This document shows, in pieces, positions 1 to 45,427 of a DNA stretch of 45,427 bases. The notes beneath the pieces were generated by a model, which saw nothing but the letters and a program-made list of their open reading frames with translations, was not told the DNA's origin and did not search any database. Numbering within the stretch: the stretch's first letter is position 1; each line of letters opens with the position of its first letter. This DNA is from Candidatus Gastranaerophilales bacterium. Its GTDB lineage: Bacteria; Cyanobacteriota; Vampirovibrionia; Gastranaerophilales; Gastranaerophilaceae. Where the stretch lies: NCBI GenBank assembly GCA_944326535.1, contig CALVEJ010000008.1:1-45427 (forward strand). Reading direction: 5' to 3'. The position numbers and the translations under genes were made by a program.

Positions 1-189
1 TCACATGGCTGTTCGCTCGTCTGTTTCACAGACTCGACTCCACAGCCGCACAAAATCCGCCTCTTGGATTATTGGCGGTTCAAAAGTTTTAGCACTCTGC
101 TTTGATTTGCTTCGCAAATCTCGCTTCGTCAAACTTTTTCACAAGACGGCATTCCCTCATTTCATTCGGTCAGCCTTGCCAAAATCCGC

Positions 190-218
190 AAAAAAAAGCT
201 CTAATTTAACATTAGAGC
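190..218 (-). terminator. Rho-independent terminator, minus strand
   Basis: A perfect 8-bp stem (198-205 with 211-218, 5-nt loop) is preceded on plus by a run of A at 190-197. Read on the minus strand this is a stem followed by about seven T, the classic intrinsic terminator layout. It would end minus-strand transcription from the calpain-like gene, though it lies about 220 bp beyond that stop codon. Confidence 0.55.
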
Positions 219-378
219 AATACTTTTAATAGGAAGGGAAGGTTAGGAAGTTAGGTAGGTTAGTTAGTGTGAAAGTGTCTCGTCTATTTTTATTAGGTTT
301 ATTAAAATCTCGTTTAGTTTATTTAATGCTTACATATATATAAAGTATATACAAAGTTCAAAATTGCAGACATGAGTA

Positions 379-414
379 TATACTGTTACATTTCTTTACA
401 AATGTAACAGTATA
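379..414. repeat. Perfect 15-bp inverted repeat behind the protease gene
   Basis: Positions 379-393 and 400-414 are exact reverse complements with a 6-nt loop (ctttac). It is 27 bp past the minus-strand stop at 442. There is no T-run on either strand, so it is not a textbook intrinsic terminator. It may be an mRNA 3'-end stabiliser, a factor-dependent terminator hairpin or a protein-binding palindrome. Confidence 0.6.
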
Positions 415-441
415 ATTGCTCTATTCCCTTGTAGTATTGCT

Positions 442-2070
442 TTATATGTCTTCCGACAGATTTGTAATAGTTATGTGATGGAGTCTTTGATAGAATTCTT
501 CAATGCTCATTTCTGTAAGTTTTGATGTATCGTGCGGGTCGCACAACAGAACTTTACCGTCCTTTATTGAATCAAGCCTGTATGCATGATCATCTTCGCC
601 GGGTTCATCTAGAGACGGTATAATTATATTGTCAGGATTGTTCAAATATTTATTCAATAACTTCTCATCCAATTTGCCGTTTTGATTGTTTCCGTAATTT
701 ATCCTGATAGTGTTTTCAAAATTGCCAATTGAATATGTAGTGGACTTTTTGTCTGTCAAAACGCTTATTGCATTGCTTGGAAATCCCCCGTGAAGTTCAT
801 ATCCTTCATTTTGATTAATTCCGGATCCGCCTATATAATTTACAGAATTCTTATCACGCAAATTTCCTTTTCCTGTATCTATCAATTCACGTCTGAATTT
901 TTCGAATGCCATTTCTATTGCAATTACATCTTTGTCTCCGAGTGAAAATCTGTTTTCTTTTATTGCGTTATTGATGTCTTCATCTGAAAACGTGTATGTT
1001 TTATTTACTCCTTTTAAATTTATTGTTATGTTTCCGTTTTCATCTGTTTGTATAATATCTTTAAGTTCCTTTTCTCCTTCAGGACTATTGGCAATACCAC
1101 TTACTGAGGACAGAAGCCAGCAGTCACCGATTGATCCTTGCTGAAATCCGCTAATTGTTCCGTCTGCTTTGTCTGCTACTGTATCTCTCAGTAATTTTAC
1201 TTTTCCGGTAAGTTCAAATGTTTGTTCTTTTTCATTCCATTTGTATTCTGTCATTCCGGAAAATGGATCTGACGGATTAATATATTCTTCAAATATTTTT
1301 TTCAGAACATTATCACCTTCGGCGAGTTCCGGGATATATCCTCTGGTTTTGTAAAGACCATCCTTGTCTTTTCTCAGCCCGTATCGTCCTGCTTCATATT
1401 CTTCTTTGCTCAGACCGTCGCCAAAATCGGAATAGTATTTTCCGTTTCTTGTGTAATAACCATTTGACAGCACTTCTGTTATATTCGATGTTTCAAATTT
1501 GTCGGTTTTATAGTTCCAGGTTACATATTCTTTTTTTGTTTCTGTTCCGTTTTCTGTTTTTACCGCTGTTTCTTTTATATATATGTTTTCTTTAGCCGTT
1601 TTTTTGTATCCATAAAAGTCTGCAAAGGCATAATGAGCATTAATCTGAGCGCCGACACCTATAGCAGTTAAATTCTTTCCGTCCATATATGCAATTGTTT
1701 TCTCTTTGTAAGGGACATTGCTTGTTACTTTTTTGTATGTTCCTTCTGCATCAATATAGTTTCCGTTTGGCAAAACAAGTTGTGGTTTTCCTGCTTTTAC
1801 AAATTTATTTTTTTCTGCATCCCATTTGAGATATTTATCTTTTTTTTCATCATAAAAATATATAGGAATTTCAGTTGATTTGTAACCTTTTTCCCTTGCA
1901 ATAAGTTCCATTTCTGACGGTTCTTTATTTGGATTGTCATCTGAAATGATTTCTGTTCCGAAAGTACTGATATTTGACGTGTTTGTATTATGCAATGTAT
2001 CGGATGAATTTAGAACATTGCCGTTCGAAATTAAAAAATTATTTGATATGTTTAATGAAAACAAACTCAT
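442..2070 (-). CDS. Calpain-like (C2 family) cysteine protease
   Basis: Predicted 542-aa protein with a C-terminal calpain-type papain-fold domain. The nucleophile motif QQGSIGDCWLLSS is the C2 hallmark (Cys about residue 317), and DDHAYRL gives the His (about 495). The third catalytic position, Asn in classic calpains within an NPWG-like motif, appears here as Asp in CDPHD. Residues about 60-215 hold two loose repeats rich in Tyr, Lys and NG turns. No signal peptide is evident; the N-terminus is Ser/Asn-rich and probably disordered. The longest frame begins at a TTG at 2139, but I prefer the ATG at 2070 because the extra 23 residues overlie an AT-rich promoter-like stretch; an ATG at 2082 is also possible. 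No calcium-binding EF-hands are visible. Substrate unknown. Family assignment is firm; start and function are not. Confidence 0.82.
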   Translation of the reverse strand: MSLFSLNISNNFLISNGNVLNSSDTLHNTNTSNISTFGTEIISDDNPNKEPSEMELIAREKGYKSTEIPIYFYDEKKDKYLKWDAEKNKFVKAGKPQLVLPNGNYIDAEGTYKKVTSNVPYKEKTIAYMDGKNLTAIGVGAQINAHYAFADFYGYKKTAKENIYIKETAVKTENGTETKKEYVTWNYKTDKFETSNITEVLSNGYYTRNGKYYSDFGDGLSKEEYEAGRYGLRKDKDGLYKTRGYIPELAEGDNVLKKIFEEYINPSDPFSGMTEYKWNEKEQTFELTGKVKLLRDTVADKADGTISGFQQGSIGDCWLLSSVSGIANSPEGEKELKDIIQTDENGNITINLKGVNKTYTFSDEDINNAIKENRFSLGDKDVIAIEMAFEKFRRELIDTGKGNLRDKNSVNYIGGSGINQNEGYELHGGFPSNAISVLTDKKSTTYSIGNFENTIRINYGNNQNGKLDEKLLNKYLNNPDNIIIPSLDEPGEDDHAYRLDSIKDGKVLLCDPHDTSKLTEMSIEEFYQRLHHITITNLSEDI

Positions 2071-2384
2071 GCAATACACCATATACTCGTACTTACATAT
2101 ATATAAAAAATCTTTTTTGTTCTTGTTTTCAGTATACAAAAATATGTTTACAATCTTTACAATTGATTAATTATTAAGAAATATTAATAAAGTATATATC
2201 ATACACTTAAAACAAATATTCTTGATATATTTGACTTTGAGGTTGTTTGTGACTAAACTTGTTAATGAAAAAGTATATATCAAAAAATTTTTTTTTGATA
2301 AACTAGCAAAAAAAAATTACTTTGTGTTTTTAAGCATGACGAAGAACACGAATGAGATAAAATATAAATTTCCGGAGAGAAATA
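2071..2384. other. Divergent intergenic region with promoter-like AT-rich DNA
   Basis: This separates the minus-strand protease from the plus-strand 123-aa gene. It contains two copies of the word agtatatatc (near 2192 and 2272) and a 10-bp hairpin tatcaaaaaa/ttttttgata at 2278-2300. On the minus strand just ahead of the protease start is ATATATATGTAAGTACGAG, resembling TATATAAGTACGAG ahead of the ribbon-helix-helix gene near 16090. I found no further gene. Promoters for both flanking genes presumably lie here. Confidence 0.4.
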
Positions 2385-2756
2385 ATGACAGATATTAACA
2401 ATAACGTAAATTTGAATAATGTTAGAAGCTCATATACACCGAGCTTGAAAAAGGATGACTCAAAGTCTAAGCAGGTACAAGAAGAATTTTTGCCTACAGA
2501 ATTTCTTCAAGACGGTACAAATGCTGCTGAAGCATATGGACGTGTGCTTGTTAGCCAGTCAGAAAAAATTGACAATCCTGAAACGGTAAAATGTGTTAAG
2601 GATTCTGTTGATTTCTTTATCAACAATCCTGAACTTGCTTCTGCTGCATTAAAAGCAAGTGATGATGCTTACGAATTATTGGATGCAGAAGGCTGTGAAC
2701 ATTCTTATGAAAAATCTTGCTGCGGAAGTTTGGATGCAGCTTATAACAGAGTATAG
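2385..2756 (+). CDS. Uncharacterised small acidic protein (123 aa)
   Basis: Not recognised. A good ribosome binding site (ccggagag) sits 5 nt before the ATG. The first 35 residues are Asn/Ser/Lys-rich and probably disordered; the remainder looks helical, with a cluster of four Cys near the C-terminus (a Cys at about 90, then C104, C111 and C112 within GCEHSYEKSCCGS). No signal peptide or membrane segment. It lies 48 bp before nadK, which has its own -10 box, so the two need not be co-transcribed. The Cys cluster might bind metal or form disulfides, but that is only a suggestion. Confidence 0.6.
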   Translation: MTDINNNVNLNNVRSSYTPSLKKDDSKSKQVQEEFLPTEFLQDGTNAAEAYGRVLVSQSEKIDNPETVKCVKDSVDFFINNPELASAALKASDDAYELLDAEGCEHSYEKSCCGSLDAAYNRV

Positions 2757-2792
2757 TTTTTTGTAAAAATAGCCGAAACTTTGCAATTATAG

Positions 2793-2798
2793 TATAAT
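2793..2798 (+). promoter_or_regulatory. -10 box for leaderless nadK mRNA
   Basis: A consensus TATAAT lies exactly 6 nt before the nadK ATG at 2805, so transcription would start at or next to the A of the start codon. No Shine-Dalgarno sequence is present between them. A matching -35 hexamer at the usual distance is not convincing. Confidence 0.55.
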
Positions 2799-2804
2799 CC
2801 ACCT

Positions 2805-3635
2805 ATGGATGATTTGTTGTCACTTAATAATATTTCTATAATTTATAATGATGACGTGCAGGGCGCTTTTGATGTAGCTGTGTACACAAAATCTATTTTT
2901 GAAAAAAACGGATTGTGTCCAGTTATTGTTAAATCTTTTGAACCGAATAAGGATACAACTTTTGCTATCAGTATAGGCGGTGATGGTACGCTGCTCAAAG
3001 CAGCACGGTTTTATGCTCCTTTAAATGTACCTGTATTTGGGATAAATATGGGCAGATTGGGATTTTTGGCTCAGGCAAACATTGACGAGATTGAGTGTGC
3101 CGTTGAAATGCTTTTGAAAGGACAGTATAAAATTCAAAAAAGAATGATGATAGAGTCATTGAACTGCGGCGGAATGCTTGCATTGAATGATGTTGTTATC
3201 AAGGGAGACAGCTTTTCAAGAACCTCAAAGCTTTTTTTGTCTGTAAATGACAGCGTTGTTTGTGATTATCTTGCGGACGGTATTATTGTTTCTACACCAA
3301 CCGGCTCTACTGCTTACACTTTATCTGCCGGAGGACCTGTTGTTTCTCCGGATTTGGAAGCACTGGTAATCGTACCTATTTGTCCTCATACCCTTACATC
3401 CAGACCGCTTGTTATTCCTGCTGAGGAGAAAATAACAATAACCAGCTGTAACTCATGTTCTATGCTGAAAATGTCTGCTGACGGTCAGCAAACTGTTGAT
3501 GTTGCGGCTGACAAGAAGATACAGATACAAAAAAGCGGTATTATGGCAAAATTGGTAATACTTGAAAAAGAAAATAATGGGTTTTATTCTATTCTTAGAG
3601 AAAAGTTGCAGTGGGGAGTTGCACCGGAGCGATAG
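2805..3635 (+). CDS. nadK: NAD kinase
   Basis: ATP-dependent phosphorylation of NAD+ to NADP+ in the cytoplasm. The protein (276 aa, slightly shorter than the usual ~290) carries the diagnostic GGDGTLLKAAR motif at residues 58-68, with the GGDG signature and the essential Asp, followed by GINMGRLGFLA, the NAD-contacting LNDVVI segment (usually NE/D) and DGIIVSTPTGSTAYTLSAGGP. The stop codon directly abuts the recN start (3636), so translation is probably coupled; the nadK-recN pairing is widespread in bacteria. The ATG has no ribosome binding site but follows a -10 box by 6 nt, suggesting a leaderless transcript. Confidence 0.95.
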   Translation: MDDLLSLNNISIIYNDDVQGAFDVAVYTKSIFEKNGLCPVIVKSFEPNKDTTFAISIGGDGTLLKAARFYAPLNVPVFGINMGRLGFLAQANIDEIECAVEMLLKGQYKIQKRMMIESLNCGGMLALNDVVIKGDSFSRTSKLFLSVNDSVVCDYLADGIIVSTPTGSTAYTLSAGGPVVSPDLEALVIVPICPHTLTSRPLVIPAEEKITITSCNSCSMLKMSADGQQTVDVAADKKIQIQKSGIMAKLVILEKENNGFYSILREKLQWGVAPER

Positions 3636-5288
3636 ATGATAAAAACACTGGAGATAAAAGATTTTATAATTATAGATGAGCTGAAACTTGAATTCGACAT
3701 GGGTTTTAATGTAATTACAGGTGAGACCGGAGCAGGTAAAAGTATTATCATTAATGCAATTGATCTGGCTTTTGGTGCAAGGGCAAGTAAAGAACTGATT
3801 AAAACCGGCTCAAACAGAGCAATTATAGAGCTGGTTCTTGAAATTGATAAAAATTTTCCTGATAAATTCTTCTCTGATTACGGCATAGAACGCTTTGGCG
3901 GCGAAATTGTTCTCTCCAGAGAAATCACTGAAGCAGGTTCAAGATCCAGAGTAAACGGTGTTATGGTCACACAGGATGTGATTAAAACGCTGCGTGAGTC
4001 TGTGATTGATATTCACAATCAGCATATGACATATACCTATATCCAGCCCAAATACCATATCTCTTTGTTGGACGGATACGGGGATTTTTCTCATCAGGAA
4101 CTGCTAGGAAAATACAGATCTGTTTTTGTTGAATATACTGATGTTCTAAAAAAACTTGAAGATGCCAAAAATGCATCTCAAAAATCCGAACAACAGGTCA
4201 ATTTTTTGAAATTTCAAATTGATGAGATTGAAAATGCAAGAATAGACGATATAGAAGAGGATAAAAAATTAGAGGAAGAGTTGAATATATTGTCTAATGT
4301 TGAAAAGCTGAAAGAGCTTACTTATTCTTCATACTGGGCAATGTACGGCGATGATTCTTGTATTCTTTCCGCTCTTGGAAGAGTCAAGTCAAATATTTCA
4401 AAAGCTGCGGAAATGGATTCTAGCCTTTCATCGTATGAGTCCGAGTTAATCAATGCTCAGGAAACTCTGCGGGAACTTTCTTCAAATTTGCGTAATTATT
4501 CTGAAGCAATGGAACTAGATGAACAGCGTTTGGATCAAGTTCAGCAAAGACTTGATGAACTTGATAAAATTAAAAGAAAGTATGGCTCAACTCTTGAAGC
4601 TGTACTTGAGAACTATGACAAATTTGTTAGTGAATATAATTCTATTGAGTTTTCTCAGGAAGAAATTGAAAAACTTGAAACAAAAAAAGCCGAACTGCTG
4701 GATATGTTAAGGGCTTCTGCAGATGAACTTTCTGTATCAAGAAAAAAACTTTCAACCGCTCTTTCCGATTTGATAAGAGTTCAGCTTGAGCAGCTTGATA
4801 TGCCGAAGGTTAAGTTTGAAATAGACATAAGCCCCTGTGAATATACTCAGTCAGGGGCGGACAATGTGGAATTTTTGATATCTACAAATATTTCCGAAGA
4901 ACCTAAACCCCTTGCCAAAATTGCATCAGGCGGAGAAATATCAAGAGTTATGCTTGCAATAAAAACTATTTTTGCTGATTCTGACAATATTAGTACAATA
5001 ATTTTTGATGAGATAGATACCGGTATTTCCGGCAATGCATGTCAGGCTGTTGCTCAAACTATTACAAAACTAGCTAAATCTCATCAGATTATCTCTATTA
5101 CACATCAGCCTATTATTGCGGCAAAGTCAGACAGACATTTCTATGTGGCAAAAACACAAGATGAACAAACCAGTGTAAAAGTCTATACACTCGATGAAAA
5201 AAACAAAATAAAGGCTATAGCAATGCTTGCAGCAGGAGAAATTACGGATGATTCCGTGAATTTTGCAAAGCAGTTGATTTACAATTGA
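3636..5288 (+). CDS. recN: DNA repair protein RecN
   Basis: SMC-like ATPase that gathers and bridges DNA ends in double-strand-break repair by homologous recombination. Walker A GETGAGKS is at residues 29-36 at the head of the N-terminal lobe. A long Glu/Lys-rich coiled coil occupies about 160-380. The ABC signature SGGEISR and Walker B IIFDEIDTGISG lie at about 430-466, followed by the ITHQP switch region. Length of 550 aa is typical. It begins immediately after the nadK stop with no gap, so it is expected to be translated from the nadK transcript. No SOS-type operator was recognised nearby. Confidence 0.95.
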   Translation: MIKTLEIKDFIIIDELKLEFDMGFNVITGETGAGKSIIINAIDLAFGARASKELIKTGSNRAIIELVLEIDKNFPDKFFSDYGIERFGGEIVLSREITEAGSRSRVNGVMVTQDVIKTLRESVIDIHNQHMTYTYIQPKYHISLLDGYGDFSHQELLGKYRSVFVEYTDVLKKLEDAKNASQKSEQQVNFLKFQIDEIENARIDDIEEDKKLEEELNILSNVEKLKELTYSSYWAMYGDDSCILSALGRVKSNISKAAEMDSSLSSYESELINAQETLRELSSNLRNYSEAMELDEQRLDQVQQRLDELDKIKRKYGSTLEAVLENYDKFVSEYNSIEFSQEEIEKLETKKAELLDMLRASADELSVSRKKLSTALSDLIRVQLEQLDMPKVKFEIDISPCEYTQSGADNVEFLISTNISEEPKPLAKIASGGEISRVMLAIKTIFADSDNISTIIFDEIDTGISGNACQAVAQTITKLAKSHQIISITHQPIIAAKSDRHFYVAKTQDEQTSVKVYTLDEKNKIKAIAMLAAGEITDDSVNFAKQLIYN

Positions 5289-5309
5289 TTTGAATAATCA
5301 AAAATGCAG

Positions 5310-5315
5310 TATAAT
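5310..5315 (+). promoter_or_regulatory. -10 box for leaderless xer recombinase mRNA
   Basis: A consensus TATAAT sits exactly 6 nt before the ATG at 5322, the same geometry as at nadK, glnA and the kinase at 15114. It overlaps the first codons of the longer reading frame that opens at 5304, arguing that 5322 is the true start. No convincing -35 hexamer is seen. Confidence 0.5.
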
Positions 5316-5321
5316 AGCAGT

Positions 5322-6191
5322 ATGCTCATACAGTATATTGCGGAATATTTGGAATATCTTCAGGCAGAAAGGGGTCTTGCTCAAAATACGCTGGATGCGT
5401 ATAGACGTGATTTGAGCTCTTTTTGTGATTTTCTTCTTGTTCAGGACTCAATAGATGATTTGTCGGGTATAAAACGATCGCATATAAATCTGTTTTTGAA
5501 AGAATTGCATGATAAAAATTACAGTATGACGAGTGTTACAAGAAAAATAGCGGCAATAAGAGGCTGGTTCAGATGGCTTTTTTCTACAGATATCATTGCT
5601 CAAGATCCAAGCCTTGGCGTTGAACTTCCAAAGTTAACGAAAAAACTCCCGAAAGTTATGTCTGTTGCGGAAATAGAAGCAATTTTAAAAAACAATTTGA
5701 CAGATATAGAATCGGTCATAATGGAACTGCTGTATGGCGCGGGGCTGCGGGTATCAGAACTTGTGGAGTTGAATGTAAATAATATTGATTTGGCATCCAG
5801 ATATGTAAGATGTTTTGGTAAAGGCTCAAAAGAGAGAATTATTCCTATAGGAGAAAAGGCAAAAAAAGCGGTTTTAAAATACCTTAAAGACAGAGAGTTA
5901 ATTCTGAAAAGGTATAAGATAGACTCAAAAAAGTTTTTGATAAAAGAAAACGGACATTTTGTAACAAGACAGGACGTATATGTTTTTATAAGAAAACAGG
6001 GAGAACTGTTGAAAAAACATATTTCTCCTCATACACTCCGCCACAGCTTTGCTACGCATATGCTTGAAAATGGTGCTGATTTGCGTGTTGTACAGGAGCT
6101 TTTGGGACACAGTGATGTATCAACAACACAGCTTTATACACATGTAAGCAAAAAACGTTTAAAAGATGTATATTTCGCCATTAACGGATAG
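5322..6191 (+). CDS. xerD: XerC/XerD-type tyrosine recombinase
   Basis: Site-specific recombinase expected to resolve chromosome dimers at dif. The protein has 289 aa from the ATG at 5322. The N-terminal SAM-like core-binding domain (about 1-85) is followed by the catalytic domain with the full residue set: Arg143 (GAGLRVSEL), Lys168, His237 and Arg240 (HTLRHSFATHML), His263 (LLGHSDVSTT) and nucleophile Tyr272. Length and motif spacing match housekeeping XerC/D rather than an integron or phage integrase. No accessory mobility genes or dif-like site were recognised in the window. The frame can be extended to 5304, but the codons there overlie the -10 box. Its 3' end overlaps the convergent 88-aa gene by 11 bp. 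XerC versus XerD cannot be settled from sequence alone. Confidence 0.9.
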   Translation: MLIQYIAEYLEYLQAERGLAQNTLDAYRRDLSSFCDFLLVQDSIDDLSGIKRSHINLFLKELHDKNYSMTSVTRKIAAIRGWFRWLFSTDIIAQDPSLGVELPKLTKKLPKVMSVAEIEAILKNNLTDIESVIMELLYGAGLRVSELVELNVNNIDLASRYVRCFGKGSKERIIPIGEKAKKAVLKYLKDRELILKRYKIDSKKFLIKENGHFVTRQDVYVFIRKQGELLKKHISPHTLRHSFATHMLENGADLRVVQELLGHSDVSTTQLYTHVSKKRLKDVYFAING

Positions 6192-6447
6192 GTCTGCTGT
6201 CAGACAGTTTTAGTACTGCCTTAAGTGCAATCAAATCTTCATATGCGGCACCTGCTTCCGCAAGTTCTTCAGCATTTATGCCGAAAAGACTAATGATATC
6301 TTTCGTTGTATCGCCAAAATCGTTGTTTTTTATATTCTTTATTACATCTTTTATTGCTTTTTCCCGGGAAAAAGCCGGACCGCTTGGATTAACGGGCGAT
6401 CCTGCTGTTACGATATTACGAAAGTTTCTTTTTTTTGCTTTTCCCAT
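6181..6447 (-). CDS. Uncharacterised small protein (88 aa) behind the glutamate synthase gene
   Basis: Not recognised. A basic N-terminus (MGKAKKRNFRNI) precedes a Gly/Pro turn region and a helical second half containing INAEELAEAGAAYEDLIALKAVLKL. It starts 2 nt after the stop of the upstream glutamate synthase gene and is therefore very likely in its operon, translated by coupling. Its last 11 bp overlap the 3' end of the convergent xer gene, which supports a real, tightly packed gene. No membrane segment or metal motif. A role linked to glutamate synthase is only a positional guess. Confidence 0.65.
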   Translation of the reverse strand: MGKAKKRNFRNIVTAGSPVNPSGPAFSREKAIKDVIKNIKNNDFGDTTKDIISLFGINAEELAEAGAAYEDLIALKAVLKLSDSRPIR

Positions 6448-6449
6448 AT

Positions 6450-7838
6450 TTACTTGTTACAAGATGCTTTTAGGTATTCATCAATAGCTTTTGCTGCACG
6501 TTTGCCTGCACCCATGGCATTTATGGCATTTGATTCTCCGGTCGGAGCAACATCTCCGCCTGCGTAGACTCCGGGAATTGTAGTCTCGCCTGTCTGCTCG
6601 TTTACGACAATGTAACCGCGGCTGTTTGTTTCGAGATCAAGTCCTTCTTGTTCTGCTGATTTTTGTATAATCGGGTTTGGACCTGTTCCCAGTGCAACAA
6701 TTACTGCATCAAGATCTATGGTGACAGATTCTCCGGTTGGGACAGGACGTCTTCTTCCCGAAGCATCAGGTTCACCAAGTTCCATAATGTCAAACTTCAT
6801 CGCTTTAACCCAGCCGTTTTCTCCTAATATTTCGGCGGGTGCATGCAAGAATTTGAAAACAACGCCTTCTTCTTTTGCGTGTCTAATTTCTTCAAGTCTT
6901 GCAGGAAGTTCTTTTTCTGTTCTTCTATATGCAATAAAAACTTCTTTGTAACCGACTCTGACTGCGGTTCTTGCAGCATCCATCGCAACGTTTCCGCCTC
7001 CGATTACAGCTACCTTTTCACCTACTTTAAGAGGTGTGGGTGTGCTGTCTTCATTTGCGTGCATCAGGTTTACTCTTGTCAAAAATTCATTGGCGCTGTA
7101 TACCCCGTTAAGGTTTTCACCTGCAATATGCATCATTTTGGGCAGTCCTGCACCGGAACAAAGGAAAATGGCTTTGAAACCATCCTCTTTGAGCTGATTA
7201 ATTGTTATGGATTTTCCTACAATAACGTTCTTTTCAAATTTTACGCCTATTGCTTTAAGCCCGTCTATTTCTCTGTCGAGAACAGTTCTGGGAAGACGGA
7301 AAGGAGGGATGCCGTATCTTAGAACTCCTCCAAGTTTGTGCAGTGCTTCAAAAACAGTTACGTCGTATCCTGCTTTTCTTAGATCGGCAGCTGCTGTGAT
7401 GCCTGCACAACCCGAACCTACTATTGCTACTTTAATTCCGTTATCTTTAATTTCTCCTGTTTTTGCATCTGTTTTGTCTCCTACATATCTTTCAAGAGCA
7501 CCTATTGCAACAGGTTTGTCTTTTATTCCGAGTATGCAGTTGCCTTCGCACTGTCTTTCCTGCGGGCAGACTCTGCCGCAAACGGACGGAAGCATACTTG
7601 TTTGTCTTATTATGTCTCCGGCTTTTTGCAGGTCGTTTTCTTTAATCGCTGCTATAAAGTCAGGTATTTGAATATTAACGGGACAGCCTTTTACGCATCT
7701 TGCATTTTTGCAGTGCAAGCATCTGGATGCTTCCAAAGATGCCTGTTCATCTGTAAAATTGCTTTCAACTGCATCAAAATTTGTTCTTCTTATTTGTGGA
7801 TCCTGTTCAACAGGATGCTGTCTTTCAACTTTTTCCAT
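6450..7838 (-). CDS. gltA: NADPH-dependent glutamate synthase, small-subunit/homotetramer type (GltA/GltD)
   Basis: Flavoprotein oxidoreductase of the GltD family. The N-terminal domain has two Fe-S Cys clusters (C40, C43, C48, C52 and C87, C91, C97, C101). The FAD-binding loop VAIVGSGCAGITAA follows at about 137-150, and the NADPH-binding loop VAVIGGGNVAMDAAR at about 276-290. Length 462 aa matches the single-gene homotetrameric form known in Clostridia and Thermotogales; no large glutaminase-bearing subunit is adjacent. Related NfnB/sulfide dehydrogenase subunits share this architecture, so the exact reaction is inferred from the glnA gene upstream on the same strand. A ribosome binding site (aggg) lies 4 nt before the ATG. 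An extended hairpin separates it from glnA. Confidence 0.85.
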   Translation of the reverse strand: MEKVERQHPVEQDPQIRRTNFDAVESNFTDEQASLEASRCLHCKNARCVKGCPVNIQIPDFIAAIKENDLQKAGDIIRQTSMLPSVCGRVCPQERQCEGNCILGIKDKPVAIGALERYVGDKTDAKTGEIKDNGIKVAIVGSGCAGITAAADLRKAGYDVTVFEALHKLGGVLRYGIPPFRLPRTVLDREIDGLKAIGVKFEKNVIVGKSITINQLKEDGFKAIFLCSGAGLPKMMHIAGENLNGVYSANEFLTRVNLMHANEDSTPTPLKVGEKVAVIGGGNVAMDAARTAVRVGYKEVFIAYRRTEKELPARLEEIRHAKEEGVVFKFLHAPAEILGENGWVKAMKFDIMELGEPDASGRRRPVPTGESVTIDLDAVIVALGTGPNPIIQKSAEQEGLDLETNSRGYIVVNEQTGETTIPGVYAGGDVAPTGESNAINAMGAGKRAAKAIDEYLKASCNK

Positions 7839-7921
7839 TATCCCTATGCTCCATAACTCACATAAAAATTATAATATAAATATTCACTTTTATCTAATCT
7901 AGTGTCACTTTTTTAAACGAC

Positions 7922-8006
7922 TCTCAAAAATTTTGCTCTTCCTCCATTTTGACTTGATATTTAATCAACTCAAAATGGAGTCTTTCTTATCGCAAAATTT
8001 TCTCGA
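7922..8006 (-). terminator. Nested long hairpin between glnA and the glutamate synthase gene
   Basis: The inner stem is 11 bp (7942-7952 with 7970-7980); the outer stem is 10 bp (7927-7936 with 7992-8001), with asymmetric internal loops between. On the minus strand the outer stem ends in a T-rich run, so it can act as the glnA terminator. Its size and two-tier layout exceed an ordinary terminator, so partial read-through control of the downstream gene is possible. Confidence 0.65.
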
Positions 8007-8011
8007 GCAGT

Positions 8012-9334
8012 TTAAACATCCAGATATTTTTTCAGCTCCCACGGAGTAACTTGTTTTCTGTATGTATTCCATTCTTTTTTCTTTGATGAAATAAATTCTT
8101 CATAAATGTAGTCTCCGAGTGCTGCTTTTGCAACGGGACTTTTTTCCATTTCCTCAAGGGATGTAAACATATTCCTCGGCAGTGATTTAATTTTTCTTTG
8201 CTTTATTTCATTGCTGGAGAGTAGAAATAAATTTTTTTCCATAGGTTTTGGAGGGTCAATTTTGTTGCGTATACCGTCAAGGCAAGTTTGAAGTATTACT
8301 GCAAAAGCAAGGTAAGGATTTGCTGCACAGTCCGGAGAACGAAGTTCAAGCCGTGTTGATTCCCCTCTTTTGGACGGTACTCTGACAAGTGCACTTCTTG
8401 TTACAACGGACCATACTATATATATTGGCGCTTCATAATCTTTTACCAATCTTTTGTAGCTGTTGACCGTAGGGTTTAAAACAGCTGTAATCCCTTTAAT
8501 ATTTTTAAGAATTGAACCTATTGAGTACAGTGCCTTCTCTGACAATTGGTACTCTGCTTTTTTATCGTAAAACACATTTTTTTTGCTGTCAGAAAGTGAT
8601 ATATTCAAATGCAGTCCGGATCCGTTTTGACCGTATATCGGTTTTGGCATAAAAGAAGCTTTGAAACCGAAATTGTCAGCAATTGTTTTTGTGACAAATT
8701 TGAAGGTAATCAGATTGTCTGCTGTTTTCAAAATATCATCATACCCGAGATCAACTTCGTGTTGAAACGGAGCTCCTTCATGATGCAGGGCATCAACCTC
8801 AAACCCCATTTCCTGTATTGCAAGTAATATTTGCAAAAGAGCATCGTCATATTTGTGGCTTTGGTTTGCATCATAATAGCCTGTCTTTTCTGCATTTTCA
8901 ATAATATTGTTGTGTCCGTCTGTTTTTAAGAGAAAAAATTCCACTTCAGGACCAATCTGCATGTTGTATCCCTGCTGTTTTGCATTTTTCGCAATGCGTT
9001 TGAGATTTGAACGGGGACATCCCGCAAAAGGTGTTCCGTCTGCATTGTGAATATCACATATAAATCTTGCAGTGTTTTGTAATTTTGAAAATTTAAAAGG
9101 AAAAGTTAAAAAAGTTTCTTTGTCGGGACAAAGTTTCAGATCCATAGTCTCGTTTTCACGAAATCCGCTTATTGATGAACCGTCAAACATAACTTCGTTT
9201 TGTAATATATTGTCAATCTGGTTGGACGGCATTACAAGTGTTTTTATATGTCCGTGTATATCAACAAACTGCAAATAGATAGTCCTGATACCTTTTTGCG
9301 CTATTTGCTTCTTTATTTCTTTATCGGATAACAT
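8012..9334 (-). CDS. glnA: Glutamine synthetase type I
   Basis: Makes glutamine from glutamate, ammonia and ATP. Predicted 440 aa from the ATG at 9334. Visible motifs are the N-terminal Asp flap MFDGSSISGF, metal-binding GPEVEFFLL, the NGSGLHLNISL loop (normally NGSGMH), NPTVNSYKRLV and the C-terminal RLELRSPDCAANPYLAFA region. The adenylylation-site region reads EKNLFLLSS, with Phe where GlnE-regulated enzymes have Tyr, so control by adenylylation is unlikely. The longer frame (to 9427) is rejected because its extra 31 residues overlie a strong promoter. That promoter predicts a leaderless mRNA. Glutamate synthase follows downstream, giving a GS-GOGAT pair. Confidence 0.94.
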   Translation of the reverse strand: MLSDKEIKKQIAQKGIRTIYLQFVDIHGHIKTLVMPSNQIDNILQNEVMFDGSSISGFRENETMDLKLCPDKETFLTFPFKFSKLQNTARFICDIHNADGTPFAGCPRSNLKRIAKNAKQQGYNMQIGPEVEFFLLKTDGHNNIIENAEKTGYYDANQSHKYDDALLQILLAIQEMGFEVDALHHEGAPFQHEVDLGYDDILKTADNLITFKFVTKTIADNFGFKASFMPKPIYGQNGSGLHLNISLSDSKKNVFYDKKAEYQLSEKALYSIGSILKNIKGITAVLNPTVNSYKRLVKDYEAPIYIVWSVVTRSALVRVPSKRGESTRLELRSPDCAANPYLAFAVILQTCLDGIRNKIDPPKPMEKNLFLLSSNEIKQRKIKSLPRNMFTSLEEMEKSPVAKAALGDYIYEEFISSKKKEWNTYRKQVTPWELKKYLDV

Positions 9335-9340
9335 ATGTAG

Positions 9341-9369
9341 ATTATCGTTTATGACGTATTTTTTTGCAA
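9341..9369 (-). promoter_or_regulatory. Sigma-70 promoter of glnA (leaderless)
   Basis: On the minus strand TTGCAA (9364-9369), an exact 17-nt spacer and GATAAT (9341-9346) form a good promoter. Six nt separate the -10 box from the ATG at 9334, placing the start of transcription at the start codon. No ribosome binding site intervenes. This is the best supported of the four leaderless candidates because it has both hexamers. Confidence 0.7.
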
Positions 9370-9429
9370 GTAAATTAATGTAATATTTCTTAATAATTCT
9401 TATATAAAAAAGCAATACTTTTTGCATAA

Positions 9430-9459
9430 TTGACTTTATATAAGTGAGAGGAATATAAA
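9430..9459 (+). promoter_or_regulatory. Promoter of the 52-aa small ORF
   Basis: TTGACT at 9430-9435 and TATAAA at 9454-9459 are separated by 18 nt on plus. The predicted leader is about 30 nt and ends in a ribosome binding site before the ATG at 9496. It is divergent from the glnA promoter. Confidence 0.55.
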
Positions 9460-9495
9460 AGGTAAAACAGACTAAGAGAACTTGAGAGGGATTTT

Positions 9496-9654
9496 ATGGA
9501 AGAAAAAGTAACTTATTCGTACAATTATTTCAATGAAGCAAAAGAAACGGACAAAAGATTGTTCGATCCGAAAATTTTGCTCAAATTACCAAAAATTAGG
9601 CTTACACTGCCAAAAATTAATTTGTGCCAGAACTTTGAACCTGCATTTTGCTAA
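9496..9654 (+). CDS. Small uncharacterised protein (52 aa)
   Basis: An ATG at 9496 preceded by gagaggg at 5-nt spacing opens a 52-codon frame ending at TAA 9652-9654. The protein starts MEEKVTYSYNYFNEAKETD and has an internal quasi-repeat LKLPKIRLTLPKINL, then ends in FEPAFC. A proper promoter lies upstream (9430-9459). Its stop is 4 bp from the stop of the convergent HicB-like gene. No membrane helix. Function unknown; the promoter and ribosome binding site make it more than a chance frame. Confidence 0.6.
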   Translation: MEEKVTYSYNYFNEAKETDKRLFDPKILLKLPKIRLTLPKINLCQNFEPAFC

Positions 9655-9657
9655 TTT

Positions 9658-9885
9658 TTAATAGCGTGATTTCAGGTCACTGTCGGACAAATAGTTGTGT
9701 ACAGGCTTTACTCTTACGGGATAATCCGGATTTCGGCTGTTTAAAATATTTTCCAGGTTTTTAACAGCATCGTATTCTGTTCGACCGTATCCGATGAGCT
9801 TTTTTATAATGCAATTTGCTACGAATACATTACTTTTTTTATTTTTATATATAATTGCCGGATAAAGTATTGTTGTTTGCTGCAT
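9658..9885 (-). CDS. Small HicB-like protein (75 aa)
   Basis: The sequence YPAIIYKNKKSNVFVANC followed by TEYDAVKNLENIL follows the outline of the HicB antitoxin partial RNase-H fold (YPAI entry, strand pair, then the helix EAl.N). There is no C-terminal DNA-binding domain and no HicA toxin next to it, so it may be a stand-alone HicB-fold protein rather than a toxin-antitoxin unit. The last 20 residues are polar. A weak ribosome binding site (cggga) precedes the ATG. The family link is moderate; the function is open. Confidence 0.6.
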   Translation of the reverse strand: MQQTTILYPAIIYKNKKSNVFVANCIIKKLIGYGRTEYDAVKNLENILNSRNPDYPVRVKPVHNYLSDSDLKSRY

Positions 9886-10060
9886 ATTTTGTTCCCGTTA
9901 ATATTTGCTGTTTTTCTTAACGGAATTTGTTCATTGCTTTTTGAATAACCAGAGAATATTTCATATTCTTGGATGATTTGCTTAATAATATTTAAAAATA
10001 TAGAAAAGCGGGCTTTTGTTGTGATAATATTTTATAAAGCATAAAAAACGGGTGTGGACT

Positions 10061-10576
10061 ATGAGAGGATTGAATAAATTTTATTTGTTTTTATTTACTG
10101 TTTTTCTTTCAGTAAATTCTGCATATGCAGTTGATATACCAGAAACAATGAAACAAGCTATGGCTCCTGACACTGCTGGTATGCCCAGCCTGCTTCATCT
10201 TGTTGTTTCAATGGTTGTTGTGATTGCTTTGATATATTTTACCGGATGGGTATACAGTAAATTGAATATTGTGAACCGGAACAATTTGAAAAAGCTGGCG
10301 CAAAAAGAATTTGATACTGACAGATTTACTGTTTTGCAGTCTATGTCTCTCGGACAACAAAGACATTTGTATTCTATTGAAATGAATGGAAAGGTTCTTC
10401 TTGTCGGTTCAACACCAAGTCATATAAACTTGATAAAAGAATTTGACAAAGATGATGCAGATATAGGAGAAACTGTAGAAAAGATTTTTAAAAATGAAGA
10501 ACAATCGCAAAGAGAGGTAGCTTCCGTCCAAAAAGATATAAACATAGATGAAATATACAAAAAATACAAAATGTAA
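10061..10576 (+). CDS. fliO: FliO-like flagellar export assembly protein
   Basis: Predicted 171 aa from the ATG at 10061 (the frame can also open at GTG 10052). A signal-like hydrophobic segment spans residues 1-22 and ends at AYA. After a short periplasmic stretch there is one transmembrane helix (about 45-65, HLVVSMVVVIALIYFTGWVY), then a cytoplasmic domain with FTVLQSMSLGQQRHLYSIEMNGKVLLVG, the typical FliO/FliZ core in which an enzyme-like fold reads out flagellar export gate assembly. No other flagellar genes are in the window, so it may serve a remote flagellar locus or be a relic. The next gene begins 47 bp downstream. Confidence 0.72.
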   Translation: MRGLNKFYLFLFTVFLSVNSAYAVDIPETMKQAMAPDTAGMPSLLHLVVSMVVVIALIYFTGWVYSKLNIVNRNNLKKLAQKEFDTDRFTVLQSMSLGQQRHLYSIEMNGKVLLVGSTPSHINLIKEFDKDDADIGETVEKIFKNEEQSQREVASVQKDINIDEIYKKYKM

Positions 10577-10623
10577 CAGTCAGAGATAGTAATTAGCAGT
10601 AATATCTCAATCGGGAGTTGAAA

Positions 10624-11511
10624 GTGAGAAAAGAAGTAATCATCGGAAATAAAAAAATATCGGATAATGATCCTTGTTTTATTATTGCAGAAATTGGCAT
10701 AAACCATAACGGTTCTGTCGATTTGGCAAAAAGGATGATAGATGAAGCTGTGATGGCAGGCTGTGATGCAGTAAAGTTTCAAAAACGCACAGTGACAAAA
10801 GTCTATACGCCGGAAGAACTGGATGTATACAGACCGAATTATTACGGAAGTACAAACAGAGATTTGAAAAACGGGCTGGAACTTACTTATGATGATTACA
10901 AGATAATTGATGCGTACTGTAAATCAAAAAAAATTATGTGGTTTGCTTCTTGCTGGGACAAAGATTCTGTTGATTTTATTGAACAGTTTGATGTGCCCTG
11001 CCACAAGATAGCTTCCGCTCTTTTGACAGATGATGATTTGCTTTTGTATATCAAAAAATTGGGCAAACCTATATTGTTATCTACGGGAATGAGTACTATG
11101 GACGAAATAAGACACGCAGTAAAGCTTCTTGGAGAAGACAATCTCGTGCTTTTTCACTGTACATCGACATATCCTACGGATCACAAGGAGATTAATCTCA
11201 ATGTTATTTCTGCATTTAGAGAAGAATTCTCCTGTCCAATCGGCTACAGCGGACATGAAAGAGGGCTTTTGCCTTCCATTCTTTCTGTTGAATTGGGTGC
11301 TGCATCAGTAGAAAGACATATCACTGTTGACAGAACTCTCTGGGGGTCTGATCAGGCAGCCAGTCTTGAACCGGAAGGCTTGCGCAGGATGGTAAGAGAT
11401 ATAAGAGAAGTTAAAAAAGTTTTGGGTGACGGAGTAAAAGTTGTATATGACTCAGAGATACCCGTAAAAAATAAATTGAGAAAAGTTAAAAAGGTTACGG
11501 CAGATGTATAA
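10624..11511 (+). CDS. NeuB-type sialic acid/nonulosonate synthase
   Basis: TIM-barrel enzyme condensing a 2-acetamido hexose with phosphoenolpyruvate to make a nine-carbon acid. The entry motif FIIAEIGINHNGSVDLAKRM, the VKFQKR segment, PILLSTGMST, the catalytic-loop pattern LFHCTSTYPT and IGYSGHERG are all classic NeuB/SpsE. The protein stops at about 295 aa and lacks the C-terminal SAF (antifreeze-like) domain of full NeuB (~345 aa). I prefer GTG 10624 over TTG 10618 because gggag lies at correct distance only for the GTG. It overlaps the next gene by 8 bp. Exact product (sialic, legionaminic or pseudaminic acid) cannot be told. Confidence 0.85.
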   Translation: MRKEVIIGNKKISDNDPCFIIAEIGINHNGSVDLAKRMIDEAVMAGCDAVKFQKRTVTKVYTPEELDVYRPNYYGSTNRDLKNGLELTYDDYKIIDAYCKSKKIMWFASCWDKDSVDFIEQFDVPCHKIASALLTDDDLLLYIKKLGKPILLSTGMSTMDEIRHAVKLLGEDNLVLFHCTSTYPTDHKEINLNVISAFREEFSCPIGYSGHERGLLPSILSVELGAASVERHITVDRTLWGSDQAASLEPEGLRRMVRDIREVKKVLGDGVKVVYDSEIPVKNKLRKVKKVTADV

Positions 11512-12013
11512 AACACTTGAGCTTTCTCCAGAGATAAAACTTATAGTAAGTGATTTTGACGGTATTTTTACTGACAATTCCGTATACATTCTCGATACCG
11601 AGACAAAAATGAAAAAACTTAGTTTTAAAGATCTTATGGGAGTTGCTGTTTGTGTCAGAAACGGTATAAAACTTGCTATTATTTCAGGAGAAAAATGTCC
11701 GCAGATTGATTATGTTGCTGAAAAATTTGCTCTGGAGGATGTTCATCAGGGGATTAGAAACAAATTGCCGGTATTTCAGCAAATAAAAGAAAAATATGCC
11801 CTTTCTTCTGATGAGATTTTGTATGTTGGTGATGATATCAACGATATAGACTGTTTGAAAAGTGTTAAATATGCAATCAGTGTTTCTGAGGCGAATTACA
11901 AAGTTAAGGAGCTTCCGCATTTGCAGTATACGAAAGCAAAGGCAGGCGACGGGGCTTTCAGGGAAATAGTTGACAATCTTGTGGAACTAAAAAATTCTGT
12001 TGCTCATGTGTAA
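11504..12013 (+). CDS. KdsC-like HAD phosphatase
   Basis: A 169-aa protein of the KdsC/YrbI branch of the haloacid dehalogenase superfamily: catalytic SDFDGIFTDNSV with nucleophile Asp17 and acid Asp19, conserved ISGEKCPQI (motif II plus Lys) and VGDDINDIDCL (metal-binding motif). The family dephosphorylates KDO-8-phosphate or acylneuraminate 9-phosphate. Its start overlaps the NeuB-type gene, so a role in nonulosonate-9-phosphate dephosphorylation fits better than the KDO pathway; this is inference. The TPR gene follows after 2 nt. Confidence 0.85.
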   Translation: MYKTLELSPEIKLIVSDFDGIFTDNSVYILDTETKMKKLSFKDLMGVAVCVRNGIKLAIISGEKCPQIDYVAEKFALEDVHQGIRNKLPVFQQIKEKYALSSDEILYVGDDINDIDCLKSVKYAISVSEANYKVKELPHLQYTKAKAGDGAFREIVDNLVELKNSVAHV

Positions 12014-12015
12014 TT

Positions 12016-13758
12016 ATGAAAAATAAACTTCTAAAACTTAAAGAAAATATATCAAAACAAATAAAAAAATTTGACGGCTTTGTAAATGAATACAAAAATT
12101 CTGCCGTAAGCACCCAGATACCCAACATGGCATATATGAACTGGGGAATACAGCTGGCTGATGAGGGAAAAATAGATGCTGCACTCGAAAAATTTTATAC
12201 TGCATCTTTGATGCCGAATCAACATCCGAGTGTGTACACAAATATCGGCATTGCGCTGATGAAACAGCAGGATTTTGAAGGTGCAATAAAAAATTTTAGG
12301 AAAGCCGTAAAACTTGATAAATCAAATTCAAAAGCTTATTCCATGTGGGCTGCAGCATTATCAGAAATAGGCGATTTAAAAGGTGCAATAAATATTTATA
12401 ATACAGCAGAAAAGTACGATCCCAGAGACCCTGAGATTTATCTGAACTGGGGTGTATCTCTAGCTAAAGCAGGAAGAAAAACGGAAGCGGAAGAGAAATT
12501 TAAAAAATCTGCGGCCTTGAATCCGCTAAATCCCGTTACTCCTTTTTTGTGGGGATTAATATTGTTCGAGCAGGAAAAATATGACGAGGCAATAAACAAA
12601 TTTAACCATTGTTTGGTTTATACGGAAAACAAATATGACACATTATATTATTTGGCACTCAGCTATTTGAAAAAATCAGATTACCAATCAGCTTCTGTTT
12701 GTGCAAAACAGGCAATGGAAATTGATGATACAAAAGTAGATCCTTATATTATACTTGCAGATTGTTATATGAATACAGGTAAAAAGGATCAGTGTCTGGA
12801 GTCTTTTGAAAGTGCAGAGCGTAATGCTCAAACAAATGCACGGTTTTACGCAAACTGGGGAATGGCACTTCAAAAATACGGAAATATCGACGATGCCAGA
12901 GAAAAGTTGTATAGAGCAATGATGATTGAACCAAATCAGGAACAGGTTTTGTTTAATCTGGGTGTTAATTTTATGCTGGCAAGGGAAAATACTCAGGCAG
13001 AGGAATTTTTTACAAAAGTTATTGCATTAAATCCTCAGAATTCTCAAGCTCTTTACAATATTGCTACTCTGGCATACAACAGAATGGATTTTGATTTTGC
13101 TTTAAAGAACTATCTCGATGCGTTTGATGCCGACAAAAAAAATTATTCAATATATTTTAATATTGCAAACTGCTATTACAGAAAAAAAGACTATGAGCAG
13201 GCAAAAGTGTATTTTAAAAAGTGTATAGAGTATTGTCCGAAATTTATTCAGGCATATTTAAACTATGCAAATATGCTTCTTGATTTGGGAGAAAATTCCG
13301 AGGCAAAGAGAAAAGCCAGAGCAGCTTTTCTTTTGGATAAAGAGTCTTCTTATACCAATTTTGCTTATGGGGTAGTTCTTTTAAAAATTGCGGAATTTGA
13401 TGAAGCTAAGGAAAAATTTGAAAATGTATTAAAAATTGATCCCTCAAATGACATGGGATATTTGGGACTTTGTGAAGTGTCACTAAATTTAAAAGACTAT
13501 GAAAAATGTTTTGAAAATTTGGCTATGGTTTCAAAAGACGGGAGGGAATCAAAAGAGTTTGATGAACTCGAAACAAGAACATTTTCTCATATAATAAATC
13601 TTGAAGAAAACGGAGAAAATGTTTCTCAATCCGTCTTGAATCATGCATTAGAATATTGTAATAAATTTTTAGAGAGTTATAATAACGATAAGGTACTGGC
13701 TTTTAGAAATATTTTATTGGAAAAGTATAAATTTGAGGCTAATAATAAGTGGGAATAA
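12016..13758 (+). CDS. TPR-repeat protein
   Basis: A 580-aa soluble protein with at least twelve tandem tetratricopeptide repeats from about residue 40 to 500, recognisable from the recurring W/Y-G-A-Y-A-P spacing (such as YMNWGIQLADEGKIDAALEKF and MGYLGLCEVSLNLKDYEK). No signal peptide or transmembrane segment. TPR proteins act as protein-binding scaffolds. Position two bases after the nonulosonate phosphatase and overlap of 10 bp with lysC suggest one operon; adjacency to NeuB/KdsC-like genes hints at a glycan or glycosylation role, but no glycosyltransferase domain is visible. Confidence 0.88.
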   Translation: MKNKLLKLKENISKQIKKFDGFVNEYKNSAVSTQIPNMAYMNWGIQLADEGKIDAALEKFYTASLMPNQHPSVYTNIGIALMKQQDFEGAIKNFRKAVKLDKSNSKAYSMWAAALSEIGDLKGAINIYNTAEKYDPRDPEIYLNWGVSLAKAGRKTEAEEKFKKSAALNPLNPVTPFLWGLILFEQEKYDEAINKFNHCLVYTENKYDTLYYLALSYLKKSDYQSASVCAKQAMEIDDTKVDPYIILADCYMNTGKKDQCLESFESAERNAQTNARFYANWGMALQKYGNIDDAREKLYRAMMIEPNQEQVLFNLGVNFMLARENTQAEEFFTKVIALNPQNSQALYNIATLAYNRMDFDFALKNYLDAFDADKKNYSIYFNIANCYYRKKDYEQAKVYFKKCIEYCPKFIQAYLNYANMLLDLGENSEAKRKARAAFLLDKESSYTNFAYGVVLLKIAEFDEAKEKFENVLKIDPSNDMGYLGLCEVSLNLKDYEKCFENLAMVSKDGRESKEFDELETRTFSHIINLEENGENVSQSVLNHALEYCNKFLESYNNDKVLAFRNILLEKYKFEANNKWE

Positions 13759-15008
13759 TAGTTCAAAAATTTGGCGGCACATCTGTCGCAGATACAGATA
13801 AAATAAAAAATGTCGCATCTGCAGTAATAAAGGAAAAAAATAACGGAAATGATGTTATTGTTGTAGTTTCTGCAATGGGACATACAACTGATTATCTTGT
13901 AAAAATGGCAAACGAAATTTCGTCAAAGCCAAATTCAAGAGAAATGGACATGCTGCTGGCTACTGGCGAACAGGTATCTATTGCCCTTTTGACAATGGCA
14001 ATTCAAGCTCAGGGCTATGCAGCCGTTAGTATGAACGCTATGCAGGTAGGAATTATAACAGAGTGTGTACACTCTAAAGCCAGAATTGTTGATATAAAAA
14101 CAAATAAACTTAAAGAACATCTGAATAAAGGTGAGATTGTTGTTGTTGCAGGATTTCAGGGGGTTACTCCTGACGGGGAAATTACTACTCTCGGCAGAGG
14201 CGGTTCTGATACTTCAGCTGTTGCTATTGCAGGCGCTTTACATGCTGACAGATGTGATATCTATACAGATGTGGAAGGTGTGTATACTACAGACCCCAGA
14301 ATAGTTCCAAAAGCAACAAAGTTAAAAGAAATATCTTATGAAGAAATGCTGGAACTGGCATATGTCGGTGCCAATGTTCTGCATCCGAGATCTGTCGAAA
14401 CAGCAAAACAGTATCAAGTTCCGCTGCGTGTTCGCAGTACTTTTAAATTAGACGATTTAGGCACTTATATTATAGGAGTTGATGAAATGGAAATAAACAG
14501 ACCCGTAGCGGGTGTTGCATCTGATTTGTCTCAGGTCAGAATTGTTATAACTGATGTGCCGGACAGACCCGGAAATGCTGCAAAAATATTTGAACTGCTC
14601 TCAGAGGCTGATATCAGTGTTGATATGATTATTCAGTCATACGGCAGAAATGACGATACGAATGATATTGCTTTTACTGTCGGAAAAGTTGATTATGACA
14701 AAACTATGGAAATTGTAAAAAAAGCAATAAAAGAGATAAATGCAACAAATGTTCTTGTTGATGATGATATAGCAAAGGTTTCTATTGTCGGTGCAGGCAT
14801 GGTCGACAGACCGGGTATTGCGGCATCTATGTTCAAGGCTCTTGCTGAGGCAGGTATAAATATCAAAATGATTTCAACAAGTGAAATAAAAATAAGCTGT
14901 CTTGTTGAACGTGATCAGTCAAATGAAGCGATAAAGGCTCTTCACAGTGCATTCCATCTTGATTCAAAAGAAGAAGCTGTTGTTATGGGTGATTTGCCTA
15001 ATCTATAA
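13749..15008 (+). CDS. lysC: Aspartokinase
   Basis: First step from aspartate to lysine, methionine and threonine. The amino-acid kinase domain begins IIVQKFGGTSVAD; the TPDGEITTLGRGGSDTSA loop and Asp residues of the active site follow, and two ACT regulatory domains occupy about 265-410 (VRIVITDVPDRPGNAAKIFELL and VSIVGAGMVDRPGIAASMFKAL), the usual site for lysine/threonine feedback. Length of 419 aa is normal. The start is a GTG at 13749 inside the end of the TPR gene, so translation is likely coupled. A hairpin follows the stop. Confidence 0.95.
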   Translation: MGIIVQKFGGTSVADTDKIKNVASAVIKEKNNGNDVIVVVSAMGHTTDYLVKMANEISSKPNSREMDMLLATGEQVSIALLTMAIQAQGYAAVSMNAMQVGIITECVHSKARIVDIKTNKLKEHLNKGEIVVVAGFQGVTPDGEITTLGRGGSDTSAVAIAGALHADRCDIYTDVEGVYTTDPRIVPKATKLKEISYEEMLELAYVGANVLHPRSVETAKQYQVPLRVRSTFKLDDLGTYIIGVDEMEINRPVAGVASDLSQVRIVITDVPDRPGNAAKIFELLSEADISVDMIIQSYGRNDDTNDIAFTVGKVDYDKTMEIVKKAIKEINATNVLVDDDIAKVSIVGAGMVDRPGIAASMFKALAEAGINIKMISTSEIKISCLVERDQSNEAIKALHSAFHLDSKEEAVVMGDLPNL

Positions 15009-15016
15009 TTTTTGTG

Positions 15017-15043
15017 AGCACTTTACTTTTTTTGTAAAGTGCT
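15017..15043 (+). terminator. Terminator-like hairpin after lysC
   Basis: Nine-bp stem AGCACTTTA/TAAAGTGCT with a 9-nt T-rich loop, 9 bp after the lysC stop. The downstream T-run is weak (taatatttatt), so it may terminate only partly, but it marks the operon end before the independent promoter at 15102. Confidence 0.6.
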
Positions 15044-15101
15044 TAATATTTATTAATTATTTTGACGAAATTAACAAATTTTTTAATTCAGATGTATTGG
15101 G

Positions 15102-15107
15102 TATGAT
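15102..15107 (+). promoter_or_regulatory. -10 box for leaderless kinase mRNA
   Basis: TATGAT lies exactly 6 nt before the ATG at 15114, with no ribosome binding site, matching the geometry at nadK, xer and glnA. A TTGACG at 15062-15067 is too distant (34 nt) to be its normal -35 element. Confidence 0.45.
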
Positions 15108-15113
15108 ATGCAA

Positions 15114-15965
15114 ATGTTAATTGATAAAGAGCAAAACTCAAAAGATAAGATAGTAAAACCGGATTTTTCAACAAAAACCGGACGTGAGTTTCTTGCGTTT
15201 TATCTGCAAACAAAGTTTAAACAAATTCTTCAATACGACAAAAAAAGCGAAACACCAATATTCAAAGAAATTAATCCAAATTTCATCTCTAAATTTTCCA
15301 GAAGATTGATTGAAAATCCTCATAAGAAGTTTTTAATAGGGGTTACCGGCGAATCTGCAAGCGGCAAAACTACTATTTGCAAACAAATCAAAAAAACAAG
15401 TAATGATTTGAGTTTTCCTCTCGAATATCTCAGCATCGACAATTATTTTAATGATATATCTGAGTTGATTAAAAAATACGGTTCATTTGATGCCCTCAGG
15501 GATAACGGATATGATGTTGACTCTCCTGAAAGTTTTCAGCTTGATTTGTTAAAAGAAGATTTGACAAAGCTCTCAAACGGCGAGGCAATAAAAGCTCCTG
15601 AATATTTGATTAACGGCACCGGTATAAGTGTCCCGAACTCAATTCCCATAAAATCGGAAAAGTTTATTCTGGTAGAGGGAATGGCTGCTATGTATAAAGA
15701 TATCAAGGATTTATTCGATGTAAGAATATACATTGATATTGATCCTAAAATCCAAAAAAAATGGTTTATGGAAAGAGCAGCAAAAAGAAATCAGGATCAA
15801 GAGAATGCTTTAAAACATTGGAAATATGTAGGTGATGCTGCAGAAAAATATATCAGACCCTCAAAATCCGATGCCGATATTGTTATAAACGGTGCATCTT
15901 CATTGGATTATTTTTCTCAGATAATAGAATTTATTCATACTGCAACAAACTGCTTTATTTCTTAA
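15114..15965 (+). CDS. P-loop kinase of the uridine kinase/phosphoribulokinase family
   Basis: A 283-aa protein. After a ~70-residue N-terminal extension comes the P-loop GVTGESASGKTT (about 76-87), a YLSIDNYFND segment matching the substrate-proximal Asp motif of uridine kinases, and a lid-like WFMERAAKRNQDQ. It is longer than canonical Udk (~210 aa) and not part of an obvious operon. The substrate might be uridine, cytidine, pantothenate or a pentulose phosphate; I cannot tell which. Its likely start is the ATG at 15114 because the earlier ATG at 15108 touches the -10 box. Confidence 0.75.
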   Translation: MLIDKEQNSKDKIVKPDFSTKTGREFLAFYLQTKFKQILQYDKKSETPIFKEINPNFISKFSRRLIENPHKKFLIGVTGESASGKTTICKQIKKTSNDLSFPLEYLSIDNYFNDISELIKKYGSFDALRDNGYDVDSPESFQLDLLKEDLTKLSNGEAIKAPEYLINGTGISVPNSIPIKSEKFILVEGMAAMYKDIKDLFDVRIYIDIDPKIQKKWFMERAAKRNQDQENALKHWKYVGDAAEKYIRPSKSDADIVINGASSLDYFSQIIEFIHTATNCFIS

Positions 15966-16000
15966 GATAAAAATTTTTCTTGCTATTTCTGCATTTGTGT

Positions 16001-16020
16001 ACATAACTGTTAAGTTATGT
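16001..16020. promoter_or_regulatory. Operator-like palindrome upstream of the RHH gene
   Basis: ACATAACT-gtta-AGTTATGT is a perfect 8-bp dyad. It precedes a possible -10 TATACT (16030-16035) and would cover the matching -35 position. It is 130 bp ahead of the ribbon-helix-helix start and has no T-run, so an operator is likelier than a terminator. Confidence 0.45.
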
Positions 16021-16149
16021 TAAGAAGAATATACTTTTTATATAAAAAATAAGCAATTTTTATCTAAAAAATTTTTTTATATAAGTACGAGAGATAAATT
16101 AAGAGAGAAACAAAAAACAAGAGAGTAGAGAACCACAGGAGGAAACTTT

Positions 16150-16338
16150 ATGTCAAGAGTACTTATTTCTATGCCGGAAAAATTTTTGGATGAAATCGAT
16201 CAAGTTGCAGAAAATGAAAATCGTTCAAGAAGCGAACTGATCCGTGAAGCTTTGAGAACTTACATTCACAGAAACAAAGTTAGAGAAAATACACTGGCAG
16301 CTAAAAATGCAACAATATTAGAGGCATTACTTGACTAA
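16150..16338 (+). CDS. Ribbon-helix-helix (CopG/Arc-type) DNA-binding protein
   Basis: A 62-aa regulator: the β-strand SRVLISMPEKFLDEID pairs in a dimer to contact DNA, followed by the two helices with SRSELIREALRTYIH, the standard CopG/NikR-like fold. Such proteins are often antitoxins, but no toxin gene follows; a terminator comes 126 bp later. A strong ribosome binding site (caggagga) precedes the ATG by 7 nt. The leader is long and purine-rich. The palindrome at 16001-16020 may be its own operator. Confidence 0.88.
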   Translation: MSRVLISMPEKFLDEIDQVAENENRSRSELIREALRTYIHRNKVRENTLAAKNATILEALLD

Positions 16339-16463
16339 AAAAGCTTTGATTTAACAAACGCTAGCTATGAGATTTGGGGAAATTTCAAGAGCGCAAAACT
16401 AGACTAAAAATTAATTAGGCAATACTGGACTAAATAGGGAATAAGGAAAAGGGTTTATAAAAT

Positions 16464-16494
16464 AAGCGGTTTCATTAGAAACCGCTTTTCTTTT
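16464..16494 (+). terminator. Rho-independent terminator after the RHH gene
   Basis: Ten-bp stem AAGCGGTTTC/GAAACCGCTT (16464-16473 with 16478-16487), 4-nt loop, then ttcttttta. It faces plus and ends the short RHH transcript; it also lies between this gene and the convergent 409-aa gene. Confidence 0.85.
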
Positions 16495-16509
16495 TATATT
16501 CTTTTGTAA

Positions 16510-17739
16510 TTATTTAATGAATGGATTTGCAGATGGCTGAGCCGGAGCTTGATAAGGATTAGACGGTGCCGGTGTTGCCTGTGCACTCATTACCTGTGCA
16601 TTATATTGATTCATATCATATCCCATTCCGTTAAATCCCGGAACCGCAGGAATTCCTTGGAATGATACAAGACCCTGTTGGGGAGTTGTTACTGTCTGCT
16701 GTTGAACACCTGCTTGAGGTAATGTTGCTTGCTGTGATTCGTTGATTATTTTTAATGCTGCTTCTTTTGCTGTAAGTGCATCTTTGTTTGTTGGATCTTG
16801 AGCAAGGATTTCTTCTGCCTGCTGATATGCTAACTGTGCTGCCTGAAGCTTTGCCTGCGGATCATTTTCGAGCATTTGAGCATATTGCTCTGTTTGCTGC
16901 TGCTGGTTCTTTTCGAGTTCACTCGGACCAACTATCTTTTTGGTTACTCTGCCGGCAACGGAACATCCTATCATACCTCCGAGGAAACCGCCTATAAATC
17001 CGCCGATTGCTGTACCGAGACCGGGACAAATCAGTGTACCGATTGCAGAACCGATACCTTTGCCTACTGCATCGCCTGCTAACCAACCGCCTGCTCCTGC
17101 TGCAACTTTTACAGTTGATTTACCGAGCTGTTTGAAGCCTGCACCTGCACCGAGCTGCTGGAATGTAGGAACAACATTTGTCAAAAGCTCAATGCCTCCG
17201 TCAATTGCCATCATCATGCCTGCGCCGGATTTTTTAAGAGCCTGACCGATACCTGATGAACGGAATGATTTTACTCCAGGAATTTTATCAAGGAATTTAC
17301 CGATTTTTCCTGTAGGTTCTGCGACAGGTGTTTTTTTGAATATTTGACCATAGTCTTTTCTTACTCTGTCAAGACCTGATTTTACTGCTTCGCCTCTTGT
17401 ATAGTTATATCTTGATTTTACATTTTTCAATGTTTCTGAAACATTCCAGCCTTCAACTTTTTTTGCTTTTCTTGCTTCCTTGAATGCTTCTTTTTCTGCT
17501 CCGACAAAGCCGTTGTTTCTGAATGTTGAAAATGCTTCAACACCGCCGAATAATGCCATAAACGGAATTGTGCTTTTTACTTCCTGTGCTATTGTCATTT
17601 GGTTGTCAAATGACATCGGCTGACCGTTGAGGAAACGAACCATATTTTCCATATCATTTTTGTGCAATACGGCATTTGTACTTACTGCGCTGTAGATTGG
17701 TGTATATGAATTGCTGTAACCTGATATGCTGCTAACCAT
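16510..17739 (-). CDS. Glycine-zipper protein of unknown function
   Basis: I place the start at ATG 17739 because taggaaaat lies directly before it; the longer frame to 17844 has AT-rich, non-coding-like codons. The 409-aa product has no signal peptide. Residues about 1-60 are Ser/Tyr/Asn-rich; a helical basic region follows. A glycine-zipper segment with repeated GxxxG (AIGGFIGGFLGGMIGCSVAG) lies at about 215-265 and is probably membrane-inserting. The C-terminal ~140 residues are Gln/Pro/Ala-rich and end in NPFIK. Glycine zippers occur in pore-forming and outer-membrane proteins; the specific role is unknown. Confidence 0.65.
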   Translation of the reverse strand: MVSSISGYSNSYTPIYSAVSTNAVLHKNDMENMVRFLNGQPMSFDNQMTIAQEVKSTIPFMALFGGVEAFSTFRNNGFVGAEKEAFKEARKAKKVEGWNVSETLKNVKSRYNYTRGEAVKSGLDRVRKDYGQIFKKTPVAEPTGKIGKFLDKIPGVKSFRSSGIGQALKKSGAGMMMAIDGGIELLTNVVPTFQQLGAGAGFKQLGKSTVKVAAGAGGWLAGDAVGKGIGSAIGTLICPGLGTAIGGFIGGFLGGMIGCSVAGRVTKKIVGPSELEKNQQQQTEQYAQMLENDPQAKLQAAQLAYQQAEEILAQDPTNKDALTAKEAALKIINESQQATLPQAGVQQQTVTTPQQGLVSFQGIPAVPGFNGMGYDMNQYNAQVMSAQATPAPSNPYQAPAQPSANPFIK

Positions 17740-17905
17740 AAATTTTCCTACCCGTAATAAAATATATCTAACCTTATTTATATAAAAAATTTTTAGTTCA
17801 AAAAATTTACCTTTTATAAAATTTCTGTAAACAATTTGTAACAATATATCAAATTGAACCCTTGATATGTTTTATTCTAGTGTCAGAAGTGTTGAAAGTT
17901 GCAGC

Positions 17906-19510
17906 ATGTATATTAACAATTTTAATTTTTATAATAAGCCAAACTTCGGACAGAGTCTTTTAAATACTATGTCTCAAAAAAATGTTTCTCCCTCAGATAT
18001 TGCTTCCCCAACAGGAGAAACCAGAATAAAACATTTGTATGCAAATGATTTGCATGGTTATTTGTATGGCTTTAGAAAACTAAAATCGGCAATAGATGAC
18101 TTTAGAGCGGCAAATCCTAGCGGAGAGGTTTTTCTCTCGGGTGATGACTGGGTAGGAGCATTTGAAAAGAAAAATGAAGCTATTCTGCGTATTATGAACC
18201 TTATGCAGCCTACCGCCGTAACTATGGGAAATCACAATTTTGATAATAAAGGCTCTCTCGGTGTTTCAAAAATGCTGGATAATGCAACATTTAAGACTCT
18301 TGCACTAAATATTGAACCTTCTGAAGAAGCTAAGAAAACAGGCAGTTATGCACTTCAGGATGATATTGATGCCGGCAGACTGGCTAAGTCGGAAATAGTT
18401 GAAAAAAATGGTCAAAAATTCGGATATATCGGTCTTGTGCCTTCTGATATGAGAGCAAGACTCAGTCAGCAGAGTCAGGATTTTGCAAAAGATATGAAAG
18501 TGCTTGACCTGAAAGAAACTGAAAAAGCTCTTCAAGAAGAAGTTAATAAACTGGAAGCTCAGGGCGTAAACAAAATTACACTAATTTCTCATATGGGGCT
18601 GGATGCTGACAAAGACATTGCCAAAAATGTAAATGGTATTGATATTATACACGGTGGTCATTCTCATCATGTATTGAAAGGTCTTGTTCCGGGTGAAAAC
18701 TATTTTCTGTCTCAAAGAGGTGAGCCGGTAATTATCACTCAGGCGGGCAAAAACGGTCACAACTTTGGTGAACTCGATGTTGTGTTTGATAACAAAACAG
18801 GAACTATTACGAAAGCAAAAAATGAAATCAAAGATTTGAGCATTTACCCCGACAATCTTGCTGTTAGAACAATAGAAAATATATTTCTTGGAAAGCCTGA
18901 GGTTATCGGCGAGATTGCTCAGGATGTAAAAGCGCTTCCTGAAACTGTATTGAGAGAAAGTCCCTTGTGCTCTTTTCTTGCAGACGGCTATAAACAATAT
19001 ACCGGAGCGGATATTGTGCTTAACAATGCAGGAACAATGAGACTGAGTCTTTCAAGAGGACCTATTACGGATAGAAGAATTATTGATATGATGCCTTACT
19101 ACAATGACGTCTATACATTTAAAATGAGTGAAAAGGACATAATTGATGTATTGAACAGCGCAATTCAGGCAACAAGAAAATTCAACAGAACCGGTGCTCT
19201 TCAGGTCAGCGGTATGAAATATACCATAGGTAAAGACGACAGAGTAAAAGATGTTTATCTTTTAAAAGATGACGGTACTCAAGAAAAAATGGATTGGATA
19301 AATCCAAGATCTGATAAATTCTATACCGTTACATACAATTCTTTCCTTGCCGGCGGTTCAGAAGGTGTTGAAGCTTTAAAAGCACCTGAAAAAATGATAA
19401 AGAAATTTGATAAAACCGAAACTGATATTTTGATTGATTATATAAAATCATTTAACGGAAAACCGATTCTTATACAGCCTGACGGAAGAATTCTCCATGA
19501 AGGTGAATAA
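17906..19510 (+). CDS. UshA-like metallophosphatase/5'-nucleotidase
   Basis: Two-domain calcineurin-like hydrolase of the UshA family. Metal-binding motifs are NDLHG (D48, H50), SGDDW (79-83), GNHNFD (108-113, normally GNHEFD) and HGGHSHH (about 249-255); the C-terminal 5'-nucleotidase domain shows LNNAGTMRLSLSRGPIT and MMPYYNDVYTFKMSEKDI. Unusually there is no signal peptide: the N-terminus is MYINNFNFYNKPNFGQS, as in other unsecreted genes here. The first ATG at 17867 is possible but the second (17906) reads better. It ends 2 bp from the convergent AsmA-like gene. Confidence 0.8.
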   Translation: MYINNFNFYNKPNFGQSLLNTMSQKNVSPSDIASPTGETRIKHLYANDLHGYLYGFRKLKSAIDDFRAANPSGEVFLSGDDWVGAFEKKNEAILRIMNLMQPTAVTMGNHNFDNKGSLGVSKMLDNATFKTLALNIEPSEEAKKTGSYALQDDIDAGRLAKSEIVEKNGQKFGYIGLVPSDMRARLSQQSQDFAKDMKVLDLKETEKALQEEVNKLEAQGVNKITLISHMGLDADKDIAKNVNGIDIIHGGHSHHVLKGLVPGENYFLSQRGEPVIITQAGKNGHNFGELDVVFDNKTGTITKAKNEIKDLSIYPDNLAVRTIENIFLGKPEVIGEIAQDVKALPETVLRESPLCSFLADGYKQYTGADIVLNNAGTMRLSLSRGPITDRRIIDMMPYYNDVYTFKMSEKDIIDVLNSAIQATRKFNRTGALQVSGMKYTIGKDDRVKDVYLLKDDGTQEKMDWINPRSDKFYTVTYNSFLAGGSEGVEALKAPEKMIKKFDKTETDILIDYIKSFNGKPILIQPDGRILHEGE

Positions 19511-19512
19511 AG

Positions 19513-22500
19513 CTAGTCAGTAAAATTATCAGGTATGCTGTCAAGAAAATCTGCCGGCTTTTTCTGTGCTGGTGCTGTTAGCGGAGGTCTTGCTTCAATG
19601 GCAGGCTGTGTCGCAGGATTATTTTGTTTTTCTTTTGTGCCGCTTTGTTCTGGGAGTGCTTCTTTGATAGCACTTTGTGCCTCTTGCATCAATATTTTTT
19701 CTTTTGTTCCGACAGGATTTATCCAGGTAAAAGATTTTACCGATTTTACGCTGTTTGTGTCTCCGTTTATTATTACCCTGAAATTTTTTGTTTGATATTT
19801 TAAATCAGGGTTGAGTTTGGGGATTTTTGAGATATCCATCTCCGGAAGATCTATGTTATATGCGTTAAACAGATTTGATACAGACTGACCGTATTTTGTG
19901 TGCTTGTCCAAAAATTCTTTTATTGTGATTGAACCAAAGTCTCCGAGAGTATTGGAAACCTCTGAAGATATTCTGCCCAGAATTTGTAAATCGGCTGTGT
20001 TGTTCAAAAGGCTCATACTGCCCGTTATATACATACTCATCTGCGGTCCTGTTGTTGTAATCGGGGATAAATAGATAAGACTTCTTTGAAATCTCAGAGT
20101 TCCTTTTAAGTATGTGAAATAACCGGTATCTTTAGGACTTATTGCCTGTTTTGCGCTGTTTATGCTTGCATAAATCAGTCTTTGTGACAGAAGATTTTGC
20201 GCATACAAAAAATGCTCAAATCTGCCGAGTGTACCGAGGTGCCCGTTGTTTACCACTATATCTGCTGTTCCATGAAGTGTTTCCATCTGGCGTTTGGCAT
20301 CAGAGCCCATCATAGAGACATCTGCATCAAAGTTGAGCTTTCCTGACAATCGTTGTTCTTTGGGTAGAAGTGCATTTGTCACGGCAGCTGCATCCATATC
20401 TCTTCCTTGTATTTTGGCTTTAATGGTTGTGTAAGGGAAATCGTATGATATTTTTCCTGCGGCTTTTCCTGCGTATGCGTTTGCAAAAACATTATTAAAG
20501 TATAGTATATTCTTTTTTGCAGAGATATCGGCTGTTAAATTTTCTGCTTTTATCAAACCGTTTTTGAATGATTTTATATATAATTTTCCATTTGTAATTG
20601 TGTATGGAAACTCAATGCCTGCAGCGTATTTTGCCTGGTTTAAAAGCGGCATTGCTTCCATAAGTGCCATTAGGTATTCTAAATCAAGATATTGGGCATC
20701 AATTTTGGCATAATTAATCTTGTTGCTGCTTAAGAAATCGTAAGGCGCATCTGTTTCCACGGAAATATCCGTTGCTTTTATCTTTAGATTATTTATTTTT
20801 GTTTTTATTTGCTTTGGAAGGAACAGTATTTCTGCTTTTTGTGCTTTTGCAAAGTACTGTGGTATGTCTAAATTGAAAATATGTAGAATCCCTCGTAATT
20901 CAGGATTTTTCGATGTGCCGTTTAATATCAAATTTGCATTTATGTCCGCCTTTGCGTTATTTAATTCAGGCAGGCTAACATTTAGATTTTCGGGTATTTG
21001 AATATGCAGGTTGTTAAATTTTATTGTATTTTGTTTGTCAATCTGTATTTTTCCTTTTGCTGACAGCGCTTTTTTGTATTTGAACGGAACAATTGGGGTT
21101 AAAAGGCTGTTTAGCCCCGGAGTGTAATACATATTAATATCTTCTGTTATTTGGGAATTATTTTCAGCTTTTAGTGTAATATGTGTAAGCATATTTGTGT
21201 TTGCAAAACTGTTTACTATCAAGGGGGTTATGTAGTTTTGGGGATTTGAAAGAATTTTTATGTCGGCATTTTGTATTTTAGGAGTGGCTTTTATCATTGC
21301 ATTTACGGGCAGATAGCCTTTGGCATACAATTTTATATCTTTAACAAAGGATTTAATAATTCCTGTATCAACCGTTCCTTTTAATGTTATATGGGTTTCA
21401 GGATTTTTAAGATAATTTTTTATATTGCCTGTTAACGTCAAATTTGCATTACCCGTCGTAAATCTTGACGGGTTGATTTTTATATTTTTGTTGTCAATAT
21501 CAGCGCTGACAGACTCTGAGAAGAGCGCATTTGTGCTGTTTGGTATATTTTGATTTTTGAGAGTGATTTTTTTGATATTGATATTTCCCAAATAGTTTGT
21601 TTTTTCTATTTTTGAGTTAATAAATATTTCTTTTGCCGTTAAGTAGATATTGTTTGATTTTTCTTTTGCAGAAAGATTTTTTATTGTTGATTTAAGCTGA
21701 ATAGACGGGCTTGAAAGACTTCCTGTAATATTGGAATTGAAGGAAAGCAGCCCTGAAATTATATTGATGTTCTCCGGAAGGTTTATTAGCGGAAATGCTT
21801 TTAGAATGCTGCATAATGAGAGATTTTGCGCATTGATATTTAATACTGCATTTGCCCTATTATCTATTTTTCCGTCTATGCTCAAGGACTGTTTATTTAC
21901 ATATATATTGGCATGGTTAATTTTTATTGAGTTATTTGAAAAATCAATTGTAGAATTTATTCCCGTAATGTTAAACGGCATATTTTTGTGCGAAATATTG
22001 GCATTTTTTATTTTCAGAGTTCCGTTTGATTTTAGGTTTTTTAGGTCTGTTTTTATGCTGAAATTGGCGCTTATTGTTCCGGATGATTTGAATTCATTAA
22101 AATTGTTTTTTATTTTCAACAGTTTAAAAACCGCTATGGCTATATTCTGCAGATTTGTTATATCTGCTTTTTCGCACTTGCAGTCAATTTCCATAGAGTG
22201 CGGTTTTGTTGTTTTAACTTTTGCTTTTATATCGGTTTTTTCATTTGCTGCTGTGTAAAATTTTGATGTTACAAGTGCATATCCGTTATCAAAATTAATA
22301 TGGAAGTAACTTTTTGGCAGCTTATTTTTACCCAGAGTAATAACAAAGTCATCAATATCGGCTTTTCCTTTTATTATGTTGTAAGTGTTGTTTTTGTTTT
22401 CAAGCCTTAAATCCGCTTTTAATCTGGCAAAAAAGTCATATCTGTACAGATCGTCAAAGGAAATGTCAAAAAGCTGCTTGTTTACTTCATTAAAAAGCAT

Positions 22501-23148
22501 TTTGGGAAATACAAGTTTTATGTCGTAAGAAACATATTTTTTTTCAAAGCAATATAGATTTCCTCCAATTGCAAGTGTAAGATATTTGAAATCTCTGTTT
22601 CTTGTAATGTTAAAGTTTTCCCCTGCAAATTTGAATTTTTGTCCTGAGTTTTCATCTTTTATTTTTACTATATATTTTTTTATGTAAATATTGGGAACTG
22701 ATTCTGAAAAATTCAGATCTGTATTGCCTTTTTGAATATTTTTATCCAGATAGCTCTGAAAGGTGGTTTTTCCGTTTTCAAGCAGTTTTGTTGAAAATTG
22801 AAACTGTTCGGCTGATATCTTGTTTAGCTTTATTTCTTTTATTAATAAGTTCAAACCGGATATGTATATATTTGCCTTTTTTACATCCATAATCTGTTTT
22901 TTATCCGGATAAAAAAGTTGTATGCCGTCAGCCTTTAAATTTATTTCAAGAAGCGGGGATACGCTTAGTTTGTATCCGTTTATCAACAGCACAAGTCCTG
23001 TTTGCTTTTGGAAGTTCTCCGTAATAATTTTTGAATAGTCTTTTTTATTCAAGAAATAAGGCAGAAATAGATATGCTGCGAGATATATAATTGTCAGGCA
23101 CACAGCAGAGATGATAAAAATATTTTTTAAAACCCCCAAGAACTTCAT
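19513..23148 (-). CDS. Giant AsmA-like inner-membrane protein
   Basis: A 1211-aa protein with one N-terminal transmembrane helix (about 9-31) and a huge remainder of repetitive β-strand units with Asn/Lys/Ile-rich turns, ending in a recognisable AsmA-like C-terminal domain (LHGTADIVVNNGHLGTLGRF and IYLSPITTTGPQMSMYITGSM) and a Pro-rich tail. AsmA/TamB/YhdP-type proteins form bridges that carry phospholipids between inner and outer membrane. This implies a diderm envelope. It is divergent from the RNase HIII gene and convergent with the UshA-like gene. Confidence 0.8.
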   Translation of the reverse strand: MKFLGVLKNIFIISAVCLTIIYLAAYLFLPYFLNKKDYSKIITENFQKQTGLVLLINGYKLSVSPLLEINLKADGIQLFYPDKKQIMDVKKANIYISGLNLLIKEIKLNKISAEQFQFSTKLLENGKTTFQSYLDKNIQKGNTDLNFSESVPNIYIKKYIVKIKDENSGQKFKFAGENFNITRNRDFKYLTLAIGGNLYCFEKKYVSYDIKLVFPKMLFNEVNKQLFDISFDDLYRYDFFARLKADLRLENKNNTYNIIKGKADIDDFVITLGKNKLPKSYFHINFDNGYALVTSKFYTAANEKTDIKAKVKTTKPHSMEIDCKCEKADITNLQNIAIAVFKLLKIKNNFNEFKSSGTISANFSIKTDLKNLKSNGTLKIKNANISHKNMPFNITGINSTIDFSNNSIKINHANIYVNKQSLSIDGKIDNRANAVLNINAQNLSLCSILKAFPLINLPENINIISGLLSFNSNITGSLSSPSIQLKSTIKNLSAKEKSNNIYLTAKEIFINSKIEKTNYLGNINIKKITLKNQNIPNSTNALFSESVSADIDNKNIKINPSRFTTGNANLTLTGNIKNYLKNPETHITLKGTVDTGIIKSFVKDIKLYAKGYLPVNAMIKATPKIQNADIKILSNPQNYITPLIVNSFANTNMLTHITLKAENNSQITEDINMYYTPGLNSLLTPIVPFKYKKALSAKGKIQIDKQNTIKFNNLHIQIPENLNVSLPELNNAKADINANLILNGTSKNPELRGILHIFNLDIPQYFAKAQKAEILFLPKQIKTKINNLKIKATDISVETDAPYDFLSSNKINYAKIDAQYLDLEYLMALMEAMPLLNQAKYAAGIEFPYTITNGKLYIKSFKNGLIKAENLTADISAKKNILYFNNVFANAYAGKAAGKISYDFPYTTIKAKIQGRDMDAAAVTNALLPKEQRLSGKLNFDADVSMMGSDAKRQMETLHGTADIVVNNGHLGTLGRFEHFLYAQNLLSQRLIYASINSAKQAISPKDTGYFTYLKGTLRFQRSLIYLSPITTTGPQMSMYITGSMSLLNNTADLQILGRISSEVSNTLGDFGSITIKEFLDKHTKYGQSVSNLFNAYNIDLPEMDISKIPKLNPDLKYQTKNFRVIINGDTNSVKSVKSFTWINPVGTKEKILMQEAQSAIKEALPEQSGTKEKQNNPATQPAIEARPPLTAPAQKKPADFLDSIPDNFTD

Positions 23149-23253
23149 TGTCTATTTCCCAAACTATTCTTTGTTCATTATATTACATTTTAGATACAGT
23201 GTCATTATTGTGATATATTTGTACTTGATTAGATAAATGGTTATTGAGGATTT

Positions 23254-24138
23254 ATGAACTGTTATTCAAAAAAATTTGATATCGACTCCGGTAAAAAATT
23301 AAAAGATTTTTTTGAGAGAGAGGGCGCTGTTCTCTCAACTGTTCAAAATGCACTCTGGCGTGCCAAAACTAACCTGTATTCCGCTACGTTTTACAATACG
23401 GGCAAACTGCTTATTCAAGGTTCGGATGTTTCTGACATAGTGGAGAAAACAGAAAATTTCTTAGGACTTCAAACTACAGCATTGAAACAGAAAGAAAATG
23501 AAAATCAGGATAGACCTTTTCCGAGAATTGGTGTTGATGAATCAGGAAAAGGGGATTTCTTTGGACCCCTTGTAATTGCAGGTGTAATGGTAGACAAAAA
23601 CAGTGCTGATATATTGGTAAATGCAGGTGTGAAAGATTGCAAAAAGGTTGATGATAAGAATATCAATAAATTGGCTGCGGTTATAAAAAATAATTGTGTC
23701 TTTTCTGTTGTTACGATAAATCCCGCAAAATATAATGAATTGTATTCAAAATTTAATAATTTAAACCGTCTTCTTGCATGGGGGCATGCAAGAGCAATAG
23801 AAAACATACTTGATAAAGCACAATGTTCTTATGCCTTATCAGACAAGTTTGGCGATGAAAAACTTATTCAAAATGCGCTTTTGCAAAAAGGGAGAAATAT
23901 TTGTCTGGAACAAAGATGTAAAGCCGAAAGCGATATTGCTGTTGCTGCAGCTTCAATCATAGCAAGAGCACAATTTCTCTCAATAATGGAACAATTTTCC
24001 CGCAAATACGGAATAGAACTTCCCAAGGGTGCATCTTCACGAGTGGTTGAAGCAGCCGGTTTGATAAAACAAAAATATTCGAAAGAAGAATTGTTGAATA
24101 TTTCAAAAGCTCATTTCAAAACTTTTTCGCAGATTTAG
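23254..24138 (+). CDS. rnhC: Ribonuclease HIII
   Basis: Cuts RNA in RNA-DNA hybrids (R-loops, primers). Residues 1-80 form the TBP-like N-terminal domain that marks type HIII; the catalytic domain begins at about 88 with IGVDESGKGDFFGPL (D95, E96), CKKVDDKNI replacing the usual DSKKL, and the C-terminal AESDIAVAAASIIARAQFL helix with the remaining acidic residues. Length of 294 aa is typical. A ribosome binding site (gagg) lies before the ATG. The upstream 105 bp divide it from the AsmA-like gene. Confidence 0.93.
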   Translation: MNCYSKKFDIDSGKKLKDFFEREGAVLSTVQNALWRAKTNLYSATFYNTGKLLIQGSDVSDIVEKTENFLGLQTTALKQKENENQDRPFPRIGVDESGKGDFFGPLVIAGVMVDKNSADILVNAGVKDCKKVDDKNINKLAAVIKNNCVFSVVTINPAKYNELYSKFNNLNRLLAWGHARAIENILDKAQCSYALSDKFGDEKLIQNALLQKGRNICLEQRCKAESDIAVAAASIIARAQFLSIMEQFSRKYGIELPKGASSRVVEAAGLIKQKYSKEELLNISKAHFKTFSQI

Positions 24139-24204
24139 TTTATTTTCTTGACATGTATGACAAAATAATCTAAAACTGAATATATTAATAATAAAGGGTC
24201 TTAA

Positions 24205-25311
24205 GTGGGGAAAAGAACTGTTCTTTATGACACACATGTAAAACTTGGCGCCAAAATGGTTGAATTTGGCGGATGGGATATGCCTGTACAATATTCAGGC
24301 ATTATAGATGAGCACAACACTGTCAGAAATGCTGCGGGCTTGTTCGATGTTTCTCATATGGGGCAGATATTTGTTTCCGGTTTTGATGCTCTGAATTTTT
24401 TGCAAAAAGTTGTTCCTCAGGATATTTCAAAACTCTCTGCGGGTTCGGCTGTGTACTGTCAGCTGCCTTATGAAACAGGCGGACTTGTGGATGATTTAAT
24501 CATTTATAGACTTGAAGAAAATACTTATCTCGTTATTGCCAATGCATCAAATGTTGAAAAGGATTTTGACTGGCTTTTGAAAAATTCCGGTAATTTCGAT
24601 GTAATTTTAAAAAATTCCTCTGAGGAGTTTTCTATGTTTGCTTTGCAGGGGCAAAATGCCGGTAAGATATTAGGTAAACTCTCAATACCGGAAGATATAC
24701 AGCCTGCATTTTTTACTATTAAGCCTTTAGAAATATCCAATATTCCCGTTTATATTTCAAGAACTGGTTATACCGGTGAGGATGGGTTTGAAGTTATTGT
24801 TAAAAATGAAAATGCTGTATTTCTGTGGAATTTGCTTTTAGAGTCGGGAAAAGAATTCGGCTTGAAACCAATAGGTCTTGGTGCACGAGATACGCTTCGT
24901 CTTGAAGCAGCTCTTATGCTGTACGGCAATGACCTGAATGAGTTAACGACCCCTGTTGAGGCTGGATTAAAATGGTCTATACCTGTGGATAAAGGGGAAG
25001 ATTACAACGGAAAATCAGTTATTTTATCTCAAATCAATTCCGGTACGGATAAAAAACTAATCGGATTTGAGATGATTGACAGAGCAATAGCAAGGCACGA
25101 ATACGAGATATATTTTGGGGGCGAAAAGGTCGGTATTGTTACCAGCGGAGGCTTCTCTCCGACATTAAACAAGAACATCGGTATGGGCTATATTGCAACA
25201 AAATATGACATAAAACTGGACTCTGTTATACAAATTATGGTAAGAAATAAATTATATAATGCCAGAGTTGTTAAAAGACCTTTTGTAAAAAAGAGATATA
25301 AGATTAGTTAG
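24205..25311 (+). CDS. gcvT: Glycine cleavage T protein (aminomethyltransferase)
   Basis: Transfers the methylene group from the lipoyl-bound intermediate to tetrahydrofolate. The sequence shows the family start LYDTHVKLGAKMVEFGGWDMPVQYSG, the catalytic-Asp region LFDVSHMGQI (folate-binding N-terminal domain), TGYTGEDGFEV and the C-terminal β-barrel with GFEMIDRAIARHEYEI. The start is a GTG at 24205 behind aaggg. Length is 368 aa, as usual. It heads a gcvT-gcvH-gcvPA operon. Confidence 0.95.
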   Translation: MGKRTVLYDTHVKLGAKMVEFGGWDMPVQYSGIIDEHNTVRNAAGLFDVSHMGQIFVSGFDALNFLQKVVPQDISKLSAGSAVYCQLPYETGGLVDDLIIYRLEENTYLVIANASNVEKDFDWLLKNSGNFDVILKNSSEEFSMFALQGQNAGKILGKLSIPEDIQPAFFTIKPLEISNIPVYISRTGYTGEDGFEVIVKNENAVFLWNLLLESGKEFGLKPIGLGARDTLRLEAALMLYGNDLNELTTPVEAGLKWSIPVDKGEDYNGKSVILSQINSGTDKKLIGFEMIDRAIARHEYEIYFGGEKVGIVTSGGFSPTLNKNIGMGYIATKYDIKLDSVIQIMVRNKLYNARVVKRPFVKKRYKIS

Positions 25312-25333
25312 AACGTAATAGGAGAAATAAACG

Positions 25334-25717
25334 ATGTTTGTACCTGAGGGTATTTTATGTTCAAAGAGCCATGAATATCTGCTTGAAGGCGAAAATGGCG
25401 TTTTTGTTGTTGGGCTCACTGATTATGCTGTTGAGCAGCTGGGTGATATTGTATTTGTAGAACTTCCTGAAATAGGTTCAGAGTTTGCAAAGGGCGAGGT
25501 TTTTGCTACTGTCGAGTCTGTTAAGGCTGCATCAGAGATATATATGCCTGCAGGCGGAAAAATTGTTGAAATAAATGAAAAAATTGTTGAAAATCCTGAA
25601 ATCTTAAATGAGAGCCCCTATGAAGAAGGATGGCTTGTAAAAATTGAAGGAGAAAATATTCACGCTGACTCCGGAGACCTTCTGGAATACAACGATTACA
25701 AAGAAGAAATTGAGTAG
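25334..25717 (+). CDS. gcvH: Glycine cleavage H protein
   Basis: Lipoyl carrier between the P, T and L enzymes. The lipoylated residue is Lys64 in GEVFATVESVKAASEIYMP. The 127-aa length and the double β-hairpin pattern are standard. An aggag ribosome binding site lies before the ATG, 22 bp after gcvT. Confidence 0.96.
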   Translation: MFVPEGILCSKSHEYLLEGENGVFVVGLTDYAVEQLGDIVFVELPEIGSEFAKGEVFATVESVKAASEIYMPAGGKIVEINEKIVENPEILNESPYEEGWLVKIEGENIHADSGDLLEYNDYKEEIE

Positions 25718-25725
25718 ATTTTATT

Positions 25726-26979
25726 ATGAACAATTTTGTTGCACATACAGAAGCTGAACGCCAGGAAATGCTAAAAAACATTGGTCTTTCTTCTATAGAG
25801 GATCTTTATAAGGATATTCCTTCTCAGATCAGATTGAAAGGACTTAACCTTCCGGATGAATTGTCTGAGCTGGAGCTTACAAGAGAATTGAAAAAACTTG
25901 CTGCTTCCAACAAGACTGATTATGCATATTTTCTTGGCGGAGGTGCGGCAAAAAGGTTTATTCCTGCTGCAGTTTCTCAGATTTCTTCACGTTTTGAATT
26001 TAATACGGCTTATACTCCGTATCAGGCAGAAATCTCTCAGGGGACTCTTCAGTCTATATATGAATACCAGTCAATTATATGCAATCTTACAAATATGGAT
26101 GTTTCAAATGCTTCTATGTATGATGCTGCGACAGCTTGTGCTGAAGCAATATTGATGGCTGTCAGAATTACCGGCAGAAAAAAAGCGCTTGTCTGCAAAC
26201 GTATTAATCCTCAATATAGAGAAGTTATACAAACATATGCTGAGGCTTCAGATATAGAATTATCTGATGATTTAAATGAAATAGGAAGCGATGTAGCCTG
26301 TGTGCTTTTGCAAACTCCTGATTACTATGGCGCTGTTCATGATGTTGATGTTGTAAGAGAAAAAATTTCTGATGAAAAAACTATGCTTATATGCTGCTGT
26401 GACATTCTTTCTCTGTCAGTTTTGGAACCCCCAAAGTGTGATGTAATGGTCGGCAGTTTGCAGCCGGCCGGGAATTCTCTTTCTTTTGGCGGCCCTTATG
26501 CAGGTTATTTTGCATGTCTTGATAAATATAAAAGACAGATGCCCGGCAGAGTTGTCGGCAGAACAACAGACAAAGACGGCAATCAAGCTTTTTGTCTGAC
26601 ACTGCAAACCCGTGAACAGCATATCAGACGTGAAAAGGCTACAAGTAATATTTGTTCAAATCAGTCATTGATTGCGCTTCAAAGTCTTGTCTATTTTACT
26701 TTGCTCGGAACAGAAGGCTTAAGAAGGGTTGCTCTTGCTGCTATAAACGGAGCTCATAAACTTGCACAAAAACTGCTTGATAAAGGTTTTGAACTGCAAT
26801 CAAAAAACTTTTTTAATGAATTTGTTTTAAAAGTTAATGATGCGGATGCTTTCCTTGCAAATTTAAAAGAAAATAAGATTCTTGGCGGTATCAAACTTGA
26901 TGACAACCGTGTTCTTGTCTGTGTTACCGAAATGAATACGGATGAAGAAATAGATAATTATTCATATTTTGCTGTTTAG
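25726..26979 (+). CDS. gcvPA: Glycine dehydrogenase (decarboxylating) subunit 1
   Basis: N-terminal half of the split P protein, which decarboxylates glycine with pyridoxal phosphate supplied by subunit 2. The motifs YTPYQAEISQGTLQSIYEYQ, GGPYAGYFACLDKYKRQMPGR and SNICSNQSLIAL are characteristic. At 417 aa it is somewhat shorter than usual (~445), losing mostly C-terminal residues. It follows gcvH by 8 bp. gcvPB is not in the window, because the next gene is convergent rpe, whose stop overlaps this stop by 4 bp. Confidence 0.94.
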   Translation: MNNFVAHTEAERQEMLKNIGLSSIEDLYKDIPSQIRLKGLNLPDELSELELTRELKKLAASNKTDYAYFLGGGAAKRFIPAAVSQISSRFEFNTAYTPYQAEISQGTLQSIYEYQSIICNLTNMDVSNASMYDAATACAEAILMAVRITGRKKALVCKRINPQYREVIQTYAEASDIELSDDLNEIGSDVACVLLQTPDYYGAVHDVDVVREKISDEKTMLICCCDILSLSVLEPPKCDVMVGSLQPAGNSLSFGGPYAGYFACLDKYKRQMPGRVVGRTTDKDGNQAFCLTLQTREQHIRREKATSNICSNQSLIALQSLVYFTLLGTEGLRRVALAAINGAHKLAQKLLDKGFELQSKNFFNEFVLKVNDADAFLANLKENKILGGIKLDDNRVLVCVTEMNTDEEIDNYSYFAV

Positions 26980-27620
26980 GCTTTCAGCGATTTAATGGCT
27001 TCTTCCATATCAGTTGCTTTAAAAATGTACGAACCGGCAACAAGAGAATTTGCTCCAAGTTGAGTACAAATCTTTGCTGTTTTGTCGTTTATTCCGCCAT
27101 CTACCTGTATAATAAGATTTTCCGGCGCATTTTGTTTTATTATCGGAATTTTTTGTGCACAGTCAAGCATAAAAGATTGTCCGCCAAATCCCGGCTCAAC
27201 TGTCATAATCAGAACCATATCAACCATCAAAAGATATTTTAGAATTTCTTGCGGTTGTGTTTTGGGCTTTATTGATAATCCGACAAGTACATCGTGCGAT
27301 TTGATATGAGAAATTATGTCTTCTGTCAAATCTTTTGCTGCTTCATAGTGAAATGTAATAATATCTGCTCCGGCATTTACAAAATCTTCAACATAGTTTT
27401 GCGGGTTGTCTATCATCAAATGTACATCAAGAGGAATATTTGTATGCGGTTTAATTGCTTTTACTACAGGTGCACCGATTGTCAGGTTAGGGACAAAATG
27501 ACCGTCCATAACATCTATGTGTATCCAATCTGCGCCGCAATCTTGAAGCTCTGTTACTTCTTTTTCAAGATTGGCAAAATCTGCTGACAGAATTGATGGT
27601 GATACAATTATTTCGCTCAT
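26976..27620 (-). CDS. rpe: Ribulose-phosphate 3-epimerase
   Basis: Interconverts ribulose- and xylulose-5-phosphate. A 214-aa TIM barrel with PSILSADFANLEKE, WIHIDVMDGHFVPNLTIG (metal-binding His and Asp), HLMI (second metal ligand), MTVEPGFGGQSF and IQVDGGIN, all standard. Its ATG overlaps the rnc TGA (ATGA), so translation is coupled in a five-gene minus-strand string from pyrH. It is convergent with gcvPA. Confidence 0.96.
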   Translation of the reverse strand: MSEIIVSPSILSADFANLEKEVTELQDCGADWIHIDVMDGHFVPNLTIGAPVVKAIKPHTNIPLDVHLMIDNPQNYVEDFVNAGADIITFHYEAAKDLTEDIISHIKSHDVLVGLSIKPKTQPQEILKYLLMVDMVLIMTVEPGFGGQSFMLDCAQKIPIIKQNAPENLIIQVDGGINDKTAKICTQLGANSLVAGSYIFKATDMEEAIKSLKA

Positions 27621-28348
27621 TTATCTTTGCTTTCTCCTTTTATTAACCCGAGTTTTTTGCAAGCAGCATATGCTGCTTCTTGTTGTGCTTGCTTTTTTGT
27701 TTTTCCTTCTGCTGATGCAAGGATTTCGTTTTTATAAGAAACTGAGACACAAAAAGTCTTGTTGTGTGCTTTTCCCTTTTCTGCAGTAATTCCATATACA
27801 GGCAGTTCTTTGCTTTGTGATTGGGTGTATTCCTGTAATAATGCTTTCGCATTGTATACTGTTTTGTTGTCCACAATATCTTCTATTGTTGGTATTAGAT
27901 TTGAAATTATAAAGTTTTTTAATACCTCTGTGTCAGAAGAAAGGTATAAAGCTCCAAACATTGCCTCCATAATACACGCTTGAATTGATTCTAGTTTTTG
28001 CCCCCCGCATTTTTCCTCTGCTGTGCTGACTTTTATATACGGTTCGATATTTATTTTCTGAGCAATTTTGTGAAGTATAGCATCGCTTACAACTATACTT
28101 CTTATTTTGGTTAATTCTCCTTCGTGTGAATCCGGGTATTTTTCATAAAGATAGTCTGTTACAGCCATTTTTAATACCGCATCACCGAGAAACTCCAATC
28201 TTTCATAGCATTTGTTGTATTCAAGATTGTTTTCTTTTGTATAGGAGCTATGTGTAAAGGCTGTTTGAATAAGTTCTTTTGAAAAATTTTTAAAGCCCAA
28301 ATTTTTTATAAATGTGTATAATTTATTCTCACTACAGTCCGACTGCAT
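27617..28348 (-). CDS. rnc: Ribonuclease III
   Basis: Double-strand RNA endonuclease for rRNA and mRNA processing. The catalytic signature ERLEFLGDAVLKMAVTDYL and a downstream Glu (CIMEAMFGALYLSS) are present, followed by a C-terminal dsRNA-binding domain (ALLQEYTQSQSKELPVYGI to QQEAAYAACKKLGL). I choose the ATG at 28348, which has aaagg 6 nt upstream; an in-frame TTG at 28366 is weaker. The start lies inside cdsA (overlap 17 bp). Confidence 0.95.
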   Translation of the reverse strand: MQSDCSENKLYTFIKNLGFKNFSKELIQTAFTHSSYTKENNLEYNKCYERLEFLGDAVLKMAVTDYLYEKYPDSHEGELTKIRSIVVSDAILHKIAQKINIEPYIKVSTAEEKCGGQKLESIQACIMEAMFGALYLSSDTEVLKNFIISNLIPTIEDIVDNKTVYNAKALLQEYTQSQSKELPVYGITAEKGKAHNKTFCVSVSYKNEILASAEGKTKKQAQQEAAYAACKKLGLIKGESKDK

Positions 28349-29240
28349 GCAAAGCCTTTCTGGCAAAACTTATGAAATCAATTGTAAGCTGATTGCTGAT
28401 AACAAAGTAATTAAAATAAAAATAAGCTATAGGTGTGCTGAACAGATAACTGTCAGCTCTGTCCAAAAATCCGCCGTGACCCGGAAGAGAATTGCCTGAA
28501 TCTTTTACACCGGCATCTCTTTTTATTAGTGATTCTGACAGGTCGCCGAGCTGGGCAAATGTTGTAATCAAAAGACCGGCAATAAGGGATTGATACCATT
28601 CAATGTGTATTATAAATCCGATAAGCAATGCTACTGCTATAGCAAGCAGCGAACCTCCTATTGCGCCTTCGACAGTTTTTTTAGGACTTACAACCGGAGC
28701 AAGAGGTGTCTTTCCGAATTTTGAACCAAATACGTATCCTCCAACATCTGTCATAAGTATTGTGAAAAACAACAGAACAAGAAAACCAAGTCCCGAACTC
28801 ATTTTTATACAGAAAAAGCCAAGAGAATCTTGATTTAACTGCCTGAGAAGAATTACAAAACAGGGAAGCCATCCGCCGTATATAAAGCCGAGAACTGTAG
28901 TTGCTACATTGGCAATATACGGCTGTCTTCCTTTCCACAAAACGAGAGTGAATGCACCGATTGTGCCCAGTGTTAACACAACGGGCACAAGGTCAAATCT
29001 TTTTAATGCCGTCAACACAACAAAGCATATATCAGCGACGATTATTAAATGTAAAAAAGGTCTGAATCCCTTTTTTTGTAATATACCAACATATTCTTTA
29101 GAGCCGATATAAGCTACATACATTACAAGCAGCATTAATGGGATTCCTCCGGCGATTACACATGCCAGCACGAATACACCTATTAATATGCCTGTAATCA
29201 ATCGTAGTGTTGAATTGTTAAAAAGACCGAGGATATTCAC
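28332..29240 (-). CDS. cdsA: Phosphatidate cytidylyltransferase
   Basis: Makes CDP-diacylglycerol for phospholipid synthesis. An integral membrane protein (302 aa, about eight helices) with the C-terminal CdsA signature SLIKRDAGVKDSGNSLPGHGGFLDRADS and FGKTPLAPVVSPKKTVEGAIGG. The start is a GTG sharing its G with the frr stop (TAGTG), so translation is coupled. The pyrH-frr-cdsA order is widely conserved. Confidence 0.95.
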   Translation of the reverse strand: MNILGLFNNSTLRLITGILIGVFVLACVIAGGIPLMLLVMYVAYIGSKEYVGILQKKGFRPFLHLIIVADICFVVLTALKRFDLVPVVLTLGTIGAFTLVLWKGRQPYIANVATTVLGFIYGGWLPCFVILLRQLNQDSLGFFCIKMSSGLGFLVLLFFTILMTDVGGYVFGSKFGKTPLAPVVSPKKTVEGAIGGSLLAIAVALLIGFIIHIEWYQSLIAGLLITTFAQLGDLSESLIKRDAGVKDSGNSLPGHGGFLDRADSYLFSTPIAYFYFNYFVISNQLTIDFISFARKALHAVGL

Positions 29241-29800
29241 TATACAGTCATAACCTCTTTTTCTTTTTCTGATGCAACGTCGTCAATAATTTTTACATAT
29301 TTATCAGTTAATTTTTGGATTTTATCCTGATTGTCTTTTACAACGTCTTCAGGAAGATTTTCTTCTTTTTCAATCTTTTTGAGATTATCTGTCATATCTC
29401 TTCTTATATTTCTGATTGCTACTTTAGCTTCTTCTGCTATTTTTTTGACATCTTTTGAGATTTCTTTTCTTCTGTCTTCTGTCAAAGGAGGGAATGTCAA
29501 TCTGATAACAATACCGTCAGAGTTCGGAGTGATACCGAGTTCTGCCTTTATCATTGCTTTTTCAATTTCTTTGATAATTGTTTTGTCATATGGTGTAATA
29601 ACAAGAGTTTGTCCGTCTTGTACGTTTACCTGTGACATTTGTCTGAGCGGTGTAGGTACACCGTAATAATCAACTACAACTTTATCAAGTATGAGCGGAT
29701 TTGCTCTGCCCGTACGAATGGAAGCAAATTCTTTTTTTAAAGAATTAACTGCTTTTTCCATCTTTTCTTCACCATTTAAAAATAATTCATCAGTTGGCAT
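29240..29800 (-). CDS. frr: Ribosome recycling factor
   Basis: Splits post-termination ribosomes with EF-G. A 186-aa protein with the family landmarks SIRTGRANP, VDYYGVPTPLRQMSQV, PPLTEDRRKEISK and RNIRRDMTDNLKK. A taggag ribosome binding site precedes the ATG. It lies 4 bp downstream of pyrH. Confidence 0.97.
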   Translation of the reverse strand: MPTDELFLNGEEKMEKAVNSLKKEFASIRTGRANPLILDKVVVDYYGVPTPLRQMSQVNVQDGQTLVITPYDKTIIKEIEKAMIKAELGITPNSDGIVIRLTFPPLTEDRRKEISKDVKKIAEEAKVAIRNIRRDMTDNLKKIEKEENLPEDVVKDNQDKIQKLTDKYVKIIDDVASEKEKEVMTV

Positions 29801-29804
29801 TTAT

Positions 29805-30530
29805 TTATTCTCCTACAAAAGTACCTAATTTTTCACCGTGTAACAGTTTTGAAATACTTCCCTTTGCTGCAAAATCAAAAACAATAATAGGTATATTGTT
29901 TTGTTTGCAAAGTGCACAAGATGCAGTATCCATAACTTTTAGACCTTTGACGATTATATCATCATAGGATATTTGGTCATATTTTTTTGCATTCGGATTA
30001 ATTCTTGGGTCATCTGAATATACACCGTCAACACCATTTTTTGCCATAAGCATAACTTCGGCATCTATTTCAGAGGCTCTCAGTGCTGCTGCAGTATCCG
30101 TTGTAAAGAACGGATTGCCTGTTCCTGCCGCAAAGATAACGACTCTTCCTTTTTCAAGGTGTCTTATCGCTTTAAATCTAATATACGGTTCCGCTATTTT
30201 GTCCATATCAATTGCTGATTGAACTCTGCAAGATACGTTGAGCTTTCTGAGTGCGCTTTGAAGTGCAATAGCGTTCATAACTGTTGCAAGCATTCCCACA
30301 TAATCGCCGGAAGCTTGATCCATACCGAGTTTTGCACTGTTTTTCATTCCCCGGAATATATTTCCTCCGCCGACAACAACTGCAATTTGTGCTCCCATGT
30401 CGTGAGCTTGTTTTATTTCATTTGCAATCATTTCAACGGGTTTTTGATCTATACCAAACTCCTGATCCCCGAGCAATGCCTCTCCGCTTACCTTAAGCAA
30501 AACTCTTTTGAATTTTAGGTCATTATCCAT
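29805..30530 (-). CDS. pyrH: UMP kinase
   Basis: Converts UMP to UDP. A 241-aa amino-acid-kinase fold protein: RVLLKVSGEALLGDQEFGID, IAVVVGGGNIFRG, SGDYVGMLATVMNAIALQSAL and FAAGTGNPFFTTDTAAALRA are all typical. An agga ribosome binding site precedes the ATG. It starts the pyrH-frr-cdsA-rnc-rpe string. Confidence 0.97.
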   Translation of the reverse strand: MDNDLKFKRVLLKVSGEALLGDQEFGIDQKPVEMIANEIKQAHDMGAQIAVVVGGGNIFRGMKNSAKLGMDQASGDYVGMLATVMNAIALQSALRKLNVSCRVQSAIDMDKIAEPYIRFKAIRHLEKGRVVIFAAGTGNPFFTTDTAAALRASEIDAEVMLMAKNGVDGVYSDDPRINPNAKKYDQISYDDIIVKGLKVMDTASCALCKQNNIPIIVFDFAAKGSISKLLHGEKLGTFVGE

Positions 30531-30601
30531 TGTTTGTCCTATCTGAAAGTCTATATGAACCTAATTATACAGAAAATCTTCAATTCTGTAAATGAAAAAC
30601 T

Positions 30602-31678
30602 CTATTCATATACCGGTTCGATTTCTATGTCATATTTCGTTGTCCTTACTGAATTTAATGGTTTTAAAAACAATGAATGTGTATAATCAAATTTTGCATA
30701 TTTGCCTGTTAGCTGGCTTTTATATATAGTTTTTGTTGCATGTTGCGTATCCATTGTGATTACTACAGAACTACCATTGTCGCTCATATCAAAAGCTTCA
30801 AATATATTCATAACATCCTTTGGTACTGTTTTTTGAAATAACAGGCTGTGATATACCAAAATTCCGTTTTGTTCTTTATAAAGATAAAAACTGGTATTTA
30901 CATATTTTGCATAAGATGTTGTATTTTTGTTTTCAGGACGTGCTATTACAAAAAATCTTGTGTTATCAACTGTAAAATCGAAAACAAGTGTGCAGTTATC
31001 AGCATTTGTTCCGGTAATAGTATATCCTGTATAATCATCTATTTGCGGTGTTACATTTAGCTCACCGGATGTTTCTTCTATTATAAATGTTTTATATAGT
31101 CCATAGTTCAATCCTTCTTGATTAAAAGCAACATTCAATTTATTTTCATTCATAGAAATGGATGTGAGTGTTAGCGTTTTAAGCTGACTGTTATATATTT
31201 CTCCTTGCCAATTAAGTTTTCCGTCTCTTGAAAAAATATACAAAAGGATTGCGTTATTTATTCCTTTGAGTTTTTGTGCAACAATATAATACTTATCATC
31301 TAATATTTTTCTAATTAAACCGAAATCTTTATCTATTGTGTCAATAGTTTCAAACTTAGAGGAATGAATGTAATAGGAACGAATTTTTCTTTCTTTCTTA
31401 GGCTGTTTAATATTTGTTTGAACTTCATCAATCGGCGGCTGTCCTATATCGATATTGCTTTCAACCATTGTATTATCTTGAATAGTTATATTATTTTCTT
31501 CTTGATGTTCTGTTGTTTCTTTCTCATTTAGAACAATACTTTCTAGTTGATTTCTTTGTCTAATCAATTCATTTTCTTTTGCTATTTTTTGATCAGCTTC
31601 TTTTGACAGTGCTATTAAAAGAAAAACAGCAAATAGTATTAATGATGCATATATAAGATATTTTGTTTTTTTGTACAT
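30602..31678 (-). CDS. Unknown protein with a single N-terminal membrane anchor
   Basis: Not recognised. A 358-aa protein with one hydrophobic helix at about 8-24 (YLIYASLILFAVFLLIAL), a polar Glu/Gln/Asn linker to about residue 90, then a β-rich extracytoplasmic domain that reads like a β-propeller or lipocalin-type sheet (repeated hydrophobic/aromatic strand pairs with Asn/Gly/Asp turns). It is preceded by the pnp terminator and a gggga ribosome binding site, so it has its own promoter (an AT-rich TATAAAG near 31700). It stands upstream of pyrH but 71 bp away. Function unknown. Confidence 0.6.
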   Translation of the reverse strand: MYKKTKYLIYASLILFAVFLLIALSKEADQKIAKENELIRQRNQLESIVLNEKETTEHQEENNITIQDNTMVESNIDIGQPPIDEVQTNIKQPKKERKIRSYYIHSSKFETIDTIDKDFGLIRKILDDKYYIVAQKLKGINNAILLYIFSRDGKLNWQGEIYNSQLKTLTLTSISMNENKLNVAFNQEGLNYGLYKTFIIEETSGELNVTPQIDDYTGYTITGTNADNCTLVFDFTVDNTRFFVIARPENKNTTSYAKYVNTSFYLYKEQNGILVYHSLLFQKTVPKDVMNIFEAFDMSDNGSSVVITMDTQHATKTIYKSQLTGKYAKFDYTHSLFLKPLNSVRTTKYDIEIEPVYE

Positions 31679-31732
31679 TATTTCACTTCCCCGAAAACTA
31701 ATTCTTTATATTATTTTACCTGATTTAACAAA

Positions 31733-31763
31733 AAAAGGGAACTTAAAAAATAAGTTCCCTTTT
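31733..31763 (-). terminator. Rho-independent terminator of pnp
   Basis: Thirteen-bp stem (31733-31745 with 31751-31763), 5-nt loop, followed on the minus strand by at least seven T. It is 17 bp past the pnp stop and isolates pnp from the downstream genes. Confidence 0.88.
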
Positions 31764-31779
31764 GCGTTTTAATTTTTAG

Positions 31780-33909
31780 TTATACAGAAGCTTTTTCTTC
31801 TTCCGTAACACCTTTTACTGTAAGATTTACTCTGCCTTTGTCGTCAATTTTGATAACTTTGACAATGACTTCGTCACCCACGTTTAAATGAGGCTCAATT
31901 GATTCAATTCTTTCGTTACAAACTTGAGAAATATGAACCATACCGTCTTTGCCCGGAGCAAGTTCAACAAAAGCACCTATAGGAATGATTCTTACAACTT
32001 TACCTTTTCTTACCATACCTACTTCAGGCTTGAAAGTAATTGCATCAATCATTCTGATTGCGATATCGGTGCCTTCTTTATCGTTGCTTGTGATTGTAAC
32101 TGTACCGTCGTCTTGAATATCAATTTCAGCGCCTGAACATTCGATAATGTGTCTGATGTTTTTGCCGCCGGGTCCGATTACAGCTCCGATATCTTCATTC
32201 GCAATTTTCATTGTATGAATTCTAGGTGCAAATGGAGACATTTCCTTAGCCGGTTCAGTGATTACTTCCCTCATTTTGCCTAAGATGTGCAATCTGCCTT
32301 CTTTTGCTTGAAGCAATGCTCTTCTTAAAGTTTCGTTAGAGATGCCTTTTGCTTTCATATCCATTTGAAGGGCTGTAATACCGTCATCGTTACCTGTAAC
32401 TTTGAAGTCCATATCGCCCAAGAAGTCTTCAATTCCCTGAATATCAGTCAATACAATGTCTTCATCCGGCTCTTTGATGAGACCCATTGCCACACCACCA
32501 ATCATACATTTTACGGGAACGCCTGCATTCATCAATGCCATTGAAGTTGCACAGGTTGAACCCATTGATGTTGAACCGTTAGATTCAAGAACATCTGACG
32601 TAACTCTGATTGTGTAACCGAATTCTTCCTGAGAAGGTAATGCCGGTACGTTTGCTCTTTCTGCCAGATGTCCGTGTCCGACTTCACGTCTTCCGGGACC
32701 TCTTAGCGGTTTTACTTCACCAACTGAAAAGCCGGGGAAGATGTATTTGTGCATAAATGTTTTTTTAGTTTCAGGATCAACTCCATCGAGTTCCTGAGCC
32801 ATGCCCGGACCGGCAAGAGTTGCAACAGACATAATTTGTGTCTGTCCTCTCGTAAATACCGCAGAACCGTGCGCTCTTGGTACAACACCTACTTCGCACC
32901 AGATAGGACGTACTTCGTTGAATTTACGACCGTCAGCTCTGACTCTTTCTTCTTTAATCATTTTTCTCATGATTTTCTTTTCAAGAGCTTTGAATTCTTC
33001 AGCAACAAAGTCAATTCCCGTTTCTGCCATCATAATTTTTGCTTCGTGGTCGTCGCCGTAAGAATCAAATTCGGCTTTAACCATTTTTTTAGCTTCATCA
33101 AGTTTTGCTTTTCTGCCTTCTCTGTCAAAGTCATGATATGCTTCCGTAACTTTGTCATAAGCAATATCGTTAATAATTTTTGCAATTGCCGTTGTGTCAT
33201 ACGGGTTAACAAATTCAGGTTTTACAACACCGCAGTCGTTCATAAACTGAATTTGAAGTTCGCATTGTCTTGCAATTTCTTTTTGTGCAAATTCAACTGC
33301 ATTCATAATATCGTCTTCTGTAACGAATTTTGCGCCGGCTTCAACCATGATTACAGAGTCATGTGTACCTGCAACGACAATATCTATATCTGATTTTGCA
33401 GCATCGGCATAAGACGGATTTGCAACAAACTGTCCGTCGATACGACCTACTCTGACAGCACCGATTGGTCCTTCAAAAGGTGCTTCTGTCAGCATAAGAG
33501 CAGCAGACGCACCGAGCATTGCCAATGTATCAGGCTGGTTTTCATGATCAAGGCTGATTAATTGCGCAACGATTTGTACATCGTTTCTATAGCCTTTAGG
33601 GAATAAAGGTCTTATTGGTCTGTCTATCAATCTGGAAATCAAAATTGCTTTATCCGAAGCTTTGCCTTCGCTTCTGTTATAACCGCCGGGAATTCTTCCG
33701 ACAGCTGACATTCTTTCTTCGTAATCAATTAATAACGGGAAAAAGTCTATCCCTACTCTCGGTTCAGGGCTTACTACAGCGTGAACCAACAACATTGTGT
33801 CGCCGCAACGGACAACTACCGAACCACTCGCTGATTTGGCATACTTCCCTGTTTCGATAGTAACAACTTTGTTACCTACAGGAATTTCGATTCTTTTAAC
33901 ATCTACCAT
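31780..33909 (-). CDS. pnp: Polyribonucleotide nucleotidyltransferase (PNPase)
   Basis: Phosphorolytic 3'-5' exoribonuclease for mRNA decay. 709 aa with two RNase PH domains (about 1-215 and 315-540; second-core motif TSMGSTCATSMALMNAGVP), the helical linker, a KH domain with VIGPGGKNIRHIIE (about 560-620) and a C-terminal S1 domain (KGKVVRIIPIGAFVEL). An aagga ribosome binding site precedes the ATG. It has its own promoter and terminator. PNPase often autoregulates through leader cleavage by RNase III; rnc lies nearby, but the leader here shows no obvious hairpin. Confidence 0.97.
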   Translation of the reverse strand: MVDVKRIEIPVGNKVVTIETGKYAKSASGSVVVRCGDTMLLVHAVVSPEPRVGIDFFPLLIDYEERMSAVGRIPGGYNRSEGKASDKAILISRLIDRPIRPLFPKGYRNDVQIVAQLISLDHENQPDTLAMLGASAALMLTEAPFEGPIGAVRVGRIDGQFVANPSYADAAKSDIDIVVAGTHDSVIMVEAGAKFVTEDDIMNAVEFAQKEIARQCELQIQFMNDCGVVKPEFVNPYDTTAIAKIINDIAYDKVTEAYHDFDREGRKAKLDEAKKMVKAEFDSYGDDHEAKIMMAETGIDFVAEEFKALEKKIMRKMIKEERVRADGRKFNEVRPIWCEVGVVPRAHGSAVFTRGQTQIMSVATLAGPGMAQELDGVDPETKKTFMHKYIFPGFSVGEVKPLRGPGRREVGHGHLAERANVPALPSQEEFGYTIRVTSDVLESNGSTSMGSTCATSMALMNAGVPVKCMIGGVAMGLIKEPDEDIVLTDIQGIEDFLGDMDFKVTGNDDGITALQMDMKAKGISNETLRRALLQAKEGRLHILGKMREVITEPAKEMSPFAPRIHTMKIANEDIGAVIGPGGKNIRHIIECSGAEIDIQDDGTVTITSNDKEGTDIAIRMIDAITFKPEVGMVRKGKVVRIIPIGAFVELAPGKDGMVHISQVCNERIESIEPHLNVGDEVIVKVIKIDDKGRVNLTVKGVTEEEKASV

Positions 33910-33959
33910 GTTTTTTTCCTTTTTCTTTTCTACTTTGCACTTTTACTGTGTTCTTTATT

Positions 33960-33988
33960 AGTATATCTTAAACATAGCGGTTGTACAA
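33960..33988 (-). promoter_or_regulatory. Promoter of pnp
   Basis: On the minus strand TTGTAC (33983-33988), a 17-nt spacer and TATACT (33960-33965) form a good sigma-70 promoter. The predicted leader of about 45 nt ends in aaggaaaaaaac before the pnp ATG. Confidence 0.65.
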
Positions 33989-34038
33989 AATATTAATAAA
34001 AATGTCCGGGAAAATTTCTTTATATGTCCGGCGGATGA

Positions 34039-35373
34039 TTAATTCTTGTAAACCCTTCTGAGATATTTGAATTTTTTGTATATTACAACAAGGAATAATG
34101 TACACATTGCAAGGAATGAAACGGCGAGTCCTATCCAAAAGCCGTTCAACGACATTTTGTAATGGTATGCAAGCATATAGCCAAACGGCAGACCAAACAG
34201 CCAGTATCCTGCAATCAAAGTTACGGAAGCTATTTTTGTCATTTTAAGTCCTTTTAAAATACCGCTGAGACTTACCTGCAATCCGTCAAACATTAAATAA
34301 TATGCGGCGATATGTAATATAGGAAGCCCAAGTGCAATCATTTCCTTATTGTTTGTAAACAATTCAAAAATCTGCTTGGGAAAAAGAGTCAAAAGTATAG
34401 AGCATACAGCCATAAAAATTACTGACATTAATGTGCCTGAAAAAGCATAACGTTTGATTTCTCTGAGGATTTTTGCTCCGTTGTAATATCCGACTTTAAT
34501 TGCAATTGCCGCAGATATTGACATGGGAATCATATACGCAGATGATGTTATAGTTACTGCAATATTGTGAGTTGCTGCAAGTATTCCTGCTTCTCTTCCG
34601 ACCAGGATTGTTATTAAGTTAAACCCGAGAAATTCAAGAAGCATTGCAATACCAATAGGGTATCCGACTTTGAGCAATTGCTTAATTAAGCTTTTGTCAA
34701 AAGGATTTTTAAGCCTTATCATTCCTGCACAGTAGCTTAGAAGAACTAAGCCCATTAATGTCCTCACGATAAAAGCCGCAAGAGCCAGTCCTATTACGCC
34801 AAGTCCGGGTATTGGTCCAATGCCGAATACCAGAGAATAAGCGAGAATAAAATTTAAGATAAGTGCTGCCACAAGAATCATATTGGGGAATGTGACTATT
34901 TCATATGCCAGCAAAAATTCTCTCAAACATTGATAGAGATACATTCCAAACAATGAAAATGCACAAATAAAAACATATTCCTTTATCATTGGAACAAGCG
35001 CTTCTTCAAATCCCATTCTTGGGATTAACGGTACAGCCAAAAGGCAAATTCCGCAAAAAATACATGCCAGTATCATTGAATAGTTTAATACCGTAATCAA
35101 AAATTTTTTTGTAGGCTTTCTGTTTCCTCTGTAGTTCGAAAGCACGATTGATATTGCGGACATGAGACCTATGCCTACAACCAGAATGCAAAATATAATT
35201 GAGTTTGCGATGCTTATTGCAGCAAGTGTATTAGTTGCGTGTTTTGCTGCAATGAAAACATCTGTTGCCCCAATTAATACCTGACCCAGGTTGCCTATAA
35301 TCAATGGTATTGATAAGGAAACAATTTCCGTAAAATATTGTTTATAATTGTTTATTTTTTCGGCTATCTGCAT
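34039..35373 (-). CDS. MATE-family multidrug/cation efflux transporter
   Basis: A 444-aa integral membrane protein with twelve predicted helices in two related halves. The opening SLSIPLIIGNLGQVLIGATDVFIAA matches the MatE/NorM start, and the second half begins VGYPIGIAMLLEFLGFNLITILVG. MATE pumps export cationic drugs or organic compounds by Na+ or H+ antiport. It is divergent from the rhamnose operon and upstream of pnp on the same strand with no terminator between. Confidence 0.9.
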   Translation of the reverse strand: MQIAEKINNYKQYFTEIVSLSIPLIIGNLGQVLIGATDVFIAAKHATNTLAAISIANSIIFCILVVGIGLMSAISIVLSNYRGNRKPTKKFLITVLNYSMILACIFCGICLLAVPLIPRMGFEEALVPMIKEYVFICAFSLFGMYLYQCLREFLLAYEIVTFPNMILVAALILNFILAYSLVFGIGPIPGLGVIGLALAAFIVRTLMGLVLLSYCAGMIRLKNPFDKSLIKQLLKVGYPIGIAMLLEFLGFNLITILVGREAGILAATHNIAVTITSSAYMIPMSISAAIAIKVGYYNGAKILREIKRYAFSGTLMSVIFMAVCSILLTLFPKQIFELFTNNKEMIALGLPILHIAAYYLMFDGLQVSLSGILKGLKMTKIASVTLIAGYWLFGLPFGYMLAYHYKMSLNGFWIGLAVSFLAMCTLFLVVIYKKFKYLRRVYKN

Positions 35374-35456
35374 AATGTTATCAAGTTATCACAATTAAAG
35401 CATTAAGAAAAGTTATAAAATTTTGCTCAGGTCATAATATTTTTAACTGATTATTA

Positions 35457-35462
35457 TATAAT
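35457..35462 (+). promoter_or_regulatory. -10 box of the rhamnose operon
   Basis: A consensus TATAAT 33 nt before the rfbC ATG, in the 122-bp divergent space to the MATE gene. A -35 match is not convincing. A gaggtgg ribosome binding site precedes the start codon. Confidence 0.45.
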
Positions 35463-35495
35463 CTAAAGTGGAGAGATATATATGAGAGGTGGATA

Positions 35496-36053
35496 ATGCC
35501 GTTTGAATTTAAAAGACTTGGTCTTGGTGATGTGACGCTTGTTACACCAAAAGTTTTTGGTGATTCAAGGGGCTTCTTTATGGAGTCATATCAGAAATCT
35601 ACATTTGTAAATAATGGCATAAATGTTGAATTTAACCAGGATAACCATTCAAAATCCACAAAAGGTGTATTGAGAGGACTGCATTATCAAACAAATCCAA
35701 AAGCTCAGGCAAAACTGGTACGCTGCTGCAGAGGTAAAATTTTTGACGTTGCTGTTGATATCAGAAGTTATTCTCCTACCTTTGGACAGTGGATAGGCGA
35801 AATTTTGTCTGAAGAAAATAAAAATATGCTATATATTCCTGAAGGATTTGCTCATGGGTTTGTAGTTCTGAGTGATGAGGCGGAATTACTTTATAAGGCA
35901 TCAAATGAATATTCGCCGCAAAATGACAGGGGCATCAGATGGAATGATCCTGACATAAACATAAAATGGGGTATAGATTTTGAACCATTGATTAGTGAAA
36001 AAGATGCTAAACAACCGTTTTTGAAAGAAGTTAAAAAGGAGGATCTGTTTTGA
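35496..36053 (+). CDS. rfbC: dTDP-4-dehydrorhamnose 3,5-epimerase
   Basis: Third step in dTDP-L-rhamnose synthesis. A 185-aa cupin with RGFFMESYQKS, FNQDNHSKSTKGVLRGLHYQ (active-site His), VDIRSYSPTFGQW and IPEGFAHGFVVLSDEAELLYK. It is first in the order C-B-D-A and overlaps rfbB by 4 bp. Confidence 0.96.
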   Translation: MPFEFKRLGLGDVTLVTPKVFGDSRGFFMESYQKSTFVNNGINVEFNQDNHSKSTKGVLRGLHYQTNPKAQAKLVRCCRGKIFDVAVDIRSYSPTFGQWIGEILSEENKNMLYIPEGFAHGFVVLSDEAELLYKASNEYSPQNDRGIRWNDPDINIKWGIDFEPLISEKDAKQPFLKEVKKEDLF

Positions 36054-37036
36054 AACTGTTAGTTACGGGCGGTGCGGGCTTTATCGGCAGCTGTTTTGTC
36101 CGCCATATGCTAAATACTCATAAAGATTATGAAATTATCAATCTGGATGCATTGACTTATGCCGGAAATATTGAAAATTTGGATGACGTTAAAGATAATC
36201 CGAATTACAAATTTGTTCACGGCAATATTTGCGACAAAAAACTTGCAAGAGAATTGATTATTGATGGAAATGTTGATGCTGTAATAAATTTTGCTGCTGA
36301 AAGCCATGTTGACAGATCAATAACGGGTCCGGAAATATTTATTGAGACAAATGTACAAGGTACCTTAAATCTGCTTCAGGCTGCAAAAGAAGCAAAGGTT
36401 CAGAGATTTTTGCAGGTTTCAACTGATGAAGTATATGGAACACTCGGAAAGGACGGATATTTCTATGAAACTACTCCTCTTGCACCAAACTCTCCGTATT
36501 CAGCATCAAAAGCAAGTGCTGATTTGCTTGTAAGAGCTTATTTTGAAACATATAAAATGCCGGTATTGAATACAAGATGTTCAAACAACTACGGTCCTTA
36601 CCAATATCCGGAAAAACTCATACCTTTCTTTATTTCTCAGCTTTTAAAGGGAGAAAAGGTTCCTGTTTATGGTGACGGAATGAACGTTCGGGACTGGTTA
36701 TATGTCTATGACCATTGCAGTGCTATAGATACGGTTCTTCACAAAGGAAGAGTCGGAGAAATTTATAATATCGGCGGACACAACGAAAAGACAAATCTTG
36801 AGATTACAAAGATTATTTTAAATGCAATGGGCAAGGATGAGTCATCTATAAAATACGTTGAAGACAGACTCGGACATGACAGACGCTATGCTATAGATAA
36901 TCATAAAATCCAAACTGAGCTTGGATGGTGCCCGTCATTGACTTTTGAAGAAGGTATAAAATTGACTATAGACTGGTATTTGAATAATCAGGCATGGATG
37001 AAATCTATTGAACAAAAGAAAGCGAGTCTGGTGTAA
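36050..37036 (+). CDS. rfbB: dTDP-glucose 4,6-dehydratase
   Basis: NAD-dependent short-chain dehydrogenase, second step of the pathway. VTGGAGFIGSCFVRHML binds NAD, the active site shows VSTDEVYGTL and YSASKASADLLVRAY (Tyr and Lys), and NNYGPYQYPEKLIP follows. The start is a TTG at 36050 with aaggagg upstream, overlapping the rfbC stop. Confidence 0.95.
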   Translation: MKLLVTGGAGFIGSCFVRHMLNTHKDYEIINLDALTYAGNIENLDDVKDNPNYKFVHGNICDKKLARELIIDGNVDAVINFAAESHVDRSITGPEIFIETNVQGTLNLLQAAKEAKVQRFLQVSTDEVYGTLGKDGYFYETTPLAPNSPYSASKASADLLVRAYFETYKMPVLNTRCSNNYGPYQYPEKLIPFFISQLLKGEKVPVYGDGMNVRDWLYVYDHCSAIDTVLHKGRVGEIYNIGGHNEKTNLEITKIILNAMGKDESSIKYVEDRLGHDRRYAIDNHKIQTELGWCPSLTFEEGIKLTIDWYLNNQAWMKSIEQKKASLV

Positions 37037-37884
37037 TGAGTGCAGATTTTTCTGAATTTGGCACCGTACTTGTTACCGGTGCAAACGGTATGCTCGGGCA
37101 AGATTTATGTCCGATGCTGGAAGACAGCGGATATGAGGTTATAGAGACAGATATCGATAATCTTGACATTACGAATGAAATTCAAACAAGAAACGTTATA
37201 TCTGATGTAAAACCGGACTACGTAATACATTGTGCTGCATATACAAATGTGGATAAAGCTGAAGAAGAGCAGGAAAAGGCTGAACTTATTAACGCAAAAG
37301 GCACTGAAAACATTGCAAAAGCCTGTAATGCTAATAATTCTTGCCTTGTTTATATTTCTACGGATTATGTGTTTGACGGCACAAAAAATTCGCCGTATGA
37401 ACCGGACGATATGACAAATCCTCTTGGCGTTTATGGGCTTACAAAGTTTCATGGAGAACAGGCTGTTCAAAAGTATTGTCCTAAACACTATATTACAAGA
37501 ACTAGCTGGCTATACGGACACCATGGCAAGAATTTTGTAGAAACTATGATATCATTGGCAGACAAGCCTGAACTAAAAGTTGTGAATGATCAGGTTGGCT
37601 GTCCTACGTGGACTGTTGATCTTTCAGATGCAATTATTTCCTTGATTGACGAAAATGCTGACTATGGAATTTATCATACATGCGGCGGCGGAAATACAAG
37701 CTGGTATGGATTTGCAAAAGAAATATTTGATCAGATGCATATGGATGTAAATTTGTTCCCCTGCACAACAGAGGAATATCCGAGACCGGCAAAACGTCCT
37801 AAATATAGTATTATGGATAATCAGGGATGTTTAAGAGACTGGAAACTTGCACTAAAAGAATATATAGAATTGAGGGTTGAATAG
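37036..37884 (+). CDS. rfbD: dTDP-4-dehydrorhamnose reductase
   Basis: Last step, NADPH-dependent reduction to dTDP-L-rhamnose. VTGANGMLGQDL is the nucleotide loop; INAKGTENIAKACN, YISTDYVFDGTKNSPY and YGLTKFHGEQAV carry the catalytic Ser/Tyr/Lys. Length is 282 aa. The ATG overlaps the rfbB stop by 1 bp. Confidence 0.95.
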   Translation: MSADFSEFGTVLVTGANGMLGQDLCPMLEDSGYEVIETDIDNLDITNEIQTRNVISDVKPDYVIHCAAYTNVDKAEEEQEKAELINAKGTENIAKACNANNSCLVYISTDYVFDGTKNSPYEPDDMTNPLGVYGLTKFHGEQAVQKYCPKHYITRTSWLYGHHGKNFVETMISLADKPELKVVNDQVGCPTWTVDLSDAIISLIDENADYGIYHTCGGGNTSWYGFAKEIFDQMHMDVNLFPCTTEEYPRPAKRPKYSIMDNQGCLRDWKLALKEYIELRVE

Positions 37885-38757
37885 ATGAAAGGTATTATTC
37901 TTGCAGGCGGAGCCGGCACAAGACTTTACCCGAGTACGATGGTTGTTTCAAAACAACTTTTGCCAATATATGACAAACCTATGGTTTATCATCCTATTTC
38001 TGTACTTATGCTTGCGGGAATAAGAGATATTTTGATTATTTCAACATCTCAGGATCTGCCTAATTTTGAAAAGCTGCTCGGTGACGGCTCTCAATTTGGC
38101 GTGAAATTCAGCTACAAGGAACAGCCTTCGCCTGACGGTTTGGCTCAGGCATTTATTCTGGGTGAAGATTTTATTGGCAGTGATTGTGCTTGTTTGATAC
38201 TGGGAGATAATATTTTCTATGGACCTGGGTTTTCAGGAACGCTGAGAAAAGTTGTTGAAAGAACACAAACTAACGGCGGTGCAACTGTATTCGGGTATCA
38301 GGTCAAAGATCCTGAAAGGTTTGGTGTTGTTTCTTTTGATGATAAAGGAATTGCACAAACTATAGAAGAAAAGCCTGCAAATCCAAAATCAAACTATGCT
38401 GTCACAGGTTTGTATTTTTATGACAACAGGGTTGTCAACTATGCAAAGAGTCTGAAACCTTCGTCAAGAGGAGAATTGGAAATTACCGATTTAAACAAGA
38501 TTTACCTGCAGAATAAAGAGTTGAATGTAGAGCTTCTCGGCAGAGGTTTTGCATGGCTGGATACGGGTACGCATCATTCACTCCTTCAAGCAAGCCAGTA
38601 TGTTCAAACAATTGAGGAAAACCAGGGTATAAAAATAGCTTGCCTTGAAGAAGTTGCGTATAGAATGGGATTTCTTTCGAAAGATGATCTGAAAAAGCAG
38701 TCTGAAAAATACAAAAATAACGAATACTATAACTATATAAATAAAATTATTAAATAA
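37885..38757 (+). CDS. rfbA: Glucose-1-phosphate thymidylyltransferase
   Basis: First step, giving dTDP-glucose. The [20 protein letters not shown] nucleotide-binding loop opens the protein, with [14 protein letters not shown] and [10 protein letters not shown] (metal-binding Asp). Length 290 aa is standard. It starts directly after the rfbD stop; the next gene follows by 2 bp. Confidence 0.96.
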
Positions 38758-38759
38758 TT

Positions 38760-39734
38760 ATGCATACATTATTGATAAAAACCGTCGCATTAATAAATAC
38801 ACTAAACGAAACAATTTTTTCACCGGTGGATAAATTGATAGAACTGCTGCCCTTTTCGGATTGGGTAATTGATGCAGTTGTTGACAGTATTCATATGCTG
38901 CCGTTTTTGTTTTTTATTTTTGTGTTTATAGAATTAATTGAGTATTTTTATTCTGACAAAATGAAAAAACTTGCGCAATATTCTGACAGAGTCGGACCGC
39001 TGGCAGGGAGCCTTGCGGCTTCATTTCCTCAGTGCGGGTTTTCTGTCATTGCCAGTACTTTGTATACAAAAAGAATGATTACCAAGGGTACTCTTCTTGC
39101 TGTTTATCTTTCTACTTCGGATGAAGCAATTCCCGTCATCATGTCTGAGCCTTCAAAAATAGGTCTGGTTGTCCCTATACTACTTACAAAGATTCTGATT
39201 GCGATAATAGCCGGTTATGCAATAGATTTTATTCTTGATAAAACACAGAAAAACAATTTGACAATAGATATAGAACAGGAAGAACCTGAAGAAGGATGCT
39301 GTCATCACCATTTGAATGTAAAAAGAAAAAGAGATTTGATTATTCATCCGGTATTTCATACATTAAATGTTTTTATTTTCATTTTCCTCGTTACTTTGGG
39401 TATAAATTATCTGGTTTTTCTGGTTGGCGGAGAAGAAAATTTGGGACAGTATTTTTTGCATGATTCAATATTCCAGCCGGTAATAACGGCAATAGTCGGT
39501 TTGATACCCAATTGTGCGGCTTCTGTCGCTATTACTGTTATGTATTTAAAAGGGGCAATCGGTTTTGGCTCTGTAATTTCCGGTTTGTGTTCCAGTGCGG
39601 GGCTCGGACTGCTTGTGCTGTTAAAGAAAAATGACAGCTTAAAAGATACTTTAAAAATAGTATTTCTGCTTTTGTTTGTAAGTATATTTTCAGGAATAAT
39701 ACTACAATCTTTATTCGATGGGCTAATAAAATAA
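38760..39734 (+). CDS. Putative heavy-metal exporter (ArsP_2-like, ten-helix)
   Basis: A 324-aa membrane protein of about ten helices with two pseudo-symmetric halves. The half-defining motifs are FPQCGFS (about 89-95) and IPNCAAS (about 249-255). The loop between contains EGCCHHHL (about 177-184), a likely metal-binding site. This fits the putative 10TM exporter family PF11449, annotated as arsenic efflux or manganese transport. It lies 2 bp after rfbA and is probably co-transcribed, but no functional link to rhamnose is obvious. Confidence 0.72.
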   Translation: MHTLLIKTVALINTLNETIFSPVDKLIELLPFSDWVIDAVVDSIHMLPFLFFIFVFIELIEYFYSDKMKKLAQYSDRVGPLAGSLAASFPQCGFSVIASTLYTKRMITKGTLLAVYLSTSDEAIPVIMSEPSKIGLVVPILLTKILIAIIAGYAIDFILDKTQKNNLTIDIEQEEPEEGCCHHHLNVKRKRDLIIHPVFHTLNVFIFIFLVTLGINYLVFLVGGEENLGQYFLHDSIFQPVITAIVGLIPNCAASVAITVMYLKGAIGFGSVISGLCSSAGLGLLVLLKKNDSLKDTLKIVFLLLFVSIFSGIILQSLFDGLIK

Positions 39735-39782
39735 ATATTGTCGTGATTTAAACTCAAATTGTAGATAAAAGGAGTTTAACTT

Positions 39783-40112
39783 ATGATGATGCTGGTAAGA
39801 TGGATATGTTACGCCCTTGCAATTATATTTACTGCTTGGGTAATTCCGGGAATTTCAGTTGCAAATTTTTTGAGCGCACTGCTTGCATGTGTCGTCATTG
39901 CATTGATAAATGCGTTTGTAAAACCTATTTTGGAGTTTATTTCACTGCCGATAAATTTTCTTACTGTCGGTTTGTTTTCGCTTGTGATAAATGCTCTGCT
40001 TTTAATGCTTGCTGGATGGCTGACTCCGGGTCTTGAAGTCGATGGCTTTTGGAGTGCATTTTTCGGAGCAATTGTATTGTCCGTGCTCAGTCTCGGAATT
40101 AGTAAAATATAA
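39783..40112 (+). CDS. Small four-helix membrane protein (PF04020 phage-holin-like)
   Basis: A 109-aa protein almost wholly hydrophobic, four helices, with the family pattern WVIPGISVANFLSAL, NAFVKPILEFISLPIN and LAGWLTPGLEVDGFWSAF. This family (holin superfamily IV) is common in bacteria without any phage nearby, so lysis function is not implied. An aaaggag ribosome binding site precedes the ATG. Confidence 0.85.
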   Translation: MMMLVRWICYALAIIFTAWVIPGISVANFLSALLACVVIALINAFVKPILEFISLPINFLTVGLFSLVINALLLMLAGWLTPGLEVDGFWSAFFGAIVLSVLSLGISKI

Positions 40113-40118
40113 ATATGT

Positions 40119-40580
40119 TTATTTTACATTCTTGTATGTACTGATGTGTGTACCGTCCATATCATATTTTTTAATCAGTCCGTCTCTGTCAACTTTAAAA
40201 TACCCAAGTGCTGTGCCGTCTTTGTCATAGAGCATTGTTCTGTATTTTGATGTTGCAACAAAATAACCTATCTCATGATTGTATTTGTCATAAAGATATG
40301 TTTTTCCGGACTGATTATTTTTGTATTTTGAGACTACATTGCCATTCGTATCGTATTTTGTAGTCGTTCCGAAACCGTCATTGATGTAGTATCCGGTTTC
40401 TGCTCCATATGTGTTGTATTCGATTACTGATATGTTGGCTTTTGTGTTGTATGCTCCAACTCTCATTCCTGTTAAGCTCGGCTTTTTTACTTCCGAACCA
40501 ATACCGCCGGCAAGGCAAGTGTTTATACTACAGAATACTGATATAACCAATAGTAGTGTTGAAATAATTTTTCTGTTCAT
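40119..40580 (-). CDS. Secreted small repeat protein
   Basis: The start at ATG 40580 is favoured by gagga upstream and by the signal peptide that begins there (MNRKIISTLLLVISVFCSI, cleavage probably after CLA). The mature ~130 residues carry four or five imperfect ~21-aa repeats of the type YDxxGxxxGYF (YDKYNHEIGYFVATSKYRT, YDKDGTALGYFKVDRDGL), reminiscent of YD or MORN-like β-repeats. Likely periplasmic or surface-exposed. Function unknown. It is convergent with the holin-like gene. Confidence 0.65.
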   Translation of the reverse strand: MNRKIISTLLLVISVFCSINTCLAGGIGSEVKKPSLTGMRVGAYNTKANISVIEYNTYGAETGYYINDGFGTTTKYDTNGNVVSKYKNNQSGKTYLYDKYNHEIGYFVATSKYRTMLYDKDGTALGYFKVDRDGLIKKYDMDGTHISTYKNVK

Positions 40581-40660
40581 AGCATTCCTCAAAAACATAC
40601 TTTTACAGTATATTTTAGTCCATTATTTGATAAAGGCAAAGTTGTGAAATATTTTTAAAA

Positions 40661-41494
40661 TTATTGCTCTTTTTCGTTAAATATAAATGACTGTTTTGCC
40701 GCTACACCCAGCCCTATACCGGCAAGAATATATGTTCCGAGCGCAAGCGCATAATTCTTTTTAAGAATTTTTAAACCGGCAGGGTTGTTCAATACTTTTT
40801 TTGCAGCTTTTATTCCTCTTCCTGAAGCAATAGCTTCTTCTGCTATAGTTGGAAGAAATGCGCAGAAACCAAGAATACCTGCATTACGTTCAATAAAGTT
40901 TTTCTTTTCACCGGGTTTGTCATTTGATATGAGTCCGTTTGCAAGAAGCAGTGCCATGGGAGCATATCCTGCATATTTTCTTGTACCTTGTAAAAATTTA
41001 GTAAAGCCATGTTTTGCATTGATAGCATGTCCAAGTTCATGTAATATCAATGACGGTTTGGATTTTGGTGCAACTGCAAGTTTTATTTTGTTTGCAAAAA
41101 ATGCATTTTCGCCTTTTGCAACGGCTTCAATTTCTTTTCCCAGTCCGTATCTTGTAGCATATGCCGCTTTGTTTGCTTCATCTACAAATCCGACTGTTAC
41201 ATCAAGATTGTTTTTTGTTACCATGTCTTTTGCAACTTTTACAACTTTGTCGGGTGTCGTAAATTCTTTTCCGGCGCTCAGTTTATTCGATAAGATTTTT
41301 GATCCTTTTTCAAGCCCTGTAGATATAACTTGAAGCAATGCAGCCAACCCCAGTGTCTTTGCTGCTTGCTGCGGATCATTTGATGTGCTTTCATTTGTAT
41401 AGTACGGGGGCTGACCGTATCCTCCGTAATATGGATTTATATACGGACTTGTGTATAAATTAGGGTTAATTTGTTGCGTACTGATTGGAATCAT
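40661..41494 (-). CDS. Membrane-associated HExxH metallopeptidase-like protein
   Basis: A 277-aa protein. Its Pro/Tyr/Asn-rich first 40 residues look disordered. The zinc motif SLILHELGHAINAKH (His152, Glu153, His156) is followed by hydrophobic helices at about 176-190, 203-218 and 244-265; EE at 219-220 (PTIAEEAIAS) may supply the third ligand. This order (HELGH before membrane helices) suggests an intramembrane or membrane-bound protease, but homology to M48/M50 is unproven. The ATG is preceded by only a weak aggta. Confidence 0.6.
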   Translation of the reverse strand: MIPISTQQINPNLYTSPYINPYYGGYGQPPYYTNESTSNDPQQAAKTLGLAALLQVISTGLEKGSKILSNKLSAGKEFTTPDKVVKVAKDMVTKNNLDVTVGFVDEANKAAYATRYGLGKEIEAVAKGENAFFANKIKLAVAPKSKPSLILHELGHAINAKHGFTKFLQGTRKYAGYAPMALLLANGLISNDKPGEKKNFIERNAGILGFCAFLPTIAEEAIASGRGIKAAKKVLNNPAGLKILKKNYALALGTYILAGIGLGVAAKQSFIFNEKEQ

Positions 41495-41601
41495 AATAAC
41501 TTACCTACAGTTAGTATAAAACATGACCATAGATTTTTTTGCGTTTGTTGAATAATTTTGTTACAAAATCCATAATAGTATAAATGGAGTACAAATATTA
41601 T

Positions 41602-41639
41602 TGTTACTATGATAACATTATGTTAGTATGATAACATTA
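41602..41639. promoter_or_regulatory. Doubled operator ahead of the TolC-like gene
   Basis: Two 19-bp units, 41602-41620 and 41621-41639, differ by one base. Each contains the dyad TGTTA-N6-TAACA and a TATGAT -10-like hexamer (41608-41613, 41627-41632). Binding of a dimeric repressor to either dyad would cover the promoter. The 19-bp period is close to two helical turns. Confidence 0.6.
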
Positions 41640-41658
41640 ATTCTTCAAGGAGAATATA

Positions 41659-43053
41659 ATGAAGTATAAAAGATTAGTCGCAGCAGTAATAACGGCAAGC
41701 TTCTTGGGCATGAATATCATGCCGGCGGCATGCCTTGCATCAACAAAAAAAGTTAAAGAAAAAAAAGAAAAACAAAGTAATAAAGTAATTAAATCAAAAG
41801 TATCCGAATACCGGTTTGATTATGTCAATACTGATTGGTGGAAGAGTTTTGATGATGAGTATTTGAATGATTATATTATCAGGGCGATTGAAAACAACCA
41901 TGACCTGAAAATAGCCACACTCAGAGTAGAACAATACCATCAAATGACAAAACTTGAGTTTGCAAATCAATTGCCTCAAGTATCGGGCGGTTTTTCTCCT
42001 ACCGGTATGAAACTCCCCGGCAGCACAAGCACAACAGGCATGTGGGCTTTTCCTGTTGTTGTCAGCTATGAGTTGGATCTGTTTTTGAAAAACCGGGATA
42101 AAACACGTGCTTCAAAAAAAGAATGGGAAAAATCAAAGTTTGATGAAAGGGCATCTTATATTGCTATTTCGTCAGCAGTCGGCTCAACTTATTTTAATAT
42201 AATAAAAGCTGATAAATTGATTGAACTTCAAAAAGAAATTATAAAGGACAGAAAAGAAATTTATGAATTGATGGCTGCAAGAAATGCTGTCGGACTCACA
42301 TCAACCGCTGATATGGTCAGTGCAAACAAAGCATATGTGGCTGCTACTGCGGATCTTGCCGATTTGGAAAAATCTAGAACAGTTTTCCTAAACAGCCTTG
42401 CTGTTTTGATTGGCGAAAGTCCTGCAAATATTTCTGAATTAAAAAGAAAGCCGTATGATGATTCATATCTTGTAAAAATACCTGAATCTATACCATCAGA
42501 GGTTATAGATCAAAGACCCGATTATCTTGCGGCTGAAAAAATGGTGGAAAAAGCGGGTATTGATGTCAGAGTTGCAAAAAAAGAATTTTTGCCGAGTATT
42601 AATCTTATAGGCTTGGCTGCTTTTGGCGCTTCTTCTTTGAGTCAGGCATTTAACTGGAGCAGTATGCTGGGTCTGTTTGGCGGAAGTGCAATGCTTAACC
42701 TGTTTACAGGCGGAAAAAAGGTTGCAAACTTGAAACTCAAAAAGAATGCATATGAACAGATTTTGCATGACTACTACAATACAAACCTCAAAGCAATTCA
42801 GGAGGTTAATGACTCACTGGTTTCGTTGAAACAGGACGACAAGAAGTATAAGACAAACCTCAAGGTATTTAATCTTGAACAGGAAGATTTTAAATACTCT
42901 GAACATAAATATGATGCAGGTTTGATTTCGTATCTTGATTTGCTTCAAAGAAAAGAAAATCTTCTTTCTTTGAACAAACAGGTTGTCTCAAATAAAATAG
43001 ACTGCAATGTTGATTATATCGGCTTGTATAAGGCAACGGGCACGAAATTATAA
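41659..43053 (+). CDS. TolC/NodT-type outer-membrane efflux protein
   Basis: A 464-aa outer-membrane channel protein. The signal peptide (about 1-28) ends at CLA; a Lys-rich linker follows. The Pfam OEP repeats are recognisable: NTDWWKSFDDEYLNDYIIRAIENNHDLKIA at the start and the QAFNWSSMLGLFGGSAMLNLFTGGKK segment in the second, with long α-helical barrel stretches. No RND or ABC pump gene is adjacent. Strong aaggag ribosome binding site and a doubled operator upstream imply inducible expression. Confidence 0.88.
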   Translation: MKYKRLVAAVITASFLGMNIMPAACLASTKKVKEKKEKQSNKVIKSKVSEYRFDYVNTDWWKSFDDEYLNDYIIRAIENNHDLKIATLRVEQYHQMTKLEFANQLPQVSGGFSPTGMKLPGSTSTTGMWAFPVVVSYELDLFLKNRDKTRASKKEWEKSKFDERASYIAISSAVGSTYFNIIKADKLIELQKEIIKDRKEIYELMAARNAVGLTSTADMVSANKAYVAATADLADLEKSRTVFLNSLAVLIGESPANISELKRKPYDDSYLVKIPESIPSEVIDQRPDYLAAEKMVEKAGIDVRVAKKEFLPSINLIGLAAFGASSLSQAFNWSSMLGLFGGSAMLNLFTGGKKVANLKLKKNAYEQILHDYYNTNLKAIQEVNDSLVSLKQDDKKYKTNLKVFNLEQEDFKYSEHKYDAGLISYLDLLQRKENLLSLNKQVVSNKIDCNVDYIGLYKATGTKL

Positions 43054-43094
43054 TTTGTTTGTATGTCGTTGTACTTTTTTGATGAATTCTAAGT

Positions 43095-43598
43095 ATGATG
43101 TTTGAATATTGTCCAATTTGCGCAAATAAGCTGTCCCTAAAAACAGCCGGAGACGATGGAGAGATACCTTTTTGTGAGGCTTGTAACCGGTATTGGTTTA
43201 ATTTGTTTCCTGTTTGTGTAATTGCATTAATTGTAAATCAGTTTGATGAAGTTGTTCTGTTGAAGCAATCATATTTATCGACTCAATATTCTACATATGT
43301 TGCCGGATATATGCAAAGCGGAGAGAGTGCAGAACAGGCAATTCAAAGAGAAATAAAAGAAGAAATAGGGCTGGATGTGTCTGAATTGTGTTATGTTACT
43401 TCGCACTGGTTTAATATGAAACAGATACTTATGATAGGTTTTATTGCCAAAACATCCAAGGCGGATTTTGTATTATCTTCAGAAGTCGATTCTGCCGAGT
43501 GGGTCAGACTGCAAGATGTTCCTCAAAAAATTTACCCCGAACATCCTGATAATATTGCATATTTGCTGTACAAAGAATATTTGAGACGAAAGGGTTAA
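43095..43598 (+). CDS. NUDIX hydrolase with N-terminal zinc ribbon (NudC-like)
   Basis: A 167-aa protein. C6, C9, C27 and C30 form a zinc ribbon as in NADH pyrophosphatase NudC. The Nudix box GYMQSGESAEQAIQREIKEEIGL follows at about 72-94 and fits GX5EX7REUXEEXGU. The NudC signature SQPWPFPxS is not intact (here SHWFNMKQ), so NADH/NAD-RNA activity is uncertain. It starts 42 bp after the TolC-like gene; two adjacent ATG codons (43095, 43098) are possible starts. Confidence 0.85.
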   Translation: MMFEYCPICANKLSLKTAGDDGEIPFCEACNRYWFNLFPVCVIALIVNQFDEVVLLKQSYLSTQYSTYVAGYMQSGESAEQAIQREIKEEIGLDVSELCYVTSHWFNMKQILMIGFIAKTSKADFVLSSEVDSAEWVRLQDVPQKIYPEHPDNIAYLLYKEYLRRKG

Positions 43599-43658
43599 TG
43601 TTAAAGTCTTTTGTCTCTATTTTGCTTAGTCTTATATTAAATCTTATTCAAATATTTT

Positions 43659-43875
43659 AGTTTCGTAGGTTGGGCATACTTGCCCAACGATAAAATTGGA
43701 CATTAATTTGACTCGAAATTCTCTTTGTTTTTGAATTTCAGTCTAATTTAAAAATAATCTTTGTAATTTTATGTTCTAATAAAATCTGATTTCGTCTGGT
43801 TTGTTTTTTATAATCAAGCAGCTTCCGACGGCTAATATTTAGTGTTGTTGGGCAGGTATGCCCAAACGACAGTCC
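43659..43875. mobile_element. MITE/REP-like inverted-repeat element, copy 1
   Basis: Left end agtttcgtaggttgggc opens the palindrome GTTGGGC-N6-GCCCAAC; right end holds its inverted copy, gttgggcaggtatgcccaaa, and finishes in cgacagtcc. The first 73 bp match copy 2 with one mismatch; the middle is diverged. No open frame or transposase is inside. It fills most of the 422-bp gene-free stretch between the NUDIX gene and the HExxH gene; nothing else was seen there. The GTAG before the palindrome recalls REP elements of the RAYT type, but that is inference. Confidence 0.75.
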
Positions 43876-44020
43876 CTAATAATCCTGTTCTATAATAAAT
43901 TTCTCTTTTATCAATAGTTTGTTGATTTATGTACTAAAAAATATTTATATTTTTGTGGCAATTTTAAAAACATAAATGTTTTTATAAAAATAGTAGGTAA
44001 GTTAATAAAGGAATATCATC

Positions 44021-44971
44021 GTGTCAGAAATTCGTCCAAGCATCGTTAGCGTTCGTCCATACCAATATGTTGGAGCTAATCTGTCAAATATAAGGAAGGT
44101 AAGCAATCCTGTTGAGCAAAATAATAAACCGAAAGGAATGTCAAGAGGAAAGAAGATTACTATTGCAACAGTTGCTGCTGCTCTGCTGGGTATTGGAGCC
44201 ATTGTTATAACAAGGGGAAAAGCTGCGGCAAAAGCTGCACAAAAGGCAAAATTGCTTGCAGATATTCCGCCGGAACTGCAAACAAGATTTTCTGCAATCA
44301 AAGACCTTAAAGGTAAGGAATTTGTTGACAGGGCTTATTCTGAACTTGTTGAGTATATGGGACTTAAAGGTGTTGCACCCAAAGAAGTTGCTATAAAAAA
44401 TGCGGATGGTCTTTTCAGTGTAACAGGCGGTTATAATTGTATAGACAACACTATTGAATTTTCAGAAGGCATTTTGACAAAGTTGTGCAAAAAAGATCAG
44501 ATTGGTATGATGGCCCATGAACTGCGCCATTGCAAACAATATACGGATATGCTGAGAACAGAGGGTATTACTGTTGAAAAATATGTTGAATCTACTGTAA
44601 AAAGTATGTTGGAGAGAGCTAAAAATAATGGGTTTAATATGCAATATCAATTTGCATATAATGTGGCAAAAGAACAAGGAAGACTGCAAGAGTTTTTGAC
44701 AAATGTAAAAAAACAATGGACAAAAGATTTATCAAAAAAGGTCAGAGAAAATTATAAAGATGTTCTTGCAATGCCAAAGATTAAGGCGAATTCGCCTGAG
44801 GGTATAAAAGCTTATGAAAATTTAAAGGCAAACAGTGAATATGTCGGGCTCGGATTTTTGGGTTCGGGTTCCGATGCATATAGAAACAACCCGGTTGAAG
44901 TAGATGCGTATGCATTTGGCGACAAAATTGAAGAAATGTTTGAAAAGTTTATTAAAGCAGTAAATATTTAG
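44021..44971 (+). CDS. HExxH metallopeptidase-like protein with N-terminal basic membrane segment
   Basis: A 316-aa protein starting at GTG 44021 (aagga upstream). The N-terminus is Ser/Val/Pro-rich; a hydrophobic helix follows at about 45-64 (ITIATVAAALLGIGAIVI). The zinc motif MMAHELRHCKQY has His166, Glu167 and His170, and NPVEVDAYAFGDKI supplies a likely third ligand, Glu293. This spacing is that of a zincin with a distant Glu. The genome context gives no substrate. A probable membrane-anchored metalloprotease, not assigned to a named family. Confidence 0.6.
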   Translation: MSEIRPSIVSVRPYQYVGANLSNIRKVSNPVEQNNKPKGMSRGKKITIATVAAALLGIGAIVITRGKAAAKAAQKAKLLADIPPELQTRFSAIKDLKGKEFVDRAYSELVEYMGLKGVAPKEVAIKNADGLFSVTGGYNCIDNTIEFSEGILTKLCKKDQIGMMAHELRHCKQYTDMLRTEGITVEKYVESTVKSMLERAKNNGFNMQYQFAYNVAKEQGRLQEFLTNVKKQWTKDLSKKVRENYKDVLAMPKIKANSPEGIKAYENLKANSEYVGLGFLGSGSDAYRNNPVEVDAYAFGDKIEEMFEKFIKAVNI

Positions 44972-45134
44972 TATAGTTTAATATAAAAAACGGGACAAGA
45001 CGTTGCCTTGTGGTTCTCATCCCCCCATAAAACAAAAAAGACTCTATCCGGAGTCAAAAAACGAAGCAGGGAGGAGATTGTCTTGTTCGCTCGCATATAA
45101 CGGCGTTACGCCTTCCACCTACGCGTAAGGCTTC
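44972..45134. other. Gene-free stretch beside MITE copy 2
   Basis: No gene seen. It holds the minus-strand terminator at 45034-45055 and minor dyads such as GGCG-tta-CGCC near 45103-45113. Confidence 0.5.
45034..45055 (-). terminator. Terminator, minus strand
   Basis: GACTC-N6-GAGTC (45040-45044 with 45051-45055) preceded on plus by six A; on minus this is a stem followed by TTTTTTG. It would end the minus-strand gene entering from the right edge. Confidence 0.55.
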
Positions 45135-45352
45135 AGTTTCGTCGGTTGGGCATACTTGCCCAACGATAAAATTGGACATTAATTTGACTCGAAATTCTCT
45201 TTGTTTTGTGAGTTTCAGCCCAATTTAAAATATTATTTGTAATTTTGTGTCCTAATAAACTCCAATATAATCTGTTTTATGAATACAATATCAAACAGCT
45301 TTCTACTACTGAAGGTTAGTGTTGTTGGGCAAGTATGCCCAACCGACAGTCC
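45135..45352. mobile_element. MITE/REP-like inverted-repeat element, copy 2
   Basis: 218 bp, left end gtcggttgggcatacttgcc, right end its exact reverse complement over at least 23 bp (ttgggcaagtatgcccaaccgac). Each terminal repeat is itself a GTTGGGC/GCCCAAC hairpin. The first 73 bp equal copy 1 save one base; the middle is diverged, so the copies are not recent duplicates of the whole element. No frame inside. The outer flanks (gcttc left, gaagc right) add a further imperfect repeat. Confidence 0.8.
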
Positions 45353-45427
45353 GAAGCAATGCATTGTGTGTTTTCTTCTAGCATAATTTCGTAACCGACA
45401 AGTGCTGTGGATTTCCAGTCCAAGAAT
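45316..45427 (-). CDS. C-terminal end of a minus-strand gene (partial)
   Basis: On the minus strand from the right edge, 36 codons run without a stop to TAA at 45316-45318; the translation begins FLDWKSTALVGYEIMLEE. The last dozen codons lie in the right end of MITE copy 2, and the terminator at 45034-45055 lies downstream. Other frames are open too for part of this length, so this is a weak call. Confidence 0.3.
   Translation of the reverse strand, partial: FLDWKSTALVGYEIMLEENTQCIASDCRLGILAQQH

Follow-up and report, generated by a model that had tools for sequence, protein, structure and literature searches.

The closest described counterparts of the elements reported here are the REPINs of Pseudomonas fluorescens SBW25 (Bertels & Rainey 2011, PMC3116915). 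These are inverted doublets of short palindromic REPs that form one hairpin; they are extragenic, multicopy and tied to a RAYT acting in trans, with the doublet as the likely unit, and in all of this our elements resemble them. In SBW25 the two REPs are spaced 71 or 110 bp apart, whereas those of the present doublets lie ~180 bp apart around a spacer conserved across species; moreover, we find four full doublets in a metagenome-assembled genome (MAG) without a RAYT and, unlike in SBW25, a pair placed around an exchanged gene. A second likeness is to the HH dimers of the GTAG-tagged REP super-family (Di Nocera 2013, PMC3733652), which share the 20-40 nt stem-loop, the outward GTAG foot and the conserved spacer. 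Here, in contrast, many feet read GTCG, and the spacer exceeds the 20-100 bp reported for most dimers. That super-family is known in Cyanobacteria, and Melainabacteria go without mention in the part of the paper covered here (PMC3733652). Third, the RAYTs found in relatives of our organism agree with the description of TnpA-REP subclass 2.4, or RAYT group 4 (Quentin 2018, PMC6006769), in which intragenic REPs in RAYT genes and "double foot" REPs have already been reported. An intragenic REP in a RAYT is thus no new discovery, and we do not put it forward as one.

The window (the whole 45,427-nucleotide stretch of DNA analysed) carries two such doublets near its right end. A preliminary description had proposed two same-orientation copies of ~217 bp, with ends that are inverted copies of each other, around a gene for an HExxH protein, and the features below bear this out.

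43660..43875, plus strand: copy 1 (c1), REPIN-type inverted REP doublet, ~217 bp
43665..43688, plus strand: c1 left REP, GTAG foot followed by GTTGGGC-ATACTT-GCCCAAC
43689..43846, plus strand: c1 spacer, 158 bp, conserved, with full-length alignment to sister-species copies
43847..43870, minus strand: c1 right REP, inverted, GTCG foot, one degenerate base
45136..45352, plus strand: copy 2 (c2), REPIN-type inverted REP doublet, ~217 bp
45141..45164, plus strand: c2 left REP, GTCG foot followed by GTTGGGC-ATACTT-GCCCAAC
45324..45347, minus strand: c2 right REP, inverted, a perfect inverted repeat of the c2 left REP

Each REP is 24 nt, GT(A/C)G-GTTGGGCATACYTGCCCAAC, and each copy is an inverted doublet with the feet outward. 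Start to start, c1 and c2 are 1476 nt apart, and they are 83% identical over the unit. The terminal inverted repeat of c2 is a perfect 24 nt, GTCGGTTGGGCATACTTGCCCAAC (45141-45164 / 45324-45347); c1 keeps these ends at 88%, with an aggtat loop and one broken base at the right end. The earlier argument that the loop sequence reveals the true reverse orientation of the two ends is correct. Also as first described, the left part of the two copies is nearly identical and the middle has drifted: 98.6% identity over the left 69 aligned columns versus 76.5% over the other 149 (Fisher p = 8e-6). The shared left end suggests, from this alignment, recombination or gene conversion between the copies. Folded as single-stranded DNA, c2 scores z = -8.0 against shuffles. 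The spacer of ~158 bp is unusually long for REPINs. The contig stops 75 bp past c2 (window 45353-45427), and a leftward reading frame that runs off its end (...YEIMLEENTQCIASDC...) seems to stop within c2.

Searching the 1.97-Mb host MAG with the 20-nt REP core, allowing up to three mismatches, gave 33 copies, versus none for a reversed-pattern control, and for this reason we judge that the elements are not chance occurrences. Among 31 listed REP copies, the foot directly 5' of the hairpin stem reads GTAG or GTCG in 30 and GTAA in one. Most REPs in this genome are singletons; full doublets number four, two in the window and one each on contigs C76 and C39. The copy number in the host is below the >100 usual for REPINs. 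Since these full copies differ by ~17-24%, the doublets are old. In the genus (23 genomes), about ten genomes carry the doublet, at 74-83% identity and with the same boundaries but different flanks, and the sister-species copies sit at unrelated sites. Genome G009 has two copies on different contigs that are 97% identical over 254 bp. Within the wider family (Gastranaerophilales), the REP is patchy, being present in 54 of 146 genomes; many of the REP pairs listed there are spaced 179-188 bp apart, as in this doublet, and others ~300 bp, which is the RAYT-locus distance. One further stretch (L044 / L058, G011:C17 8601-11348) holds three doublet copies in 2.7 kb, all in one orientation and two of them incomplete. 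At least one small gene lies between two of these copies, possibly a further bracketed-gene arrangement.

Several sister species extend the doublet unit by a conserved right arm of ~40 bp (TTTATTnTA...CAACAAACTGGACATTAAARTACA) that the window copies lack. We considered whether a larger autonomous element ends in CAACAAACTGGACATTAAARTACA and rejected this, as the motif also stands alone and once forms a tandem array; its occurrences led to no autonomous element. The motif CAACAAACTGGACATTAAAATACA likewise occurs alone and, in locus L086, is tandemly repeated with TATCCGTACAAATCAAAC units (L086 and L079). Other repeats crowd such intergenic gaps. The copy count proposed at the outset was thereby obtained for the host and its relatives, but the empty sites that were to accompany it were not: none of the copies yielded a clean empty-site allele, and a joined-flank search, covering flanks other than those of G010 and G011a, returned many repeat matches, none of them across a junction.

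A strong hairpin, a conserved spacer and a frequent position downstream of genes could also belong to a structured non-coding RNA or terminator kept for its function rather than for mobility. Against this, the window has no Rfam match, double-sided changes affect only 3 of 32 consensus pairs and the covariation term gives it no support. Moreover, the copies occupy unrelated loci and share their ends with dozens of single REPs. We consider such a role very improbable.

What of the transposase? The preliminary description likened the elements to a MITE or to a REP doublet that a RAYT/IS200-type transposase, absent from the window, moves in trans, and called for a search for a transposase gene with the same ends. 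Comparison with relatives supports the reading as a RAYT-moved REP doublet well. Searches with the PF01797 profile and a RAYT alignment found no RAYT or Y1 transposase in the host's own 93%-complete MAG, but 8 of the 23 genus genomes have PF01797 matches, and RAYTs bearing this very REP occur in relatives. In these relatives, a REP precedes the RAYT start by ~40-60 nt, and an inverted one sits within the open reading frame near codon 90. Two REP types can be told apart, the C-type, which is the window's, and the G-type (GTTGGGGTTTCTACCCCAAC). Compared with subclass 2.4 as published (PMC6006769), the intragenic REP here is the inverted partner of the upstream REP: both were of the same type in 29 of the 29 loci in which both were detected (15 C/C and 14 G/G), although these loci are related rather than 29 independent events, and the RAYT tree needs few type changes. 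In that tree, the intragenic-REP arrangement forms one group with moderate support (83/92), beside RAYTs with REPs flanking the whole gene. One tree row, L112, owes its C-type label only to a more distant upstream REP and is placed in the G group.

The relatives' RAYT scores 51 bits against PF01797 (cut-off 23) and matches PDB 4ER8, a TnpA-REP bound to its REP hairpin, with E = 2e-32 by sequence profile. The same entry, 4er8, is also the best Foldseek match (E = 1.1e-12). The AlphaFold2 model has a mean pLDDT of 81, with values <50 at residues 88-103, which include the REP-encoded part; the low predicted confidence agrees with the peripheral extension described in the literature. From the features of their intragenic and upstream REPs, rather than from the published profile, the relatives' RAYTs would belong in subclass 2.4. 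The Y1 transposases found with these REPs are of the RAYT type, and a non-exhaustive search found no full-length IS with these ends. Across the family, 42 of 63 RAYT-positive genomes have the REP, versus 12 of 83 RAYT-negative ones (p ~ 1e-10, uncorrected for phylogeny); this count lumps RAYT types and fragments and is partly built in, as RAYT loci hold REPs themselves.

Several RAYT fragments are broken at the intragenic REP, which is a further difference from subclass 2.4 as described. Copies truncated at the 5' end and starting at the intragenic REP occur at L144/L259, L148, L156/L260, L165, L166 and L168; conversely, L273 (G013) retains only the 5' half, with a REP at one boundary and an inverted REP at the other. 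The palindrome in L165 is fused, with GTAG and CTAC on its two sides. The fragments suggest that REPs act as breakpoints in practice, and slippage between the repeated GTTGGGC/GCCCAAC arms could have led to the same outcome. Around position 1500 of L165, the fused palindrome (GTAGGTAGGGCATACTTGCCCAACCTAC) stands directly before the RAYT 3' half, scar-like after loss of the 5' half. Around 1500 in L168, the intragenic REP is an apparent C-type/G-type chimera (GTTGGGCAGGTATCCCCCCAACCTAC). A small repeat, GTCGGATTAGTATGAATAGTCCCCCTAAAAATGTAATCGGTCTGTAGGACATTTC, abuts the inner part of the RAYT REPs in L259 (680-860) and, inverted, in L166 (60-260), and is found in L258 (1040-1200) as well. By eye, the doublet spacer showed no obvious likeness to the RAYT 5' half, which we had considered as its possible source.

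A cassette gene between integron-like attC sites would present a comparable picture. The attC consensus is RYYYAAC...GTTRRRY, which GCCCAAC...GTTGGGC fits, and at several loci a gene is followed by the element. The palindromes, however, reach beyond what would be the R boxes, the majority of copies are single 24-nt REPs footed by GTAG, and the same palindrome frames RAYT genes, which together make attC sites a very remote prospect.

The ~217-bp copies are, very probably, REPINs: small parasitic DNA elements, each a non-autonomous inverted doublet of a GTAG/GTCG-footed REP, which a dedicated RAYT probably moves in trans in relatives of this organism. This identification is made because relatives carry RAYTs with exactly this REP that resemble the TnpA-REP of PDB 4ER8. 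In the proposed mechanism, the doublet ends would fold into single-strand hairpins; an HUH/Y1 single-strand RAYT (TnpA-REP) transposase encoded elsewhere would recognise the hairpin and its GT(A/C)G foot, nick at the foot and then copy or move the doublet in trans. What we observe is how the doublets are built, how many there are, that they are scattered over unrelated sites, that the RAYT unit has a REP of the same type at both ends, and that REP and RAYT tend to occur together; the catalytic step is inferred. Several observations weigh against this reading. The organism's own MAG has no RAYT, and one genome, G003, is REP-rich without a Y1_Tnp match; there are only four full doublets, all old, among mostly single REPs; many feet read GTCG, which the published GT[AG]G does not cover; sister species have the ~40-bp right arm that our copies lack; and no clean empty site came to light. 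As to the first of these, a RAYT was presumably present in this lineage, and its gene would lie in the missing ~7% of the MAG or have since been lost.

The preliminary description had further suggested that the two copies could carry the gene between them along as one unit. The features that bear on this are as follows.

43875..45075, plus strand: segment exchanged horizontally, 90% identical to G013:C30
44021..44971, plus strand: HExxH protein gene, GTG start, 316 aa, weak DUF6782 match below the Pfam cut-off
45062..45075, minus strand: 14-nt match to the 3' end of the G013 tRNA-Ser (tRNA identified by eye), at the right homology breakpoint

DUF6782 denotes a putative metallopeptidase. In G013, the segment lies on contig C30 between an ompH-like gene and the apparent tRNA-Ser, and G022 has a remnant of it at the same place. 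The organism's own ompH locus, 77% identical, is elsewhere (contig C33), and no HExxH gene adjoins it. At four-fold sites, the HExxH gene is 86% identical to its G013 counterpart, versus 21-54% for the other in-frame window genes compared (one listed open reading frame, 6843-7319, overlaps a longer opposite-strand gene and is spurious). The 90% identity of the segment, in which even the non-coding flanks are nearly identical, likewise stands against a mean of 73% over the 31.5 kb of the rest of the window that aligns to G013:C1. Because of these two contrasts, we conclude from sequence comparison that the HExxH gene was recently exchanged horizontally between lineages, with the direction unproven. 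A second HExxH-type protein (LHELGHA), without a Pfam match, is encoded upstream (window 40664-41494, minus strand); unlike the exchanged gene, it is only 55.6% identical to a G013 gene of the same neighbourhood.

The proposal of movement as a unit gains circumstantial support from the exchange of the gene and from the left homology breakpoint (43875), which lies within a few bases of the right edge of c1. The right breakpoint (45075), however, falls 14 nt into the tRNA-Ser 3' end, ~60 bp short of c2, and no clean empty site of the c1-gene-c2 unit came to light, in part because so little of the contig (75 bp) follows c2. One account, which adds to the REPIN identification rather than competing with it, is REPIN-mediated capture, with c1 and c2 as the ends of a larger unit; we hold it possible but on the unlikely side, and its routes share that tentative standing: either a RAYT would have processed the outer REPs, or a circle bearing the HExxH gene and one doublet would have integrated, Campbell-like, into a resident doublet. 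It would fit the recent exchange, the native ompH locus without the gene and the left breakpoint, and the 98.6% versus 76.5% split between the direct repeats is what is expected if a crossover or conversion fell there. It is opposed by the right breakpoint, by the lack of a full doublet in both G013 and G022, by its being a single instance and by the fact that gene carriage is unreported in the REPIN papers compared.

Alternatively, the HExxH gene may have arrived by ordinary horizontal transfer and illegitimate recombination, with the REPINs settling earlier or later in a gap that is a hot-spot for repeats. Intergenic REPs are common in this genome, repeats crowd such gaps, gene content past the TolC-like gene differs among the organism's own genome, G013 and G005, and a tRNA-Ser 3' end is a usual island boundary. 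The placement of the left breakpoint on the c1 edge and the near-identical c1/c2 left ends speak against such a coincidence, which we nonetheless consider marginally probable, and which is compatible with the elements being REPINs. Recombination accounts for the HExxH picture as well as transposition does, and the gene may have been inserted with or without recombination or conversion between c1 and c2. REPIN-assisted gene capture is plausible but unproven, and it is doubtful that a composite unit, with the pair as its ends or as handles for recombination, carried a host gene between lineages.

The REPIN pair is a known kind of element in a little-studied host. REP/RAYT systems have mostly been studied in Proteobacteria; they are now placed in gut Gastranaerophilales, where many related RAYTs and two REP types are open to comparison. 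The part worth following is the pair's possible role in fixing an exchanged gene. If REPIN pairs can fix foreign genes, a class of element regarded as serving only itself would also be a vehicle for moving genes, and one could catalogue and test those accessory genes of these genomes that lie between doublets.
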